From assembly GCF_004339525.1 (NCBI RefSeq), contig NZ_SMGE01000001.1, forward strand, positions 3,844,001 to 3,908,000: 64,000 bases of DNA. Direction: 5' to 3'. This document shows positions 1 to 64,000 of the stretch, one piece after another; within the stretch, counting starts at the first letter, position 1; each line of letters begins with the position of its first letter. Below the pieces are notes generated by a model. It had not been told where the DNA came from, searched no databases, and worked only from the letters and a program-made list of their open reading frames with translations. Source of the stretch: Flavobacterium sp. 90. Its GTDB lineage: Bacteria; Bacteroidota; Bacteroidia; Flavobacteriales; Flavobacteriaceae. Both the position numbers and the translations under genes were made by a program.

Positions 1-2033
1 ATGAAGATGCGCCTTCGCACGAATTTTTTATAGGTGCAACAAATGCTTATTATAACACAGTAGAGAAAGCTACGATCGAATATCAAATTACCCAAAATGG
101 TAAAGCGGTTGGTGAACCGGTTACGCTGGAAAAAAATGATAAGATCTTGCAATATCAAACCATTGTTTATACAATAAATGGTATTCCGCAATTGGCGGCA
201 GGAAATTATGAAGTTACAGTAAAAATAATTTCGAATGGACAGCTAAAAGCTGATGCACAAACTCTTACGAAATCTTTTCAGGTTGTTGCAAAAGCACCAA
301 ATTTAGAAACAGAAACTTTTTCGGATGTAGCTTTAGGTTCAATATTTGGATCAAAAGGATATACTTCAAATCAAAGTGATGATAACTATCCTTGGAGAGT
401 TGTTACTAAACCGGATAATACAAACCTGACAGTTCCTAAAACGGATCATACAAGAGATGTAGCTGCAACGATGCTGTATAATCAGCTTGAAAATTATGCT
501 ATTTATGGAGAATTATTATCTCCGATGTATAAGTTATCTGAAAATGCAACGGCTTTAGAGTTTTATTATGCAATGCAATGCAACTACATTAACAGTTTAA
601 TTGTAGATGTTAAAACGGTAGGAGGGGAATGGACTGAAATATGGAGAGACTCTAAACATGGAGACTATGTTGATACAGAGTGGAAAAAAGGAGCAATCAA
701 CATAAAGAAATATGCAGGAAAATCTGTAATGTTTAGATTTAGACATGCTAAAGAAGGTGGATATTCATACATGGTATTAGATGATTTAAAAGTAATCACT
801 GATGATGTTTTAGATGCATCTGTACAAATATTATCACCAAAAGATGTATGTGGCGGATCTGAATTTAAAGTGAAATTGACTAATGAAGGACAAATTGCCA
901 TTGCAGCAAACACAATTCAGTTAGATGTAAATTACATCAACACAAACGAAACTATTTCAGAAACTATTGAAGCTGGAATTCCGGTTGGAGAAAGTATCGA
1001 ATATATTTTGAAAAAACAGCCAAAACTTGAAATAGGAGGTGATTCTCATGTGTTTAGTGTGAACGCAAAATTAGAAAATGACGCGGTTCAACAAAACAAC
1101 GAAATTACAAACTACATCTATCAGGGAGTAGCTCAGGATTTTAAAATATTTGATAATTCAAGTATTCACGGATACGCAGGCAAAAGTTTATACATTGATG
1201 CTCAAACTAATTTTAGCGTTGATAAGTTAGAAGTTACTTCATACAAATGGAATACAGGTGCGGTTTCTAATGCTATTGAAATCAATCAGCCAGGAGATTA
1301 CACTGTAACAGTTGTGACTAAAAACGGATGTACGCTTACAGAAAAAATCACAGCAACATTTGACACTTTTGAATCTGATTTAGAAAGTGGCGCTATTTGT
1401 GGTCCTGAAGTTGTTTTAAATCCGGGAAACTATAAATCTTACGAATGGTTTGACGGTTCAACAGAACCAACTTATACTACAAAAGAAAGTGGTGATTATT
1501 TCGTAACGGTTTATAATGAAAACGGAATTGGTAAAACTTTAAGTACGACAATTTCAATTCTTGAAAACAACATTGTACCGGAAATTCAGGTTGTAGGGGA
1601 GAAAAAATTAACAGCTTCAGTTGATGCAGCTTCGTACCAATGGTTTTTGAACGATAGACCTATTCCAAATGCAACTGAAAAATCTATAATTGCGATTTGG
1701 GAAGGAAGTTATAGTCTTCAAATAACTAATGATAACGGTTGTAATAGAATTTCGACGGCATTTGATTCAAAAGGTATGTTGCTTGGAAAAATAACAAATC
1801 CGTTTAGAGTTTTCCCTAATCCGGCTGTTGACAACGTAAACATCTTTTTGGGTGAAAAAATTGAAGGAGCAACAGAAATCAAAATGTACGCTATGGATGG
1901 AAAAGCCGTATGGAATAAAACCTATACAAGTATTCCGTCAACTATAAATCTAAGCGGATTAACTCCTGGAGTTTATGTTTTAGAATGTGTAGTAAAGGAT
2001 AAAAAATACACAGCCAAGGTTATTAAAAAATAA
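1..2033 (+). CDS. Secreted type IX adhesin-like protein, 5' end missing
   Basis: The reading frame is open from base 3, so the gene starts before the window; only the last 677 codons are here. A jelly-roll segment ending in a YMVLDDLKV-like strand (about bases 340-800) resembles the choice-of-anchor J/MAM-like domains of secreted Bacteroidetes proteins. Three Ig/PKD-like repeats follow, each with a Y-x-W start and a G-x-Y-x-V-x-V end (about bases 1200-1760). The last 75 residues (FRVFPNPA start, LSGLTPGVYVL, basic KVIKK end) form a type A sorting domain, the signal for export by the type IX secretion system. The protein is therefore probably surface-exposed or secreted. No catalytic domain is visible in the part present, so a protease or adhesin role cannot be decided. 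Confidence 0.85.
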   Translation, partial: EDAPSHEFFIGATNAYYNTVEKATIEYQITQNGKAVGEPVTLEKNDKILQYQTIVYTINGIPQLAAGNYEVTVKIISNGQLKADAQTLTKSFQVVAKAPNLETETFSDVALGSIFGSKGYTSNQSDDNYPWRVVTKPDNTNLTVPKTDHTRDVAATMLYNQLENYAIYGELLSPMYKLSENATALEFYYAMQCNYINSLIVDVKTVGGEWTEIWRDSKHGDYVDTEWKKGAINIKKYAGKSVMFRFRHAKEGGYSYMVLDDLKVITDDVLDASVQILSPKDVCGGSEFKVKLTNEGQIAIAANTIQLDVNYINTNETISETIEAGIPVGESIEYILKKQPKLEIGGDSHVFSVNAKLENDAVQQNNEITNYIYQGVAQDFKIFDNSSIHGYAGKSLYIDAQTNFSVDKLEVTSYKWNTGAVSNAIEINQPGDYTVTVVTKNGCTLTEKITATFDTFESDLESGAICGPEVVLNPGNYKSYEWFDGSTEPTYTTKESGDYFVTVYNENGIGKTLSTTISILENNIVPEIQVVGEKKLTASVDAASYQWFLNDRPIPNATEKSIIAIWEGSYSLQITNDNGCNRISTAFDSKGMLLGKITNPFRVFPNPAVDNVNIFLGEKIEGATEIKMYAMDGKAVWNKTYTSIPSTINLSGLTPGVYVLECVVKDKKYTAKVIKK

Positions 2034-2103
2034 CAAAATACAGATAGAAATAAGGTAACTCTCCTTTGTGAGAGTTACCATTCTTAAAACAAATTATATA
2101 CAT

Positions 2104-2742
2104 ATGAAAAAATCAATGTTCCTTATATGCACACTATTTTTTGGTGTGACTGTTATGGCTCAAACCCCAAAAGTTAAACTAGGTCTAAAAGCAGGTTTAA
2201 ATTTGGCAAGCCTTAATTTTGATGAAAGCGAACTAAAATCATCAAACAAAACGGGATTTACGGCAGGGTTTATGGTCGAAATTCCAATGGCTAAAAACTT
2301 TTCGCTTCAACCAGAATTGTTGTACAGTCAGCAAGGATCAAAAACTTCCTTTTCTGATAAAGATGTAACCAATTCGCATTATAAAAGTACAATAGATCTG
2401 AATTATCTGAACATTCCTGTAATGCTAAAATACTATGTATTCGAAGGATTAAGTATACAAGCAGGACCTCAAATAGGAATACTTTTAAAAGCGAATAATA
2501 AATATGAAGATAATTTTTTAGGCTATGAAAATCAGGAAAGTTTTAACTTGAAAGATTATTCAACAGGTATCGATACTTCTGTGAATTTTGGATTGGGTTA
2601 TCAATTTAAAGATAAATTCTACGCAGACGCGAGATATAATATTTCGTATTCGAATGCTTTCAAAGAAGGAGATGCAAATCACTTCATTAATAATGATATG
2701 AAAAACCGAGTTTTTCAAATAACAATTGGTTACTTTTTTTAA
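2104..2742 (+). CDS. PorT-like outer membrane beta-barrel protein
   Basis: The 212-residue product starts at the ATG at 2104, which directly opens a signal peptide (MKKSMFLICTLFFG, cleavage after VMAQ). The frame is open 12 codons further upstream, but those residues would precede the signal peptide. The mature part reads as alternating aromatic/polar strands (LGLKAGLNLASL, FSLQPELLYSQQGSKT, LSIQAGPQIGILL) ending in F-x-I-T-I-G-Y-F-F, the usual last strand of an eight-stranded outer-membrane barrel (PF13568 type). The exact role is unknown; this family is mostly uncharacterised. It lies 70 bases after the type IX cargo gene and is followed by a strong terminator. Confidence 0.8.
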   Translation: MKKSMFLICTLFFGVTVMAQTPKVKLGLKAGLNLASLNFDESELKSSNKTGFTAGFMVEIPMAKNFSLQPELLYSQQGSKTSFSDKDVTNSHYKSTIDLNYLNIPVMLKYYVFEGLSIQAGPQIGILLKANNKYEDNFLGYENQESFNLKDYSTGIDTSVNFGLGYQFKDKFYADARYNISYSNAFKEGDANHFINNDMKNRVFQITIGYFF

Positions 2743-2760
2743 TTTTTTGTAGGTTCTTAA

Positions 2761-2790
2761 AACCACTCTCTACCAGAGTGGTTTTATTTT
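2761..2790 (+). terminator. Rho-independent terminator after barrel gene
   Basis: A 9-bp perfect stem (AACCACTCT at 2761-2769 pairing with AGAGTGGTT at 2775-2783) with a 5-base loop is followed by a T-rich tail. It lies 18 bases after the stop codon. Confidence 0.85.
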
Positions 2791-2861
2791 GTTTTACAAA
2801 TAAAAAAAAACAGATAAACTATTAAAGTTTTTTTAGTTAGATGTTTAGATATTTTAGAGAT

Positions 2862-2925
2862 AAAAAAAGGAAGATGTATTTAAATATCTTCCTTTTTTTG
2901 TTCAATTGAGAGGGTCTCAATTGAA
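2862..2925. repeat. Two adjacent perfect hairpins in an otherwise empty gap
   Basis: The first hairpin pairs A7GGAAGAT (2862-2874) with ATCTTCCT7 (2886-2899) and could terminate transcription in either direction. Immediately after it, TTCAATTGAGA (2901-2911) and its exact complement (2915-2925) surround only GGG. The rest of 2743-3107 is AT-rich and I see no gene there. Confidence 0.6.
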
Positions 2926-3107
2926 CACTTAATTCCTATGTTGATGTTTATAGATAGGGTTCTAAAGAAGCCCTGAAGCTTTTTTTTAAGAATCGATATG
3001 TTTTTTAATTTGAATATTTCTTCTAGATCGGATTTTTTTTAAATTAAAACGAGAACAAGAATGTTACAAACTGTTAGATAGTTGAGTAACTTGAAAGAGT
3101 TAGAGAT

Positions 3108-4925
3108 TTATGGTTTGCAATAAATGTAAACTCCATCCACTCCTGCTTCCTTGCATCCATTAATAAATGACGATAGGAACCATAGGATTTGTATTATTTC
3201 ATTTCTTTCGGCAAAATATTCAGCATCTCTTAATTGTTGAAGCTTCACTTCTAATCCACTTTTGGAGATAAAATTCAATACTAAATAAACTTCTCTTTGA
3301 TGGTTAGGCTCTAAAATAGTACTCTTAAATACATCAATAAAATTATTTATCGAATTACCTTTCCGTAACCTTCTAATTTGTGTTTGGACTCTATCATTAT
3401 TATAATTACTATTCCAGAAATCTTGTTTAGAAGCTAACTGAAAATCCTGCGGCATTAAATTGCCTAAGTTTTTCAATGCTTGTCCGACAATATCTTGAAA
3501 TGCGGATGCTGAATAATTAGTTTTTTTATATTTTGAATGAATAAATTTTATTTTATTTCCAACTATACTAATGTGATCTGCCCACTCTTTTCCAAGATCA
3601 TCGCATATCAAATATTCTGAATCTTGTAAAAAGATGCTTTCGGTAATATTAAAAATAGATCTGGGACTAAAATTTGTGGAAGTTGCCGTAAATGTACCTT
3701 TTTCACTATTTGCATTTTGAAGTTGAGGATTAGGAAGGAATATTTTGAGAAAATTGTCAATATTACCTAAAAGCCTATTGTCTTTAAATAGTTTTCGATT
3801 AGTATAAATAAGTTCGCAATTGTCAAAATTTACTATGAATTGATTTGATACATTTATGTAATCAATAAGAGGTTGCATCTTTCCATTATCTTTAAATAAA
3901 ATAATATTCTTTAGTTTTTGTGACCTTACTGAAATAGACTTTTCGTTCATTCTTATTTCTAAATCGTTTACATATGGATTCTGAATATCATAGGTTGTAA
4001 GACCAATAGTATTATGATTAGCAATCTGGAGCAAAGTTTCAACCTTTGATATGTATTTGATTAGATTTATTTGTCGTTGACTTCCATTTCTTAGAACAAT
4101 TCGGGTCTCGTGAATTACATTTTGCTCCAAGTCTTCATATAATTTTGAGAATACAAATAAAATTGCGATAGGCATTAAATCATGTTTATGATCTTTAAAA
4201 TCTATAGATTCAGAAAACATTGATAGAAAGGTTTGTCTATCTGTATGTGTTCGTAATCGCTCAACTTGTAAAAATCCCCATTTAGAAATTTCTCTAATAG
4301 TTGACTTTTTGCCAAATTTATTTATTCTTGAAGTATTCAATGAAAGAGAAGTTTTTTCGTCATCATTTTTTACCCTCAAATTATTTACCACGTAATTACT
4401 TGTGCCAAGAGGTGAGAGATTCTGTTGTAGATTAAGAGATTCTAGTGATTTTTGACGCATAGCACGATCAGAAACATTCATGTTTTGCATATTTAGTTTT
4501 TCGATTTGGGTGTCTTCATCAACATATAGAGTTGAAAGAACCTTGTAATCGATAGGTTCAAACTTTTCAAGAAATTCTCTAAGTTTACCAACATTTCGTC
4601 TAATGATCATTATGTAGTCATTAAAATCTATAATCAGTATATATGCTAGTTTTACTTCTTCCCAATTCTCTAAACTTTCTTCTAGAATAGATGGAATAGC
4701 CGTATATCGAAAGATACAAATAGAATAAGTAAAATTCTGTTCATTAATTATAATCTCTTTATTTATGACTCTTAGCAGATAGTTTCCCGTTTTTCCATTC
4801 GAAATTCTTCTGAATAAATTTGTAATAAGATATCTAGACAGGTTTACTTGGTTTGGATTTGAATAAAAATAAGCATTTTCATTAAATACGATTTGATTTA
4901 AAATCTCATTGTCTGTTAATTGCAT
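3108..4925 (-). CDS. Unrecognised 605-residue protein
   Basis: I do not recognise a family. The protein has no signal peptide and no membrane segment, so it is probably cytoplasmic. Visible landmarks are a hydrophobic strand-rich N-terminal region, a charged middle (about 150-230), and near residues 455-500 a segment LICDDLGKEWADHISI followed by IKFIHSKY and SASAFQDIVGQALKNLG. That pattern of acidic patch, strand and Ser/Ala-rich helix looks like a conserved core. It is a lone gene with its own flanks, 240 bases from the 3' end of tmRNA, and is not obviously housekeeping. Large lone cytoplasmic proteins of this type next to RNA genes are often accessory or defence genes, but nothing here proves that. 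Confidence 0.75.
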   Translation of the reverse strand: MQLTDNEILNQIVFNENAYFYSNPNQVNLSRYLITNLFRRISNGKTGNYLLRVINKEIIINEQNFTYSICIFRYTAIPSILEESLENWEEVKLAYILIIDFNDYIMIIRRNVGKLREFLEKFEPIDYKVLSTLYVDEDTQIEKLNMQNMNVSDRAMRQKSLESLNLQQNLSPLGTSNYVVNNLRVKNDDEKTSLSLNTSRINKFGKKSTIREISKWGFLQVERLRTHTDRQTFLSMFSESIDFKDHKHDLMPIAILFVFSKLYEDLEQNVIHETRIVLRNGSQRQINLIKYISKVETLLQIANHNTIGLTTYDIQNPYVNDLEIRMNEKSISVRSQKLKNIILFKDNGKMQPLIDYINVSNQFIVNFDNCELIYTNRKLFKDNRLLGNIDNFLKIFLPNPQLQNANSEKGTFTATSTNFSPRSIFNITESIFLQDSEYLICDDLGKEWADHISIVGNKIKFIHSKYKKTNYSASAFQDIVGQALKNLGNLMPQDFQLASKQDFWNSNYNNDRVQTQIRRLRKGNSINNFIDVFKSTILEPNHQREVYLVLNFISKSGLEVKLQQLRDAEYFAERNEIIQILWFLSSFINGCKEAGVDGVYIYCKP

Positions 4926-5129
4926 AATTGAGTATTTTAGTTTCTTTCAAATGTATGCTACGTTTTACAATAACAATTACGGTTTTCCATATAGTGTTAT
5001 AAGTGAGGATAGATATAATTAGAATTGTTAGGGAAAGTTTAGATCTTAATTTATTAATCTTTTATTATAAATTAATTTAGCTAATGTGAAAAATATTTAA
5101 TATAAGATTAAATCAAGAATCTAAGAAAT

Positions 5130-5166
5130 AAAAAAGCCTGTAAACATTAAGTTTACAGGCTTTTTT
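5130..5166 (-). terminator. tmRNA terminator
   Basis: GCCTGTAAAC (5136-5145) pairs perfectly with GTTTACAGGC (5151-5160) around a 5-base loop. On the minus strand it is followed by a run of six T, immediately after the tmRNA 3' end. Confidence 0.85.
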
Positions 5167-5167
5167 G

Positions 5168-5560
5168 TGGAGTCGCCGGGAATCGAACCCGGGTCCAAAC
5201 AAGCAACTAAAGAGCTTTCTACACGTTTATTTCCTGATTGAATTTTCGATGTTAAGCTAGGTCAGGAACAACCACTCAACACTTATCTTCTTAATTTCGA
5301 AATCCACCCGAAGCTCATGGAAATCTAGGTCTATTTTTACGGTTCCCCTATACTGACCGCCACAAACCAAGGCTTTCAAGGAGAATCCAGCTTCCCTATC
5401 TTATAGGGACGTGGCTAATCTTACTATAATTCAGATTATGCAGCTAAAGCGTAGTTATTTTCGCCGTGTAAAATTGTAAGATCTTATATTTACGAGCAAG
5501 GTCTCAATGCTCGACGTGCTTACTTTTCAATTCGACTTGCTGTCAAAACCAGTCGACCCC
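5168..5560 (-). ncRNA. ssrA: tmRNA (transfer-messenger RNA)
   Basis: This RNA rescues stalled ribosomes by acting first as an alanyl-tRNA and then as a short message. The 5' strand GGGGTCG (5560-5554) pairs with the 3' strand CGACTCC (5175-5169) to give a seven-pair acceptor stem with one G-U. The 3' end has a T-arm with GGTTCGATTCCCGG. Downstream of the discriminator A the genome does not read CCA, so CCA is probably added after processing. The tag frame at 5465-5436 reads GGC GAA AAT AAC TAC GCT TTA GCT GCA TAA, that is GENNYALAA after the charged alanine, a typical Bacteroidetes proteolysis tag. A terminator follows directly. Confidence 0.97.
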
Positions 5561-5573
5561 AAAAATGAGTTTG

Positions 5574-5581
5574 CAAATTTA
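5574..5581 (-). promoter_or_regulatory. Probable -7 box of the ssrA promoter
   Basis: On the minus strand the bases read TAAATTTG, matching the Bacteroidetes sigma-ABfr -7 consensus TAnnTTTG, 13 bases before the mature tmRNA 5' end. No clear TTG -33 box is seen. Confidence 0.45.
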
Positions 5582-5626
5582 TACTATTTGAAGTTACTTT
5601 GGTAATAAAATTTACACAAAAATTAG

Positions 5627-5784
5627 AAAGTTAAAAGTCAAAAGTTATAAAGTTTTTAAAGTCACATACTTATTTACTTTTACTTGTTTTATTTTCAGCC
5701 AATAGGTTTATTTTAAAAAGTACAAAGTGAATATTAGCAACTGTTTTTAAAGCTTTGTAACTTTTGACTTTCGACTTTTGACTA
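5627..5784. repeat. Inverted repeat of CTTTTGACT type between tmRNA and next gene
   Basis: AGTTAAAAGTCAAAAGTTAT (near 5630-5650) reappears inverted as ATAACTTTTGAC-like sequence at 5756-5783. The gap otherwise holds nothing gene-like. Confidence 0.45.
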
Positions 5785-5789
5785 TAGTT

Positions 5790-6992
5790 TTACTCTTCGT
5801 CTTTGAAATTAAAAGGATAATCACCAAAAATAGGAGCCAGTTTACGAACAGCATAAGTGTTTCTGGTCATCTTGTTAGATAATGCAATAATGGTCACATG
5901 CTCTTTCATCAACGGAATATATGATGAGGTATTTCCATGCCACCATCCATTGTGGAAATAATAATTTTGTCCGGTTTCCCAATTAATCATTCTAATTCCT
6001 AAACCGTAATTTTTAGTTCCTTTTCGTTCGTTACTGTTACCAGTATAAACTTCTTTTAATAAAGCAGGTTTCAAAAAGTCAGGAGAATTTCTGGCTCTGT
6101 CAAATTTCAAAAGATCTCTTACTGTAGAGAAAATGTTTTTATCTCCATATACGTTATCCAAATAATCAAAACCAATTTCGGCACCGTTACCTTTATAAGA
6201 AGGTACAATTGTTTTGCGATCTTTATCATCGTCAAAAACATAAGTATTTGTCATTCCCAAAGGTTTGAAAATCATTTGAGACATTGCTTCCTTATATTTT
6301 AATCCGGTAATTTTTTCGATTATAAGAGCCAGCATTGCATAATTGGTATTGCAATAACCAAAACGAGTTCCGGTTTTTGATTCTAATCCAATATTTTTTG
6401 TGGCTAAAATGTCTAATATATCTTGATTGGTAAGTTGATTATGTCTGTCCCAAACTGATTTATCATGATCTGTGAAATAAGCATAATTACGCATTCCGCT
6501 ACGGTGACTTAACAACATTCTAACGGTACAATCTTCGTACGGAAATGTTTTTAAAATTGTATTTACCTTTTGATCTAAATCAATTTTGCCGGCGTTTACC
6601 AATTTTAAAACCGCTGTAGCAGTAAGTACTTTACTTACAGAAGCAATTTGAACAGGTGTATTTGCGGTTATTTTAGTTCCTTCATTTTTATTTGCATAAC
6701 CATTATAGCGTTCAAAAATAATTTGTCCATTTCTGGCAACCAAAAAACTTCCGTTCATGCTATTGTTTGGCCAGTTTTTGCTGTAAAAGTGATTTATTCG
6801 TCCGGCTACAGAATTTATATAGGCCTGTGTTATTCGTTTTTCAGGACCTAAAGGCTTCATTTTTGGTAAGGTATCTTCTATTGTTGAAGCTTTGTCAACA
6901 CTCGTTTTTTTATCTTTTCCGCACGAACTTAAAACTAAAATTAGAATAAGTATTTGTGCTATATTTGTTCTCTTAAGGAAATTCATTTGCAT
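5790..6992 (-). CDS. Serine hydrolase lipoprotein (beta-lactamase/PBP4* family)
   Basis: The N-terminus has a lipoprotein signal with lipobox LSSC (Cys24), so the protein is anchored in the envelope. The class C beta-lactamase-like fold is shown by S118-V-S-K121 (nucleophile and general base), Y213-C-N (second catalytic motif) and H-N-G-W near the C-terminus in place of K-T-G. It is likely an esterase, D-aminopeptidase or peptidoglycan-related hydrolase rather than a true beta-lactamase, since the third motif is His-based as in many family S12 esterases. Length 400 is normal. The ATG two codons later (6986) is an alternative start. It stands alone. Confidence 0.85.
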   Translation of the reverse strand: MQMNFLKRTNIAQILILILVLSSCGKDKKTSVDKASTIEDTLPKMKPLGPEKRITQAYINSVAGRINHFYSKNWPNNSMNGSFLVARNGQIIFERYNGYANKNEGTKITANTPVQIASVSKVLTATAVLKLVNAGKIDLDQKVNTILKTFPYEDCTVRMLLSHRSGMRNYAYFTDHDKSVWDRHNQLTNQDILDILATKNIGLESKTGTRFGYCNTNYAMLALIIEKITGLKYKEAMSQMIFKPLGMTNTYVFDDDKDRKTIVPSYKGNGAEIGFDYLDNVYGDKNIFSTVRDLLKFDRARNSPDFLKPALLKEVYTGNSNERKGTKNYGLGIRMINWETGQNYYFHNGWWHGNTSSYIPLMKEHVTIIALSNKMTRNTYAVRKLAPIFGDYPFNFKDEE

Positions 6993-7144
6993 CGTTCTTG
7001 AAAAACAAATATATCGAATTCAATATTTATGTTTTGATATTTTTAGTTAACTAAAAAGTAGTTTTTAACACAAAATTAACTTGATTTTTATTTAGTCGAT
7101 TGTTATCCAGCTTTTAACGGTTTTTAAAGATTCTAAATTGTATT

Positions 7145-7180
7145 TTGACAACAAAACTTTAACGAAAATTGTTATATTTG
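7145..7180 (+). promoter_or_regulatory. Possible promoter for the dehydrogenase gene
   Basis: TTG (7145-7147) and TATATTTG (7173-7180) match the Bacteroidetes -33/-7 elements, although the 25-base spacing is longer than usual. Confidence 0.35.
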
Positions 7181-7232
7181 AAACAAATTATACGCAAAAA
7201 GTTATATTAATAATTACCTCAAACTTATTTAA

Positions 7233-8435
7233 ATGAAATTTGGAATCATAAAAGAAAGAAAAAGCCCACCAGATCGCCGAGTTGTTTTTGCTCCGGGCGA
7301 ATTGGCAAAACTCAAACAAACGTATCATGATGCTGTTGTTGAGGTAGAAAGTTCAGATATCAGAATTTTTTCAGACCTTCAATATAAAAGTATGGGCATT
7401 ACCGTTACAGAAGATGTGTCAGGTTGTGATGTTTTATTTGGTGTAAAAGAAGTTCCTGTAGAAAATTTAATTCCAAATAAAGCTTATTTTTTCTTTTCGC
7501 ATACAATCAAAAAGCAACCTTATAATAGAAAATTATTGCAAGCTATTTTAGAGAAGAACATTGATTTGTATGATCATGAAACTATTGTTGATGCAGAAAA
7601 TCGACGTTTAATTGGTTTTGGAAAATATGCCGGAATGGTTGGTGTTTACAACGGAATACGTGCTTTTGGAATAAAATTTGAATTATTTAAATTACCAAAA
7701 GCAGAAACTCTTGGAGGTAAAGACGATTTAATTAAGCATTTGAAGCGTATTACAATGCCAGCTTTAAAGTTCGTAATTACAGGAACTGGAAAGGTGGGAA
7801 GCGGAGCTAAAGAAATTCTGGACGCCATTAAAATAAAAGAAATTACGGTTGAGAATTATTTGACTAAAAATTATACACAAGCTGTTTATGTGCAGTTAGA
7901 TGTTTTAGAATATAATAAACGTATCGATGGTGAGGTTTTAGATTTTAATGATTTTATTGCACATCCTGAAGCTTATGTTTCAGATTTTGAAAAATTCACC
8001 AAAGTCACGGATATTTATTTCGCAGGACATTTTTACGCAAGTGGAGCTCCAATGATTTTGACGAAAGAAATGCTTAATGCAAATGATTGCAAACTTAAAG
8101 TCGTTGCCGATATTTCGTGCGATGTAAATGGACCAATTGCTTGTACTTTGAGATCTTCGACAATTGCAGAACCTTTATATGGTTATTTTCCGTTAGAAGA
8201 CAAAGAAGTAGATGTTTTTCATCCTGCTGCGGTTGTAGTAATGGCGGTTGATAATTTGCCATGCGAAATCCCGAAAGACGCAAGTGAAGGTTTTGGAGAG
8301 CAATTCATGGAACACGTAATTCCTGCTTTCTTTAACAATGATAAAGAAGGAATCCTAAAACGTGCAAAAATTACCGAAAACGGAAAGTTAACACCAAGAT
8401 TTGCTTATTTGCAAGATTATGTGGACGGGAAGTAA
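7233..8435 (+). CDS. Alanine dehydrogenase/saccharopine dehydrogenase-like NAD(P) oxidoreductase
   Basis: The N-terminal region (MKFGIIKERKSPPDRRVVFAP, then FGVKEVP) matches the AlaDH/PNT N-terminal domain, in which a conserved K-E and Arg bind the 2-oxoacid. The second half holds a Rossmann element, FVITGTGKVGSGAKEIL (GxGxVG), for NAD(P). The overall form resembles the lysine-forming saccharopine dehydrogenases and their bacterial relatives. The substrate cannot be decided from the sequence; amino-acid oxidoreduction in the cytoplasm is the safe reading. Length 400 fits. It is a single gene convergent with fumC. Confidence 0.75.
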   Translation: MKFGIIKERKSPPDRRVVFAPGELAKLKQTYHDAVVEVESSDIRIFSDLQYKSMGITVTEDVSGCDVLFGVKEVPVENLIPNKAYFFFSHTIKKQPYNRKLLQAILEKNIDLYDHETIVDAENRRLIGFGKYAGMVGVYNGIRAFGIKFELFKLPKAETLGGKDDLIKHLKRITMPALKFVITGTGKVGSGAKEILDAIKIKEITVENYLTKNYTQAVYVQLDVLEYNKRIDGEVLDFNDFIAHPEAYVSDFEKFTKVTDIYFAGHFYASGAPMILTKEMLNANDCKLKVVADISCDVNGPIACTLRSSTIAEPLYGYFPLEDKEVDVFHPAAVVVMAVDNLPCEIPKDASEGFGEQFMEHVIPAFFNNDKEGILKRAKITENGKLTPRFAYLQDYVDGK

Positions 8436-8568
8436 TTATAAATTATGAGTTATGAATTATTAGTTCATTAATTATAATTTTAAGAAATAATAAAAGCGGT
8501 AGAAGGATTTTTAGATCTTCTACCGCTTTTTTTTAACTCATAATTTATAATTCATAACTCATAATTTT
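8434..8568. terminator. Bidirectional terminator inside a larger inverted repeat
   Basis: AAAAGCGGTAGAAG (8492-8505) pairs with CTTCTACCGCTTTT (8517-8530) and has T runs on both strands, serving the two convergent genes. Outside it, the ATTATGAGTTATGAATTAT-type sequence at 8447-8460 is repeated inverted at 8535-8565, extending the palindrome. Confidence 0.85.
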
Positions 8569-8569
8569 T

Positions 8570-9955
8570 TTAAACCATTTCCTCCGGTTTTACCCACGCG
8601 TCAAAATCTTCTGGCGTTACATAACCCAAACGAACGGCTTCGTCTTTTAGAGTTGTTCCGTTTTTGTGTGCGGTTTGTGCGATTTCGGCGGCTTTATAAT
8701 AACCAATTTTTGTATTTAGAGCGGTTACTAACATTAATGAATTGTCTACAAGTTCTTTTATTCGTTTGTAGTTTGGTTCGATTCCTTGTGCGCAATGTTC
8801 GTCGAAAGAGATACAAGCGTCTCCCAAAAGTCTTGCGGATTGAAGAAAGTTTGCTGCTATTACAGGTTTAAAAACGTTTAGTTCATAATGTCCTTGCATT
8901 CCGCCAACAGAAATTGCCATGTCGTTTCCTATCACTTGTGCGCAAACCATTGTTAAGGCTTCACATTGTGTAGGGTTTACTTTTCCGGGCATAATTGATG
9001 ATCCTGGTTCGTTTTCCGGAATATGGATTTCGCCAATTCCTGATCGCGGTCCAGAAGCTAACATTCTGACATCGTTTGCAATTTTATTCAAAGAAACCGC
9101 CAGTTGTTTCAAAGCTCCGTGTGTTTCGATAATTGCATCGTGAGCTGCAAGAGCTTCAAACTTATTCTCGGCAGTTATAAAAGGATGATTCGTGAATTTT
9201 GCTATATATTCGGCAACTTTAACGTCGTATCCTTTTGGAGTATTTAATCCGGTTCCTACTGCGGTTCCGCCTAAAGCGATTTCTGATAAGTGAGCGAGAG
9301 TATTTTTAAGTGCTTTTAATCCGAATGATAATTGAGCAGCATATCCTGAAATTTCCTGTCCTAATGTTAATGGCGTTGCATCCATAAGATGTGTGCGTCC
9401 AATTTTTACAACATCTTTGAATTCCGCTGCTTTTTTGACTAAAGTTCCGTGTAGTTTTTCGACACCGGGAATAGTCGTTTCGACAATCATTTTGTAAGCT
9501 GCAATGTGCATTCCGGTTGGGAAAGTATCGTTTGATGATTGTGATTTATTTACATCATCATTTGCTTTGATAAATTGTTCGCCTTCGCCAATATTAAATC
9601 CTTTTAGAACTTGTGCACGATTAGCAATAACTTCGTTTACGTTCATGTTACTTTGTGTTCCTGAACCGGTTTGCCAGATCACAAGCGGAAATTCGTCGTT
9701 TAATTGTCCGGCTAGAATTTCGTCGCAAACGGCTGCGATAGCGTCACGTTTTTCGATTGGTAAAACACCTAAATCATAGTTTGCATAAGCGGCTGCTTTT
9801 TTTAGATAAGCAAAACCTTCAATGATTTCGTGTGGCATTGATGCCGATGGTCCAATTTTGAAATTATTTCTGGAACGTTCTGTTTGTGCTCCCCAATATT
9901 TATCTGCCGGGACCTGAACTTCGCCCATCGTATCTTTTTCTATTCTGTATTTCAT
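8570..9955 (-). CDS. fumC: Class II fumarate hydratase
   Basis: The enzyme interconverts fumarate and malate in the citric acid cycle in the cytoplasm; class II enzymes are iron-independent tetramers. The 461-residue length is typical. The superfamily signature [10 protein letters not shown], which carries the catalytic serine loop, is present, as are SSNDTFPT (substrate binding), the [10 protein letters not shown] motif and [10 protein letters not shown]. These separate it from aspartase and argininosuccinate lyase relatives. It is monocistronic, with a terminator shared with the convergent gene. Confidence 0.95.
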
Positions 9956-10004
9956 GGTGTTGTATGTAAAAGGTTAAATGTGATTTGTGAAATGTTGTGC
10001 TGAA

Positions 10005-10060
10005 TGGTACGCGGATGACGCTGATTTACTTCGTAAAGAAGCGGATTAAAACTGATTTTT
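10005..10060. repeat. Dispersed ACGCGGATGACGC repeat
   Basis: The sequence GTACGCGGATGACGCTGATT followed by GCGGATTAAAACTGA recurs inverted at about 26534-26585, in both places outside genes. It is an intergenic repeat family. Confidence 0.5.
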
Positions 10061-10090
10061 TTCTTTTATGATTGAATCTTCTTATGAAAA

Positions 10091-10177
10091 CGGTTGCCCT
10101 AGCCCTGATGGGAGCGGCATCCTTTTATGGCGGGGTTCGCCATAAAAGATATAGTGTACAGCAGGAAATAGCTCCTG
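10091..10177 (+). ncRNA. Candidate flavo-1-like structured RNA
   Basis: The block begins TTGCCCTAGCCCTGATGG, continues GAGCGGCATCC, has a hairpin ATGGCG-GGGTT-CGCCAT flanked by TTTT/AAAA, and ends CAGGAAATAGCTCCT. This composition is GC-rich against AT-rich surroundings. It matches my recollection of a sequence found again and again between genes in Bacteroidetes, catalogued as the flavo-1 RNA motif. GGAGC near 10111 can pair with GCTCC near 10171. The function of that motif is unknown and the strand is my best guess. The remainder of the 9956-10364 gap holds only the repeat near 10005 and AT-rich DNA. Confidence 0.5.
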
Positions 10178-10364
10178 AAAATACTTATCTTCTTCTGTTT
10201 TAGATTGTTTGATTGTATAGGAATTAATCATGTCAAAAAAAGCTTATTTAAAATGAGTTTAAATATACGGATTATTGTGATTTTATAAAAATTGATTTGG
10301 ATTTTATTGCTAACGAAAAATATAAAACTTACATTTGTCCTTACATTCAAAAATTCCGGAAAAC

Positions 10365-10538
10365 ATGTTTGAATTTTCACAGTACTTAGGCTTTTTACTT
10401 TTCTTGACCATACTAACTATAGGGTTTTGGTTGATGTTTTTCTTAGTTGGTTTCGTATCTTATTGGGTTACGGGAGCAAGCTGGGAAATGTTCAAAGAGA
10501 AAAGAGCAAAAAAGAGACAAGAAGAGCAATCAATTTAA
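10365..10538 (+). CDS. Small single-span membrane protein
   Basis: The 57-residue product starts at the ATG at 10365; a TTG ten codons upstream is less likely. Residues 8-35 form one long or two short hydrophobic segments (GFLLFLTILTIGFWLMFFLVGF), and the C-terminus is strongly basic (KEKRAKKRQEEQ), so the tail should be cytoplasmic. I do not recognise the family. Its own terminator just downstream supports a real gene. Confidence 0.6.
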   Translation: MFEFSQYLGFLLFLTILTIGFWLMFFLVGFVSYWVTGASWEMFKEKRAKKRQEEQSI

Positions 10539-10560
10539 TTTTAAATTGACTTCAAATAAG

Positions 10561-10593
10561 AAAGGACCCGTTTATTCGAGTCCTTTTTTTTTT
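10561..10593 (+). terminator. Terminator after small membrane protein gene
   Basis: AAAGGAC (10561-10567) pairs with GTCCTTT (10580-10586), extended inward with one mismatch and followed by a run of T. Confidence 0.75.
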
Positions 10594-10671
10594 GTTTAAA
10601 TACCAATAAAAAAGAATAGATCAATACTAATACTTGTGTAGAAAGATTAAATATTTTGTGTTAGCTAATTA

Positions 10672-10817
10672 TTTTAACCACAAAGAACGCAAGGTTTTAT
10701 CTTATTGTTATGGTTATAAACGCAAAGTTCGCAAAGCTTTATCAATTATAGCTTTGCGAACTTTGTGTTTGTATAAAATCTTATGAATAAAAAACCTTGC
10801 GTTCTTTGCGGTTAAAT
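10672..10817. repeat. Nested long inverted repeat (AACCACAAAGAACGCAAGG family)
   Basis: The outer arms start TTTTAACC/ACAAAGAACGCAAGG (from 10672) and are matched inverted up to 10817. Nested inside is a second palindrome whose arms read CGCAAAGTTCGCAAAGCTTT (10721-10740) and its near-exact inverse (10750-10770). Related pieces occur at about 26303-26373 and 51059-51196. It has no coding potential. Confidence 0.7.
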
Positions 10818-10842
10818 TTATCCTTAATTTTTTTAAACTAAA

Positions 10843-13353
10843 TTATCCAGGATAATCTCCTCCGCCATCATTTCCGTCATTTTTAGGCGCTGCATTTTTA
10901 TCGCGATCGCTTTTGGCTTTGTTAAAGCGGTAGGTAAACGATAAGTTGAATTGACGTCTACGGAATTGCATTTCGCTATAAGCGTTTTGGCTTTCGTGTG
11001 TCACATCGTTTTCAAGATAAGTGTAAGACCTCATGATTCGTGAATTGAAAATATCACTAATATTGAAAGCAATTGTAGCTTTGTCTTTTAGAACATCTTT
11101 GCTAAATGCAGTATTCATTCCAAACTGACCTAAGTTTTTACCTTGAGCTGTTTTTTGTTCGCCATTATAGGTGCCGCTTAATTGCCAGTCAATTTTGTAT
11201 GGTAATGTTAGTTTTGAGTTGATTCTGGCAAACCATGTATTAGCTTGATTATCCAGATTTTGTACAACTGTATTTCCGTTAAAATCGGTATATGTGTTGT
11301 CTCCGGTAGTTTTTACGTTGTAAAAGTTGAAGTTACTGTTGATTCTCCATATTTTGAATGGTGTATAATTCAATGTAAATTCAAAACCAAATTTTTGCTC
11401 TCTTCCTAGGTTAATTGGGCGGCTCAAAATAACAGGAATTCCTTCTACTGGTTCGCCTGGAGTAGGAGTTATGACCTTGCCGTCAGGAGTTACAACCTTG
11501 CCTGTAGGAGTTCTCACGAAACTGAAAACGTCTTTTGTGTTTTCGAAATATGCTGAGGTATTAAACGTTAATTTGTCCCAACGTTTGATGTATCCAATAT
11601 CGAATTTGTCTGTCAAAGAAGGGTCTAAATCCGGATTTCCTTGAAAAATATTAACATTACTGGAGTAATTCGTCGCAGGATTCATGAAACGTCCTCTAGG
11701 TCTTGTTAGACGCTTGCTGTAACTTGCTGTAAAATTGCTTTTGTCTGAAATTTCATAACTAACAAATGCGCTTGGAAACAAATTGTTGTATTTTTTGCTA
11801 TTGAAATCGTTAGTGTCTAATAAGTTTACCTGAATATTAGTGTCTTCCCAACGCAACCCAAATAAATAAGAGAACTTATTTACTTTGAAACCGTATTGCG
11901 TGTAAATTGCGTTTATGTTTTCCTTGTATTCTAAAGTATTTGAAAGATCCGGATCTGGTTTACCATCAATGCCAGTTATTACATATTCATTGTTCAGGTC
12001 GCCAAAACTTCCTTTATATCCGGCTTCAAACTGACTTCCTTCGCCTAATGGCAATACGTAATCTGCTTGTAATTGCACTTGTTTCTGCACCTGATCATTC
12101 AATGAAGTATTGAAATTTGGTGATGCTGTAATAGTGCTGTTACTATCGTCTGTATTTCTTGAAATCGATAAATCGGCAGTAAGTTTGTGTCCCTTATCGT
12201 TGAAGTTTTTGATTAAGTTTGACGTATATTCTACGTTTTCACTTCCGGTAACACCATCATTTAAACGGTATGAATTGCCTGTAAAATCATGTGCTGCGCC
12301 AAAATTGCTGTAAGTGATATAATCTCTTGTATCTCCAGAACTCTTTTGGTAATTAATGGCGTTTGTCCAGAATGTATTTGGAGCAACAGTCCATTCTATA
12401 CCAGCTCTTCCGTTAAATCCGTCAGAAGTTCTTTTAGTGTCACGATCTTCGTCCAGGTATCCTTTTGCATTTCCGTTTGCATCAACATATTGAGTGTTAG
12501 TTAAACCGGCACCTTCGCTTGTTCTTCGATTGTAGCCAAGAGTGGTGAAATAGTTTAATTTCTCTGTTTTATAATTTAAGTTTCCGCTTAAACCATACGT
12601 TTCAGGAAGTCCGGTTGAGGCAATGAAAGTTCCGTTTAAACCTTGATTTTTTCCTTTTTTAAGAATGATATTGATGATTCCTGATCCACCTTCGGCATCG
12701 TAACGTGCTGATGGATTGGTAATAACTTCGACTTTGTCAATAGCATCAGCCGGAAGCTGACGTAAAGCTTCGGCAACATTGATCGCGTTTGAAGGTCTTC
12801 CGTCAATTAAGATTCGGATATTATCGCTTCCTCTTAAACTCACATTTCCTTCTGTATCAACAGAAACCGATGGTACATTATCCAAAACGTCACTTACAGT
12901 TCCGCCTTTAACCATCATATCCTGACCAACATTGTATACTTTTTTATCTAATTTTATTTCTACAGTCGATTTTTCGGCACGAACCACAACTTCGTTCAAT
13001 TGTGCGGCATCTTCAGACAGATTTACAACTCCTAAATTAGTATCTCCTGAAATGTTTTTTCCTTTGATTTCAGTTGCTTTAAACGAAATAAATTCAACTT
13101 TTATATCATAAGTTCCCGGAGCAACAGCAACCTCAAATTCCCCTTTTGGATTTGTGATTCCACCAGCAATAACTTTAGTGTCATTTGGAGCCATTAACGA
13201 AATTGTTGCGTATTCAAGTGGTTGTTTGCTTACTTTTTCGAAAACTTTTCCGGTAACTTTTACTTTGTTTTTACCAGTTGGAGGTTGTTGTGCATAGTTG
13301 TATAAACTTGTAAAAAGGAATACAAGCAATACAGCAAATTTGATTTTTTTCAT
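10843..13353 (-). CDS. TonB-receptor-like outer membrane protein (CarboxypepD_reg + plug + OMP_b-brl_3)
   Basis: The chosen start at 13353 begins the signal peptide MKKIKFAVLLVFLFTSLYNYAQ; the frame is open 19 codons further up. Domains in order are a carboxypeptidase-regulatory-like beta-sandwich (about 30-115), a plug with NVPSVSVDTEGNVSLRGSDNIRILIDGRPS (about 140-230), and a long barrel. An RRRQFNLSFTYRF strand near the end is followed by an unusual Lys/Asp/Gly tail (KNDGNDGGGDYPG). The family lies in the outer membrane and resembles TonB-dependent receptors; no SusD partner is next to it, so glycan uptake is not implied. The substrate is unknown. Length 836. Confidence 0.85.
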   Translation of the reverse strand: MKKIKFAVLLVFLFTSLYNYAQQPPTGKNKVKVTGKVFEKVSKQPLEYATISLMAPNDTKVIAGGITNPKGEFEVAVAPGTYDIKVEFISFKATEIKGKNISGDTNLGVVNLSEDAAQLNEVVVRAEKSTVEIKLDKKVYNVGQDMMVKGGTVSDVLDNVPSVSVDTEGNVSLRGSDNIRILIDGRPSNAINVAEALRQLPADAIDKVEVITNPSARYDAEGGSGIINIILKKGKNQGLNGTFIASTGLPETYGLSGNLNYKTEKLNYFTTLGYNRRTSEGAGLTNTQYVDANGNAKGYLDEDRDTKRTSDGFNGRAGIEWTVAPNTFWTNAINYQKSSGDTRDYITYSNFGAAHDFTGNSYRLNDGVTGSENVEYTSNLIKNFNDKGHKLTADLSISRNTDDSNSTITASPNFNTSLNDQVQKQVQLQADYVLPLGEGSQFEAGYKGSFGDLNNEYVITGIDGKPDPDLSNTLEYKENINAIYTQYGFKVNKFSYLFGLRWEDTNIQVNLLDTNDFNSKKYNNLFPSAFVSYEISDKSNFTASYSKRLTRPRGRFMNPATNYSSNVNIFQGNPDLDPSLTDKFDIGYIKRWDKLTFNTSAYFENTKDVFSFVRTPTGKVVTPDGKVITPTPGEPVEGIPVILSRPINLGREQKFGFEFTLNYTPFKIWRINSNFNFYNVKTTGDNTYTDFNGNTVVQNLDNQANTWFARINSKLTLPYKIDWQLSGTYNGEQKTAQGKNLGQFGMNTAFSKDVLKDKATIAFNISDIFNSRIMRSYTYLENDVTHESQNAYSEMQFRRRQFNLSFTYRFNKAKSDRDKNAAPKNDGNDGGGDYPG

Positions 13354-13445
13354 CGTTTTTTGGTTTCTTTTCTTCTTAGACCACAAATGTACCTTTTGGT
13401 TTAAAGACAAGAATCACAAAAAAATGTTAATACGACATTTTATAA

Positions 13446-13790
13446 CTATTCTAAAAAAGAAGCAACATTATCTAAATCTCTTCCAATAATTGCTTTTTCG
13501 TCTTTGATTACAATTGGACGTTCTATTAAAATAGGATTATCAATCATCGCCTGGATAATTTCGTCGTTAGTCAATTCTTTTCCTTTGTAATTTTCGATCC
13601 AGATTTTTTCTTTTACGCGAACTAATTGAATCGGATCTAAACTTAATTTTCCAAGTAAATCTTTCAGTTCATTAAGAGTTGGAGTCTCTGTTAAATAAGG
13701 AATAATCTCATATTTTTGGTTGGTTTGTTCGATAAATGCCAAACAATTTCTTGATTTTCCGCAACGTGGATTATGGTAAACTTGTATCAT
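13446..13790 (-). CDS. arsC: ArsC-family arsenate reductase/thioredoxin-fold protein
   Basis: The start at 13790 gives MIQVYHNPRCGKSRNCL, which puts the catalytic Cys at position 10 in the usual NPRCxKSR loop; upstream codons in frame do not fit the family. Length 114 is normal. C-terminal RPIVIKDEKAIIGRD supplies the conserved arginines that hold the oxyanion. The family reduces arsenate with glutaredoxin, but many ArsC/Spx-like relatives in genomes without an ars operon have other roles. No ars gene is nearby, so the substrate is uncertain. Confidence 0.8.
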   Translation of the reverse strand: MIQVYHNPRCGKSRNCLAFIEQTNQKYEIIPYLTETPTLNELKDLLGKLSLDPIQLVRVKEKIWIENYKGKELTNDEIIQAMIDNPILIERPIVIKDEKAIIGRDLDNVASFLE

Positions 13791-13936
13791 TTTGTTATAT
13801 TTAAGGTGTTCTAATTGAGTTAAAGTAAATTTTTGGTACTTTAGCAAGGCCAAAAATAAGATTTACTTATTAATTTAAATATCTTTTAATGTAGGATTGT
13901 TAAAGATATTGTTTTTCATTTTAAAATTTTAAATAT

Positions 13937-14866
13937 ATGTTTTTAGAACAAGGGATTAAACCTGAAAATGTTTTTTGGAAATATTTAATAGGATCGGTTT
14001 TTATTATTACAGCCTCCTTTATCGGTCAGATTCCTTTTACAATAGCGGTTTATTTTGGTTACGATGGCAAAGACGCTTTTCCAACAGATAGTGATGCAGC
14101 TTTGAAAATGTTTGAGCCAAATCTAACCTTGTTTTTGGTAATGATTTCTTTTGCATTTGCCCTTGCCGGAGTTTGGTTTGTGGTAAAATATCTGCACCAT
14201 CAAACGCTTTTGTCTGTTTCTACTTCAAGAAATAAAGTAGATTGGAACCGTATTTTGTTTTCGTTCGGTTTATGGTCTTTCTTTTCCATTTTAAGTTTTT
14301 TGTTTGTTTATTTTCAATCACCAGCGAATTTTGTGTGGAACTTTAAATTAGTTCCATTCTTGATTTTGGTTGCGATTGGAACAATATTAATACCTATTCA
14401 AACCAGTACCGAAGAGTATGTGTTTAGAGGTTATTTAATGCAGGGATTCGCAAATTTGGCTCAAAATAGATGGTTTCCGCTTATGATGACGTCACTTATA
14501 TTTGGTTCCATGCATTGGTTTAATCCCGAAGTGACCAAAATGGGAAATATTATTATGATCTATTATATAGGAACGGGTTTGTTTTTAGGTGTTATCACGC
14601 TTATGGATGAAGGAATGGAATTAGCTTTAGGATTTCATGCCGCAAACAATTTGATTGGAGCTTTGTTAGTTACATCAGATTGGTCTGTTTTTCAGACAAA
14701 CTCGATTTTCAAAGATATGTCTGAACCTTCGGCAGGTTTTGATGTGATTTTGCCGGTTGTAGTGGTTTATCCTATTTTGCTTTTTATTTTTAGTAAAAAA
14801 TACAACTGGACCAATTGGAAAGAAAGATTAACGGGTAAAATAAATGTTTTACAATCACCAAATTAA
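13937..14866 (+). CDS. CPBP-family intramembrane glutamic protease
   Basis: There are about eight hydrophobic segments and the three family motifs: E159-E160-xxx-R164 (TEEYVFRGYL), a later FGSMHWF helix, and GFHAANN. The Glu and two His residues form the active site of the Rce1/CPBP (Abi) proteases. Length 309. In bacteria such proteins process membrane peptides or serve as bacteriocin-immunity proteins; the substrate here is unknown. The gene ends 7 bases before menE, so the two are probably co-transcribed. Confidence 0.85.
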   Translation: MFLEQGIKPENVFWKYLIGSVFIITASFIGQIPFTIAVYFGYDGKDAFPTDSDAALKMFEPNLTLFLVMISFAFALAGVWFVVKYLHHQTLLSVSTSRNKVDWNRILFSFGLWSFFSILSFLFVYFQSPANFVWNFKLVPFLILVAIGTILIPIQTSTEEYVFRGYLMQGFANLAQNRWFPLMMTSLIFGSMHWFNPEVTKMGNIIMIYYIGTGLFLGVITLMDEGMELALGFHAANNLIGALLVTSDWSVFQTNSIFKDMSEPSAGFDVILPVVVVYPILLFIFSKKYNWTNWKERLTGKINVLQSPN

Positions 14867-14873
14867 TATTAAA

Positions 14874-15914
14874 ATGTCAAAGTTAACACATAAGAATGTT
14901 CATAATTATTTCAAGCTAAATGGTTATCATTTAAACGGAAAAGATTTATGCACGGTAGGATATAGTTATATAAAAGAAGGCGATGCTGCTGAGAAAGTCA
15001 TCGGTGAATTTTTACTGGATTGGTTTGATGATAAAGAGTATATCGAAATGACCACTTCCGGAACAACGGGACTTCCTAAGTTAGTTCGTTTAGAAAAACA
15101 AGCTATGATTCAGTCTGCTTTAGCGACTGGAGATTTCTTTGGCTTAGAACCAGGAAATAAAGCTTTATTGTGTTTACCGGTTCAGTTTATCGCAGGAAAA
15201 ATGATGTTGGTTCGAAGCTTGATTTTAGGCTTGGACCTTGATGTTGTTTCGCCGAGTACAGAACCATTAACGAATAATTCGACAAAATATGATTTTGTAG
15301 CAATGGTGCCTTTGCAAGTTCAAAACTCAATTGAAGGTTTGAAAAATGTAAAGAAACTGATTATTGGTGGTGCCAAAATGGACAGTGCTCTTGAAGAGAA
15401 ACTTTTACCGCTAAAAACCGAAATCTACGAGACATACGGAATGACGGAAACCATCACACATATTGCTGCTAAAAAAGTAGGTGATAGTGTATTTTCGATT
15501 TTACCAAATGTGAAAATTGCTAAAGATGATCGTGATTGTTTGGTAATTACTGTTCCTTCTATTTCTGATGAGCCGATTGTGACAAATGATCTTGTAGAAT
15601 TGGTAAATGAGAATCAATTTATCTTTTTAGGAAGAATCGATAATGTGATTAATAGTGGAGGAGTGAAGCTGATTCCAGAGCAAATCGAAGCAAAGCTAAT
15701 CGGAAAGATTGACGCCAGATTTTTTGTTACCGGAATTCCGGATACTGTTTTAGGCGAAAAATTAATTCTGGTTATAGAAGGCGAAAAACAAGAATTTGCT
15801 TCTGACTTTTTTGATGTTCTTGGGAAATTTGAAAAACCAAAAGAAATTGTTTTTGTTCCAAAGTTTAAAGAGAATGAAAATGGGAAGTTATTGCGTAAGC
15901 CTAGCTTGGTGTAG
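14874..15914 (+). CDS. menE: o-Succinylbenzoate-CoA ligase
   Basis: This is an acyl-CoA synthetase of the AMP-forming superfamily: TSGTTGLPK (61-69) is the ATP-binding loop, YETYGMTET the A5 motif, and FLGRIDNVINSGGVKL the hinge of the C-terminal domain. At 346 residues it is shorter than most adenylating enzymes, as is usual for Bacteroidetes MenE in menaquinone synthesis. The start at 14874 gives MSKLTHKNVH, just after the CPBP stop. The menaquinone role is inferred from length and family; other men genes are not in the window. Confidence 0.8.
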   Translation: MSKLTHKNVHNYFKLNGYHLNGKDLCTVGYSYIKEGDAAEKVIGEFLLDWFDDKEYIEMTTSGTTGLPKLVRLEKQAMIQSALATGDFFGLEPGNKALLCLPVQFIAGKMMLVRSLILGLDLDVVSPSTEPLTNNSTKYDFVAMVPLQVQNSIEGLKNVKKLIIGGAKMDSALEEKLLPLKTEIYETYGMTETITHIAAKKVGDSVFSILPNVKIAKDDRDCLVITVPSISDEPIVTNDLVELVNENQFIFLGRIDNVINSGGVKLIPEQIEAKLIGKIDARFFVTGIPDTVLGEKLILVIEGEKQEFASDFFDVLGKFEKPKEIVFVPKFKENENGKLLRKPSLV

Positions 15915-16430
15915 TTTTTTTACCATATAAGTTAATAAGTTCATTTAAAAATACGTTGAGAGTGAAGTCCCTACGGGACAATCTGGACGTATAATGTGTA
16001 TCTTTTTACCAACATTTAATCTCTACGAGATATTTCTTATGATTTGATATTTCTACATAATGTATATAAACATCAAGTAGAATACTCTGCTAGGAGTTAA
16101 ACGTTGGTAAGAAAAAAGGAAGATAAATAAGAAATATTGCGTCGATAAAATGTTTATACATCAAGTAGAAAACTAAAGACAAACAGGAGATATCTCGTCA
16201 ATATAATATATAAACATCAAGTGGAATACTCCGCTAGGAGTTAAAGGTAGGTAGGCAAACAGGAAATATTCCGTCGATAAAATATATAAACGTCAAGTGG
16301 ATTACTCCGCTAGGAGTTAAAGGTCGGTAGAAAAAAAATAAAGACAAACAAAAAAAATGTCCCGTAGGGACTACACAATACATACAGCATATATTAAATG
16401 AACTTATATCACTTATATGGTGAGAAAAAA
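15912..16430. repeat. Composite palindromic repeat cluster
   Basis: The cluster is bounded by long inverted arms: ACCATATAAGTTAATAAGTT (from 15922) is matched near 16400-16425, and AGTCCCTACGGGACA (15966-15980) near 16357-16372. Between them a unit reading CATCAAGTRGAATACTC, a short palindrome around GCTA, GGAGTTAAA and then a GTTGGTAG-like tail occurs three times (about 16070, 16213, 16290), with a partial copy near 16159 and an inverted copy near 16006-16060. The short palindrome changes (GTCCC-GTA-GGGAC, ATCTC-GTA-GAGAT, ACTCC-GCTA-GGAGT) while the flank stays. There is no coding potential. A related block lies at 22582-22735. Confidence 0.75.
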
Positions 16431-16433
16431 AAT

Positions 16434-16475
16434 AAAAGCCTTTAGATTTTTAATTTTCTAAAGGCTTTCTTTTTA
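16434..16475. terminator. Terminator of the rsmB-like gene
   Basis: AAAAGCCTTTAGA (16434-16446) pairs with TCTAAAGGCTTT (16457-16468) and has T-rich tails on both strands. Confidence 0.8.
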
Positions 16476-16491
16476 TTTTAATTTGTGTGAA

Positions 16492-17721
16492 TTATTCCGA
16501 AATAACAGCATTTTTTCTTTCTAACAATGCCATATAGAATCCGTCGAAACCAGATTCAGAAGCTAGAATTTTACGATCTTTTATGAAAGTAAATTGCTTT
16601 CCGATTTCAGTTTTTAAGAACTTTTCTACTTGCTCTTGGTTTTCAGATGGTAAAACCGAACAAGTTGCATAAACCAGTTTTCCACCTGGTTTTACAATTT
16701 TAGAATAACTCTCTAAAACTTCCGCTTGAACTTTACGGATGTTATCAATAAATTCAGGTTGTAATTTCCATTTTGCATCAGGATTTCTTTTAAGAACTCC
16801 TAAACCACTGCAAGGCGCATCGATTAATACACGATCAGCTTTCTCGTGTAGTTTTTTGATCACTTTTGTCGTGTCTATAATACGATATTCAATATTAAAA
16901 GCGCCATTTCTTTTTGCTCTTAATTTCAATTGCTTTAGTTTGCTTTCGTATAAATCCATTGCAATCAATTGTCCTTTGTTTTCCATCAAAGAAGCGATGT
17001 GCAATGTTTTTCCTCCAGCTCCGGCGCAAGTGTCCACAACACGCATTCCAGGTTTTACATCAAGAAAACCGGCAACCAATTGTGAGTTTGCATCCTGAAC
17101 TTCAAAAAGTCCTTGTTTAAAAGCATCTGTTAAAAACACGTTTGCTCTTTCTTTTAAAACTAAAGCTTCAGGCTGATCTTTTAAATATTCTGTTTCGATA
17201 TTCAAATCCATCAACGTGTTTCTCAGGCTTTCTTTAGTTCCTTTAAGGGTATTTGTTCTTAAAATAACTTTAGCAGGTTGGTTTTGAGCCGCAATTTCTG
17301 TCGACCAAACTTTTTCTCCTAGTTCTTTTACCCCCAATTCATCCATCCAATCCGGAATAGATTCTTTAAGTGCTCTGACTTTTGAAAGTTCGTCAAAACG
17401 TCCTTTGATTTTTCTTTCAGGAGTTCCTTCTAATTGTCTCCAATCAGGAATTGGATATCCTCTTAAAACTGCCCAAACTGCAAACATTCTCCAAAGATTA
17501 TCTCTGTCGAACGGTTCTTTTACTTCGGCAATTTCTGCATATAATCGTTTCCAACGAACAATTTCGTATATCGTTTCAGCAACAAACTTCCTGTCAGAAC
17601 TTCCCCAACGTTTGTCTTTTTTTAAGGCTCTAGCTACCACTTTATCTGCATATTCTCCTTCATTGAAAATTGCATTTAAAGAATCGATGGTAGTATAAAC
17701 TAAATTTCTGTGTAATCTCAT
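16492..17721 (-). CDS. RsmB/NOP-family RNA cytosine-C5 methyltransferase
   Basis: The N-terminal part (1-140) resembles the NusB-like/helical RNA-binding part of RsmB; the C-terminal part is a SAM-dependent methylase. DTCAGAGGKTLH (230-241) binds SAM, DAPCSGLG (301-308) holds the resolving Cys304 and YATCSVLPSENQ holds the catalytic Cys354, the two-cysteine arrangement of m5C RNA methylases. The target is most likely 16S rRNA, as for RsmB/RsmF relatives, but tRNA cannot be excluded. The gene is alone and ends at a terminator. Confidence 0.85.
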   Translation of the reverse strand: MRLHRNLVYTTIDSLNAIFNEGEYADKVVARALKKDKRWGSSDRKFVAETIYEIVRWKRLYAEIAEVKEPFDRDNLWRMFAVWAVLRGYPIPDWRQLEGTPERKIKGRFDELSKVRALKESIPDWMDELGVKELGEKVWSTEIAAQNQPAKVILRTNTLKGTKESLRNTLMDLNIETEYLKDQPEALVLKERANVFLTDAFKQGLFEVQDANSQLVAGFLDVKPGMRVVDTCAGAGGKTLHIASLMENKGQLIAMDLYESKLKQLKLRAKRNGAFNIEYRIIDTTKVIKKLHEKADRVLIDAPCSGLGVLKRNPDAKWKLQPEFIDNIRKVQAEVLESYSKIVKPGGKLVYATCSVLPSENQEQVEKFLKTEIGKQFTFIKDRKILASESGFDGFYMALLERKNAVISE

Positions 17722-17812
17722 TTTAATTATTTGAGTTGCAAAGGTACTATTAATTGATTGAAAGTTAAATTTTTAATTTTGATTGTTGGTTTAACTTTCT
17801 TTAAAAAGAAAA

Positions 17813-17847
17813 AAAAACACTCTAATAAGTTTAAAAGAGTGTTTTTT
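17813..17847. terminator. Terminator downstream of kup
   Basis: AAAAAACACTCT (17813-17824) is perfectly complementary to AGAGTGTTTTTT (17836-17847). Confidence 0.85.
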
Positions 17848-17866
17848 GAATGTATTTGTAAATGCT

Positions 17867-19840
17867 TTATTTTATAATTCTCGTTAATCCGATATTTTCC
17901 GGAGCGTGAAGCACCATTGGGAATTTCTCTATTTTAACCGAACTACTATCTAAACCAAAAGCTCTTTCTTCAGATAAACTCAGTTTCTTGATGAAGAAGT
18001 AAGAGTTCATGATGATATTTTCGTGCCATCTTAAATCGTTATCATTTGATAAGAATTTCTCAGACAATACAAATTTGAAATCGCCAATAATATTGTTTTT
18101 GTTCAAAGATTCGTAACGGCTTGTAATATCTACTTCGCCACGTTTTACCATATCACGAATTACTTCTCTAAACATTAAATTGATTTTTGTAGGTTCTCTA
18201 AATCCTAAGTTAAAATCGATTCTGTAAATATCATCTTTCGCAATTTCAGTAACTTTATATTGTGTTTTATAAGGTTCCGTAAGAATGTTTACGTGTACAA
18301 ACCAGTAGATATCAGCTCTTTTTGGACGCTTTTGTAAAATCGAATAAATAACTTTTTCTTCCAGTTCATCAACACGGTTTGCATTCGTCATATAAACCAA
18401 ATGCGTTGCGTATTTCGGGATAGATAAGTCTTCGCTTAATTCCATTAATACTTTTTTATAATCGTCAATTTTGATGATTTTAGTATAGCTTTTGTTGATT
18501 TTCTTTGCCAAATACCAAATTGTCATAATCGAAATCAAAAGTATTGCAATGATTAAAGTTACGTAACCACCTTCGGCAAACTTTGTAATATTTGCAAATA
18601 AGAAACTGAACTCAATCAATAAATAAATTGTGATAAGCGGAACCATTAAATACAGTTTTACTCTTTTCATTATTAAATAATAATTAAGTAAAATTGTAGT
18701 CATGATCATACATAAAATGATAGCAAGACCATATGCATGCTCCATGTTTCCTGATTTCTGAAAGTGTAAAACAATTCCAACACAACCAAAGAATAATAAC
18801 CAGTTGATTGACGGAATATATAATTGTCCTTTTACTTCAGTAGGATATTTGATTTTTACTTTCGGCCAGAAATTCAAACGCATTGCTTCGTTGATCAAAG
18901 TAAATGATCCACTGATAAGCGCTTGAGAAGCAATTACAGCAGCAAGAGTTGCAACTACAATTCCAAATGGTAAAAACCAATGTGGCATAATCAAGTAAAA
19001 CGGATTCCCATTTTCTCCACCTAATTGTTGCAATGTGCTTCCTTCGTGGTGTATTAGATAGGCTGCCTGACCAAAGTAGTTTAATACTAAAGTAGTTTTT
19101 ACAAAAATCCAGCTAATTCTAATGTTTTTTCTTCCGCAGTGTCCCATGTCTGAGTACAAAGCTTCGGCTCCGGTAGTACATAAAAATACAAAACCAAGAA
19201 CGAAAAATCCATCAGGATGTATCGATAATAAATGATAAGCGTAATAAGGATTGATTGCTTTTACAACTTCAGGATGACTCATGATTTGTAGAGCACCCAA
19301 TGTTCCTAACATGGCAAACCAGATTAACATCATTGGTGCGAAAAACTTACCAACTAGTTTAGTTCCAAATTGTTGAATGGTAAATAGAACAAATAAAATC
19401 CCGATAACAATATAAACAATTGTCTCTGTTTCCATCGTTGGATAGAAAGCTCTAATACCTTCAACGGCAGATGAAATCGAGATTGGCGGTGTTATAATTC
19501 CGTCTGCAAGTAAGGCACTTCCTCCAATAATGGCGGGCACAATGAGCCACTGAATCTTCGTTTTTTTAACTAAAGCATAAAGAGCAAAAATTCCACCTTC
19601 ACCATGATTGTCGGCACTTAAAGTAATAAGTACGTACTTAATTGTAGTTTGCAAAGTCAATGTCCAGAAAACACAAGAAATACCACCTAAAACAATATCG
19701 GCATTAATTGCATAATCACCAAGTATGGCTTTCATTACATATAATGGAGAAGTACCAATATCTCCATAAATAATTCCCAATGTTATCAATAAACCCCCTA
19801 TAGACAACTTACTATGTAAGTTTTTATGCGATGCGCTCAT
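17867..19840 (-). CDS. kup: KUP-family potassium uptake protein
   Basis: This is an inner-membrane K+ symporter of 657 residues. The start at 19840 (MSASHKNLHSKL) places about a dozen membrane helices directly after a short cytoplasmic leader; the frame stays open 19 codons upstream, without family resemblance. Hallmarks are GIIYGDIGTSPLYV in helix 1 and NHGEGGIFALYALV between helices, both strongly conserved in KUP/HAK proteins, followed by a long cytoplasmic C-terminal domain from about residue 440. It is monogenic with a clear terminator. Confidence 0.92.
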   Translation of the reverse strand: MSASHKNLHSKLSIGGLLITLGIIYGDIGTSPLYVMKAILGDYAINADIVLGGISCVFWTLTLQTTIKYVLITLSADNHGEGGIFALYALVKKTKIQWLIVPAIIGGSALLADGIITPPISISSAVEGIRAFYPTMETETIVYIVIGILFVLFTIQQFGTKLVGKFFAPMMLIWFAMLGTLGALQIMSHPEVVKAINPYYAYHLLSIHPDGFFVLGFVFLCTTGAEALYSDMGHCGRKNIRISWIFVKTTLVLNYFGQAAYLIHHEGSTLQQLGGENGNPFYLIMPHWFLPFGIVVATLAAVIASQALISGSFTLINEAMRLNFWPKVKIKYPTEVKGQLYIPSINWLLFFGCVGIVLHFQKSGNMEHAYGLAIILCMIMTTILLNYYLIMKRVKLYLMVPLITIYLLIEFSFLFANITKFAEGGYVTLIIAILLISIMTIWYLAKKINKSYTKIIKIDDYKKVLMELSEDLSIPKYATHLVYMTNANRVDELEEKVIYSILQKRPKRADIYWFVHVNILTEPYKTQYKVTEIAKDDIYRIDFNLGFREPTKINLMFREVIRDMVKRGEVDITSRYESLNKNNIIGDFKFVLSEKFLSNDNDLRWHENIIMNSYFFIKKLSLSEERAFGLDSSSVKIEKFPMVLHAPENIGLTRIIK

Positions 19841-19917
19841 GTATGTTTTTATAAAAGACGGTTGCAAATTTACTGTTTTAAAACAAATTAGCATCAATTA
19901 TAATTAAAAAGATAAAA

Positions 19918-19945
19918 AAAAGCACAATCGTTAAATTGTGCTTTT
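19918..19945. terminator. Terminator of the repeat-rich lipoprotein gene
   Basis: AAAAGCACAAT (19918-19928) pairs perfectly with ATTGTGCTTTT (19935-19945). Confidence 0.8.
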
Positions 19946-19974
19946 GATTTTTATCTGAAAATGCGATTTTAATA

Positions 19975-21294
19975 TTAACCTCTTCTTCCGCCATAGCTTC
20001 TGTTGCCTGATCCGCTTTCACGTTGAGGTTGACTGCCTCTTGATTCCTGGCTTGCTCTCGGAGCTTCAGAACGTTGTGTGTTTTGAGGCGCTTGTTGTCT
20101 TGGCGCACTCGCTCTGTTATCAGAATAACTTCTTGGAGATTCTGTTCTTTGAGGAGCTGGAGTAGAAACTCTGTTGGTATTCATATTGTCTTGTGAATTT
20201 CCTCTGGAATAACCTCCATTATTTTGACCGTAATCTCTTCTGTTATTTGTATTATCAACTCTTACCGGATTACTTACAGTTGCAGAGTTGTCTCTGTTTG
20301 TAGTATTTACACGATTTGTGTTGTAACTTCTATCAGAATTTGTTCTGTCAACTCTTACCGGATTGTTTACAGTTGCGGCGTTATCTCTGTTTGTTGTATT
20401 TACACGATTTGTGTTGTAGCTTCTGTCAGAGTTTGTTCTGTAGTCCGTATAATTTCTGTTTGGAGTTCTATTGTCTGATGGTGTAGAAACTCTTCCGGAA
20501 TTAGATCTGTCTGTATTGTATGAGTTTTGAGTTCTGTTATAATCTCTGCTTGCAACACGTCTTTGGTCTAGGTCATATCTATTTGTTACATTAGAATGTC
20601 TTTGAGTAAAACCGTAGTCAGGACGTCTTGTTTCGTAACCATAACTACGTCTTGATTGGTATAAAACCGGCGCAACATAACTTCTTCTTGTGCTTACATA
20701 ATTGTAATGATTGTTTACATTGATGCATACATTTATGTTGTTTCTATATCTGTAAATAGGGTAAGGTCTCCATGCTGCATAATACGTTGGATATACATTC
20801 CAGCCCCATGTAGAATAATATGGTCTGTAATTTGTAACCCAAAATGAGCTGTAAATTACCGGAGCAACACTGTAAACTGGCTCATAAATATAGTTGTCTC
20901 CGTACAAGTAAGTATTACCAACAACCTGAACGCTAACTTTGTTATAATTATCTCTTTCTACATCAATTGTAGCAACATCCTGATAAACATCGCGATCAAG
21001 AACAGCTTGAATAATTACTACGTGTGTTCTGTTTTCTACTGATTCTATAACTCTTAAATAATCAACTTCATTGTCATCATTTAAGTCAAGATTTGAAATT
21101 TGGTATTTTGGATCGTTCAAACGTCTTTCGAAGTCCTGCAGATTTGCTGATTCTCCAAACATAGAAGCAACCGCTCTTAAATCTAAGTTATCGCTGATAT
21201 CTGAATTTTTTGCATAAACAGTAGTTTGGCTTTGTGCTTTACAAGAACTGAAACCTATTGCTATAATAGCTATTAAAAGTAATTTCGTTTTCAT
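19975..21294 (-). CDS. Repeat-rich envelope lipoprotein
   Basis: The signal sequence ends in a lipobox (GFSSC, Cys18). Residues 30-130 form a compact domain with a DLNDDNEVDYLRV segment that looks like a calcium-type acidic loop, then a Tyr/Trp/Pro-rich stretch (about 140-190). From residue 200 on it is a low-complexity Asn/Arg/Ser/Tyr tail with two 31-residue tandem repeats and a Gly/Arg end (SYGGRRG). The tail is strongly basic and probably disordered, and might bind nucleic acid or polysaccharide. Such proteins are common in Flavobacterium but uncharacterised. Confidence 0.8.
   Translation of the reverse strand: MKTKLLLIAIIAIGFSSCKAQSQTTVYAKNSDISDNLDLRAVASMFGESANLQDFERRLNDPKYQISNLDLNDDNEVDYLRVIESVENRTHVVIIQAVLDRDVYQDVATIDVERDNYNKVSVQVVGNTYLYGDNYIYEPVYSVAPVIYSSFWVTNYRPYYSTWGWNVYPTYYAAWRPYPIYRYRNNINVCINVNNHYNYVSTRRSYVAPVLYQSRRSYGYETRRPDYGFTQRHSNVTNRYDLDQRRVASRDYNRTQNSYNTDRSNSGRVSTPSDNRTPNRNYTDYRTNSDRSYNTNRVNTTNRDNAATVNNPVRVDRTNSDRSYNTNRVNTTNRDNSATVSNPVRVDNTNNRRDYGQNNGGYSRGNSQDNMNTNRVSTPAPQRTESPRSYSDNRASAPRQQAPQNTQRSEAPRASQESRGSQPQRESGSGNRSYGGRRG
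20257..20442 (-). repeat. 93-bp tandem duplication inside coding sequence
   Basis: Two consecutive copies with a 93-base period (31 codons) encode TNSDRSYNTNRVNTTNRDNxATVxNPVRVD. A few substitutions separate the copies. Confidence 0.85.
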
Positions 21295-21416
21295 GGCAAA
21301 ATCATATTAAGATTGATATTTTGTAGATATCCAATTACTGTGCCAGAAAAAAAAACAAAACTTAAATTATATGTGAGAATTAATTGTATTTTAGCAATAA
21401 ATAAATCTTAACCTAT

Positions 21417-22478
21417 ATGAAAAAAGTATTATTGTTTTGTGGCGCTTTTATTTTATTTATGTCTTTTAAAACATTGAGTGAGAGTGATAAAAGAGTACTT
21501 TATAGTGGTTTTACCTCAATGCAAATTGATACTTTATTTCAGGATAAAATTAGTATTAGAGCAATATCAATTGATAAAAATAAAATTTGGTATGGAGCTG
21601 ATAATTCCCGTTTTGGATACTATGATTTAGATAAAAAAGAGAAATTCGAAGAACATATTTATCGTGATACTTTAAAGTTAGAATTTAGAAGTATTGCTCA
21701 AACTTCAAAAGATATTTTCTTATTAAGTGTTGGGAATCCTGCGTTACTTTATTCTGTTTCTAAAAAAACAAATAAAGTAAAATTGGTGTACAAAGAAGTA
21801 AACCCTAAAATATTTTACGATAGCATGCAATTTTGGAATGATAAAGAAGGAATCGCTATTGGAGATCCAACCGAAGATACTTTTTCGATCATTGTAACTC
21901 GTGATGGAGGAGAAACATGGACTAAAATATTATCTGATAAATTACCGACAAATGCAACTGGTGAAGCGGCTTTTGCAGCCAGTAATACAAATATTGTAAT
22001 ACAAGGAGAGGATACATGGCTGGTTTCCGGAGGGAAAAAAGCACGTGTTTTTTATTCGCCTGATAAAGCAAAAACATGGAAAGTGGTTGAAACACCAATT
22101 GTTCAGGGTAAAACTATGACAGGTATTTTTACAGCTGACTTTTATGATTCTAAAACCGGATTTATTGCGGGTGGCGATTATGAATCTCCAAACAAAAAAT
22201 CAGATAATAAAGCTTTTACGAAAGATGGCGGAAAGACCTGGCAATTAATTGGTCAGGAAATGGGATTTGGTTATGCGTCATGTGTGCAATATGTTCCGGG
22301 CGGAAATGGGAAAGAAATTGTTTGTGTAGGATCTGAAGGAATACAATATTCTCAAAATGGAGGACAGAACTGGACGCAATTGTCTACAGATTCAAAACTC
22401 TTCACAATTCGTTTTGTAAATAGAAACCTTGCGATTGCTGCAGGTCATAATAAAGTGGTAAGACTACGTTTCAAATAG
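21417..22478 (+). CDS. Exported Ycf48/BNR-repeat beta-propeller protein
   Basis: A short signal peptide (MKKVLLFCGAFILFMSFKTLS) is followed by a seven-bladed-propeller-like sequence. Asp-box (BNR) turns are visible as VTRDGGETWTK, SPDKAKTWK, TKDGGKTWQ and SQNGGQNWT. These boxes occur in sialidases but also in non-enzymatic Ycf48-like assembly factors; the catalytic residues of sialidases are not seen, so a binding or assembly role is more likely. It should be periplasmic or secreted. It is a single gene followed by a terminator. Confidence 0.75.
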   Translation: MKKVLLFCGAFILFMSFKTLSESDKRVLYSGFTSMQIDTLFQDKISIRAISIDKNKIWYGADNSRFGYYDLDKKEKFEEHIYRDTLKLEFRSIAQTSKDIFLLSVGNPALLYSVSKKTNKVKLVYKEVNPKIFYDSMQFWNDKEGIAIGDPTEDTFSIIVTRDGGETWTKILSDKLPTNATGEAAFAASNTNIVIQGEDTWLVSGGKKARVFYSPDKAKTWKVVETPIVQGKTMTGIFTADFYDSKTGFIAGGDYESPNKKSDNKAFTKDGGKTWQLIGQEMGFGYASCVQYVPGGNGKEIVCVGSEGIQYSQNGGQNWTQLSTDSKLFTIRFVNRNLAIAAGHNKVVRLRFK

Positions 22479-22488
22479 TCCTGAAATA

Positions 22489-22536
22489 ATAAGAACCCTA
22501 AATAATAAAGTAAGTATTATTATATAGGGTTCTTAT
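22489..22536 (+). terminator. Terminator after BNR-repeat gene
   Basis: ATAAGAACCCTA (22489-22500) pairs with TAGGGTTCTTAT (22525-22536); the inner AATAATA/TATTATT extends the stem. Confidence 0.7.
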
Positions 22537-22581
22537 CGCTGTTGTTTTTTGTGAGCAAACAATGGAATCAAGAGTTGCACT

Positions 22582-22735
22582 GTGCCGTTAGGTACTCAAT
22601 ATTGGTAGTCATTGTAGATTCGAAATACGTTGGCGTGCCGTAGGTACGCAACAAAATGACTGCTATTGCGTACCTACGGCACGCTAAATTTATTTCAATT
22701 CATATTTTCTACCAATATTTAGTGTCTAACGACAC
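22582..22735. repeat. Palindromic repeat, same family as 15912-16430
   Basis: The left arm GTGCCGTTAGGTACTCAATA-TTGGTAG and the right arm (inverse of GTGTCGTTAGACACTAAATA-TTGGTAG) enclose a second palindrome: GCGTGCCGTAGGTACGCAA at 22633-22651 and its exact inverse at 22666-22684. The constant TTGGTAG flank and the CGT(T)AG hairpin tip match the other cluster. Confidence 0.7.
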
Positions 22736-22773
22736 AAATTGTAGGTATTAAACTTTTGATTAGCTTAATTATA

Positions 22774-23232
22774 TTAATCTTTTCCTGCTTTGTCTCGGTA
22801 TTGTTTTAGTAATTTTCGATTAAAATCGTCTTCAGATTTTTTTAGTTTCAATATCTTTTTTGCCGAAAGTATCTTTTTTACATCCGAGCCATATTTGACT
22901 CTTAAAAGATACAACTCTTTATCAGTAGCTTCCATTTGAGAAAGTAACGATGCTGCTTCTTTTTCAGAAATAGAATTGATATTGTCACCATCTAATCGTT
23001 GCAAATACGTTTTCATTTTTTGATGTCTCAATTCGAATTGTTTATCGTCATAAGCATTATAAATAGGCCAGAACTTCTCAGCTTCAGTAGGAGTTAATTC
23101 TAGTTCAGTTGTTAAAAAAGAAACTTTATAAGCCTTGATTTTTTCACGTTTCTCATCTGTTTTTTCGTTTTGAGCATAAAAAGAAAAGCTTACTAAAAAC
23201 AGAATTAGCGGTAGTATTTTTTGAATTTTCAT
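22774..23232 (-). CDS. Periplasmic Spy/CpxP-like helical protein
   Basis: The signal peptide (cleaved after FYAQ) is followed by a 130-residue, highly charged helical protein. LTTELELTPTEAEKFWPIYNAYDDKQFELR resembles the LTPxQ-type helices of Spy/CpxP sensors and chaperones, followed by long heptad-like helices (LRVKYGSDVKKILSAKKILKLKKSE). It is the last gene of an operon with an ECF sigma factor and a membrane regulator, so it probably reports or buffers envelope stress. The function is inferred from context and fold; binding partners are unknown. Confidence 0.75.
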   Translation of the reverse strand: MKIQKILPLILFLVSFSFYAQNEKTDEKREKIKAYKVSFLTTELELTPTEAEKFWPIYNAYDDKQFELRHQKMKTYLQRLDGDNINSISEKEAASLLSQMEATDKELYLLRVKYGSDVKKILSAKKILKLKKSEDDFNRKLLKQYRDKAGKD

Positions 23233-23247
23233 CGTTTAAATTTTGTT

Positions 23248-23667
23248 TTATTCTGAAATTAAATGTTCTATGTTTGGACTCGATACTAATATATCTTCAA
23301 GAGTTTCATCTTCTATGATAACATTTTTGTTTAGCTTTTGAATGTCTTTAGAATCTAAATTCTGAATCAAATCATATTGATTTAAATTAGACTGATAAGC
23401 TAAATACGTTTCTAAAGTATCCTCATCAAGTTCTTTAGAAGTTTCGTTGTAATTGTTTATTATCGGAATCATTAAGGCAATAACAATAATGGCGGCGGCA
23501 AGAATTGAAAGTACTGTTTTACGTTTGTAAAACGGAATTACTTTTACTTCTTTTTTATCATCGTTAATCTGTTGTAAAACTTTTGCCGAAAGGTCATCAA
23601 AGTAATGATCCGGAGTTTTAAATCCGGTTGATATTTTTGGTTCGTTTTCTAATTTAAATGCTTTCAT
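23248..23667 (-). CDS. Single-span membrane protein, probable anti-sigma factor
   Basis: The 139-residue product has a short cytoplasmic part (1-48), one membrane helix (VLSILAAAIIVIALMIPII, about 50-68) and an acidic periplasmic part. A position directly after an ECF sigma gene and this topology are those of small anti-sigma factors. No zinc-binding HxxxCxxC motif is present, so if it is an anti-sigma factor it is not of the ZAS type. Confidence 0.65.
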   Translation of the reverse strand: MKAFKLENEPKISTGFKTPDHYFDDLSAKVLQQINDDKKEVKVIPFYKRKTVLSILAAAIIVIALMIPIINNYNETSKELDEDTLETYLAYQSNLNQYDLIQNLDSKDIQKLNKNVIIEDETLEDILVSSPNIEHLISE

Positions 23668-23700
23668 AATAACAATAAGATAGATTTTGTTATAAAAGGT

Positions 23701-24243
23701 TTAATTTGATGTAACATATATTTCAATTTTTTTTACAGCATGATGATAAGAAGCCTTTAAAGCTCCTACTGAAGTTCCTAAAATTTCGGCTATTTCTTCA
23801 TATTTTAATTCTTGAAAATACTTCATTTTAAAAACCAATTGTTGCTTTTCCGGCAAGGTGATTATGGCTTTTTGAAGTTTGATCTGGATTTCGTCACCAT
23901 CAAAATAAACATCGGCTTTTAAGTTGTCAATGGCTTTATTTTGAAGCGCTTCAGATGTTATACCGTTTAATTTTGCTTTTTGATTTAAAAAAGTCAAAGC
24001 TTCATTAGTGGCAATTCGATACATCCAGGAAAAAAGTTTACTTTCTCCTTTAAAGTTTTTTAAATATTGATGCACTTTTACAAATGTATTCTGCAAGACA
24101 TCATCTGTATCATCATGATTTAGAACAATGTTTCGAATATGAGAATACAAAGGTTTTTGATATTCAGACAAGAGTTTTTGAAACGCAATATTTTGCGTTT
24201 TAGGATCTAGTAACTGTTGTATGAATTCCTTTTCGTCTATCAA
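23701..24243 (-). CDS. ECF-type RNA polymerase sigma factor
   Basis: The 180-residue product has sigma-70 region 2 (NIVLNHDDTDDVLQNTFVKVHQYLKNFKGESKLFSWMYRIATNEAL, about 37-82) and region 4 (ITLPEKQQLVFKMKYFQELKYEEIAEILGTSVGALKASYHHA) with its helix-turn-helix. The gene order sigma, membrane regulator, periplasmic helical protein implies an envelope-stress response acting on its own operon. It cannot be assigned to a numbered ECF group by eye. Confidence 0.9.
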   Translation of the reverse strand: MIDEKEFIQQLLDPKTQNIAFQKLLSEYQKPLYSHIRNIVLNHDDTDDVLQNTFVKVHQYLKNFKGESKLFSWMYRIATNEALTFLNQKAKLNGITSEALQNKAIDNLKADVYFDGDEIQIKLQKAIITLPEKQQLVFKMKYFQELKYEEIAEILGTSVGALKASYHHAVKKIEIYVTSN

Positions 24244-24312
24244 ACTTTTTGATTTATCAAACTTTAGTATTAGAGTGAATTTTAAGCAAAAGGTTTAATT
24301 GGACCTGTGTTT

Positions 24313-25452
24313 TTAAAATTCAGATTCTTCTTCCGGAGTTTTTGCAGCCGGAGTTGCAGCTGGTTTTGGTTTTGCAGGTTCTGTAGTAGTTTGTTGAGGT
24401 GCGTAAACCGGAACTTTTGCAACAGGAACCACTTTTGGTTTTGTTGGAAAATAAATCTCCGTCATTAACTTAGAAGGACTTTTTACGTCTAATTTGCTAA
24501 CTGTTAAGATTTCAAGATGTGACCACGATAAATCAGGGAAGATTTTTTCGTTGTTTATATAGGCAGTTGTTTTTGCAATTGCTTCATTCGTATGAGAATA
24601 GTCTCCTGTCAAAGTTGTTTTTACAGCTTCAAAACCATTTAGTTTTCCACCTAAAATATCACTTCCTGAAGTTGTTGTAATTTCTCTGCTTGTTGGTAAA
24701 CAAATCGAAATTTTAGCCAATCCCGTTGCTGTATCATAAGTATGGTAAATAATAAATGGTTTTCCGTTTGTTGCTAAACCATTGTTTTTACTGAACTCAA
24801 TAAGTTTCGGAATTACAACGCGGGCATTTTTATTTACTTTCGAAATTTCGCTTGTAAAAGTTTGTTTGATATAAGGAGTTTCGACTTTCTTGACAACACC
24901 ATTTACTTTTATAGCATAAGTTTTTGTTTCGAAATCTAAGTTTTTATCAATGTTTGCAAGGCTTTTTTCGTAAATAGTTCCAATAACTTTATCAGAACCT
25001 CCGTTTAAAGCGGTATAAATTTTGAAAAGAAAGCTCATTGTTCCTGTTCCTTTCCAGGTAACTTTTGTTTTTCCTGCAAGAGTATCTTTAAAAGTCCAGT
25101 TTACATCAGCTTCAGTTCCGTCATATTTCATTTTTTGCTGAATGCTTTCGCCTTCTTTAGTTTTAAGCGTAATTACATTTCCTGCACCATCAGGACTTGC
25201 AAAATAAAACGAAGCGCCGTTTCCGGATGTTTTATTTGGAAAGGTCATTTTTATCGAAGGATCTTCTACAGACCAGGATTCAAAATCTTCATAATTTCTA
25301 AAATCATTTACATAGTTATACACGGTCGCTTTTGGCGAATTTATCACTTTGCTTCTTTCTACAGAAAAAATCCCTTTTTGGGTAGCGACAAAAACAGTGA
25401 GAGCAACTAAGCTTAATAATAATAAAAGAAATAAATATTTTAGAATCTTCAT
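24313..25452 (-). CDS. SRPBCC domain fused to GyrI-like effector-binding domain, membrane-anchored
   Basis: An N-terminal membrane helix (LFLLLLLSLVALTVFV) is followed by a polyketide-cyclase/START-like SRPBCC domain (SKVINSPKATVYNYVNDFRNYEDFESWS through VTWKGTGTMSFLFKI, about 33-150), then a GyrI/AraC-effector-like domain (about 195-325) and a Pro/Ala/Lys-rich tail. Both domains bind small hydrophobic molecules, but the ligand is unknown. It lies next to the sigma operon on the same strand, 69 bases upstream, so it may share regulation. Confidence 0.75.
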   Translation of the reverse strand: MKILKYLFLLLLLSLVALTVFVATQKGIFSVERSKVINSPKATVYNYVNDFRNYEDFESWSVEDPSIKMTFPNKTSGNGASFYFASPDGAGNVITLKTKEGESIQQKMKYDGTEADVNWTFKDTLAGKTKVTWKGTGTMSFLFKIYTALNGGSDKVIGTIYEKSLANIDKNLDFETKTYAIKVNGVVKKVETPYIKQTFTSEISKVNKNARVVIPKLIEFSKNNGLATNGKPFIIYHTYDTATGLAKISICLPTSREITTTSGSDILGGKLNGFEAVKTTLTGDYSHTNEAIAKTTAYINNEKIFPDLSWSHLEILTVSKLDVKSPSKLMTEIYFPTKPKVVPVAKVPVYAPQQTTTEPAKPKPAATPAAKTPEEESEF

Positions 25453-25643
25453 TGTAGTAGGTTGTTTGGTGTCGTAAAGTTATAAATTTTATTACTAGTC
25501 GCACTAGTAGCGCCGCAATAAAAGTACACTTTATAAATTTATTTGATCAAAAAAAGTTTCAAATAAAACGATTTTGAAGAAGTTTAATTGTACTTTTTTA
25601 AGATTTATTTTTATTTATAAATCTAAGTATATTGTTTTAAGGA

Positions 25644-25832
25644 CTATCTTTTGAAAAAGAATTTGATTACAAACAAAATCGCAATAAAAAGCAAGAATAC
25701 AATTAAGACTTTATAATTTCCTTTGTAGAAAACTTTGTGTAATGCCAGATCTTTTCGGTAGGCAAATATCATTACGATTACAAATGCAATAAAAAAACAG
25801 AGTGCGAATATTAATTGTCCTTGACTAAACAT
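25644..25832 (-). CDS. Small two-span membrane protein
   Basis: The 62-residue protein has two hydrophobic helices (8-24 and 41-58) joined by a basic loop (YRKDLALHKVFYKGNYK), and ends KFFFKR. It is divergent from the MazG-like gene. I do not know a function; the form is that of small conserved Flavobacteriia membrane proteins. Confidence 0.6.
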   Translation of the reverse strand: MFSQGQLIFALCFFIAFVIVMIFAYRKDLALHKVFYKGNYKVLIVFLLFIAILFVIKFFFKR

Positions 25833-25914
25833 AGTAAAAAATTATTTTTGACAAATTTAGAGAATTGTATATGATTTGTTGCTAATTTGCCACTTCATTT
25901 AATCAATTAATATC

Positions 25915-26295
25915 ATGAGGAAACAACTTGATGCAGTAACTGAATTTCATACTGCTTTTAAAATAGGTCATAGTCAATCTCCAATTGCTGATTTGGGAGA
26001 ATCTAAAAAACTGCTTCGTTATAATTTAATGAAAGAAGAAAACGAAGAGTATCTTGAAGCAGTTCAAAATAATGATTTGGTTGAAATTGCTGATGCGCTG
26101 GGAGATATGATGTATATTTTGTGCGGAACAATTATTGAACACGGTTTGCAAGATAAAATCGAAGCTGTTTTTGACGAGATTCAACGTAGTAATATGAGTA
26201 AACTTGGCGAAGATGGACAACCAATTTACAGAGAAGACGGAAAAGTAATGAAAGGTCCGAATTATTTTAAACCCGATTTCTCGAAATTATTGTAA
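25915..26295 (+). CDS. MazG/HisE-superfamily nucleotide pyrophosphohydrolase
   Basis: The 126-residue all-alpha protein has the metal-binding motifs of the MazG superfamily: KEENEEYLEA (EExxE) and EIADALGDMMYI (ExxD). These enzymes hydrolyse (d)NTPs or phosphoribosyl-ATP to monophosphate and pyrophosphate. The short single domain and the tail (GPNYFKPDFSKLL) fit the HisE-like stand-alone house-cleaning type; no his genes are nearby. Confidence 0.8.
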   Translation: MRKQLDAVTEFHTAFKIGHSQSPIADLGESKKLLRYNLMKEENEEYLEAVQNNDLVEIADALGDMMYILCGTIIEHGLQDKIEAVFDEIQRSNMSKLGEDGQPIYREDGKVMKGPNYFKPDFSKLL

Positions 26296-26380
26296 ATAGG
26301 TTTAACCGCAAAGTGCGCTAAGATTTAATTTTTCTTTACGCATAGAAAATACAAAGTTCGCAAAGCTTTGCGTCATTTTT

Positions 26381-26518
26381 GTCATTTCGACGAAGGAGAA
26401 ATCACACTAGAAACTCCGCAATCAAAATCGTCAATCAAAATCGTCAATCAAAATCGTCAATCAAAATCGTCAATCTTTGCCGAATCCCGCGTGAGATTTC
26501 TCCTCTGTCGAAATGACA
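26381..26518. repeat. Inverted repeat (TCATTTCGA..AGGAGAAATC family) enclosing 13-bp tandem repeats
   Basis: GTCATTTCGACGAAGGAGAA (from 26381) is matched inverted by the block ending at 26518. Inside, the 13-base unit ATCAAAATCGTCA occurs four times without a break at 26421-26472. A further copy of the right arm at about 26615 was hit by the IS. A related piece is at 55805-55830. I see no real gene in 26296-26636; the upstream part belongs to the CGCAAAG repeat family. Confidence 0.75.
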
Positions 26519-26636
26519 AGATTGAGCGTATAAAATCCGTTTTAATCTGTGTTTTCGCAAAGCGAATCCGCGTCATCCGCGTTCTATATTGCCAATCTTT
26601 GTAGAGTTTCGCGTGTGATTTCTCCTCTGTCGAAAT

Positions 26637-27677
26637 TGTAAAGGTTACTTATTTCGGTAACGGATTTATCATTTCGATTGGTTTCTTTCCATCAATACCT
26701 TGATGTGGTCTTTCATGATTATAATAATATAGATATTGCAATAATTCTTCTTTTAATTCTTCATGAGAATCAAAATCTGTATCTCTCAATAAATCATCTT
26801 CCAGAGTTCTCCAAAAGCGTTCAACTTTACCATTGGTTTGTGGTCTGTATGGTTTTGTATACCTGTGCACAATTCCTAGTTCCATTAGCATTCTCTCAAA
26901 AGGATGATTGTTTTTTACTTTGCTTGTTTTAGGTCCAAATTCAGCTCCATTATCAGATAATATCTCTTCAAATTTTATTTCATAATGATCACTTAGGATG
27001 TTTAAACATTTCAATGCCGCAAACATAACTGTTAAACTGGTGATATCAGAAACTAATTCAGCCCAGGCAATTCGACTGTAATCATCTATTACACAAACTA
27101 AATAGCGATTTTTATTTTCCCCTTTAATTATACTTTTGCTCAAATAATGACAATCAATATGACCAAGTTGTCCCATTCTTTCCTTGATTATTTTTTGATG
27201 ATTCTTTTTAATCTTCGGAGTTAATCTATTTATTTTATTGCGTTTTAAAATATTATAAACTCCAGAATATGATGGTGTATGCTTTCCTAATTTGGGTCTT
27301 AAGATACTAACAATTTCATATTTGTTGTTTCCTTTTTCTCGTAATTCAATTACTTTTTGCTCTATAAAAGGCAAAGGACGTCTGGTTTTATATTTAGGCC
27401 CTCTTTTTTGGGGTAATAAATCAATGGATTTCCCACTTTGTTTAAAGCGATTATAATACTTTAAAAAACTCTTTCGGCACGTATTATTTGCTGCATAAAA
27501 ATCCAGTGCTTTTTTATACAAAGGATGAGTTTTATTTTTTACCTGTTCATATTCTTTTATTAAAAAACGATACTTCTCTAAATAGTTCCGCTCTAAAGTG
27601 GAATCCTGACTATTATTTCTCATTGTAACAAAATTTATTAAAGTTAAATTTTGTTACCGAAATATCTAACATCTACA
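26637..27677 (-). mobile_element. Complete IS481-family-like insertion sequence with 5-bp target duplication
   Basis: The ends are imperfect inverted repeats of about 25 bp: left TGTAAAGGTTACTTATTTCG-GTAAC and right (inverted) TGTAGATGTTAGATATTTCG-GTAAC, 21 of 25 identical and starting TGT as in IS481-type elements. GAAAT flanks both sides (26632-26636 and 27678-27682). Removing the element restores GATTTCTCCTCTGTCGAAAT-GACAAGATTG, exactly the intergenic repeat also seen at 26495-26520. The single gene is intact, so the element may be active. Confidence 0.9.
26649..27623 (-). CDS. IS481-type DDE transposase
   Basis: The 324-residue product begins with an N-terminal helix-turn-helix region (residues 30-140), then an integrase core: first Asp in LGHIDCHYLSKS, second in LSDNGAEFGP, and Glu in PQTNGKVERFWRTLEDDLL. 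VCVIDDYSRIAWAEL and the C-terminal YYNHERPHQGIDGKKP are hallmarks of this core. It fills nearly the whole element and shows no frameshift. Confidence 0.92.
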   Translation of the reverse strand: MRNNSQDSTLERNYLEKYRFLIKEYEQVKNKTHPLYKKALDFYAANNTCRKSFLKYYNRFKQSGKSIDLLPQKRGPKYKTRRPLPFIEQKVIELREKGNNKYEIVSILRPKLGKHTPSYSGVYNILKRNKINRLTPKIKKNHQKIIKERMGQLGHIDCHYLSKSIIKGENKNRYLVCVIDDYSRIAWAELVSDITSLTVMFAALKCLNILSDHYEIKFEEILSDNGAEFGPKTSKVKNNHPFERMLMELGIVHRYTKPYRPQTNGKVERFWRTLEDDLLRDTDFDSHEELKEELLQYLYYYNHERPHQGIDGKKPIEMINPLPK

Positions 27678-27712
27678 GAAATGACAAGATTGTGTTTAAT
27701 TATATAAAATAG

Positions 27713-27744
27713 AAAACCCGATAACTGTGAAGCTATCGGGTTTT
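27713..27744. terminator. Terminator downstream of ilvE
   Basis: AAAACCCGATA (27713-27723) is complementary to TATCGGGTTTT (27734-27744). Confidence 0.85.
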
Positions 27745-27764
27745 TATATTTAAAAGTCTTTTAG

Positions 27765-28835
27765 TTATTGAACTTTTACAGTCCATCCAAAAGTATCTTC
27801 AGAAAGTTTGTTTTGAAGACTAGTTAATTTTTCTTTTAAAAGAGCACCATAAGTATTCTCAATTGGAGCCATTTCATAATAAACATCCTGGTAAGAGAAT
27901 CCTTTGATTACGCTGATAACTGCAGCAGTTCCTGCACCAAAAATTTCTTTTAAAGATCCGTTTTTAGCCGCTTCTACTAATTCTGAAACAATAACAGGAC
28001 GAACTTCAACTTTAAGACCTTCTTTTTCTGCCATTTCAATTAAACTTTTTCTGGTAATACCATCCAAAATTCTTTCACTTGTTGGAGCTGTTAATAAAGT
28101 ATCGTTAATTCTGAAGAAAACATTCATAGTTCCAGCTTCTTCCAGTTTAGTATGCGTTGCATCATCAGTCCAGATTATTTGTTGGAAACCGTCTTTGTTT
28201 GCTAAGTCAGTTGGGTAAAACTGTGCAGCATAGTTTCCGGCAGCTTTTGCAGCACCAATTCCACCATTTGCAGCTCTACTATAATGTTCAGCAATAATAA
28301 CTTTTACTTCACCTGAATAATACGATTTTGCAGGAGAAAGTAAAATCATGAATTTATATTCGTCAGAAGGATTTGCAATAACTCCGGCTCCGGTTGCGAT
28401 CATAAAAGGACGGATGTACATACTAGCTCCGTTTCCTCTTTGAATCCATTCCTGATCAATTTTTAATAATTCGTTCAAACCATCCATAAAAACACTTTCC
28501 GGAACTTCTGGCATTGCCATACGAACTGCAGAATTGTTAAAACGTTTGTAGTTTTCATCTGGTCTAAACAACCAAACATCATTATTATCATCCTTATAAG
28601 CTTTCATTCCTTCAAAAATAGCTTGCCCGTAATGAAAGACTTTTGAAGAAGGATCCATTAAAATTGGAGCATAAGGCTTAATGACAGGATTTTGCCACTC
28701 TCCATTTTTAAAATCACATTCGAATAAATGGTCTGTAAAAACAGCACCAAAGCTTAAGTTTTCAAAGTCTACTTCGCTTATTTTTGACGAAGTTGCTTTT
28801 CTGATTTCAATTTTGCTTGCTTGAGTTGTACTCAT
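27765..28835 (-). CDS. ilvE: Branched-chain amino acid aminotransferase
   Basis: This fold-type IV PLP enzyme performs the last step of valine, leucine and isoleucine synthesis, or the first of their breakdown. The start at 28835 (MSTTQASKIEIRK) fits the family; the frame is open ten codons upstream. Key features are YGQAIFEGMKAY near the N-terminus, RPFMIATG, the PLP lysine in GAAKAAGNYAAQ, and LEEAGTMNVFF. Length 356 is of the long IlvE/BCAT2 type. It is monogenic with its own terminator. Confidence 0.92.
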   Translation of the reverse strand: MSTTQASKIEIRKATSSKISEVDFENLSFGAVFTDHLFECDFKNGEWQNPVIKPYAPILMDPSSKVFHYGQAIFEGMKAYKDDNNDVWLFRPDENYKRFNNSAVRMAMPEVPESVFMDGLNELLKIDQEWIQRGNGASMYIRPFMIATGAGVIANPSDEYKFMILLSPAKSYYSGEVKVIIAEHYSRAANGGIGAAKAAGNYAAQFYPTDLANKDGFQQIIWTDDATHTKLEEAGTMNVFFRINDTLLTAPTSERILDGITRKSLIEMAEKEGLKVEVRPVIVSELVEAAKNGSLKEIFGAGTAAVISVIKGFSYQDVYYEMAPIENTYGALLKEKLTSLQNKLSEDTFGWTVKVQ

Positions 28836-29142
28836 AATAATGTTAGTTTTGTGTGTAATTTTCATTTCAATAGATTGAATCTAAAGCAATGATCAGGTAT
28901 GAATAGTATTTACTGAATGCAAAATTAAGTAAAAATATATAATTTACTTAGTAAAACTGCATTATTTAGAGCCTTTAACTGAGATTTGTTTATCTTATAA
29001 TAAAGTCAAAAAAAACGTTCGGTTTTATAAAGAATTTATGAAAAAAGTACGGATTTTTAAGGCTTTACGCATTTGTTTTGATTAATTTTGACTCGAAAAA
29101 TGGCTTAAAATCGTACAAAAATGTACTACAAATTTATAAATA
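28836..29142. other. Gap with no recognisable gene
   Basis: This AT-rich region lies between divergent ilvE and mnmD and presumably carries both promoters. I see no clear -33/-7 pair, RNA structure or repeat. Confidence 0.5.
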
Positions 29143-29808
29143 GTGGAAAGAGAGATAATTAAAACGCTGGATGGGTCAACAACAATTCATTTGAAGGAAT
29201 GGGACGAATGTTATCATTCTAAACATGGAGCAATTCAGGAAGCAAAACATGTATTTATAAAAAACGGACTTTCCTTATTTGAAAATAATCCGGTGAGTAT
29301 TCTTGAAATTGGTTTTGGAACAGGATTGAATGCTTTTATTACTTTTTTAGAATCAGAACAAAAACAACAACAAATAGATTATGTTGGAGTAGAAGCGTAT
29401 CCAGTAAATGCTGAAGAAGTTTTGGCAATGAATTATGTTGCTGAATTGGAGGCATTGGAATTTGATAACATTTTTCAGAAAATGCATAAAAGTGAATGGA
29501 ATGAAAAAACGCAAATTTGCAACCTTTTCTCGTTAACCAAAAGGAAACAATTTTTTGATGAAATCGACGATTTAGAAATTTTTGATTTGATTTACTTTGA
29601 TGCCTTCGGATATCGCGTTCAACCGGAGTTGTGGAGTACTGAAATTTTCAGGAAAATGTACAATAGTTTAAAACCAAATGGAGTTTTGGTAACATACGCC
29701 GCTCGCGGAGTTGTTAAAAGAAGTATGATTGAAGTTGGTTTTACTGTCGAAAAATTGGCAGGTCCTCCGGGGAAACGAGAGATGTTTCGAGCGTTTAAAA
29801 AGGTTTAA
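29143..29808 (+). CDS. mnmD: tRNA mnm5s2U34 methyltransferase MnmD
   Basis: The 221-residue protein starts with GTG; no ATG is available in frame. The N-terminal block (DGSTTIHLKEWDECYHSKHGAIQEAKHVFI) and the SAM-binding LEIGFGTGLNAF, then FDLIYFDAFGYRVQPELWS, match the methyltransferase half of MnmC/MnmD, which finishes the wobble-uridine modification in tRNAs. The FAD-oxidase half found in gamma-proteobacterial MnmC is absent, as is usual for a stand-alone MnmD. Confidence 0.88.
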   Translation: MEREIIKTLDGSTTIHLKEWDECYHSKHGAIQEAKHVFIKNGLSLFENNPVSILEIGFGTGLNAFITFLESEQKQQQIDYVGVEAYPVNAEEVLAMNYVAELEALEFDNIFQKMHKSEWNEKTQICNLFSLTKRKQFFDEIDDLEIFDLIYFDAFGYRVQPELWSTEIFRKMYNSLKPNGVLVTYAARGVVKRSMIEVGFTVEKLAGPPGKREMFRAFKKV

Positions 29809-29894
29809 ATGAGTTGTTTAGAACGATTCTATATTGATTTATATTTATTAAGAAAACGTATTCGTTGCTAAAGTTTTTAAAAAAATAAGTTAAA

Positions 29895-29928
29895 TTGAAT
29901 GTATATGAATGATATTTGTTTAAATTTG
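29895..29928 (+). promoter_or_regulatory. Candidate promoter
   Basis: TTG (29895-29897) and TAAATTTG (29921-29928), 23 bases apart, fit the Bacteroidetes TTG/TAnnTTTG consensus upstream of the small gene at 29975. Confidence 0.45.
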
Positions 29929-29974
29929 TTGCGAGTTTAAAAATATAGATAACCCCCGAAAATCTTATTTTATT

Positions 29975-30172
29975 ATGTCAAAAATGATGTTTGATTACAC
30001 GAAATCAATACTTGAGAGAGTAAGTTTCGATCCGATACTTTTCTGCAAAGAGTTAGAAAAAGCTATCAAAACACTGTTACCGTACGAAATGGAACAATTG
30101 CAAGAATGGTTATTAAATTTCATTATTGAAAAACCAGAGTTAAAACAAAGTTTACTACTAATTAAAGTATAA
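29975..30172 (+). CDS. Small helical protein of unknown function
   Basis: The 65-residue, soluble, mostly helical protein (YTKSILERVSFDPILFCKELEKAIKTLLPYEMEQLQEWLLNF) has no motif I recognise. A plausible promoter 50 bases upstream and a perfect terminator right after the stop support it as a real gene. Confidence 0.65.
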   Translation: MSKMMFDYTKSILERVSFDPILFCKELEKAIKTLLPYEMEQLQEWLLNFIIEKPELKQSLLLIKV

Positions 30173-30203
30173 AAAAAGGAGCCAATTTGGCTCCTTTTTT
30201 ATT
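30172..30203. terminator. Bidirectional terminator between convergent genes
   Basis: AAAAAAGGAGCC (30172-30183) pairs with GGCTCCTTTTTT (30189-30200). Confidence 0.85.
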
Positions 30204-30204
30204 T

Positions 30205-31146
30205 TTATTTCTTTTGTAGCGGACTAATGATTTGAACGTTCTGAAAAACAATTGCTCCTTTTACAACTCCGGCGATTGTAGATCGTAATGCGTCAATGAT
30301 TTGCATTTTTAATTCGCTCTTAGGGTAAATTAAACTTACCTCACGAGCAGGTTTTGGTTCCTTAAAGTTACGCAGTTTCAGTTTGTCGGACTCTTTTAAG
30401 TCTAAGGTGTGCAAGTACGGAAGTAACGTTGTGCCCAAACCTTCGTCGGCCAATTTTATAAGGGTTTCAAAGCTTCCACTTTGAATCTGAAAATTAGTCT
30501 GATCGATATCAGAACCGTTTTTGCATAAATTCAAAATTCCGTCTCTAAAACAATGTCCGTCTTGCAAAAGCAAAATTTCGTTGAGGTTTAGATCAGAAAC
30601 TTCGATTTCTTCCTTAGAAAAACTTGCGTGATGTTCCGGTATATAAGCTACGAAAGGTTCAAAATATAAAACGATTTCCTTAATTTTTTCGTCTTCAAGA
30701 GGCGTTGCAGCAATTGCAGCATCAAGATGACCGTTTTTTAACTTCGTAATAATTTCATCCGTGTTTAGCTCTTCGATTAAGAGTTTTACTTTCGGATATT
30801 TTTTGATGAAATTATTCAAAAACATTGGTAAAAGCGTTGGCATAATCGTTGGAATTATTCCCAAACGAAATTCTCCTCCAATAAAACCTTTTTGTTGTTC
30901 TACTATATCTTTGATTCTGTCTGCTTCATTGACAATGTTTTTTGCCTGATTAACAATTTTTTGGCCAATATCCGTAAGCTGAATAGGTTTTTTACTTCTG
31001 TCGAAGATCAAAATATTGAGTTCTTCTTCAATTTTTTGAATTTGCATACTTAAAGTAGGCTGGGTAACAAAACATTTCTCAGCAGCAAGCGTGAAGTTTT
31101 TATGTTCGGCCACGGCTAAGACATATTGTAATTGAGTTATAGTCAT
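30205..31146 (-). CDS. oxyR: OxyR-type peroxide-sensing LysR regulator
   Basis: The N-terminal winged helix (LQYVLAVAEHKNFTLAAEKCFVTQPTLSMQIQKIEEELN) is followed by a LysR ligand domain. In DGHCFRDGILNLCKNG the two cysteines are at positions 199 and 208, the same numbers as the disulfide-forming pair of E. coli OxyR, so H2O2 sensing is well supported. It is divergent from dps, a classic OxyR target, across a 101-107-base shared region. Confidence 0.92.
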   Translation of the reverse strand: MTITQLQYVLAVAEHKNFTLAAEKCFVTQPTLSMQIQKIEEELNILIFDRSKKPIQLTDIGQKIVNQAKNIVNEADRIKDIVEQQKGFIGGEFRLGIIPTIMPTLLPMFLNNFIKKYPKVKLLIEELNTDEIITKLKNGHLDAAIAATPLEDEKIKEIVLYFEPFVAYIPEHHASFSKEEIEVSDLNLNEILLLQDGHCFRDGILNLCKNGSDIDQTNFQIQSGSFETLIKLADEGLGTTLLPYLHTLDLKESDKLKLRNFKEPKPAREVSLIYPKSELKMQIIDALRSTIAGVVKGAIVFQNVQIISPLQKK

Positions 31147-31217
31147 TTTGATAGTATTTTTTGATGCAAAAATAAGTAAATATAATTTTTTTTATCTTAT
31201 TTTAAAAGAAGTTGTTT

Positions 31218-31225
31218 TAAATTTG
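31218..31225 (+). promoter_or_regulatory. Probable dps -7 box
   Basis: TAAATTTG matches TAnnTTTG about 30 bases before dps. No good TTG box is present at -33, which would fit a promoter needing an activator such as OxyR. Facing oxyR, TATTTTTG on the minus strand (31174-31167) is a comparable box. Confidence 0.45.
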
Positions 31226-31253
31226 TAGTAAACTTATTATAAAAAGAATGATT

Positions 31254-31733
31254 ATGAAAACAAATATTTTAGGATTACCTGTAAAAGAGTCTGAATTGTT
31301 GGTAAAAGAACTAAATGTATTATTGTCAAACTTTCAGGTTTACTATCAAAATTTAAGAGGAATACATTGGAATATTCGTGGGAAACGTTTTTTTGATTTA
31401 CATGTAAAGTTTGAAGAATTGTACACGGATGCACAATTAAAAATAGATATGATTGCCGAAAGAGTTTTGACAATTGGAGGAACTCCTTTACATACATTTG
31501 AAGATTATATTAAAAACAACAAATTAGCGGTTGGAAAAAATATTTCTAACGATGAAAAAGCGGTTCAGTTAATTGTTCATTCTTTGACTGATTTATTAAA
31601 AATTGAAAGAGAAATTCTAAAACAATCAGACGATATTAACGACGAAGGAACAAATTCTATGATGAGTGACTTCATTGCAGAGCAGGAAAAAACGATCTGG
31701 ATGATGAATGCCTGGTTAGAAGAAGAGTTGTAA
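31254..31733 (+). CDS. dps: Dps ferritin-like DNA-protection protein
   Basis: This four-helix ferritin-like protein forms dodecamers that oxidise Fe(II) with H2O2 and shield DNA. The ferroxidase residues are visible in NLRGIHWNIRGKRFFDLHVKFEELYTDAQLKIDMIAERVLTIGG: H-W-N, D and E at the usual spacing. The ATG at 31254 has better spacing to an A-rich ribosome site than the one at 31248. Length is about 159. Divergence from oxyR suggests peroxide induction. Confidence 0.92.
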   Translation: MKTNILGLPVKESELLVKELNVLLSNFQVYYQNLRGIHWNIRGKRFFDLHVKFEELYTDAQLKIDMIAERVLTIGGTPLHTFEDYIKNNKLAVGKNISNDEKAVQLIVHSLTDLLKIEREILKQSDDINDEGTNSMMSDFIAEQEKTIWMMNAWLEEEL

Positions 31734-31756
31734 TTAGTTGTTTCTGAATAAAATAC

Positions 31757-31792
31757 AAACAGAATGTTGGCTTGCCTTCATTCTGTTTTTTT
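31757..31792 (+). terminator. dps terminator
   Basis: AAACAGAATG (31757-31766) pairs with CATTCTGTTT (31779-31788), with a T run after it. Confidence 0.8.
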
Positions 31793-31866
31793 ATGATTGT
31801 TAAATTTCTATAAAATTTTTGCCCGTCTCGCTTTGATTTTATCAGTTTAACACTATTTTTGCTCCA

Positions 31867-32151
31867 ATGAAAAGAATCGCTCGCATATTATTATTCATAT
31901 TTATTGCTTTCTTAGCAACGCCAACTATTGTGACGGTGCTTAAGAAAAGTAATGATACGTCTATGTTTTTCAGTTTTTCTGAAGAGGAGCATTCACATAA
32001 AGAACTTAAGGCTGCTGTTTATCCGGCAATACTTCAACATGAAGTTATTATGCCTGTTTATATTGAAAAAAAGACCATTGTGTCTGAAAATATTGTAAAA
32101 CTAGACAATATTTCTCCGAGCATTTTTGCTCCACCTCCAAACTTGGCATAA
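31867..32151 (+). CDS. Small exported or single-span protein
   Basis: The 94-residue protein has an N-terminal hydrophobic helix (IARILLFIFIAFLATPTIVTVL), then a polar tail ending PSIFAPPPNLA. No family is recognised. It lies just upstream of the SulP transporter on the same strand, 82 bases away, and could be co-expressed with it. Confidence 0.6.
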   Translation: MKRIARILLFIFIAFLATPTIVTVLKKSNDTSMFFSFSEEEHSHKELKAAVYPAILQHEVIMPVYIEKKTIVSENIVKLDNISPSIFAPPPNLA

Positions 32152-32233
32152 TACTTCCGATTATTTTGAACTGAACTGCATTTTGTAATAAATGTGGTCA
32201 ATCTTTAATGAATAATTTTTTTAGTATTGTGTT

Positions 32234-33883
32234 ATGACAAAAAAAATCAATCTTTTTGCCAACCTTAAATCTGATTTTGCTTCAGGTTTAGTGGTTTTCT
32301 TGGTGGCTCTTCCGTTGTGTTTAGGTATTGCAATGGCTTCTGGAGCGCCGTTATTTTCTGGAATTATCGCAGGTGTTATTGGTGGTATTGTGGTTGGTTA
32401 TTTAAGCCAGTCACACATCAGTGTATCTGGACCAGCAGCTGGATTAACAGCTATTATTTTGACCGCTATTTCGGATCTTGGAGCTTTTGATGTGTTTTTA
32501 TTGTCTGTTTTTATCGCAGGACTAATTCAATTAGCATTAGGGTTTTTAAGAGCTGGAAGTATCTCAAACTATTTTCCAACAAATGTAATAGAAGGAATGT
32601 TGGCCGGTATTGGTATCATCATTATCTTAAAACAATTGCCTCATGCTTTTGGTTATGATGCAGATTTTGAAGGAGATCAGGCATTTGTACAGAATGACGG
32701 AAGTAATTCATTTTCGTTTTTATTCGATGTTTTAAATCATATTCAATTAGGAGCAGTCGTTATATCATTGATTTCACTTGTAATTTTAATTTCATGGGAG
32801 AAAGTTCCATTTTTAAAGCGATTAAAATTAGTTCCGGGTGCATTAGTGGCCGTTATTGCCGGAGTACTTTTGAACGAATTTTTTGTTTCAACAGGAAGCT
32901 CATTGGCAATTGCAAAAGAACATTTGGTTTCCTTGCCAGTTCCAAAATCTTTTGACGAATTTAAATCTATTCTAATTACTCCAAACTTTACTGCTGTTAC
33001 AAATCCACAGGTTTGGGTAGTTGCTATAACAATTGCCATTGTAGCTTCTATAGAAACATTACTTTGTATTGAAGCTTCTGATAGAATGGATGTTCAAAAA
33101 CGTTATACTGACACAAATGTCGAACTTAGAGCTCAGGGAATTGGTAATATTGTGAGTTCACTTTTAGGTGGTTTACCAATGACATCTGTAGTTGTAAGAT
33201 CATCTGCTAATAATAACGCTGGAGCCAGATCTAAAATGTCTGCTATTATTCACGGGGTGCTTTTGTTAATAAGTGTTTTGGCAATTCCGGCACTTTTAAA
33301 CAAAATTCCATTGGCAACATTGGCGACTGTATTAATTTTAGTGGGATATAAATTAGCAAAACCAGCAACTTTCTTTCATTTCTGGGAAAAAGGAAAATAC
33401 CAGTTTGTACCTTTTATTGCAACTTTAGTATTTGTTGTAGCGACAGATTTACTTAAAGGAGTTGCTTTAGGAATTATCATCAGTATCATTTTTGTATTAA
33501 GAGGAAACCTGAAAAGAGCTTATAGCTTCAAAAAAGAAGAGTATGAAGACGGAGACGTTATTCATATTGACTTGGCTCAGGAAGTTTCATTCTTAAACAA
33601 AGCGGCTATCAAATTGACATTGAATGAGATTCCTGAAAACTCAAAAGTAATCATCAATGCACATGATACAGAGTATATTGCGCACGATGTTTTGGATTTA
33701 ATTCGCGAGTTTAAAGAAACGCGAGCTGTTGACCAAAACATTAAAGTGAAACTAAAAGGATTTAAAGAAGCCTACGAGCTTGAAAATTCACCGGACATTG
33801 GGAACCACGTGTCTATAGAACATTATTATGATGTTGCAAAAAGAGCTTTGGTTAAAAAAGAAACGGTAAAAGAAAACATTTAA
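32234..33883 (+). CDS. SulP-family anion transporter, probable bicarbonate uptake
   Basis: The 549-residue inner-membrane protein has SLC26/SulP features: ASGLVVFLVALPLCLGIAMASGAPLFSGIIAGVIGG in the first helices, the ISVSGPAAGLTAI signature, and a short C-terminal STAS-like domain (from about 430, EVSFLNKAAIKLTLNEIPENSKVIINA). A beta-carbonic anhydrase follows 122 bases later; this pairing is typical of SulP proteins that carry bicarbonate (BicA-like), so bicarbonate is a better guess than sulfate. Confidence 0.85.
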   Translation: MTKKINLFANLKSDFASGLVVFLVALPLCLGIAMASGAPLFSGIIAGVIGGIVVGYLSQSHISVSGPAAGLTAIILTAISDLGAFDVFLLSVFIAGLIQLALGFLRAGSISNYFPTNVIEGMLAGIGIIIILKQLPHAFGYDADFEGDQAFVQNDGSNSFSFLFDVLNHIQLGAVVISLISLVILISWEKVPFLKRLKLVPGALVAVIAGVLLNEFFVSTGSSLAIAKEHLVSLPVPKSFDEFKSILITPNFTAVTNPQVWVVAITIAIVASIETLLCIEASDRMDVQKRYTDTNVELRAQGIGNIVSSLLGGLPMTSVVVRSSANNNAGARSKMSAIIHGVLLLISVLAIPALLNKIPLATLATVLILVGYKLAKPATFFHFWEKGKYQFVPFIATLVFVVATDLLKGVALGIIISIIFVLRGNLKRAYSFKKEEYEDGDVIHIDLAQEVSFLNKAAIKLTLNEIPENSKVIINAHDTEYIAHDVLDLIREFKETRAVDQNIKVKLKGFKEAYELENSPDIGNHVSIEHYYDVAKRALVKKETVKENI

Positions 33884-34005
33884 ACAAATTAATTTTAATT
33901 AAGGTATTTCTTGAGTGTGAGAAGTATTAAAAAATTAGATAACTTTACAGTAAGTTATTTTTGATATGTTTAAACATGTAGAAGTACCATTCAAAAAACA
34001 AAAAA

Positions 34006-34644
34006 ATGAGAGAGTTTTATAAGCAGTTATTAGAAAACAACAAACAATGGGTTGAAAAATCATTAGCATTAGACCCAAATTATTTTGCAGATTTAGCTAA
34101 AGGTCAAACACCGCCATTATTATGGATTGGATGTTCTGACAGTCGTGTTCCTGCAAACGAAATTATTGGTGCTAAACCGGGTGAGGTTTTTGTACACCGT
34201 AATATTGCCAATATGGTCGTGCACTCTGATATGAATATGTTGAGTGTTCTGGATTATGCGGTAAATGTTCTAAAAGTAAAACACGTTATTGTTTGCGGAC
34301 ATTACGGTTGTGGTGGTGTAAAAGCTGCAATGGGTAATATGTCTGTTGGAATTATCGACAACTGGATTCGTCACATTAAAGATGAATACCGTTTGCACGA
34401 TAAATACCTAAATTCTATTGAAGATGAAACGGAGCGTTTTAATGCTTTTGTTGAAATCAATGCCAAAGAGCAAGTTTACAACTTAGCAAAAACTTCGATT
34501 GTACAAGGAGCTTGGAAAAACGGTCAGGATTTAATGCTTCACGGATGGGTTTACGGATTAAATTCTGGTTTTGTTACCGATTTAAATGTAAACATTGCTT
34601 CGAATGCTGAATTAGACGAAGTTTACCAACTAAGTAATTTATAA
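34006..34644 (+). CDS. can: Beta-class carbonic anhydrase
   Basis: This zinc enzyme interconverts CO2 and bicarbonate. The zinc and active-site residues are all present: C43-x-D45-x-R47 (GCSDSRVP), H99 and C102 (GHYGCGGV). Length 212 is typical of the plant-like beta subgroup. It probably works with the preceding SulP transporter in inorganic carbon supply or pH control. Confidence 0.93.
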   Translation: MREFYKQLLENNKQWVEKSLALDPNYFADLAKGQTPPLLWIGCSDSRVPANEIIGAKPGEVFVHRNIANMVVHSDMNMLSVLDYAVNVLKVKHVIVCGHYGCGGVKAAMGNMSVGIIDNWIRHIKDEYRLHDKYLNSIEDETERFNAFVEINAKEQVYNLAKTSIVQGAWKNGQDLMLHGWVYGLNSGFVTDLNVNIASNAELDEVYQLSNL

Positions 34645-34649
34645 GAAAC

Positions 34650-34680
34650 AAAAAATCGCCTCAAAAGGGCGATTTTTTTT
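34650..34680. terminator. Bidirectional terminator after can
   Basis: AAAAAATCGCC (34650-34660) pairs with GGCGATTTTTT (34668-34678). It lies between convergent genes and overlaps the end of the next one. Confidence 0.85.
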
Positions 34681-35881
34681 ATTCGTTTTCGTCTAGATTT
34701 TCATTAAAAGCCGATGGTAACATTGTTGGAATAAACTTTATTAAAATCGGTAATAGTAAACTTCCGCCTGGAAGTAAAAATATCGTTAGTGACGGAATGG
34801 TTTTACAAATATCTAAAAGTTGTTTTTTTACCTTTTTCTTTTCCTTAGCATCCAAATCTCTGGTTGTAGAATAAGCCAACAGAATCATTAATTCTTTGCT
34901 TTGAACAATTTCCTTAACCAATCTGTTTTTGTTTCTTATAATCAGTTTTACAACGCTGTGCGTCATTTGATCATAAAAATGTTTTACCGGATTTGAATAA
35001 TTAAAATACGGAATCTTCTTTTTATGCGTAGTAATAAAGTTATTGGTTGTCTCAACGCTTTTGGCTACAAATTCATCAGAAACCTGCATCATTGATCCTA
35101 ACGAATACAAAAAGTAAGCTTCTTCATTTTCTACAACGCCATCGCTCCACAACGCCATTCCAGCCATATCAATCAAATAATATTGCTCAAGTTTATTATT
35201 GAAATAATCTAATTGTAGAGTTTCTAAAGTATCAACAGTAACTTTTGAAAACTTAGAATATCGTATCGAAGCTTCAAAAAGTTTGATTAGTAAATCATCA
35301 TGTTGAGATTTTGCAGTTTTGGTTTTTAATGCCAAAGCTACAATACCAAGTACGGTTTCTTCAATACGTTTTAGGTATTTATCAGGAATTGATCCGTGTT
35401 CCAGATATTGTCTGAAAGCCAAAACATCAATAAACAAAAGTGCATTAGTAACTAAATGCGAAAAGTTTTTACTGATAATACTGTCATTCGTCTGAACGCG
35501 TTGATCTATTATATTCTCTAAAGATAGGGAAGGAGTGTCTTTTGGAAGTAAAATTTTGAAAATACTAAATCCTTCAGGATTCATTTCTTTGTAAAATTTT
35601 AAAACCTCCGTGATAAAATTATTAGGTTCAGAACTTCTTTTTTCGATACAAAAAACACCGTATAAAGTGTTTAATAAGGCGACTTTTGAAATCTCGGTTT
35701 TAAACCAGCCTTTTATTTCAATTGGAATTTGAGAATCTATAGAAATGATGTGACCGTAGATAAAACCAGTTTCTCTGACTTTATAGTAGAACGAATCTGT
35801 AGTTTCAAAAGGAATCGCTTCTGAAAACTTTTGTTCACTAAAAAACTTGTCTATCCAACCTGGAGCTGATGGGTTAATCAT
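34679..35881 (-). CDS. LETM1-like protein
   Basis: The 400-residue, mostly helical protein ends with a LETM1-like block: KKVKKQLLDICKTIPSLTIFLLPGGSLLLPILIKFIPTMLPSAF. This is the segment that in mitochondrial LETM1 spans the membrane and supports K+/Ca2+/H+ exchange. Bacteroidetes homologues have been annotated as LETM1-related biofilm-associated proteins. A TerB-like helical middle (DMAGMALWSDGVVENEEAYFLYSLG) is also suggested. The biochemical role is unknown. Confidence 0.75.
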   Translation of the reverse strand: MINPSAPGWIDKFFSEQKFSEAIPFETTDSFYYKVRETGFIYGHIISIDSQIPIEIKGWFKTEISKVALLNTLYGVFCIEKRSSEPNNFITEVLKFYKEMNPEGFSIFKILLPKDTPSLSLENIIDQRVQTNDSIISKNFSHLVTNALLFIDVLAFRQYLEHGSIPDKYLKRIEETVLGIVALALKTKTAKSQHDDLLIKLFEASIRYSKFSKVTVDTLETLQLDYFNNKLEQYYLIDMAGMALWSDGVVENEEAYFLYSLGSMMQVSDEFVAKSVETTNNFITTHKKKIPYFNYSNPVKHFYDQMTHSVVKLIIRNKNRLVKEIVQSKELMILLAYSTTRDLDAKEKKKVKKQLLDICKTIPSLTIFLLPGGSLLLPILIKFIPTMLPSAFNENLDENE

Positions 35882-35944
35882 TAACTTTAATTTATAGCTG
35901 CAAAGCTATATCTTTTTCTCGTTTTGGGATTAATTTTAAATGAA

Positions 35945-35979
35945 ATAACCACTACATTTTGTGAAAATATAGTGGTTAT
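35945..35979 (-). terminator. sodC terminator
   Basis: ATAACCACTA (35945-35954) pairs with TAGTGGTTAT (35970-35979) just after the sodC stop. Confidence 0.65.
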
Positions 35980-35987
35980 CGTGTTTT

Positions 35988-36515
35988 TTATTTGATGATT
36001 CCTGCACAAGCAACTCTTCCGCCGGCATTTCCGGTTGGTTGTGTGGTAAAATCGTCTGTTCCCTGATGTACAATTAAACCTTTTCCTAGGACATCTTTGG
36101 TTGCATCTCCACAACCAATACACCATTCGTCAGTAGTTAAAGTTATAGTTCCGTTTCCTTTTGCATCAGCAGTAAAGTTTCCTATATCACCTTTATGGTA
36201 TTCAGCTGAGCCCCATTTCCCGTGTTTTTTGAAAGTAGGATTCCAGTGTCCGCCTGCAGAACTTCCGTCAGCAGCGCTACAATCTGATTTTTCGTGAATG
36301 TGAATCGCGTGAACTCCCGGTTGTAAACCAGCTACTTTTGCTGTAAAAGTTACTTTTCCGTTTTTCTCTGTAAAAGTTGCAGTTCCGCTAACGGTACTAT
36401 TACTTTTTGGCTCTAATGCTACAGTTAAAGTTTTGGCATCAGCCGATTTTGTATTGGTTTTACAGCCAATTATTACGGCTGCAATTATTGCGAAACAAAC
36501 AATTATTTTTTTCAT
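35988..36515 (-). CDS. sodC: Cu/Zn superoxide dismutase lipoprotein
   Basis: A lipobox (AAVIIGC, Cys18) places it in the envelope. Copper and zinc ligands are visible as HAIHIHEKSDC, AGGHWNP, HGKWG and KGLIVHQG; GGRVACAGII at the end holds the second disulfide cysteine and the active-site Arg. It converts superoxide to H2O2 and O2 outside the inner membrane. Length 175 is normal. Confidence 0.93.
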   Translation of the reverse strand: MKKIIVCFAIIAAVIIGCKTNTKSADAKTLTVALEPKSNSTVSGTATFTEKNGKVTFTAKVAGLQPGVHAIHIHEKSDCSAADGSSAGGHWNPTFKKHGKWGSAEYHKGDIGNFTADAKGNGTITLTTDEWCIGCGDATKDVLGKGLIVHQGTDDFTTQPTGNAGGRVACAGIIK

Positions 36516-36726
36516 ATACGAGGCTTTTTGAATTAAAGATTAAGTAAATTTAACATAAAATTCCGACTTTGATTGAAGCCGAGAGTTAAATAAATCTAAA
36601 ACTATAGATCACAATTTAATTATACTTTAAGCTAAAAACCCAAAATTATTGTGTAAATTCGTATGGCTTCGAATTTAAAAGCTTGAAAATTAGTGTTTAT
36701 TGTTTTTTAATTTAATCTGTAGAATT

Positions 36727-37161
36727 ATGATAAAAAATGTTTTAACGGTAGTTTTTTTAGGAGTTATTTTAATGTCTTGCAATGCTTCTAAAACTCAAAA
36801 AGAAGATTCGGTTTCTAAACTTGAAGGAACCTGGGAATTAAATTATATCAGTGGACCACGAATAGCTTTTGATGGTTTGTATCCTAATAAGAAGCCAACA
36901 ATTAATTTTGATACCAAAGAAAATCGAGTTTCAGGAAACAGCAGTTGTAATAATTTTAATGGAAAACTAAGCGTAACCGGAAACAAAATTGATTTTACGC
37001 AACCAATGGCAATGACCAAAATGATGTGTATGGACGGACAAGGAGAACAGGTTTTTATGAGTACACTGCAAAAAATCACTTCGTATGATGTTACAGATAA
37101 TGGTAAAACGCTGAATTTTATCTCAGGTGATATTGCAATGATGCGATTTACCAAAAAATAG
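36727..37161 (+). CDS. META-domain lipoprotein (HslJ-like)
   Basis: The start at 36727 gives MIKNVLTVVFLGVILMSCNASK with a lipobox Cys; nine further codons upstream are open but unlikely. The META/HslJ domain is recognisable by LEGTWELNYISG, then VSGNSSCNNFNGKLSVTGNKIDF and MTKMMCMD. Such proteins are small envelope lipoproteins linked to stress in E. coli (HslJ); the function is unclear. It is first in a run of three envelope genes. Confidence 0.85.
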   Translation: MIKNVLTVVFLGVILMSCNASKTQKEDSVSKLEGTWELNYISGPRIAFDGLYPNKKPTINFDTKENRVSGNSSCNNFNGKLSVTGNKIDFTQPMAMTKMMCMDGQGEQVFMSTLQKITSYDVTDNGKTLNFISGDIAMMRFTKK

Positions 37162-37198
37162 AATCAGACTTTTCTAAACTTTATTAAATAAATGTCAC

Positions 37199-37717
37199 AT
37201 GAAAACTAGAATAACAGTATTGATGTTGTTTTGCTTTTTTAATATAGCTGTTTTTGCTCAGGAAAAGTCAAAGAAAGAATTGAAAGCAGAAAAGGAATTG
37301 CAAAAACAAAAAGCAATGGAAGATCTTATCAATTCTAAAGATTTTGCTTTTGAAGCTCAAAAAGCACAACCTTTGGGCGCAAGGCAGATTAACTTAGATT
37401 ACAATACTTATTTTTTAAAATTTAATACCACCAAAACAACTTGCGATTTACCTTTTTTTGGCCGCGCCTTTAATGTGGCTTATGGAGGAGATGGCGGAAT
37501 GAAGTTTGAAGGCGTGCCGGAAAATATTAAGATTGAAAAAAAGAAAAAAGGCTACAACATCACAGCGACTGTAAAAGGTCAGGATGATGTTTATAGTTTG
37601 TATTTTTCTGTTTTTCCTGACGGAGGAGCAACGCTTTCTGTTAATTGTAATAATAAAGCTGCTATTTCTTATCAGGGAGTTGTTGCAGCTCCTAAAAAAG
37701 ACGAAAGCAAGAAATAG
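37199..37717 (+). CDS. DUF4251-family periplasmic protein
   Basis: The signal peptide (cleaved after VFAQ) is followed by a charged linker and a beta-rich domain. Landmarks are FAFEAQKAQPLGARQINLDYNTYFLKF and the FFGRAFNVAYGGDGGMKFEG block, the pattern of DUF4251, which is confined to Bacteroidetes. The function is unknown. It is 37 bases after the META gene and 35 bases before the barrel gene, so an operon is likely. Confidence 0.8.
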   Translation: MKTRITVLMLFCFFNIAVFAQEKSKKELKAEKELQKQKAMEDLINSKDFAFEAQKAQPLGARQINLDYNTYFLKFNTTKTTCDLPFFGRAFNVAYGGDGGMKFEGVPENIKIEKKKKGYNITATVKGQDDVYSLYFSVFPDGGATLSVNCNNKAAISYQGVVAAPKKDESKK

Positions 37718-37752
37718 AATACGAATCATTGTGTCCCGAATTTCTATCGTTT

Positions 37753-38676
37753 ATGCCGAAAAAGACCCTTTTTATTTTGCCTCAGAAACATTATTTGATG
37801 GCAGTGATTTTATTAGTTACAGTTTCAGGTTATAGTCAGGATTTAGAGCCCAGAGTTTATGCAAATGTTGCTAAAAACCTGAATGTAATTGCTGTTGGCT
37901 ATGTTTTTATGGACGGAAATGTGCTAACAGATCCTTCTTTACCCATAAAAGATTTTACGATTCAGAGTCATAATGTAGCTGCAAATTATATTAGAACTTT
38001 TGGCTTGTATAATAAACTGGCGCGTGTACAGGTTTCGCTTCCCTATTCTTTTATGGATGGATCTTTAACAGGTACAAACGGAAATGTTTTAACAGGTTCA
38101 AGAACTGGTTTTGCCGACATGAAAGTGCGATTTGGAATCAACTTGTTAGGTTCTCCTGCGCTTGATAAATCTGAGTTTAGAAGCTTTGAACAAAAAACAA
38201 TTTTGGGAGTTAGTTTGGTTACCTCCATTCCAACCGGTAAATATTACGATGATAAACAGGTGAATATAGGCACAAACCGTTGGGGATTTAAACCTGAAAT
38301 TGGAGTTTCAAAACGTTTCGCTCATGTCTACGCCGAAGCTTATGGCGGGATTTGGTTTTATACCAATAATAATGATTATCTAAATGGCAAAAAACTAGAA
38401 CAAAAAGCAACTTATAGTTTACAAGCTCACGCAAGTTATTACTTCAAAAACAACATGTGGATTGGTTTTAATACCAATTGGTTCTTTGGCGGAAAGACTG
38501 TAATAGATGGCGTTTCAGACGATAGCCAAATTGATAATTGGAGAGTAGGAGGGACTTTTTCTACTCCGGTTGCAAAAGGACAATCTGTTAAATTTCAATA
38601 TCACGTAGGAGCTTATACCAATAACGGATTAAATTATTATGCACTTTCAGTTGCCTATCAATATTCGTTTTTTTAA
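37753..38676 (+). CDS. Outer-membrane barrel (MetA-phenol/transporter type)
   Basis: The ATG at 37753 leads into a signal peptide ending SGYSQ; a TTG eight codons earlier is the other option. The 307-residue product alternates strands through the whole chain and ends LSVAYQYSFF, an outer-membrane terminal strand. VQVSLPYSFMDG and VSLVTSIPTGKYYDDKQVNIGTNRWGFKPEIG match the 'putative MetA-pathway of phenol degradation' (PF13557) family; despite that name, aromatic degradation is not implied. Confidence 0.75.
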   Translation: MPKKTLFILPQKHYLMAVILLVTVSGYSQDLEPRVYANVAKNLNVIAVGYVFMDGNVLTDPSLPIKDFTIQSHNVAANYIRTFGLYNKLARVQVSLPYSFMDGSLTGTNGNVLTGSRTGFADMKVRFGINLLGSPALDKSEFRSFEQKTILGVSLVTSIPTGKYYDDKQVNIGTNRWGFKPEIGVSKRFAHVYAEAYGGIWFYTNNNDYLNGKKLEQKATYSLQAHASYYFKNNMWIGFNTNWFFGGKTVIDGVSDDSQIDNWRVGGTFSTPVAKGQSVKFQYHVGAYTNNGLNYYALSVAYQYSFF

Positions 38677-38772
38677 TAGTAAGAATATTTTTACTTAAAG
38701 TTTTTTAATATATTAAAAATCAGTATATTTGAAATTAGATACCCATTTATAAACAAACTAAATTTTATAAAC

Positions 38773-39264
38773 ATGAAAAAATTAAGTCTTATTCTTATTG
38801 TGGCAATTGCATCATTTTCTTCTTACGCTCAATCATCGTTTAAAGAAGATGTTGATGTTCTTCAAAGTGTTTACGGAAAATCAAAAAGTGATCTTGTAAA
38901 ACAATACATGAATTTGTCAGATGCACAATCTACTGCTTTTACAAAAGTTTACGATAGTTATGAAACAGAACGTAAAGCACTTGGACAAACGAAGTTTCAG
39001 CTTATTAATGATTATGCTGCAAATTATGCAACCTTAACAGATGAAAAAGCGGATGAATTGGCAAAAGGAACTTTAAAAAATCATTTGGGTTATGAGAAAT
39101 TATATTCTAAAACTTATGGACAAGCAAAGAAAGCAATCGGTGCTATAAATGCTGCTAAATTTATTCAGCTAGAAGTATATCTTCAAACGATAATCAGAGC
39201 CGAAATTCTGGAGTCAATTCCTTTTATTGGTGAATTAGATAAATCAAAAGTTCAAATAAACTAA
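38773..39264 (+). CDS. Secreted helical protein of unknown function
   Basis: The signal peptide (ASFSSYAQ) is followed by a 143-residue helical protein with regular charged helices (LVKQYMNLSDAQSTAFTKVYDSYETERKAL). This resembles the Spy/LTXXQ-like helical periplasmic proteins in form, but no clear motif is present. It has its own TATATTTG box (38724-38731) and a strong terminator. Confidence 0.7.
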   Translation: MKKLSLILIVAIASFSSYAQSSFKEDVDVLQSVYGKSKSDLVKQYMNLSDAQSTAFTKVYDSYETERKALGQTKFQLINDYAANYATLTDEKADELAKGTLKNHLGYEKLYSKTYGQAKKAIGAINAAKFIQLEVYLQTIIRAEILESIPFIGELDKSKVQIN

Positions 39265-39284
39265 GGTTTGTTTTTTTATATACA

Positions 39285-39315
39285 AAAAGCCGTTATTGAT
39301 TCAATAACGGCTTTT
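39285..39315. terminator. Bidirectional terminator
   Basis: AAAAGCCGTTATTGA (39285-39299) and its perfect complement (39301-39315) lie between convergent genes. Confidence 0.85.
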
Positions 39316-39327
39316 ATATTTAATATC

Positions 39328-40224
39328 TTATTCTGGTTTAGACTCTTTGTTGTTAATTTCTTTAATGTAAATGTCTTGTTTTGGAAAAGGGATTTCAATA
39401 TTATTTTCTCTGAAACTTTTATCAATCATGATTATAAGATCACTTTTTACATCATTGGCAAACTTAATATGACCAACCCAAAATTTTACTACAATATCAA
39501 TTGAACTGGCGCTAAATTCCTTAAACCAAATAATAGGTTCCGGATTTTGAAGCACTAAAGGATGATTAACCAAAATTTCTTCTAATAATCTTTTCGTCTC
39601 TTCCAGATTAGTTCCGTACGCAACACCAATCTCAATATCAGTACGTTTTTTATTGTTTGATAAAGTCCAGTTTGTTAAATGCTGGCTCAACAAATCACCA
39701 TTTGGGATTATTACATCAGCTCCGTCAAAAGTAGCTACAACGCTGCTGCGAATACCAATTGATTTCATTTTTACCGTTTGTCCGCCAATATCAATCGTGT
39801 CATCAATATTAACCGGTTTTTCGAAAGCGATAATAAGACCGCTGACTAAGTTGTTTACCAAAGTCTGAAGACCAAATCCAATACCAACTCCCAATGCACT
39901 TATAATAATCGTAAGACGGTCAACCGGAATTCCAGAAGATATAAAAGCCAGGCTAATACCAATACTAAAAATGGCAATTTGAATAAGTATGAGCCAACTC
40001 CCAAATTTATTTGTTCTGTTTCCAGTCGTCGAGCGAACAGAATTGCTGGTTAAAAATGATACAATTTTGGCAATAAGTACAGAAGTTATAATAATGAAAA
40101 AGAAAATTAAGATGCTTTGATATGAATAGTTGATATCTCCAATAGTTCGTTGTTCATTAAAAAAATCAATAATTGGATCCAGAATTGCGTGAAAGAAATA
40201 AGAGTTTTTTCCAATCGAAACCAA
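39328..40224 (-). CDS. MscS-type channel, C-terminal part of a gene split by an amber codon
   Basis: Residues 35-130 carry two to three membrane helices including the pore helix region (SALGVGIGFGLQTLVNNLVSGLIIAFEKPVNIDD), then the beta domain and a cytoplasmic part: a canonical MscS channel core. The frame begins with TTG directly after an in-frame TAG of the preceding piece, with no ribosome site of its own. Together the two pieces would make one channel of about 828 residues, the size of large MscK/MscM-like channels. Expression as a separate protein is doubtful unless translation re-initiates or the stop is read through. Confidence 0.75.
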   Translation of the reverse strand: MVSIGKNSYFFHAILDPIIDFFNEQRTIGDINYSYQSILIFFFIIITSVLIAKIVSFLTSNSVRSTTGNRTNKFGSWLILIQIAIFSIGISLAFISSGIPVDRLTIIISALGVGIGFGLQTLVNNLVSGLIIAFEKPVNIDDTIDIGGQTVKMKSIGIRSSVVATFDGADVIIPNGDLLSQHLTNWTLSNNKKRTDIEIGVAYGTNLEETKRLLEEILVNHPLVLQNPEPIIWFKEFSASSIDIVVKFWVGHIKFANDVKSDLIIMIDKSFRENNIEIPFPKQDIYIKEINNKESKPE

Positions 40225-41814
40225 CTAGGCAAAAATGAATAAAGTATTAACTTTTGGACTAAATTTTATTTTTTCAAGTTCGCTTATGTTCAGTTGTTTT
40301 TCTTCGTTAGTTTCTCTTAAAAAGTTCGAATAATTTATAATGTCAATAATCAAACGATACGTATTGGTAAACAAATAATACATTAAAACTGTAACGATTC
40401 CATTAACCATTAATAGTTTTCCTAAGTTATAATTTTGGTCAATTAATATAAAAAATAAGGAAGCCACTTCAATAAAAATGGAAACGTAAAGGCTGTATCT
40501 AAAGAACGGATTCAGAATTTCTGTTTTCTTTTTTAAGATATAAATACCAAATGCCGCTGAGGTTAATGCTAAAAGAAGAATCAGAAAAACTTCTTTTACC
40601 GAATGAATTAAAATGTTGTTATCATACAATGCCAAAAGAATAAAAATGACATAGATTTTCCATACCCATTTTTCTTTTTTAGGAAAATATTCTTTGTTGA
40701 CAATCGTTAGTGCTATAATCGAAATTAGCCAAATTAAAGCAGTGAAAGCAAAAGGCGGATAAAGAAATAGAAAATTAAATAAAGTAAATGAAATTAATAT
40801 CGCGCATGAAACTGGATGTTCGAAGATTTGTTTTGAAAATCTTATCTTATCATAAAAGCCTTCTTTCTTGTATTTGTTTTTCAGAAATAGCAAGTATGTA
40901 ATCAATGCAATCGCCAACAAAAACATTAAAATAATAGTATTAAAATGGTTGGAGATGAAGAAAAGTAAGATGATTAATTCTTTGGTTAACGAATAAAAAA
41001 AGGATTCATTGAAAGATAAATTATTTTGACTTGGTTTAAAAATTTTGCCATCCGGATGAAGTAAGTTTCTAAATTCATTTTTTCGAATATTATCTGTTTC
41101 AATTATATCATTTTGCAGCGCATATTTAAACTTCGTACCCAGTATTTGTAGTTTGCTAATACTATCCAGAGCATTTTTGAACCTCATATTAAGTAATCTG
41201 ACCTCTGAGTTCATTTGTGAATAACGCTGGTAATATAACTTTTTTGTCAGTGAATCTTTAGGCAATGTAAATAGCGCTTTTTTAACGATCAAAGAATCAA
41301 TTTTGCTTTGTATTGCACTTAATTGAAGATCATTTTTTTTGATTTTTTCCAATTGAATATCTACTCGGGTTTGCAATTCGTTAAGCATAACCGAGGTAAC
41401 TGTTATATTTCTAAGTGTCTGAAAATCGTTTTTATTTTTGATGATGCCATCAATCGCCGTTTTTTTTAGTCTGATAACATAATCTAATTCAGAAGTAAAA
41501 CCTTTGTAATCAATTCCTGTTTTTAGAATTAGATCAGCTTCCTGAATGTTTTTAGAAATAGCATCGAATAATAAAGCGCGTTGCCGGCTTATTTGGTTTT
41601 CTGCAAAATGGACATTACTTTTTTCTTCATCTAGTTTCAGTAGATTTTCTAATTTGTTTTTAGAATTTAAACTATCATTTGAAGAAGCGGTTTGCGAATA
41701 AGAAACTGAAATTTGTAATGCAATAAGAAGTAGTATCGTTGCTGATTTTAGACCACTTTTTTTTATTAAGGTATTATAAATAATAATTGTAAAGATTATA
41801 ATATAACAGACCAT
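40225..41814 (-). CDS. N-terminal part of the split large mechanosensitive channel
   Basis: An export signal (SATILLLIALQISVSYSQ) is followed by a periplasmic coiled-coil region (about 45-250) and then about seven membrane helices (270-500). This is the plan of the N-terminal half of MscK/MscM-like channels. The last codon before the stop is GCC, then TAG (40227-40225), then the MscS core continues in the same frame. One base change would restore a full gene. The exact start is uncertain, because a TTG just before LKKS-like residues is also possible. Confidence 0.7.
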   Translation of the reverse strand: MVCYIIIFTIIIYNTLIKKSGLKSATILLLIALQISVSYSQTASSNDSLNSKNKLENLLKLDEEKSNVHFAENQISRQRALLFDAISKNIQEADLILKTGIDYKGFTSELDYVIRLKKTAIDGIIKNKNDFQTLRNITVTSVMLNELQTRVDIQLEKIKKNDLQLSAIQSKIDSLIVKKALFTLPKDSLTKKLYYQRYSQMNSEVRLLNMRFKNALDSISKLQILGTKFKYALQNDIIETDNIRKNEFRNLLHPDGKIFKPSQNNLSFNESFFYSLTKELIILLFFISNHFNTIILMFLLAIALITYLLFLKNKYKKEGFYDKIRFSKQIFEHPVSCAILISFTLFNFLFLYPPFAFTALIWLISIIALTIVNKEYFPKKEKWVWKIYVIFILLALYDNNILIHSVKEVFLILLLALTSAAFGIYILKKKTEILNPFFRYSLYVSIFIEVASLFFILIDQNYNLGKLLMVNGIVTVLMYYLFTNTYRLIIDIINYSNFLRETNEEKQLNISELEKIKFSPKVNTLFIFA

Positions 41815-41854
41815 AATAATTTCTTTTTTGAATATTATATCAAAAATACTACAA

Positions 41855-41898
41855 AAAAAAATATCCTAGAATAAATATTTATTTTAGGATATTTTTTA
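41855..41898 (-). terminator. Terminator of the chitinase gene
   Basis: AAAATATCCTA-AATAAAT pairs with ATTTATT-TAGGATATTTT over about 18 bp with one mismatch, just past the stop. Confidence 0.75.
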
Positions 41899-41905
41899 AG
41901 GTTTG

Positions 41906-42997
41906 TTATTTAGACTTCACTTCATAAATGGCATTTACCATTCCGTTTCGTGGAGAATCCAGAGAAAGTTCCCAGAACATGATTCCGCCTAATTTTTTAG
42001 ATTTTACATATTCTGTTTTTGCTTTTATCGACGTTAAATCGTCTGATGTTGCAAATGTTTTTAATCCTGCATTGTACCAATACGGTGCTTTAGCTTTATC
42101 ATCCCAAAAATATTTCCAGCCATTAGCTTCTGTGTAAGTAGTGGCAAAGTTTTTAAAATCAACACCTGGAATATGTTCTCCGGCTTGATAAAGTCCATTG
42201 TTTATATTTTCTACATTTTGCCATGTTCTCGAATAAAATGCACCACCAATAATTAATTTTTCAGCAGGAACTCCTTGTTTTAATAGGTAAGTAACGGCTC
42301 TGTCTGTAGATTCTTCCTTAGGATTTGTGCTGTATAAAGGCGTGTGATGTCCGGTAACTTTAGAATATCCGTTTACCAAATCATAGCTCATTATATTGAT
42401 GCGATTTACTAAAGGTGCAACAGCTTTCCAATCAATAGATTCGTCTAAATATTTTTGAAAACCACCTGCAGCAAAACTCAATTCGTATTTTTTGCCTAAT
42501 GTAGAGCGCAAAATTTTGATTAATTCTGTGAAATTTGGTTTATCGGCAGCTTGGTATAAATGCCCCGGAAGACCTTCAATCGCTGGATATTCCCAATCAA
42601 GATCTAAACCATCTACTTTAAAATAATTACTGACTTCTTTTACTGATTTTGCAAAAGTTAATCTTCCTTCAGCTGTAGAAAAAGCTGCAGAACAAGGCTC
42701 GCATCCGCCCCAACCGCCAAGTGAAAGTATAATTTTTAGTTGTGGATTTTTGGCTTTTAAAGACACCAAATACTTAATAGTTGTCGAATCCTTAGGAGAA
42801 TCAACGCTTAGTTTACCATCTTTTAAATGACAAAAACTAAAAATAATTTGATTTAGTTTGTTGACTTCATATTCGTTAATTAGTTTATCATCGCCGGTAT
42901 AGTAGGCAATAATGTCCATTTTTTTATTTTTTTGTGCGAAAGTATTTGTGGTACAAAAGCACAAAACAAATAGGGCAATTAGGTTAATTTGTTTCAT
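41906..42997 (-). CDS. GH18 chitinase-like glycosidase
   Basis: The signal peptide (cleaved near TFAQ) is followed by a single TIM-barrel. DGLDLDWEYP (129-138) is the GH18 catalytic motif DxxDxDxE with Glu136 as the acid; LSLGGWGG is the second conserved strand, and GGIMFWELSLDSPRNG closes the barrel. It hydrolyses beta-1,4-GlcNAc polymers (chitin or related glycans) outside the cytoplasm. There is no T9SS tail or binding module, so it is probably periplasmic or outer-surface by another route. Confidence 0.9.
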   Translation of the reverse strand: MKQINLIALFVLCFCTTNTFAQKNKKMDIIAYYTGDDKLINEYEVNKLNQIIFSFCHLKDGKLSVDSPKDSTTIKYLVSLKAKNPQLKIILSLGGWGGCEPCSAAFSTAEGRLTFAKSVKEVSNYFKVDGLDLDWEYPAIEGLPGHLYQAADKPNFTELIKILRSTLGKKYELSFAAGGFQKYLDESIDWKAVAPLVNRINIMSYDLVNGYSKVTGHHTPLYSTNPKEESTDRAVTYLLKQGVPAEKLIIGGAFYSRTWQNVENINNGLYQAGEHIPGVDFKNFATTYTEANGWKYFWDDKAKAPYWYNAGLKTFATSDDLTSIKAKTEYVKSKKLGGIMFWELSLDSPRNGMVNAIYEVKSK

Positions 42998-43118
42998 TTT
43001 TAAGCTATTAGTTTTTTGAAATGCTAAATATAAAACATTAGAATCGAAAATTCACTATCATTTTTGTAACAGAAACGCAATTTTAATAAAGATTTGTGAA
43101 ATGAGATTATAATCTAAA

Positions 43119-43177
43119 GTAGAGACGCACAGCAGTGCGTCTTCGCAATAAGGAGACGCACTGCTGTGCGCCTCTAC
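43119..43177. repeat. Cruciform repeat GTAGAGACGCACAGCAGTGC type
   Basis: The left arm (43119-43142) and right arm (43153-43177) are inverted copies, and each arm is itself palindromic (GACGCAC-agca-GTGCGTC). The same element occurs at 51310-51392. Confidence 0.8.
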
Positions 43178-43200
43178 AAAAAAATGGTGAAACAAAAATA

Positions 43201-43235
43201 AACCCGCACTGTTTCGGATTAGTGCGGGTTTAAAC
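43201..43235. terminator. Terminator of the acyl-CoA dehydrogenase operon
   Basis: AACCCGCACT (43201-43210) is complementary to AGTGCGGGTT (43221-43230). Confidence 0.8.
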
Positions 43236-43263
43236 AAATTAAAAGCTAAAAACTATTTTTATA

Positions 43264-45069
43264 TTAGAAGCAGTATTCGTTTTCTGCAACTAATTTAGAT
43301 GTAATAACTTCTCTCAAAGCTACAACATTTGGATTGTTTGTGTATTTTGTAAAACGTTTAAGTCCCATTAACATCATACGTTGTTCGTCTCCTTCAGCGA
43401 AAGAAATAATTCCTTCTTTACCTCTTGAGTTTACGATATCTACTGCTTTATACAAGTATAATTTTGCCATAGCAATTTGCTCTTGTACTTTATCTTCACC
43501 TTGATTTTTAGCTAATTTCTCCGTTCTAAGAATAGTACTTTCAGCCATGTAAATTTCGATTAAGATATCAGAAGCAGCCATTAATAACTGTTGGTGAGAA
43601 TCTAAATCAGGTCCGTATTTTTGAACAGCGCTTCCGGCAACCATTAAGAAAACTTTCTTAAGATTAGCGATAATTCCTTTTTCTTCAGCAAATAATTCAG
43701 AGAAATCTGGAGTATCAAAAGATGGAATTCCCATTAATTCTTCCTGAACTTTCATTGCAGGTCCAAGTAATTCAACGTGACCTTTCATAGCCTTTTTGAT
43801 CAACATACCTACAGAAAGCATTCTGTTAATTTCGTTTGTTCCTTCGTAGATTCTAGCGATACGAGCATCTCTCCACGCACTTTCCATTGGAGTGTCTTCT
43901 GAGAATCCCATTCCACCAAAAATCTGAATTCCTTCGTCAGCACAAGCTTGAACGTCTTCAGAAACTGCTACTTTAAGGATAGAACATTCGATAGCATATT
44001 CTTCAACACCTTTTAATTCAGCTTCTTGATGAGTAGTTCCTTCAGCCTCACGAGCAGCGATTCTGTCTTCGATATCTTTTGCAGCACGGTAAGAAGCACT
44101 TTCTCCAGCGTATGCATTAGTTGCCATTTCAGCTAGTTTAGAACGGATTGCTCCAAAAGATGCAATTGCAGTGTTAAACTGAATTCTTTCGTTAGCATAT
44201 TTTACTGCATTTGTAGTAACTCTACGTTGCGCATCTAAACAAGCTGCAGCCAATTTAATACGTCCAACGTTCAAAGCATTCATTGCAATTTTGAAACCGT
44301 TTCCTCTTTCAGACAACATGTTTTCAACAGGAACTTTAGTATCGTTGAAGAAAACCTGACGAGTAGAAGAAGCACGGATTCCTAATTTATGCTCTTCTTC
44401 ATTCATAGAAATTCCGTTTGACGGATCGTTTTCTACGATGAAACCTGTAATATTTTTATCATCTCCAATACGAGCAAAAACGATGAAAACGCTACAGAAA
44501 CCTGCATTCGAAATCCACATTTTTTGTCCAGTAATAGAGTAGTGCGTTCCATCTTCAGATAAAACCGCTTTAGTTTTTCCTGAGTTTGCATCAGATCCTG
44601 CGCCTGGTTCAGTCAAGCAATAAGCTCCAAACCATTCTCCAGAAGCTAATTTAGGAACGTATTTTTTCTTTTGTTCTTCAGTACCATAAAGTGTAATTGG
44701 CATAGTTCCAATTCCTGTATGCGCACCAAAAGCAGTTGAGAACGATCCTGTAGCACCAGAAATGTAATCACAAACCAGCATTGTAGATACAAATCCCATT
44801 CCTAATCCACCGTATTCCTCAGGAACTGCAACTCCTAGAAGTCCAAGTTCACCAGCTTTACGCATAGATGATTCAGTGTAAGCATAATCTTTTTTCTCAA
44901 AACGATCTTTGTGTGCCCATAATTCTTTGTCAACGAACTCTTTTACAGAGTCACGCATCATTAACTGCTCTTCCGAAAAATCTTCTGGTGTAAAGATATC
45001 TTCGCATTTTGTTTCCTTAACTAAAAACTGACCACCACGGGTTACGTTTTTTTCGATTGTATCTGCCAT
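43264..45069 (-). CDS. Acyl-CoA dehydrogenase
   Basis: This FAD enzyme performs the first step of fatty-acid beta-oxidation. The start at 45069 (MADTIEKNVTRGG) is chosen; 12 more codons upstream are open. Family marks are YCLTEPGAGSDANS (FAD/acyl-CoA binding), MWISNAGFCSVFIVFA, and the C-terminal-domain FGGMGFSEDTPMESAWRDARIARIYEGTNEI, whose YEGTNEI holds the catalytic Glu. At 601 residues it has the long C-terminal extension typical of this Bacteroidetes type. It is last in a marR-fadB-fadA operon. Confidence 0.9.
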   Translation of the reverse strand: MADTIEKNVTRGGQFLVKETKCEDIFTPEDFSEEQLMMRDSVKEFVDKELWAHKDRFEKKDYAYTESSMRKAGELGLLGVAVPEEYGGLGMGFVSTMLVCDYISGATGSFSTAFGAHTGIGTMPITLYGTEEQKKKYVPKLASGEWFGAYCLTEPGAGSDANSGKTKAVLSEDGTHYSITGQKMWISNAGFCSVFIVFARIGDDKNITGFIVENDPSNGISMNEEEHKLGIRASSTRQVFFNDTKVPVENMLSERGNGFKIAMNALNVGRIKLAAACLDAQRRVTTNAVKYANERIQFNTAIASFGAIRSKLAEMATNAYAGESASYRAAKDIEDRIAAREAEGTTHQEAELKGVEEYAIECSILKVAVSEDVQACADEGIQIFGGMGFSEDTPMESAWRDARIARIYEGTNEINRMLSVGMLIKKAMKGHVELLGPAMKVQEELMGIPSFDTPDFSELFAEEKGIIANLKKVFLMVAGSAVQKYGPDLDSHQQLLMAASDILIEIYMAESTILRTEKLAKNQGEDKVQEQIAMAKLYLYKAVDIVNSRGKEGIISFAEGDEQRMMLMGLKRFTKYTNNPNVVALREVITSKLVAENEYCF

Positions 45070-45090
45070 TTTGTTTTTGTTTAGATTAAA

Positions 45091-45586
45091 AGATGCAAGA
45101 ATCAAGAAGAAAGATTGTTATCTAACTTGTTGATGAAACCTGTGGTCATCCTTTGAAATTCAATTATTTTGTTTTCTATTTCTTCTGTTTTTTCTTTTGA
45201 TAAATAGTCGTTCTGACAAGCTATCAGTAATTGTGTTTGTAATTCAAATGAAGATCCTAGACTAATATTCAGATAATGCTGAAAATGTTTAGTACCTCTA
45301 TTTGAGCCTTCAGCTATATTAGAAGGCATCGAAACAGAACATCTGTTCATTTGACTTGTCAAGCTATAGATTTCGAATTTTGGAAAAGTTGAGGTTAGTT
45401 TGTAAATATCATTTGTAATATTCATTGCTAAAATCCAAATTTTCAAATTCTTAAAATTATGTCTCATGTTTTTTGAGCCAAGATAAGAAAGAAAAACAAA
45501 AAGTAAGGTTTTTACTACTTTTCAAATATTGTTTTCAGAATATCTTCATTCCAAAATTAAGTCTTGCTTCTTGCTTCTTTTCTCTC
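45091..45586. repeat. Inverted repeats bracketing the four-helix-bundle gene
   Basis: AGATGCAAGAATCAAGAAGA-AAGA (45091-45114) and TCTTGCTTCTTGCTTCTTTT-CTCTC (45562-45586) are inverted versions of one purine-rich motif. The same motif forms plain hairpins at 46801-46874 and around a purine-rich array at 57981-58164, without any gene inside. Confidence 0.6.
45102..45467 (-). CDS. Four-helix-bundle protein (23S rRNA intervening-sequence/S23 type)
   Basis: The 121-residue protein matches the stand-alone four-helix-bundle family: FKNLKIWILAMNITNDIYKLTSTFPKFEIYSLTSQMNRCSVSMPSNIAEGSNRG is its conserved first half. Members were first found in intervening sequences in 23S rRNA and are related to Avd-like proteins; the free-standing function is unknown. 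It sits inside the beta-oxidation operon but does not belong to that pathway, and is bracketed by inverted repeats. Confidence 0.88.
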   Translation of the reverse strand: MRHNFKNLKIWILAMNITNDIYKLTSTFPKFEIYSLTSQMNRCSVSMPSNIAEGSNRGTKHFQHYLNISLGSSFELQTQLLIACQNDYLSKEKTEEIENKIIEFQRMTTGFINKLDNNLSS

Positions 45587-45593
45587 AAAAAAA

Positions 45594-46775
45594 CTATAAT
45601 ACCTCGTAAATCCCCGCAGAACCTTGTCCAGTTCCCACACACATAGAAACGATTCCGTATTTATTACCTCTGCGTTTCATTTCGTCGAATAACTGAACAG
45701 AAAGTTTAGCTCCTGTACAACCCAGAGGGTGTCCTAAAGCGATAGCTCCACCGTTTACGTTTACGATTTCCGGGTTAATGTTTAACTCGCGAGTTACTGC
45801 TAAAGCTTGTGAAGCAAAAGCCTCGTTTAATTCAATTAACTCGATGTCATTTAATGTTAATCCTGCTTGTTTCAATGCTTTCGGAATTGCTTTTACAGGA
45901 CCAATACCCATGATTCTTGGCTCAACACCAGAAGAAGCAAAGTTTACAAGTCTTGCAATTGGCTCAAGATTTAATTCTTTTACCATATCCTCGCTCATGA
46001 TTAAAACAAAAGCAGCACCATCACTCATTTGAGAAGAGTTTCCGGCAGTTACGCTTCCATCAGCAGCAAAAACAGGTCTTAAACCAGCCAAAGCAGCAAC
46101 AGAAGTTCCAGCTCTTGGGCCTTCGTCTTGTTTTACAACGTATGATTTAGTTTCTTTTTTACCATTTTCATTGATGAAAGTCTGCTCAACAGTAATCGGA
46201 ACGATTTGTTTGTCGAATTTTCCTTCAGCTTGTGCTTTCAAGGCTTTCATATGAGAGTTATAAGCAAACTCATCCTGATCTTCTCTTGAAATTTTATATT
46301 GATTAGCAACCGCTTCCGCAGTTAAACCCATTCCCCAATAGTAATCTTCGTGACCTGCAGCAGCAACTTTATAATCCGGAGTTGGTTTGTAACCTCCCAT
46401 CGGAATAAAACTCATACTTTCTGCGCCACCAGCAATGATACAATCTGCCATTCCTGATTGGATTTTAGCAGTTGCCATTCCGATAGTTTCTAATCCAGAT
46501 GCGCAATAACGGTTTACTGTTACACCAGGAACGTCTTCTACTTTTAATCCCATTAAAGAGATCAAACGTCCAACATTAAGTCCTTGTTCAGCTTCCGGCA
46601 TGGCATTTCCTACCATAACGTCATCGATACGTTTTTTGTCAAAATCAGGCAATTCATCCATCATAAACTGAATGGTTTCTGCAGCTAATTCATCAGGTCT
46701 TTTAAATCTAAAAACCCCTTTTGGTGCTTTTCCTACCGCAGTACGGTAAGCTTTTACTATATATGCTGTTTTCAT
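45594..46775 (-). CDS. fadA: Acetyl-CoA acyltransferase (3-ketoacyl-CoA thiolase)
   Basis: This 393-residue thiolase cleaves 3-ketoacyl-CoA in the last step of beta-oxidation. The nucleophilic Cys lies in VTVNRYCASGLETI; LNEAFASQALA, GGAIALGHPLGCTGAK and the active-site Cys in SMCVGTGQGSAGIYE are all present. It is in an operon with the trifunctional FadB-like gene upstream and the acyl-CoA dehydrogenase downstream. Confidence 0.93.
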   Translation of the reverse strand: MKTAYIVKAYRTAVGKAPKGVFRFKRPDELAAETIQFMMDELPDFDKKRIDDVMVGNAMPEAEQGLNVGRLISLMGLKVEDVPGVTVNRYCASGLETIGMATAKIQSGMADCIIAGGAESMSFIPMGGYKPTPDYKVAAAGHEDYYWGMGLTAEAVANQYKISREDQDEFAYNSHMKALKAQAEGKFDKQIVPITVEQTFINENGKKETKSYVVKQDEGPRAGTSVAALAGLRPVFAADGSVTAGNSSQMSDGAAFVLIMSEDMVKELNLEPIARLVNFASSGVEPRIMGIGPVKAIPKALKQAGLTLNDIELIELNEAFASQALAVTRELNINPEIVNVNGGAIALGHPLGCTGAKLSVQLFDEMKRRGNKYGIVSMCVGTGQGSAGIYEVL

Positions 46776-46800
46776 TTGTTTTTGTTTTTTAAGATTTTAG

Positions 46801-46874
46801 GAAAAAGAGGCAAGAGGCAAGAGAAAAGACAAAACTTAGTTTTGAAGTCTTGCTTCTTGCATCTTTCTTCTATT
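46801..46874. repeat. Purine/pyrimidine hairpin of the GCAAGAAGCAAGA family
   Basis: AGAGGCAAGAGGCAAGAGAA (from 46806) is matched inverted by TCTTGCTTCTTGCATCTTTC (46848-46867) around a short loop, between fadA and fadB. Confidence 0.6.
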
Positions 46875-46877
46875 TTT

Positions 46878-49268
46878 CTAATTACGAAGTGGTTTTCCTT
46901 TAGTTAACATATACTGAATTCTCTCTAAAGTCTTACGTTCTGTACATAAACTCAAGAAAGCTTCACGTTCGATATCTAATAAATATTGTTCAGATACTAA
47001 AGTTGCTTCAGATAAATCACCACCAGCCATTACGTATGCAAGTTTGTTAGCGATTTTCTTGTCGTGCTCAGAAATGTATTTTCCAGCTTCCATTTGATCC
47101 GTTCCAACTAAGAACATACCAAGAGCTTGTTTTCCTAATACTTTCACATCAGTTCTTCTGATAGGTTGTGTATAACCAGCTTCTGCCATTAGCAAAGCAT
47201 GTTTTTTAGCTTCAGCGATCTGACGATCTTTGTTTACTACAATAACATCTTTTCCATGTTGAAGAAGTCCTGTATCAAAAGCTTCATAACCAGAAGTCGA
47301 AACTTTTGCCATAGCGATTGTCAAGAAATACTCTTGAAGAACGTTTAATTCCACATCGTTTTTGCGGAATAAATCAGATGCTCTCAAAGCCATTTCTTTA
47401 GATCCACCACCACCAGGAAGTACACCAACACCAAATTCAACTAATCCCATATAAGTTTCTGCAGCAGCAACCACTTTATCAGCATGTAAGCTCATTTCGC
47501 AACCACCACCAAAAGTCATTCCGTGAGGCGCAACAACAACTGGAATCGAAGAATAACGAACGCGCATCATTGTGTCCTGGAACAATTTGATAGCCATATT
47601 CAATTCGTCATATTCCTGCTCAACTGCCATCATGAAAATCATTCCGATATTAGCACCAACAGAGAAATTCGCTGCTTGATTACCAATAACCAAACCTTGA
47701 TATTCTTTTTCAGATAAGTCGATTGCTTTATTGATGGCAGCAAGAACGTCGCCACCAATAGTATTCATTTTAGATTGGAATTCTAAGTTCAAAATTCCAT
47801 CTCCTAAATCCTGAATGATTGCACCACTGTTGCTCCAAACTTTTTTGCTTTCGCGAATGTTGTTTAGGATAATGAATGAATCTTGTCCAGGAACTTTAGT
47901 TTGCGATTTCGTTGGAATGTTATAGAAATAAGTCGCTCCTTCTTTTACAGAGTAGAAACTTTCGCTTCCTGAAGCCAACATTTCAGTAACCCATGCAGCT
48001 GGTTCAAGACCTTCTGCTTTCATGATTTCGATTCCGTTGGCAACACCAATAGCGTCCCAAATTTCGAATGGACCATTTTCCCATCCAAAACCAGCTTTCA
48101 TCGCATCATCAATTTTGAATAATTCGTCTGAGATTTCAGGAATTCTGTTTGATACATAAGCAAACATTCCGGCGAAACTCTTACGGTAGAATTCACCCGC
48201 TTTATCTTTTCCTTTCACCAAAACTTTAAAACGATTGATAGGTTTATCAATAGTTTTTGTTAGTTCAAGCGTAGCAAAATTTGCTTTTTTAGCAGCGCGG
48301 TATTCTAGTGTATCTAAGTCTAAAGAAAGAATATCTTTATCTACTTTTTTATAAAAACCTTGACCAGTTTTGCTTCCTAACCAATTGTTCTCCATCATTT
48401 TTGTGATGAAATCAGGAAGTTTAAACAATTCGTGTTGTTCGTCGTTAGGGCAGTTTTCATAAATACCGTTGGCAACGTGTACCAAAGTATCTAAACCAAC
48501 AACGTCAACCGTACGGAAAGTAGCCGATTTTGGACGACCGATAACTGGTCCAGTCAATTTATCAACTTCTTCAATCGTTAATCCCATTTCTTTTACCAAG
48601 TGGAATAAACTTTGGATTCCGTAAATACCAATTCTGTTTCCAATAAACGCTGGAGTATCTTTAGCAACAACCGAAGTTTTTCCTAAAAATTTAGATCCGT
48701 ATTCGTTTAAGAAATCCAATACTTCAGTAGAAGTTTTTGGACCAGGAATAATTTCAAATAACTTTAAGTAACGCGCAGGGTTAAAAAAGTGAGTTCCGCA
48801 GAAGTGTTGTTGAAAATCTTCGCTTCTTCCTTCGCTCATAAAATGAATTGGAATACCAGAAGTGTTTGAAGTAACCAAAGTTCCCGGTTTACGGAATTTT
48901 TCGATTTGCTCAAAAACTAATTTTTTGATATCCAAACGTTCTACAACAACCTCGATAATCCAATCAACATTGGCAATTTTTGCCATATCATCAGTTGTGT
49001 TTCCAGTCGTGATTCTGTTAGCAAATTTTTGACTGTAAATAGGAGACGGTTTCGATTTTAATGAATTCGCCAAGTGCTCGTTTACTACACGGTTGCGAAC
49101 AACTTTACTTTCAAGCGTTAATCCTTTTTTAGCTTCAGCTTCTGTCAGCTCGCGTGGTACGATGTCAAGTAATAAAACTTCAACACCAATATTGGCAAAA
49201 TGACAAGCTATTCCTGAACCCATAATTCCGGATCCAATTACAGCAACTTTTTTAATTGTGCGTTTCAT
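46878..49268 (-). CDS. fadB: 3-Hydroxyacyl-CoA dehydrogenase/enoyl-CoA hydratase
   Basis: The 796-residue fused enzyme has the dehydrogenase first: VAVIGSGIMGSGIACHFANIGVEV binds NAD and HFFNPARYLKLFEIIPG is the hydroxyacyl-CoA dehydrogenase signature. The enoyl-CoA hydratase/isomerase domain follows (GLVIGNQAANFSVGANIGM and HGMTFGGGCEMSLHADKVVAAAETYMGLVEFGVGVLPGGGG). The order HAD-ECH is the reverse of E. coli FadB (ECH-HAD), so the symbol is by role. It hydrates and oxidises acyl-CoA intermediates. Confidence 0.9.
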   Translation of the reverse strand: MKRTIKKVAVIGSGIMGSGIACHFANIGVEVLLLDIVPRELTEAEAKKGLTLESKVVRNRVVNEHLANSLKSKPSPIYSQKFANRITTGNTTDDMAKIANVDWIIEVVVERLDIKKLVFEQIEKFRKPGTLVTSNTSGIPIHFMSEGRSEDFQQHFCGTHFFNPARYLKLFEIIPGPKTSTEVLDFLNEYGSKFLGKTSVVAKDTPAFIGNRIGIYGIQSLFHLVKEMGLTIEEVDKLTGPVIGRPKSATFRTVDVVGLDTLVHVANGIYENCPNDEQHELFKLPDFITKMMENNWLGSKTGQGFYKKVDKDILSLDLDTLEYRAAKKANFATLELTKTIDKPINRFKVLVKGKDKAGEFYRKSFAGMFAYVSNRIPEISDELFKIDDAMKAGFGWENGPFEIWDAIGVANGIEIMKAEGLEPAAWVTEMLASGSESFYSVKEGATYFYNIPTKSQTKVPGQDSFIILNNIRESKKVWSNSGAIIQDLGDGILNLEFQSKMNTIGGDVLAAINKAIDLSEKEYQGLVIGNQAANFSVGANIGMIFMMAVEQEYDELNMAIKLFQDTMMRVRYSSIPVVVAPHGMTFGGGCEMSLHADKVVAAAETYMGLVEFGVGVLPGGGGSKEMALRASDLFRKNDVELNVLQEYFLTIAMAKVSTSGYEAFDTGLLQHGKDVIVVNKDRQIAEAKKHALLMAEAGYTQPIRRTDVKVLGKQALGMFLVGTDQMEAGKYISEHDKKIANKLAYVMAGGDLSEATLVSEQYLLDIEREAFLSLCTERKTLERIQYMLTKGKPLRN

Positions 49269-49324
49269 AAGTCGTTAATATTTGTTTTTGTTTTTTGAAT
49301 TTGAAATTTCCTTAGCGGTTAAGG

Positions 49325-49783
49325 TTATTCATTTTCTATTTTGTCTGTTTGATTAAATATGTTCTTATCGTGAATAAGTTCGTTTATGATTTCTGAGACT
49401 TCGATAAAATGTTTCAGCTTTTCGTCAGAAACATGTTTTCTCACACTCTCATTAAATTTCAAAACTGTATTTTTAGATAATTCTCTTTTTTCTTTTCCAA
49501 ATTCCGTCAGGTAGATCAAAACACCGCGACCATCACTTGGATTTTTTTTGCGAACAATCAAACCTTTATCCTCCATTGATTTCAATGTTCTCGTAAGGCT
49601 TGTGGCTTCCATACCCATTCTTGGCCCTAAAGCGGTCGATGGAGTTCCGTCTTCTTTATCTATACTTAAAAGTGCAAATCCCGTTGCCATTGTAGCATCG
49701 TATTTTGCAGCCTCTTCGTTATACATTCTTGATACGGCTTGCCATGTAGCTCTCAAAATATAATCTATTGTTTTGTCTTTCAT
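49325..49783 (-). CDS. MarR-family transcriptional regulator
   Basis: The 152-residue winged-helix regulator has the DNA-recognition part in LGPRMGMEATSLTRTLKSMEDKGLIVRKKNPSDGRGVLIYLTEFG, with the Asp-x-Arg wing. It is first in the beta-oxidation operon, 56 bases before fadB, so it probably controls that operon in response to an acyl-CoA or fatty acid, in the manner of FadR-like MarR proteins. The ligand is an inference. Confidence 0.88.
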   Translation of the reverse strand: MKDKTIDYILRATWQAVSRMYNEEAAKYDATMATGFALLSIDKEDGTPSTALGPRMGMEATSLTRTLKSMEDKGLIVRKKNPSDGRGVLIYLTEFGKEKRELSKNTVLKFNESVRKHVSDEKLKHFIEVSEIINELIHDKNIFNQTDKIENE

Positions 49784-50029
49784 AAGTAACTATATCGATT
49801 TCAAATATAATCAAAAAATACTATGCATGCATATTAATTTATGATAAATTTTTGGTTATTAAAAAAATATCTCTGAATTAGAGGGGTTTAGGGTTAATTT
49901 TTAATTGAAATATACTATTCTTTTTTGGGATTTTAACAAAATTTAAGACTTAAAAAACTTTTTCCGAGTCAAAAAGTCTCTAAAATTCTTCATTATGTAA
50001 AAAAAAGTATAATAAAGTACGAATAAACT

Positions 50030-51043
50030 TTAGTCTTCATATCGCTTTATCGCGTTTTGAAGGATTTTTTTCATCTTGTTTCTTAGGTATTCCGGTCGCA
50101 AAACCTCAATTCCATCTCCAAAACCCAATAAAATGCGTTCCATTTCATAATTAGAAGAAATCATTAAATGAACGATAATACTATTATCCTCATTTTCCTG
50201 AATCAGTCGTTGTGTGTGATGCAAAGGTTTTGTCAATACATAAGGAGCATTTGCGGCATCAATCCAAAGTTCAATTCTTCGTGGTTGTAAACCAGTATTT
50301 ACCGTAACGCCAATTACGTTTTTATAATAAACATCAGCATCAAAATCCTCCTCTATATAAGGAAGATTAAAATCATAATCAATTGCAATGATTCTGTCCA
50401 AAGCCAGATTTGTAATCGGTTGAGAACCTTTAGTCTTCCCGATCAAAAACCAACGATTATTGAATTCCTTCAAAATAAAAGGATGAAAATGAAATTTACT
50501 TTCTTCCCGCGATTTAAACGATTTATACGTAATCATAAGCACAACCTTCTTGATAATCGCCTGATAAATCTCATCTAAATAATGCAAACCTTTCAAGCCT
50601 TCGTTTTTATCCAGATAAATAACCGGTTTCGTATGCGATTTCTCCGAGTAGATTTTATCCTCCAAACGCTGTAAAATATCCGAAACATCATTAAACAGCG
50701 AAAAATCCTTAAACTGCTTCAACATCGAAACCGTCTCCGTCAAAACATTCATATCCGTTTCCGTCAGCGGAATATCCGTTATCGTAAATTCGTCGTCATC
50801 ATATTTATAAAACTTCTTATCATAAACGACAATTGGCGCGTTATAACCAAGCTTTTCACTTCGCATCAACTGAATATCCATTTGGATTGTTCGTTTGCTA
50901 ATTGGGTTTGCTCGACCTTCATATTCAAACAAAGCTTCAGAGCAACATTCGATTAAATCTTCGAGAGTCCATTGCCTGTATTTATTCTGCAGACATTTGT
51001 CTATTGTTTTGTACCGTATTAAGGCGTTCTTGTTTTGTGACAT
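50030..51043 (-). CDS. WYL-domain transcriptional regulator
   Basis: The N-terminal winged helix (RYKTIDKCLQNKYRQWTLEDLIECCSEAL and SKRTIQMDIQLMRSEKLGYNAPI, 1-75) is followed by a WYL domain (ITYKSFKSREESKFHFHPFILKEFNNRWFLIGKT) and a WCX-like C-terminal part. WYL domains bind nucleic acid or nucleotides and often control DNA- or RNA-damage and defence genes (for example PafBC). It lies about 1 kb from the TROVE/RNA-repair genes and is the best candidate for their regulator, on context alone. Confidence 0.85.
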   Translation of the reverse strand: MSQNKNALIRYKTIDKCLQNKYRQWTLEDLIECCSEALFEYEGRANPISKRTIQMDIQLMRSEKLGYNAPIVVYDKKFYKYDDDEFTITDIPLTETDMNVLTETVSMLKQFKDFSLFNDVSDILQRLEDKIYSEKSHTKPVIYLDKNEGLKGLHYLDEIYQAIIKKVVLMITYKSFKSREESKFHFHPFILKEFNNRWFLIGKTKGSQPITNLALDRIIAIDYDFNLPYIEEDFDADVYYKNVIGVTVNTGLQPRRIELWIDAANAPYVLTKPLHHTQRLIQENEDNSIIVHLMISSNYEMERILLGFGDGIEVLRPEYLRNKMKKILQNAIKRYED

Positions 51044-51424
51044 ATTATTATGTTTTTGCTCGCAAAGTTGGGAAGTCGCAAAGTTTTTTTTGTCTTTCGC
51101 AGATTAAGTAGATTAAGCAGATTTTTTTAATCATTTTAATCTCTTAATCTGTGGCTTAAAAAAAATGAATACTTTGCGACTTCGCGACTTCGCGAGATTC
51201 AAATTTTAGATATTTTAATTTCGTATAATTATTTCTTATTTTTGGGCATGTCCCTCTTGGTCGGGCTTTCCGTTTCAATTGTTCATTCCAATTATCCATT
51301 CCAATTATCGTAGAGGCGCACAGCAGTGCGTCTTTCGTAATGTGAATAAATTGTGGTTACGTTGCGTGAGACGCACTGCTGTGCGTCTCTACAGACATAC
51401 TCTGCGACTTTACGCGATTAATAT
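51044..51424. repeat. Repeat-filled gap with no gene
   Basis: CGCAAAGTTGGGAAGTCGCA-type sequence at 51059-51084 is matched inverted at 51171-51196 (23 of 26). Inside is AGATTAAG-rich DNA. At 51310-51334 and 51368-51392 lies a second copy of the GTAGAGRCGCACAGCAGTGC cruciform, here with a larger centre. Confidence 0.7.
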
Positions 51425-52039
51425 CTACGTCAACAACAAAATCTCTTTTTCAATATTAATTCTCGCTTTCTCTTCATATAAACCTCTGAATTCATCCGTT
51501 TGAAAAATAAACTCATATTCCAGAAAATGTTTCAACGCTTTTGCGCGTCCTGGTTTATAGAGAAAATCAGGATAAATGAGATATTCCTTTCTAATCTGTT
51601 CAAAGTAAATCTGATATTCATTCCATTTGCGGGCGAGAATTTTCAAATCAAAATCAATTAACCAATTAATATCTTCATTTGCATTATGCTGATGAAGTTG
51701 CGTTGCACAAATCGCATCAAAAACCAATTGACTATCAAAAGATATATTTTTAGGTAAAACCGATAATGCAAATTCAGCACTTTTGAGTTCATTATCTTTT
51801 TTAGAACTCTTATATACATAATCGTGGTAAAAAATCGAAAATAATATTTCGTCAGGATTTTGAAGTTTATCAGAATACGTTTCAAAACAGAGAATCATAT
51901 CATTTATATGTGTCAGATTATGATAATATCTTGATTTACCGGAATATGCTTTTTCTAAATCAAGCCAATTTTGCTGAATTTCTTTATCAGTAAAACCAAT
52001 ATTAGCAAGCAATTCGGTATATTTTTCCTTTAGATTCAT
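51425..52039 (-). CDS. HD-superfamily metal-dependent phosphohydrolase (COG4339-like)
   Basis: The 204-residue protein carries HD-type metal ligands: YHNLTHINDML supplies H-x3-H, SIFYHDYVY supplies the HD pair, and TQLHQH and DFDLKILA follow at the expected spacing. The predicted-metal-dependent HD family is poorly characterised; substrates may be nucleotides or cyclic phosphates. It is divergent from the TROVE gene across 126 bases containing the shared palindromic operator, so it may be part of that regulon. Confidence 0.82.
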   Translation of the reverse strand: MNLKEKYTELLANIGFTDKEIQQNWLDLEKAYSGKSRYYHNLTHINDMILCFETYSDKLQNPDEILFSIFYHDYVYKSSKKDNELKSAEFALSVLPKNISFDSQLVFDAICATQLHQHNANEDINWLIDFDLKILARKWNEYQIYFEQIRKEYLIYPDFLYKPGRAKALKHFLEYEFIFQTDEFRGLYEEKARINIEKEILLLT

Positions 52040-52073
52040 ATCCTTTTTTACTCAAAAATAACATTCTTTTTTT

Positions 52074-52112
52074 ACTGCGCAAAATAATTGCGTAGTAGTT
52101 CTGAAATCTTTG
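52074..52112 (+). promoter_or_regulatory. Shared palindromic operator plus -7-like box, copy 1 (TROVE gene)
   Basis: ACTGCGC (52074-52080), nine bases AAAATAATT, then GCGTAGT (52090-52096): an inverted repeat with one mismatch. AATCTTTG follows at 52105-52112, 15 bases after the start of the second arm. Copies at 53693 and 55993 have identical spacing. Confidence 0.8.
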
Positions 52113-52165
52113 TAATGTCAAAAGAGAACAACGATAGATTGTTTAATTTTTAAAAACGAGAAATT

Positions 52166-53683
52166 ATGAAATTCAATTTTTTAGCAAAAGAAAAAAACAC
52201 TGTAGTTAATTACGAAAATGCAACCGCTTATACATTAACAACAGATTATGAATTGTATGCAGCGGTTGTAACAACAAGTTTGAATGCTTCATTTTATGAA
52301 AAAGATACAACTCGTTTAGAAAGAATTAAAGAGTTGATCAAAAAAGCCGATCCTGTTTTTGTTGCAAAACTAGCCGTTTATGCCCGAAACGAAATGCATA
52401 TGCGTTCAGTTCCATTAGTTTTAATAGTAGAATTGGCCAAAATATATTCCGGTGATTCCTTAATCAGTAAAATGATTACACAAGTTATACAACGTGCAGA
52501 CGAAATAACCGAATTATTGGCGTATTACCAAATGACAAACGAGAGAAACGGAATCAAAAAATTAAACCGTTTGTCGAAGCAAATACAAAAAGGTTTGGCA
52601 CATTCATTCAATAAATTTGACGAATACCAATTCGCAAAATACAACCGTGATGGTGCAGTAAAATTAAAAGATGCCTTGTTTTTGGTACATCCAAAAGCAA
52701 AAGACGAAGCACAACAACTATTGTTTAATAAAATTGTAAACAATAGTTTAGAAACGCCATATACATGGGAAACGGAGTTGTCAAAAATAGGTCAGATAAA
52801 GTATTTTAACGAAGCCGAAAAGCAAAAAGCATTCACTCAAAAATGGGAAGAATTGATCGATAGTAACAAAATTGGTTACATGGCTTTGTTGCGAAACTTG
52901 CGAAATATTGTCGAAGCCAACGTTTCACGATTTCATATATTAAAAGTTTGTGATTATCTTTCTAATGAAAAAGCGGTCGCAAACTCAAAACAATTGCCAT
53001 TCCGATTTTTAGCCGCTTATCGCGAGTTAAAAACAATGGATTCTAAATATACGTCCATGATTTTGGATGCTTTAGAAGATGCCGTTTTGGTAAGTGCGCA
53101 AAATATAAAAGGTTTCGATATCAATACATCCGTTGTAATCGCTTGTGATGTTTCTGGTTCGATGCAAAAAAATATCTCGCCAAAAAGTAAAGTAATGCTT
53201 TATGATATTGGTTTGATGTTGGGTATGTTGATGCAAAACCGTTGTAAAAATGTGGTAAGCGGTATGTTTGGTGATCGATGGAAAATAATCAATATGCCAA
53301 AACGAGCGATATTATCCAATGTAAACGAATATTACAAACGCGAAGGTGAAGTAGGTTATTCGACAAACGGTTATTTGGTTTTGGAAGATTTGATCAGCCG
53401 AAAAGAAATTGTAGATAAAGTGATGTTGTTTACAGATGTTCAAATGTGGAATAGCAATATGACAAAAGATTCATTTGCAAACTCCTGGAACCGCTATAAA
53501 AACATCGCACCAAATGCAAAATTGTATTTGTTTGATTTGGCAGGTTACGGTCAGGCACCAATAAATGTTGAGAAAAACGATGTGTATTTAATCGCAGGTT
53601 GGTCAGATAAAGTATTTGATGTATTGAATGCTTTAGACGATAAAAGCAGCGCATTAAATTACATCAACCGAATAGAATTGTAA
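52166..53683 (+). CDS. rsr: TROVE-domain Ro60-like RNA-binding protein (Rsr)
   Basis: The 505-residue protein has an N-terminal TROVE HEAT-repeat ring (about 1-300; FVAKLAVYARNEMHMRSVPLVLIVEL is a typical repeat) and a C-terminal von Willebrand A domain. The latter's metal site is D328-V-S-G-S332 with a later Thr near 400 and D424 (LFTDVQMW). Ro60 rings bind ends of misfolded RNAs in the central hole and Y RNAs on the outside. Length matches Deinococcus Rsr. An array of six structured RNAs follows directly, and an RNA ligase and end-healing enzyme lie further on. An operator shared with those units precedes it. Confidence 0.93.
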   Translation: MKFNFLAKEKNTVVNYENATAYTLTTDYELYAAVVTTSLNASFYEKDTTRLERIKELIKKADPVFVAKLAVYARNEMHMRSVPLVLIVELAKIYSGDSLISKMITQVIQRADEITELLAYYQMTNERNGIKKLNRLSKQIQKGLAHSFNKFDEYQFAKYNRDGAVKLKDALFLVHPKAKDEAQQLLFNKIVNNSLETPYTWETELSKIGQIKYFNEAEKQKAFTQKWEELIDSNKIGYMALLRNLRNIVEANVSRFHILKVCDYLSNEKAVANSKQLPFRFLAAYRELKTMDSKYTSMILDALEDAVLVSAQNIKGFDINTSVVIACDVSGSMQKNISPKSKVMLYDIGLMLGMLMQNRCKNVVSGMFGDRWKIINMPKRAILSNVNEYYKREGEVGYSTNGYLVLEDLISRKEIVDKVMLFTDVQMWNSNMTKDSFANSWNRYKNIAPNAKLYLFDLAGYGQAPINVEKNDVYLIAGWSDKVFDVLNALDDKSSALNYINRIEL

Positions 53684-53692
53684 AAATAAAAT

Positions 53693-53733
53693 CTACTGCG
53701 CAAAATAATCGCGCAGTAGTATTTGAATCTTTG
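53693..53733 (+). promoter_or_regulatory. Shared palindromic operator plus -7-like box, copy 2 (RNA array)
   Basis: CTACTGCGC (53693-53701) and its perfect inverse GCGCAGTAG (53711-53719) surround AAAATAATC; this is the most perfect of the three copies. AATCTTTG lies at 53726-53733, again 15 bases after the start of the second arm. RNA 1 begins about 25 bases later. Confidence 0.85.
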
Positions 53734-53757
53734 CAATAGAAATGTTCATTGAAAATA

Positions 53758-53885
53758 AAACAAGTGCCGTAAAAAAGAGTTCCTTCGTGTCGTGGGTTCA
53801 ATTCCCATCAATTCTATTATAAAGATAGAATTGTAGCTCAGATGGTAGAGCAGAAATATGTTTCTTTTTGAATGTTGTCTTGTTT
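53758..53885 (+). ncRNA. Y-RNA-like RNA 1 with permuted tRNA-like module
   Basis: The lower stem is AAACAAG (53758-53764) with CTTGTTT (53879-53885). The internal loop is TGCCGTA opposite GAATGTTGT. The upper stem is AAAAAGA (53772-53778) with TCTTTTT (53863-53869), followed by the GTTCCTTCG box. Inside lies a tRNA-like module in circularly permuted order: T-arm GTGGG-TTCAATT-CCCAT (53792-53808), an acceptor-like stem CAATTCTAT/ATAGAATTG closed by seven bases (53809-53833), then TA and a D-arm GCTC-AGATGGTA-GAGC (53836-53851). CGTGT/ATATG (53786-53790/53856-53860) closes the module where an anticodon stem would be. There is no anticodon loop, so it is not a tRNA. The order T-arm before D-arm is that of bacterial YrlA Y RNAs. 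Confidence 0.85.
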
Positions 53886-53894
53886 AAAAAAAAT

Positions 53895-54024
53895 AGTATT
53901 GGTTTCGTAGATAAGAGTTACTTCGGGGGAATTGTAGTACAGGTTCGAATCCTGTTCAGTTTAGGCTGATAGTGAAATGGTAACACACAATTATATAGTC
54001 TCTTATTGATTATTATCCAATGCT
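53895..54024 (+). ncRNA. Y-RNA-like RNA 2 with permuted tRNA-like module
   Basis: The lower stem is AGTATTGG (53895-53902) with CCAATGCT (54017-54024). The internal loop is TTTCGTAG opposite TGATTATTAT. The upper stem is ATAAGAG (53911-53917) with CTCTTAT (54000-54006), then TTACTTCG. The module is closed by AATTGT/ACAATT (53930-53935/53987-53992) and holds a T-arm ACAGG-TTCGAAT-CCTGT (53939-53955), a short hairpin TCAG-TTTAGG-CTGA (53956-53969) as the closed acceptor, TA, and a D-arm GTG-AAATGGTAA-CAC (53972-53986). Stem sequences are unrelated to RNA 1, but every helix pairs. Confidence 0.85.
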
Positions 54025-54031
54025 TTAAATA

Positions 54032-54167
54032 AAAAAGAATGTCGTAAATAAGGGGTACTTCGTCTCAAATTTGGGGAGGAATAGCAAAGTTGTAGAAACA
54101 GCAAGGTTATCCAGTTCGACTCTGGCAAGACAAGCCCCGTTTCTCTTATTGCCTTTAACTTCTTTTT
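54032..54167 (+). ncRNA. Y-RNA-like RNA 3 with partial tRNA-like module
   Basis: The lower stem is AAAAAGAA (54032-54039) with TTCTTTTT (54160-54167). The internal loop is TGTCGTA opposite GCCTTTAAC. The upper stem is AATAAG (54047-54052) with CTTATT (54145-54150), followed by GGGGTACTTCG. Inside, GGGG (54073-54076) pairs with CCCC (54135-54138), enclosing a hairpin GTTGT-AGAA-ACAGC (54089-54102) and a T-arm-like CCAG-TTCGACT-CTGG (54111-54125). Unlike RNAs 1 and 2, the T-arm comes last and no convincing D-arm is present. Confidence 0.75.
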
Positions 54168-54172
54168 AAAAC

Positions 54173-54238
54173 TGAAAAATGTCGTATGTGAGAAATACTT
54201 CGTTCCAAAAAGAATTCTCATCAATTGTTGCTTTTTCG
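54173..54238 (+). ncRNA. Y-RNA-like RNA 4, short form
   Basis: The lower stem is GAAAAA (54174-54179) with TTTTTC (54232-54237). The internal loop is TGTCGTAT opposite CAATTGTTGC. The upper stem is GTGAGAA (54188-54194) with TTCTCAT (54215-54221), possibly continuing past a bulged A, then ATACTTCG. The apical loop is short and has no tRNA-like module. Confidence 0.75.
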
Positions 54239-54244
54239 AATTTA

Positions 54245-54312
54245 TAAGATGCCGTGTATAAAGTGTTACTTCGCCTTAAATGAAAATCGTCACTTATACA
54301 ATATTGCTCTTA
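54245..54312 (+). ncRNA. Y-RNA-like RNA 5, short form
   Basis: The lower stem is TAAGA (54245-54249) with TCTTA (54308-54312). The internal loop is TGCCGT opposite AATATTGC. The upper stem is GTATAA(A)GTG (54256-54265) with CACTTATAC (54291-54299), with one bulged A, then TTACTTCG. No tRNA-like module is present. Confidence 0.75.
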
Positions 54313-54316
54313 AAAA

Positions 54317-54388
54317 AAAAGAGTGTCGTCAGGAAATGGTTACTTCGTTCCAAAGAAATTTAAACCATTCCTAAACATTACCTCTTTT
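54317..54388 (+). ncRNA. Y-RNA-like RNA 6, short form
   Basis: The lower stem is AAAAGAG (54317-54323) with CTCTTTT (54382-54388). The internal loop is TGTCGTC opposite AAACATTAC. The upper stem is AGGAA(A)TGGTT (54331-54341) with AACCATTCCT (54363-54372), again with one bulged A, and the TTACTTCG box follows. No terminator lies between it and the SUKH gene, so the array and that gene may share a transcript. Confidence 0.78.
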
Positions 54389-54416
54389 AAAATTAAAAAC
54401 ATAAATATTTTAGATT

Positions 54417-54947
54417 ATGACAATCAAAGAAATAAAATATAAAGCAGAAAAGAAGTTCGAAAAAATGCAACTCAGAGATGATTGTTATGGATTTCAAATA
54501 CAACCTAATACCAAGTTTATAAAAGGTATTAGCAGAAAAGAAATCGATAAATTACAAGTATTATTTGGCTTTGATTTTCCTTGGGATTATAGAGAAATGC
54601 TTTTAATTCTGGGAGGAATAGATACTCCGGAAATTTCAATTGATCCGGACGGAGAAGAGGAAATAAGATTTAATAATTTTTTTTACCAATATCCAGGAGA
54701 TATTGAGAAATCAAAGTGGTTGATTGAAGATATAAATACATTCAGGTTTTATGCAGAAGAAGTTTTAACAGAAGCAGGATTTGACGTTTCTAAAATTGTA
54801 GGTTACATTCCAATTTACAACCACAGAGTACTTGTTGTTTTCGAGAATAAATATCTTTCTCCAGTTATTTCTGTTATGGGTGGTGATATAATCGTATTCA
54901 GCAACAGTTTGAAAGAATATCTGAAGTACGAATTTTTAAATGATTAA
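54417..54947 (+). CDS. SUKH-family (SMI1/KNR4-like) protein
   Basis: The 176-residue protein has the SUKH pattern: ISRKEIDKLQVLFGFDFPWDYREMLLILGGI (helix then tryptophan and L-L-x-x-G-G), DGEEEIRFNNFFYQYPGDIEKSKWLIEDI, and IPIYNHRVLVVF. SUKH proteins are often immunity proteins against toxins, especially nucleases, but also act as adaptors. No toxin is visible, and here it lies between the RNA array and RNA-repair genes. An adaptor or protection role is a guess. Confidence 0.75.
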   Translation: MTIKEIKYKAEKKFEKMQLRDDCYGFQIQPNTKFIKGISRKEIDKLQVLFGFDFPWDYREMLLILGGIDTPEISIDPDGEEEIRFNNFFYQYPGDIEKSKWLIEDINTFRFYAEEVLTEAGFDVSKIVGYIPIYNHRVLVVFENKYLSPVISVMGGDIIVFSNSLKEYLKYEFLND

Positions 54948-55011
54948 TAATTATACGGAATAATCACATAATGATGCAGCAATTTTGCGCCTTCATTTAA
55001 TACAATTTATA

Positions 55012-55782
55012 ATGAAAAATATTTTCCCATATCCGTATTATATTTATGGTTCTGATGATTCTACAGATCAGGATGTTATTATTATAGTTCCAAAAAAAGA
55101 TATGCCGGAAACGCAGGAAGACCGAAAAAATAAGGTCTTTTTTCTTTTAAAAGAATATAATCTGAAATGGAATGCAACATTAGCGGTTATCGAAAATGGG
55201 AAAATTATAGATACAATTTTTACCAAATCATGGATTGATTCCATAAATAATGCTGTTCTTGAAACGTATAGTTTACATCAACAGGAATATGATTTATTAA
55301 TAACCGAAAGACAAATTAGAAATAAAACATTGGCGATTTACAAAGCTGTTCGTACCGTTTTGACCATGCTGACACGAACAGAATACAGAACTCAGATTCG
55401 TCCAATTATAAAAGGAATTCATGATTTTAATTTGAAATTGGAAGTACTTGGCAAAATAGATTTTCTTTCACTTTCAGAGTTTCATCAGAAGAATACACCA
55501 GATACAGATATTTGGAAAATTATAGCTTTTTATGTCGGACAAAATATTGCTCTTATCGAAAATGATATTGAAATATATACCAAAAAGAACTTTGTAAGCC
55601 ATTACAATGATTTGAGCGCCTTTATTTATAGAAAATCAATTACTGCTGATGATAAAATGATTTTGCAGCAATATGTTAGTCATTGGCTGAAACTGCTTCA
55701 AAATTTTGGAGAATTCAAATCGGAAAATGGTTTTTTGACTTGTAAAGAGGAATGTATTGATATGTTAAATGAAAAATTTTAA
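55012..55782 (+). CDS. Nucleotidyltransferase-like protein in RNA-repair locus
   Basis: The 257-residue protein starts at the ATG at 55012; a TTG nine codons upstream is less likely. Near the N-terminus YIYGSDDSTDQDVIIIVPKK fits the nucleotidyltransferase motif hG-S-x(n)-D-x-D, with LAVIENGKIIDTI as a possible third strand. The rest is helical (RQIRNKTLAIYKAVRTVLTMLTRTEYR). It could add nucleotides to broken RNA ends, but only the first motif is clear. The ligase gene and its operator follow 265 bases later. Confidence 0.6.
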   Translation: MKNIFPYPYYIYGSDDSTDQDVIIIVPKKDMPETQEDRKNKVFFLLKEYNLKWNATLAVIENGKIIDTIFTKSWIDSINNAVLETYSLHQQEYDLLITERQIRNKTLAIYKAVRTVLTMLTRTEYRTQIRPIIKGIHDFNLKLEVLGKIDFLSLSEFHQKNTPDTDIWKIIAFYVGQNIALIENDIEIYTKKNFVSHYNDLSAFIYRKSITADDKMILQQYVSHWLKLLQNFGEFKSENGFLTCKEECIDMLNEKF

Positions 55783-55992
55783 TTGGTTTGATCGTTGTGT
55801 TTGTTATTTCGAGAGAGGAGAAATCTCCGTAAGAAGCTCGACAATGATTGACGACTTTGATTGCGGTGTTCCTGATGTAATTTTTTTAGTGTGGTTGCTT
55901 CGTTCCTCGCAATGACATAAAATGAGGAAACCGTTACGAAACAAAAACCTTTGCCTCTATGAACCTTTGCAACTTTGTACCTAAAAAAAAAC

Positions 55993-56030
55993 CTACGCAA
56001 AATGATTGCGCACTAACTTTTGAATATTTG
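55993..56030 (+). promoter_or_regulatory. Shared palindromic operator plus -7-like box, copy 3 (ligase-kinase)
   Basis: CTACGC (55993-55998), AAAATGATT, then GCGCACTA (from 56008); AATATTTG lies at 56023-56030, 15 bases after the start of the second arm as in the other copies. It is 18 bases before the ligase start codon. The preceding gap (55783-55990) holds a TTTCGAG..AGGAGAAATCTCC dispersed repeat and no gene. Confidence 0.75.
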
Positions 56031-56047
56031 TTCAAAGAAAAGAACTA

Positions 56048-57064
56048 ATGAATACAACGCTTTTAAAAGAGATGATTTCCAAAAATTATGTAAGGGTAAA
56101 CAAACATCCTAAACATGATTTATATATTTATAATTATACGCAAAGTGCACAATTTGAGAGAATTTGGAATGAGGTTACTTTGGCGTGTAGAGGTTTAATT
56201 TTGGACGAAAAAGAGAATGTAATTGCAAGACCCTTTCCTAAGTTTTTTAATTTAGGCGAAATGGAAAATCAAATACTTCCGGATTCCACTTTTGAAGTTT
56301 ATGATAAAATGGACGGTTCAATGGGAATTTTGTACTGGATGGATGAGGTTCCGTTTATGGCAAGCCGAGGTTCTTTTGCAAGCGCACAATCCCATAAAGC
56401 GAATGAAATGCTACAGGGAAAATATAGAAATTCATGGTCACTTTTGGATAAAAACAAAACCTATTTATTCGAGATTATTTATCCCGAAAACCGCATTGTT
56501 TTAGATTATGGTTCGGCGGAAGAATTGGTTTTATTAGCTATTATTGATACACAAACTGGTGAAGAATTTCCGCTGGAAGATATTGGTTTTCCTTTGGTTG
56601 AAAAATATAACGGAATCAAAGATATTTCCCTTTTAAAAGAAATGGATATTGCAAACAAAGAAGGTTTTATCATTAAATATGCAAACAACTTTAGAGTAAA
56701 AATTAAATTTGAAGAGTATCTTCGTTTACACCGAATTATTACTCAGGTTTCTAACTTGAATATCTGGGAATATTTGAAAACCAATCAGCCAATGGAAGAA
56801 ATTCTGGAACGAGTTCCGGATGAGTTTTTTGATTGGGTGAAAGAGACCAAAGCAGATTTAGAAAATAAATATGCGGTAATAAAAGATCAGGCAAAAAAGG
56901 ATTTCAAAGTATTAGAAACGGTCAAAGAAACCGCTTTTTATTTCATGACTTGTAAACATCCGGGCGTATTATTTGCAATGCTGAATAACAAAGATTATTC
57001 AGTCATTATATGGAAAATGATTCGGCCAACATTTGAAAAACCGTTTAATAGAGAAGAAGAATAA
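56048..57064 (+). CDS. T4 Rnl1-like ATP-dependent RNA ligase
   Basis: The 338-residue ligase has nucleotidyltransferase motif I K87-M-D-G-S (lysine that becomes adenylated), preceded by ARPFPKFFNLGE, a block strongly reminiscent of Rnl1. Motif IIIa is in YLFEIIYPENRIVLDYG, motif IV in KEGFIIK (Glu205) and motif V in VKIK (218-220). It would join 3'-OH and 5'-phosphate RNA ends after healing. It is directly followed by the kinase-phosphatase, one base apart, like the T4 end-repair pair. It is preceded by the shared operator. Confidence 0.9.
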   Translation: MNTTLLKEMISKNYVRVNKHPKHDLYIYNYTQSAQFERIWNEVTLACRGLILDEKENVIARPFPKFFNLGEMENQILPDSTFEVYDKMDGSMGILYWMDEVPFMASRGSFASAQSHKANEMLQGKYRNSWSLLDKNKTYLFEIIYPENRIVLDYGSAEELVLLAIIDTQTGEEFPLEDIGFPLVEKYNGIKDISLLKEMDIANKEGFIIKYANNFRVKIKFEEYLRLHRIITQVSNLNIWEYLKTNQPMEEILERVPDEFFDWVKETKADLENKYAVIKDQAKKDFKVLETVKETAFYFMTCKHPGVLFAMLNNKDYSVIIWKMIRPTFEKPFNREEE

Positions 57065-57065
57065 A

Positions 57066-57938
57066 ATGAGAAAAGTAATTTTAATGAAAGGATTGCCGGG
57101 AAGTGGGAAATCTACTTTGGCTAAAAAGATAATTGCAGATAATCCTGAAACCTATAAAAGAATCAACAGAGACGATTTGCGCGCTATGTTTGATAACGGA
57201 AATACAACTCAAAGCAACGAGAAATTCGTTAAAAAAGTACGTGATTTATTAATCGTAAAAGCTTTGGAAGAAGGGAAAAGCATTGTGATTGATGATACCA
57301 ATTTATCGGATACTAATTTTAGACGCGTTTCACAATTAGTTAAAGAATATAACACAAAATTTAATGAAAAGGTTGAAGTTGAGGTTATGGAAGTCAATAC
57401 AGATGTTGCGGTTTGTATTGAAAGAGATGCTTTGAGAGAAAAACCAGTTGGAGAAAAAGTGATCAAAAAAATGCACCGACAATTCTTTAAAGATTCACCG
57501 GAATACGCAATCCAAAACCCGGATTTGCCAAAAGCTATTATCTGTGACCTTGACGGAACTTTGGCTTTAATGAATGGAAGAAGTCCTTTTGATGCAAGCA
57601 AATGTGATCAGGACGAAATCAATAATCCAGTGGCGAATGTTTTGAGAAATTACAAGAAATTAGGTTACGAGATATTATTAGTTTCAGGAAGAGAAGACCG
57701 ATACAAAGAACCAACGTTGAGGTTTCTTGAAAAACACGAAATCGAATACGACGCTTTAATCATGCGAAAAACTCAGGATAGCCGAAAAGACTCCATCATC
57801 AAAACCGAAATCTATAACGAATCTATAAAAGATAAATACTTTGTAGAATTTGTTCTCGACGATAGAAACCAAGTAGTGGATACCTGGAGGAATGATCTGA
57901 AATTACCGTGCTTCCAGGTTTATTATGGGGATTTTTAA
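57066..57938 (+). CDS. T4-type polynucleotide kinase/3'-phosphatase
   Basis: The start at 57066 follows the ligase stop by one base; the open frame further upstream overlaps the ligase and is not expected to be used. Kinase domain: GLPGSGKST (9-17, P-loop) and D36-D-L-R39, matching the catalytic Asp and Arg of T4 Pnkp. Phosphatase domain: D161-L-D-G-T165 with VSGREDRYKEPT and VEFVLDDRNQVVDTWR, a HAD fold. It would heal 5'-OH and 3'- or 2',3'-cyclic-phosphate ends for the ligase. Length 290 versus 301 in T4. Confidence 0.92.
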   Translation: MRKVILMKGLPGSGKSTLAKKIIADNPETYKRINRDDLRAMFDNGNTTQSNEKFVKKVRDLLIVKALEEGKSIVIDDTNLSDTNFRRVSQLVKEYNTKFNEKVEVEVMEVNTDVAVCIERDALREKPVGEKVIKKMHRQFFKDSPEYAIQNPDLPKAIICDLDGTLALMNGRSPFDASKCDQDEINNPVANVLRNYKKLGYEILLVSGREDRYKEPTLRFLEKHEIEYDALIMRKTQDSRKDSIIKTEIYNESIKDKYFVEFVLDDRNQVVDTWRNDLKLPCFQVYYGDF

Positions 57939-57974
57939 AGGAGGTTCAAAGGTTCAGAGTAACAAAGGGACAAA

Positions 57975-58164
57975 GGTGTGAGAAGTTAGAAGCAAGATGA
58001 AAGAAGCAAGAAGCTAGATGAAAGAAGCTAGATGAAAGAAGCAAGAAGCAAGATGAAAGAAGTTAGATGAAAGAAGCAAGAAGTTAGATAAACAGTGTGA
58101 GAAAAGAGAAATTAAGTTTGAACATAAAGTCTTGCCTCTTGTCTCTTGCCTCTTTACTCTCCAA
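57975..58164. repeat. Imperfect tandem array AGAAGCAAGATGAA with inverted end
   Basis: About eight imperfect units of the form GAAGCAAGA or AAGTTAGATGA run from 57981 to 58096. The sequence AAGTCTTGCCTCTTGTCTCT-TGCCTC at 58129-58156 is the inverted counterpart. It belongs to the GCAAGAAGCAAGA family seen at 45091 and 46801. I see no gene between 57939 and 58253. Confidence 0.65.
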
Positions 58165-58253
58165 AAAATAATAAAAAAATAAATTTAAGGTAAAAGAGAG
58201 GAAAAAAACCTTAGCACCTTAGCCTCTCAGAACCTTAGCAACTTAAAAAAGAA

Positions 58254-59054
58254 ATGAAACAATACATAGACATAGGAATTAACCTAACCAATAAACAATT
58301 CCAAAACGACATAGACGATGTTGTACAAAACGCTTTAGACGCCGACGTGTCGCAAATGATACTAACCGGAACAAGCGTACGAAATAGTGAAGAATCTGCT
58401 CGAATAGCAAAAGAATATCAGGGAATATTATATGCAACGGCGGGAATTCATCCGCATGATGCGAAGAGTTTTGATGCACAGAGCATTTCGAAACTGAGAA
58501 ATTTATTAAAACAGAAACACGTAGTTTCGGTAGGAGAGTGCGGACTCGATTTTGATCGGGATTTTTCGCCCAGAAATGTTCAGGAAACTTGTTACAAAGC
58601 TCAACTTGAATTGGCGATCGAAGTTCAGAAACCTTTGTTTTTGCACGAAAGAGCCGCTTTTGCAAAGTTTATGAGCATTACCAAAGAATATTTGCCACAA
58701 TTGCCAAAAGCCGTTGTACATTGTTTTACGGGAAGTTTGCAAGAAGCCAAAACCTATCTCGATAACGGATTTTATCTCGGTTTTACCGGAGCAATTTCGG
58801 ATAGTAAACGTTTTGAGCATTTAAAAGAAGTAATTCAATACGTTCCGCTTGATCGAATGATGATCGAAACCGATGCGCCATTTATGCTTCCAAAAAACAC
58901 TCCGATTAATCTCTTGAAAAAATACCATGAACGCCGTTGCGAACCAGCTTTTCTGCCTTTTGTTGCGGCAACAGTTGCACAGTTCAAAGGAGTTTCGGGT
59001 ATTATAGTTGCGGAGGAAACTACGAAAAATGCTAAGAACTTTTTTGGCATTTAA
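58254..59054 (+). CDS. tatD: TatD-family metal-dependent nuclease
   Basis: The 266-residue TIM-barrel hydrolase shows IDIGINL near the N-terminus (in place of the common D-x-H-x-H), AGIHPHDAKS, GECGLDFDRDFS, HERAA, VVHCFTGSL and IETDAPFML, the TatD signatures. TatD is a 3'-5' exonuclease on DNA and RNA that helps repair oxidative damage. Position 315 bases after the kinase could mean a link to RNA repair, but the repeat array between them argues for a separate unit. Confidence 0.88.
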   Translation: MKQYIDIGINLTNKQFQNDIDDVVQNALDADVSQMILTGTSVRNSEESARIAKEYQGILYATAGIHPHDAKSFDAQSISKLRNLLKQKHVVSVGECGLDFDRDFSPRNVQETCYKAQLELAIEVQKPLFLHERAAFAKFMSITKEYLPQLPKAVVHCFTGSLQEAKTYLDNGFYLGFTGAISDSKRFEHLKEVIQYVPLDRMMIETDAPFMLPKNTPINLLKKYHERRCEPAFLPFVAATVAQFKGVSGIIVAEETTKNAKNFFGI

Positions 59055-59250
59055 TAATTTAACAAACTTCAATCCAAACAGACTAATTCTTCTATATAAT
59101 CCATCTTAAACGGTAGTTTAGATTAAGTTTTTTATCTTGGGATTTTTACTACAAAAACAGGTATTTATACGCTGTTTTTTCGTTTTAAATAACTCTAATT
59201 TTGAATTTTAATATCAAACCACGGATGTTAATATTAATTGGAGTTTAGAA

Positions 59251-60192
59251 ATGAAAGAACAGAATACAATCATATTGCTATTTTCTTTTTTGCTAATTAC
59301 CACATTTTCATTTGCTCAAAATGAAAGATTAATTATTGGTAGAACAACCGGTAAGTTGTTTATTAATAAAGATTTAGTAATAAGAACTTTTGGTTTTGCC
59401 AATTCGCTTTCAGGACAGGTTACTTTGCCGGGATATGATATTGATGTAAAAGAGGGAGATAGTGTGAAAATCGATTTCTGGAACATTTCTCAAGGAAATC
59501 CAGTCTCTTTATATTGTAAGGAAATTGAATTCACACAACTGAATAAACAAAAACAAATAATGAATAAAAAAGAACCGGTTCACCACATGGAACACGGTTT
59601 TTATTCTTTTCAGGCAAAAAAATCAGGAACCTATTTGTATTATAGTCCTGAAAATTATCCGTTCAATCTTCAGGCTGGTATGTTTGGAGTAATTATTATC
59701 CGACCAAAAGAAAAAGATTCCTTAGCTGATAAACCTTCAACCGAAATACTTTGGTGCAGTAACGAAATAGATACCAAATGGCACACAGATGCTATTATGG
59801 GAACAGAATATGACGATTCGAATAAACCAATACTTCTTCCGGATTATAAACCGAATTACTTTCTGATAAATGGTAAAACACTTCTGAAAAACAAAGGTTT
59901 ACAATCCTTTCAACTGAAACAAAATGCTGTATTACTCCGTTTAGTCAATGCAGGATTATATGTTCATGATATTCTATTTCCATTGGATACAAAACTTCAG
60001 ATTATATCAGGAAATGGTAATCATATCAAGGTTTTAACTACAGGAAATAATGTAAAACTTAATCCTGGAGAATGTCTGGAGTTGTATGCTTTTTTAGGAA
60101 ATACTGCCCAAAAAGCAAAGATTAGATATCAGTTTATAAATCCTCTTTCAAATAAAATATATCATCAGGCCGATATTCCGGTTTTTTATTAA
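59251..60192 (+). CDS. Degenerate multicopper-oxidase-like cupredoxin protein
   Basis: A signal peptide (FSFAQ) is followed by a first cupredoxin-like domain (about 25-155) and part of a second (185-313). In VHHMEHGFYSFQAKKSGTYLYYSPENYPFNLQAGMFGVIII the surrounding fold is that of laccases, but the H-S-H copper ligands read Y-S-P, so oxidase activity is doubtful. It is first of three exported genes ending in a tyrosinase, so it may handle copper or bind substrate for that enzyme. Confidence 0.72.
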   Translation: MKEQNTIILLFSFLLITTFSFAQNERLIIGRTTGKLFINKDLVIRTFGFANSLSGQVTLPGYDIDVKEGDSVKIDFWNISQGNPVSLYCKEIEFTQLNKQKQIMNKKEPVHHMEHGFYSFQAKKSGTYLYYSPENYPFNLQAGMFGVIIIRPKEKDSLADKPSTEILWCSNEIDTKWHTDAIMGTEYDDSNKPILLPDYKPNYFLINGKTLLKNKGLQSFQLKQNAVLLRLVNAGLYVHDILFPLDTKLQIISGNGNHIKVLTTGNNVKLNPGECLELYAFLGNTAQKAKIRYQFINPLSNKIYHQADIPVFY

Positions 60193-60210
60193 AATCTAAA
60201 CAAACACCCC

Positions 60211-60639
60211 ATGAAAAAAAATCTACTTTACCTCATTATTCTCCTTTATTTTTCGTTTTCCTCTGCACAGAACAAACCCACTTTTTCTGTAGTGGGAAAT
60301 GCAACAAATAAAGAAAGTGTGCAAAAAAATAAACGATTAGACATTTCTAAAATTAAAGTCGAAAACGTATCCAATAAACCCATATATCTGGTTTGGGAAA
60401 CGGTTTCGAATACTTTTCCTAAAGAATGGGATTGTTCTATGTGTCAGCATGGAGCTTGCCAAATCGGAATTCCAAAAGGTTCTGCTTTCAGTAAGTTAAA
60501 TGCAGATCAACAAGGATTTATTGCAATTCATGTTATTCCTGCCAATAAAACAGGAAACGGGATTGTTAAATTCAAAATCTACGATAAAGCAAATCCCGCT
60601 TATGCCGAAATTTTAACCTTTGAAGTTCAAGTCCTCTAA
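60211..60639 (+). CDS. Small exported protein with CxxCxxxxC motif in tyrosinase operon
   Basis: The 142-residue protein has a signal peptide (SSAQ) and a beta-rich domain with WDCSMCQHGACQIGIPKG. The cysteine/His cluster (C-x2-C-x-H-x2-C) looks able to bind a metal or form disulfides; the rest (FIAIHVIPANKTGNGIVKFKIYD) reads as an Ig-like fold seen in other secreted Bacteroidetes proteins. It is 18 bases after the cupredoxin gene and 40 before tyrosinase. A copper-delivery (caddie-like) role is a hypothesis only. Confidence 0.7.
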   Translation: MKKNLLYLIILLYFSFSSAQNKPTFSVVGNATNKESVQKNKRLDISKIKVENVSNKPIYLVWETVSNTFPKEWDCSMCQHGACQIGIPKGSAFSKLNADQQGFIAIHVIPANKTGNGIVKFKIYDKANPAYAEILTFEVQVL

Positions 60640-60679
60640 TATTAAAACAAATCTATTATTAACCTAAAAAATAAGCAAA

Positions 60680-62155
60680 ATGAAAAAAATTACTATATCA
60701 TTATTTATTATTTTGATTACAATTTCTGGCTTTGGTCAGAGTTCAGGTAATGTAAAATATATTCGACACAATGTTAACACCGCCGAAGGTCAAGCAGATC
60801 TTTTGGCAATGAATACAGCCTTTAAAAAAATGCGCGAAATGGGCTGTGAGAATGGTCTTGGTTGGTATTATCAAGGCGCAATACATAATATTCCGGATTC
60901 AATTGCCGGAAAAAATGAGCTTTGTGCACAATATCAAACAAGCAAAGATAAATTGTGGGCTTGGGGCGATTGTACGCATAAAAGAAACTCAGAAGCTGCA
61001 AACTTAAATTTTCTTTTATGGCACAGATTGTACATTTGGTATTTAGAAAAAATAGTTAGGGATTTATCCGGAAAGCAAGATTTTGCGATACCATATTGGA
61101 ACTACGGAAGCAAAGAAGTTGTCGATAATATTTTGCCAAAAGAAGCAAGAGACAAATCCGGTTCTTTGTATGCGCCAGCAAGATATAGTGTTCTTAACAA
61201 CGGAAAACCAATTCCTGATAATGACCTTACACAAATTCAGTTAGCACTTGATGAATTAAAAACAAATCCTTCTTTTACAGGAGCGGCAGGATTTAGCAAA
61301 AACCTCGAAGGTGCGCCACATGGTTTTATGCACGATCTTATTGGAGGAGAATATGCAGATCCAAAAGAAAGCTATTATAATGAAATCTACCAATTAAAAG
61401 ACTTTTCAGGATTAATGGCAAATGTTCCTTCGGCTGGATTTGATCCTGTTTTTTGGTTGCATCACAGTATGATTGACCGTATTTGGGAATCTTGGGATGT
61501 TTCGGCTTATGGGCAGCGTCCTACATTAGAACAGTTAAAAGCAAATCCCTGGACATATGAATTTATCGCACCAGACGGAACGCATATTACCTATACAATG
61601 GAGGAAGTCTACAAGATCGTTTTCAATTTAGATTATAAATATGACAATTTGCTTTATGGATCTAAAACTCCGGTTTTGGCTTCTAATGAATCAACTTCAA
61701 AAAAGAAAGTTTCATTTCAGGATTCAAAAGAGAAAGTTATTTGGGAACAAAAAATCGGAAAAACAATCGAAAATACTGGTTTTACGCATAAAGTGACAAG
61801 TGCATTCTCAAAAAGTACCAATAAAGTTTTTAAAACCGAAGCCAACTCAAAAATAATATTAAATCTGGATGTAGTTGTTTACAAAGAACCAAAAGATTTT
61901 TACACCGTTTATCTACGTTATCCTGGAAAAGCAGATCAATATGTGGGAACAATGACTTTCTTTGGAGTTGCTCATGATCACGGACTCGAAGCAAATCATA
62001 CAGCAGCAGAAACAGGAATAAAACTTAATTTCTCGTATTATATTTCAGATGATTTGGTAAATACCGATAAGAATTTTGAAATTATTATAAAAAAGAGCGG
62101 AATTGGAGATGCCAAAGTAACACTTGAAAAAATTAGTGTATCAAAGGCAAATTAA
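60680..62155 (+). CDS. Exported tyrosinase-family copper enzyme
   Basis: The 491-residue protein has a signal peptide (ISGFGQ) and a type-3 copper domain: CTHKR then LNFLLWHRLYIWYLEKIVRD for CuA, and GAPHGFMHDLIGG plus FDPVFWLHHSMIDRIWESWD for CuB. The C-terminal 120 residues form a beta domain like the shielding domain of plant and fungal polyphenol oxidases (KFYTVYLRYPG and MTFFGVAHDH types). It would oxidise phenols or catechols to quinones outside the cytoplasm. It is last of a three-gene exported operon. Confidence 0.88.
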   Translation: MKKITISLFIILITISGFGQSSGNVKYIRHNVNTAEGQADLLAMNTAFKKMREMGCENGLGWYYQGAIHNIPDSIAGKNELCAQYQTSKDKLWAWGDCTHKRNSEAANLNFLLWHRLYIWYLEKIVRDLSGKQDFAIPYWNYGSKEVVDNILPKEARDKSGSLYAPARYSVLNNGKPIPDNDLTQIQLALDELKTNPSFTGAAGFSKNLEGAPHGFMHDLIGGEYADPKESYYNEIYQLKDFSGLMANVPSAGFDPVFWLHHSMIDRIWESWDVSAYGQRPTLEQLKANPWTYEFIAPDGTHITYTMEEVYKIVFNLDYKYDNLLYGSKTPVLASNESTSKKKVSFQDSKEKVIWEQKIGKTIENTGFTHKVTSAFSKSTNKVFKTEANSKIILNLDVVVYKEPKDFYTVYLRYPGKADQYVGTMTFFGVAHDHGLEANHTAAETGIKLNFSYYISDDLVNTDKNFEIIIKKSGIGDAKVTLEKISVSKAN

Positions 62156-62177
62156 GCTAAAGTATAAACTCAGAAAA

Positions 62178-62214
62178 ACAAAAGCGCTTTGATATCAAGG
62201 CGCTTTTGTTATAT
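62178..62214 (+). terminator. Terminator of the tyrosinase operon
   Basis: ACAAAAGCGC (62178-62187) pairs with GCGCTTTTGT (62200-62209), with a central TTTGATATCAA palindrome. Confidence 0.65.
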
Positions 62215-62278
62215 ATTTAAAACCCAATTTGAAGCAGTTATTTTGATTATATTTATTTAATTTGCCGAAAAAATAATA

Positions 62279-63091
62279 ATGAAATTCGTACTGCACAGAA
62301 CCATAATCATAAAATCATTAATTGCCGCATTAGCGATATTAGGAATTAAAAATTTTGTTTTCAAAAACCTTTCTTTCTACGGACAGGATTTTCACGACTT
62401 GATAGAATTGTCAGATATCACGATTATTTTTACAGGTGCATTTTTTGTATTTGGATTATTATTGGCAGCAACAATGACCGATTTTAAAGAAAGCGAAAAA
62501 ATCCCGGGAGAAGTTGCTTCAAATCTGGAAGCGATCAAAGATTGGATTTATCTGGCTTTCAAAGCGCCAAGAACAGGAACTTCTGATTTGTGCAAGGAAG
62601 ATTTAAACCGTACTTTTTTGCGCGAAGAAATGATTACCATTACCGATGGCATTATTGCCTGGATATATTCCAGTGGAAAAGATTCTACGGTTATTTTTCC
62701 TTTAATTCGAAAATCAAACGAAATTGCCTATTATTTTGCAGAAAGAGGCGTTGACAAAGAAGCCATAAAAGGCATACAGGAAAATACCAATGCAATGCGA
62801 AAACAACTTACGCGTGCCTATTCGATTTCGAGAAACAACTTCATCAAACCAGCTTATATCTTGCTTCAAAGTATTTTGTTTATTGTGATGTCGTTTTTAT
62901 TGATTAGCAAATTCAAAAGCCCTTCGGCAGATTATTTGGTAACATCTGCGATTACATTTATATTTTGTTATTTGTATTTATTAATCAGCGGTTTAGATGA
63001 TCCTTTTGATATTCATAACGGAGATACCAATGTCGATTTAAAACCTATTGACCGATTCAAACAACGATTGATTTCAGATTTTTTAGTTTGA
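62279..63091 (+). CDS. Bestrophin-like/DUF4239-type membrane protein
   Basis: The 270-residue protein has four hydrophobic helices (about 10-28, 47-67, 192-212, 218-238) in two pairs, separated by a soluble helical region. FGLLLAATMTDFKESEKIPGEVASNLEAI and the end LISGLDDPFDIHNGDTNVDLKPIDRFKQRL resemble the bestrophin-like DUF4239 pattern, in which a DDPF-like turn follows the last helix. A role in anion conduction is possible but unproven. It begins a run of three close genes. Confidence 0.7.
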   Translation: MKFVLHRTIIIKSLIAALAILGIKNFVFKNLSFYGQDFHDLIELSDITIIFTGAFFVFGLLLAATMTDFKESEKIPGEVASNLEAIKDWIYLAFKAPRTGTSDLCKEDLNRTFLREEMITITDGIIAWIYSSGKDSTVIFPLIRKSNEIAYYFAERGVDKEAIKGIQENTNAMRKQLTRAYSISRNNFIKPAYILLQSILFIVMSFLLISKFKSPSADYLVTSAITFIFCYLYLLISGLDDPFDIHNGDTNVDLKPIDRFKQRLISDFLV

Positions 63092-63111
63092 TAATCGAAA
63101 GCCAATAAATA

Positions 63112-63801
63112 ATGAATGAGAACCAGTTTTATAACAAATTAAAAGTAACAATACCAAACTTGCCAAAAGAATGGAAAGATAAATATGCTTCGTTTCTTAC
63201 CGATGAAAATTTAAACGATTTCTCGAAAAATCTGTTTTATTGGTATCAAAATCCAAATGCTGAAGTTTCAGGATTGCCTTATTTTAAAGAAGAGATTGTA
63301 ATTTCTAAAGAAGTTTTTTTGCCTTATTTCAAAGCTGTTTTTGAAGCTTTAGAAAGTAATTCGGATCGATTGAAATTCGAAATTATTAATATGTTCGAAA
63401 ATACGCCATTCGAAATTATTTTGCTTATTTTGGGACAACGATTAACATCGGCAAGTGTTCGTGATGAAACCGCAATTCCGCCTTCAAAAGAAATTCTTTT
63501 AGAAAGTTGTTTTCAGCCTTTTAATACAGAAACCTCGATTGTTGTGCGAGCTTGGGAAAAACATGTTGGCAGAAAAAAGGATAGTATTTTTGGCGAAATA
63601 AAAGGAAATAACCAACAGAAACAGGAAACCGTAGAAAAATTGGTTCACTATATTATTGCAAATAAAACATGGTGGAATGTATTTTTTCATTACAAACATG
63701 ATGTCGTTTACGAAATTAGAATCCCAAACGGACAAGGAATGAGATGGTCGCGGGACGGAAAGAAATTCATTGGGTTTTTAGAACATTTTTTAGAAGAATA
63801 A
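63112..63801 (+). CDS. Unknown 229-residue cytoplasmic protein
   Basis: No family is recognised. There is no signal peptide or membrane segment. It is acidic and mostly helical, with KTWWNVFFHYKHDVVYEIRIPNGQGMRWSRDGKKFIGFLEHF at the end suggesting a small beta element. It starts 20 bases after the membrane protein and ends one base before the next gene, so it is in an operon. Confidence 0.65.
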   Translation: MNENQFYNKLKVTIPNLPKEWKDKYASFLTDENLNDFSKNLFYWYQNPNAEVSGLPYFKEEIVISKEVFLPYFKAVFEALESNSDRLKFEIINMFENTPFEIILLILGQRLTSASVRDETAIPPSKEILLESCFQPFNTETSIVVRAWEKHVGRKKDSIFGEIKGNNQQKQETVEKLVHYIIANKTWWNVFFHYKHDVVYEIRIPNGQGMRWSRDGKKFIGFLEHFLEE

Positions 63802-63802
63802 A

Positions 63803-64000
63803 ATGAAAGAAGATATAAAATATACTTTTAGTGACGAAGAATGGCAAAGTTGTATCAAGGTTTTAAACGCGCTGAAAGAGAATCCGTTTGAGAATCCGGA
63901 TAACAATTTGTTTGCGGGTTTGATTACCAAAATTCATAAAAATGCAAAAAAGAATATTCGGACTGTAAGTTATACTTCAAAAAAGCAGGAAGATCTTCAA
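63803..64000 (+). CDS. Partial gene cut by the window end
   Basis: ATG at 63803, right after the previous stop, opens a frame (MKEDIKYTFSDEEWQSCIKV) that runs without a stop to base 64000, 66 codons. The family cannot be told from this fragment; it looks like an N-terminal helical extension (FAGLITKIHKNAKK). It is likely translated together with the preceding gene. Confidence 0.65.
   Translation, partial: MKEDIKYTFSDEEWQSCIKVLNALKENPFENPDNNLFAGLITKIHKNAKKNIRTVSYTSKKQEDLQ

What the first reader, a model, noticed from the sequence alone, without database searches (positions are those of the whole stretch)
53758..54388. Array of six covarying Y-RNA-like RNAs directly downstream of a TROVE/Ro60 gene
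Six consecutive segments each fold as lower stem, asymmetric internal loop with YCGT in its 5' strand, upper stem, then a (T)TACTTCG-like box. The stems are unrelated in sequence from copy to copy but pair each time (for example AAACAAG/CTTGTTT, AGTATTGG/CCAATGCT, AAAAAGAA/TTCTTTTT, AAAAGAG/CTCTTTT), which amounts to six sets of compensatory changes. RNAs 5 and 6, and possibly 4, share a bulged A in the upper stem. Known bacterial loci usually have one or two Y RNAs, so six in tandem, three long and three short, would be unusual and may be undescribed for this phylum.
Basis: partly seen in the sequence, partly recalled or inferred. Interest (0 to 1): 0.95.

Follow-up and report, generated by a model that had tools for sequence, protein, structure and literature searches.

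The report
Tandem tRNA-mimicking Y RNA array
Behind a bacterial gene for the ring protein Ro60 lie six small RNA genes that share one handle but carry different heads, some of them imitating parts of transfer RNA, and similar arrays recur beside this gene in related bacteria.

Summary
The six structures are real. Each unit's own halves pair better than swapped halves. With units picked by motif alone in 33 of 34 Flavobacterium loci, 139 of 167 pair best with their own 3' half; 33 are expected. Stems covary.

Units 1 and 2 carry circularly permuted tRNA-like domains; the tRNA tertiary pair 15-48 covaries in 48 of 51 Flavobacterium heads. Unit 3 carries a T arm plus a second hairpin (class C), which no Rfam family matched. 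Counterparts of unit 5 in many relatives carry a lone T arm.

All 34 of 398 genus genomes with TROVE over the cut-off have such an array. Of 395 phylum genomes, the class-C model rings in 18, all among the 28 with TROVE, always beside it.

Best reading: bacterial Y RNAs that sit on the Ro60 ring through a common stem and present different tRNA-like handles, co-regulated with RNA repair by a WYL protein. A known kind, a new variant. Six is not unusual in this genus (3-6 per locus). Transcription and Ro60 binding are untested.

The parts
50030..51043 (-). WYL/WCX-domain protein, likely regulator of the locus
   Evidence: Pfam WCX 9.1e-15, WYL 1.4e-9; the operator type tracks its sequence type in relatives
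52073..52098 (.). inverted repeat (operator-like) ahead of TROVE; AATCTTTG follows at 52105-52112
   Evidence: one of exactly two places in the whole genome with up to 3 mismatches
52166..53683 (+). TROVE/Ro60 (Rsr-like) protein, 505 aa
   Evidence: Pfam TROVE 2.3e-29; residues 14-492 align to two solved TROVE-domain proteins
53694..53719 (.). second copy of the inverted repeat, ahead of the array; AATCTTTG follows at 53726-53733
53758..53885 (+). unit 1, class A: Y core with permuted tRNA-like head (T arm 53792-53808, acceptor strands 53810-53817 and 53825-53832, D arm 53836-53851; G15/C48)
   Evidence: Rfam YrlA 40.8 bits, E 1.6e-7, below the gathering score
53895..54024 (+). unit 2, class A: T arm 53939-53955, short acceptor-like stem 53956-53959 with 53966-53969, D arm 53972-53986; A15/U48
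   Evidence: (YrlA 23.6 bits, E 0.015)
54032..54167 (+). unit 3, class C: GGGG 54073-54076 with CCCC 54135-54138; hairpin 54081-54110; T arm 54111-54125
54173..54238 (+). unit 4, short, no tRNA-like head
   Evidence: weak in the shuffle test
54241..54316 (+). unit 5, short; counterparts in many relatives carry a lone T arm in the loop
54317..54388 (+). unit 6, short, no tRNA-like head
54417..54947 (+). SUKH-like protein
   Evidence: SMI1_KNR4 E 6.4e-5, 24 bits, just under the cut-off of 25.4
56048..57064 (+). RNA ligase (Pfam RNA_lig_T4_1)
   Evidence: E 9.9e-18
57066..57938 (+). polynucleotide kinase-phosphatase (PNKP-like)
   Evidence: HAD_PNKP 2.7e-51, AAA_33 1.1e-20

Best explanation
A regulated RNA quality-control and repair locus that makes one Ro60 ring protein (Rsr) and a set of bacterial Y RNAs. 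All six RNAs share the lower stem and the YCGT/TACTTCG core that would seat them on Rsr. Their outer ends differ: two carry a permuted tRNA elbow with acceptor stem (class A, YrlA-like), one a junction head with a T arm (class C), three are plain here, and counterparts of unit 5 in relatives carry a T arm alone. The likely mechanism is a common socket with exchangeable handles: each head docks the ring to PNPase or to enzymes that recognise the tRNA elbow, or gates the ring, so that one Ro60 serves several tasks. A WYL regulator answering a damage signal would switch on Rsr and the array, and in some loci the repair genes too. Shown: arrangement, structure, linkage to TROVE, tRNA mimicry at sequence level, shared operator-like repeat. 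Inferred: transcription, Rsr binding, partners of the heads, the signal.
For: Strict linkage: array in 34 of 34 Flavobacterium genomes with TROVE over the cut-off; class-C model in 18 of 28 TROVE-bearing and 0 of 367 other phylum genomes; 185 of 185 short-model matches 3' of TROVE on its strand in 54 of 55 loci. Covariation of core and head helices. Acceptor strands pair with their own partner, 0 of 2000 permutations reach it. The 15-48 pair is G-C or A-U in 48 of 51 and 102 of 110 heads. 16 sub-threshold YrlA matches in 15 of 20 relative loci, all on class-A units. Operator-like repeat at exactly two places in the genome, absent ahead of TROVE in exactly the six loci with a divergent WYL protein. 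RtcB or an RNA ligase near the array in 23 of 23 named Flavobacterium loci L097-L119. Known biology: the Y RNA stem binds Rsr, and the tRNA-like domain is modified by DusA and TruB (PMC8394870, PMC4726728, passages).
Against: No transcript, binding or mutant data. No unit reaches the YrlA gathering score. Three of the six window units have no tRNA-like head, so the handle idea explains only part of the set. A second, distant TROVE gene in G314 has no array (L064), and 10 of 28 TROVE-bearing phylum genomes show no class-C match, though with strict filters. Chryseobacterium loci show neither ligase nor RtcB nor the WYL protein in the stretch held. Single-sequence folding is not better than shuffles for units 3 and 4.
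Confidence: 0.7

Rival explanations
1. Decoys: the heads are tRNA-elbow sponges that occupy tRNA-attacking or tRNA-modifying factors during stress or phage attack, and Rsr merely stabilises the RNAs.
For: tRNA mimicry of the heads; repair genes nearby in Flavobacterium; the authors of PMC7790460 raise competitive inhibition of an anticodon nuclease by YrlA as a possibility (passages).
Against: The heads lack an anticodon arm, the target of an anticodon nuclease. 60 of 165 units carry no T arm by pattern yet are kept.
Confidence: 0.18
2. Permuted tRNA genes: units 1 and 2 are tRNA precursors whose halves are re-joined by the neighbouring ligase and kinase.
For: 3' half before 5' half; an RNA ligase and PNKP close by.
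Against: No anticodon arm: the Y stem stands in its place. ARAGORN finds no tRNA here. Units 3-6 do not fit. Many relatives have RtcB instead or, in Chryseobacterium, no ligase in the stretch held.
Confidence: 0.02
3. Leader or untranslated structure: one long transcript whose hairpins regulate or protect downstream mRNA, without separate small RNAs.
For: The array lies between a promoter-like element and downstream genes. No + strand terminator-like site was found between the units, apart from a match within the unit-1 T arm.
Against: The array keeps its place behind TROVE while the downstream genes differ between relatives. The lower stem closes each unit separately.
Confidence: 0.06
4. DNA-level repeats (hairpin sites) with no RNA function.
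For: Tandem hairpins with conserved boxes.
Against: T-loop, D-loop and the 15-48 pair are conserved as in tRNA. Matches are all on the TROVE strand.
Confidence: 0.02

Closest known systems
Bacterial Y RNA YrlA (Rfam RF02553), for example in the rsr-yrlBA-rtcBA operon of Salmonella
   Same: beside a Ro60 gene, end-to-end stem, permuted T arm-acceptor-D arm domain; RNA repair genes near (PMC7790460, PMC8394870, passages)
   Different: six units with several head types instead of yrlB and yrlA; below the YrlA gathering score; WYL-type instead of RtcR-type regulator gene; Rnl-type ligase and PNKP here instead of RtcBA
Rsr-Y RNA-PNPase complex (RYPER) of Deinococcus radiodurans
   Same: Ro60 protein with a Y RNA as tether is the model for the mechanism (PMC8394870, PMC4726728, passages)
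   Different: PNPase binding not tested here; many Y RNAs per locus instead of the one discussed in those passages
tRNA-like domain of tmRNA
   Same: tRNA T arm grafted on another RNA
   Different: no reading frame or aminoacylation end; the window's tmRNA is a separate gene at 5165-5560
Eukaryotic Y RNAs
   Same: Ro60-bound small RNAs with a paired lower stem
   Different: [quoted passage not shown] no Rfam Y RNA match other than YrlA

Membership tests
Bacterial Y RNA (functional family) | encoded next to a Ro60/TROVE gene | tested here: met
Bacterial Y RNA (functional family) | 5' and 3' ends pair in a stem | tested here: met
   weak for unit 4 alone
Bacterial Y RNA (functional family) | at least one RNA of the locus with a permuted tRNA-like domain | tested here: met
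   units 1 and 2:
Bacterial Y RNA (functional family) | transcribed and bound by the Ro60 protein | not testable with these tools
   needs RNA sequencing and pull-down
Rfam YrlA (RF02553) | score at or above the gathering threshold of 69 bits | tested here: not met
   unit 1 40.8 bits, unit 2 23.6 bits; 16 matches in 15 of 20 relative loci, best 43.8 bits
Rfam YrlA (RF02553) | permuted tRNA-like head, for unit 3 (class C) | tested here: not met
   junction head with hairpin then T arm; no YrlA match on any class-C unit
Rsr-Y RNA-PNPase complex | head binds PNPase | not testable with these tools
   needs co-purification
Permuted tRNA gene | complete tRNA with anticodon arm after joining the halves | tested here: not met
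   Y stem in place of the anticodon arm; ARAGORN calls no tRNA here

The most novel reading that the evidence does not exclude
Many Bacteroidota that own Ro60 run a modular system in which one ring protein is fitted with a repertoire of Y RNAs, each presenting a different tRNA-like handle: permuted elbows of differing tRNA type, a new junction head (class C), or a lone T arm. One ring can thus be tethered to several tRNA-handling enzymes and brought into an RNA repair response under a WYL regulator. Class C would be a new, widely conserved RNA family that grafts a T arm in another way than YrlA does.
Probability: 0.45. Interest if true: 0.85.

Novelty: new variant of a known kind. Interest (0 to 1): 0.7.

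Why it matters
What the outer ends of Y RNAs are for is still open. A natural series with one constant Ro60-binding stem and interchangeable heads in one cell lets it be tested directly: pull down each RNA and see which partner follows the head. Class C, whose helices covary across Flavobacterium, Chryseobacterium, Pedobacter, Sphingobacterium and Saprospiraceae, is a candidate RNA family that Rfam 15 did not match in the loci searched. The shared operator-like repeat gives a handle on what turns Ro60 on in this group.

Tried and rejected
Rejected: permuted tRNA genes (no anticodon arm); DNA-only hairpins (T/D-loop and 15-48 conservation, strand bias); sigma-70 promoter and terminator scans (13 promoter-like sites against 11.3 in shuffles, 2 terminator-like against 1.3; other promoter types are not covered).

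Led nowhere: deriving a head from one particular tRNA. By eye, unit 1's D arm equals that of tRNA-Phe and unit 2's resembles tRNA-Gln, but the T arms fit other tRNAs, so no single source is named; this was not scored. RNAalifold on class C preferred a local hairpin between the box and GGGGAGG to the GGGG/CCCC closing stem. I kept the closing stem because its outer pair appears changed on both sides in sequences printed (L162, L165, L168, L171), while L158 breaks it; read by eye, not counted by a tool. The count had misplaced T-arm columns and was repeated correctly. My first D-arm pattern was faulty and was replaced.

Caveats: units were chosen partly by stem pairing, so core pair counts lean towards the structure. 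In one search one measure, further pair types, was reached by 171 of 500 shuffles. The motif-only test, the class-C head helices, the acceptor test and the 15-48 test do not depend on stem choice. The descriptor gave 44 reverse-strand hits in 751,702 bases, so single units far from TROVE may be chance. The operator tally used a loose pattern without a background count. Rows dropped: 11 candidates, of which 5 were restored together with two exclusions by hand; 33 class-A heads without a clear D arm; 3 and 7 heads too short for an acceptor; locus L062 (fewer than three sites). Searches were given 64 and 55 loci, not all held.

Literature: Chen et al. 2014, Sim and Wolin 2018 and Wang et al. 2018 are not held; what I say of them comes from passages of PMC8394870 and PMC11472068, or is recalled. 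Eight paper searches listed no title on Y RNA arrays in Bacteroidota; the library is open-licence only, and one search showed 10 of 72 papers.

Full report
WHAT IS THERE. The window lies in a 6.65-Mb genome, a Flavobacterium by its named relatives. The TROVE/Ro60 gene at 52166-53683 (residues 14-492 align to two solved TROVE-domain proteins) is followed by six consecutive units at 53758-54388. Each has a lower stem, a loop with YCGT, an upper stem and a TACTTCG-like box. Upstream is a WYL/WCX protein. Downstream are a SUKH-like protein (just under the Pfam cut-off), a protein without a Pfam match, an RNA ligase and a polynucleotide kinase-phosphatase.

IS IT MORE THAN CHANCE. In 6 of 6 window units the 5' arms score best with their own 3' half and not with the other five. 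Against 300 shuffles per unit the observed score is reached 4, 1, 0, 20, 4 and 0 times; unit 4 is the weak one. Plain folding energy is a poor witness: z -3.14, -1.26, 0.02, -0.16, -1.86 and -3.14 for units 1-6. With units picked by motif only, in the 33 of 34 Flavobacterium loci with at least three sites, 139 of 167 own halves are the unique best; 33 are expected. Pairs with changes on both sides number 14 of 17 for 38 short units, 16 of 30 for 26 class-C units, 23 of 35 for 25 class-C units of wider origin and 17 of 21 for 37 class-A units. In each case no shuffle of 500 reached the covariation score and every slid version was lower. Core stems were part of how units were found, so for them the motif-only test carries more weight.

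CLASS A HEADS. Units 1 and 2 hold, in this order, a T arm, an acceptor-like stem closed by a loop, and a D arm: a circularly permuted tRNA without anticodon arm, the Y stem standing in its place. Rfam YrlA finds unit 1 with E 1.6e-7 (40.8 bits, gathering score 69) and unit 2 with E 0.015. In 20 relative loci it gives 16 matches below the gathering score in 15 loci, all on class-A units. Two things hold across these heads that were not used to find them. Acceptor strands pair with their own partner: 6.17 of 7 pairs against 3.91 when swapped in 48 Flavobacterium heads, 6.37 against 5.06 in 103 heads of other loci, and 0 of 2000 permutations reach this in either set. The tRNA tertiary pair 15-48 is G-C in 32 and A-U in 16 of 51 Flavobacterium heads, with 3 exceptions, and G-C in 82 and A-U in 20 of 110 others, with 8 exceptions; 33 further heads had no clear D arm and were left out. 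The window shows both kinds: unit 1 G15/C48, unit 2 A15/U48. Many heads are orthologs, so these are not independent events.

CLASS C. Unit 3 is built differently. Its head is a junction of a stem GGGG/CCCC, a hairpin with two stems and an internal loop, and a T arm. In 25 examples from Flavobacterium, Chryseobacterium, Pedobacter, Sphingobacterium and Saprospiraceae records (names), both hairpin stems and the T stem change on both sides while staying paired; the closing stem is nearly invariant there, and RNAalifold prefers a local alternative to it. No Rfam row falls on a class-C unit among those compared, and no match describes it.

OTHER UNITS. Unit 5 is plain here, but its counterpart in many relatives carries a lone T arm. 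Of 165 filtered units in 34 loci, 54 are class A, 29 class C, 23 T arm alone, 56 short and 3 other; 105 carry a T arm by pattern; loci hold 3 to 6 units.

LINKAGE. TROVE is over the cut-off in 34 of 398 genus genomes, and the main TROVE locus of each has an array; in L062 the units are spread over about 2 kb. A second, distant TROVE gene in G314 (L064) has none. One further genome, G341, has a broken, sub-threshold TROVE stretch and was not examined. The scan of named genomes kept the best 80 of 221 loci. Arrays continue in Chryseobacterium, with up to 9 units by descriptor. All 185 matches of the short-unit model lie 3' of TROVE on its strand, in 54 of the 55 loci given; the exception, L144, holds only about 200 bases after the gene. 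In one draw of 395 phylum genomes TROVE is in 28. The class-C model rings in 18 of those and in 0 of the other 367, and all 46 places lie within about 3 kb of TROVE. That search used strict filters, so the 10 TROVE genomes without a match do not prove absence; three of them show weak matches near TROVE at the laxer setting (L204, L206, L221). In the own genome the short model finds units 4-6 and otherwise one chance-level match (E 0.64). Arrays in three more distant genomes were read directly.

REGULATION. The inverted repeat TACTGCGC-AAAATAAT-(T/C)GCG(T/C)AGTAG with AATCTTTG behind it stands ahead of TROVE and again ahead of the array, and nowhere else in the genome with up to 3 mismatches. 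By a loose pattern it stands ahead of TROVE in 28 of 34 loci and ahead of the array in 22 of 34. The six loci without it ahead of TROVE are exactly those whose WYL protein is only 44-47% identical to the window's; three loci with it show no WYL match in the stretch held. That points to WYL as the cognate regulator; it is inference. AATCTTTG resembles the -7 element of promoters in this phylum (recalled).

NEIGHBOURS. Of the 23 named Flavobacterium loci L097-L119, 20 have RtcB and 3 an RNA ligase near the array. Chryseobacterium loci showed neither, nor the WYL protein, in the stretch held, so coupling to repair is common but not general.

MECHANISM. [quoted passage not shown] The circular permutation of YrlA against tRNA is known from structure 6CU1 (PMC11472068, passages). 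I infer that the constant core binds the ring and the heads choose partners. I commit to exchangeable handles on one ring as the most likely function, with decoys for tRNA-attacking factors as the main rival.

NOVELTY. Bacterial Y RNAs and their tRNA mimicry are known. I recall that Chen et al. 2014 report them in more than 250 species; that paper is not held, so whether it lists Bacteroidota arrays is open. New as far as I could check: the regular multi-headed array, class C, the T-arm-only class, the 15-48 covariation between heads, and the shared repeat with a WYL gene. Hence a new variant of a known kind.

Noticed in passing
L197:1179-1678 (own genome C1:3909178-3909677, about 1.2 kb past the window's end): Four low-scoring, oddly formed tRNA-like genes in a row, similar to one another in their outer arms but with differing anticodon loops. 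Not like the Y units; perhaps a mobile tRNA cluster.
   Followed up: no
L194:700-903 (own genome C1:4102439-4102642): Two near-identical tRNA-like genes whose anticodon ARAGORN cannot fix, beside tRNA-Arg genes whose 3' part they share.
   Followed up: no
L260:4326-4399 and L263:2293-2365: Viral contigs with a TROVE gene also show a match to the short Y-unit model ahead of it (E 7.3e-5 and 3.1e-5).
   Followed up: partly
L062, oriented, 907 and 1863 bases after TROVE: Two units with an identical head of another kind, no T arm, in a spread-out array; they look like a duplication.
   Followed up: no
L063 and L058, between units: G+C-rich hairpins (CTCCCGCAG...CTGCGGGAG type) recur between units in loci with the divergent WYL protein; they may be its operators or terminators.
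   Followed up: no
window 55012-55782 (+): Protein without a Pfam match; by eye its start has a nucleotidyltransferase-like motif. It lies near the ligase in some relatives.
   Followed up: no
window 10097-10172 (+): Flavo-1 RNA, 73.8 bits; the same family lies near two TROVE loci in relatives (L006, L022).
   Followed up: no
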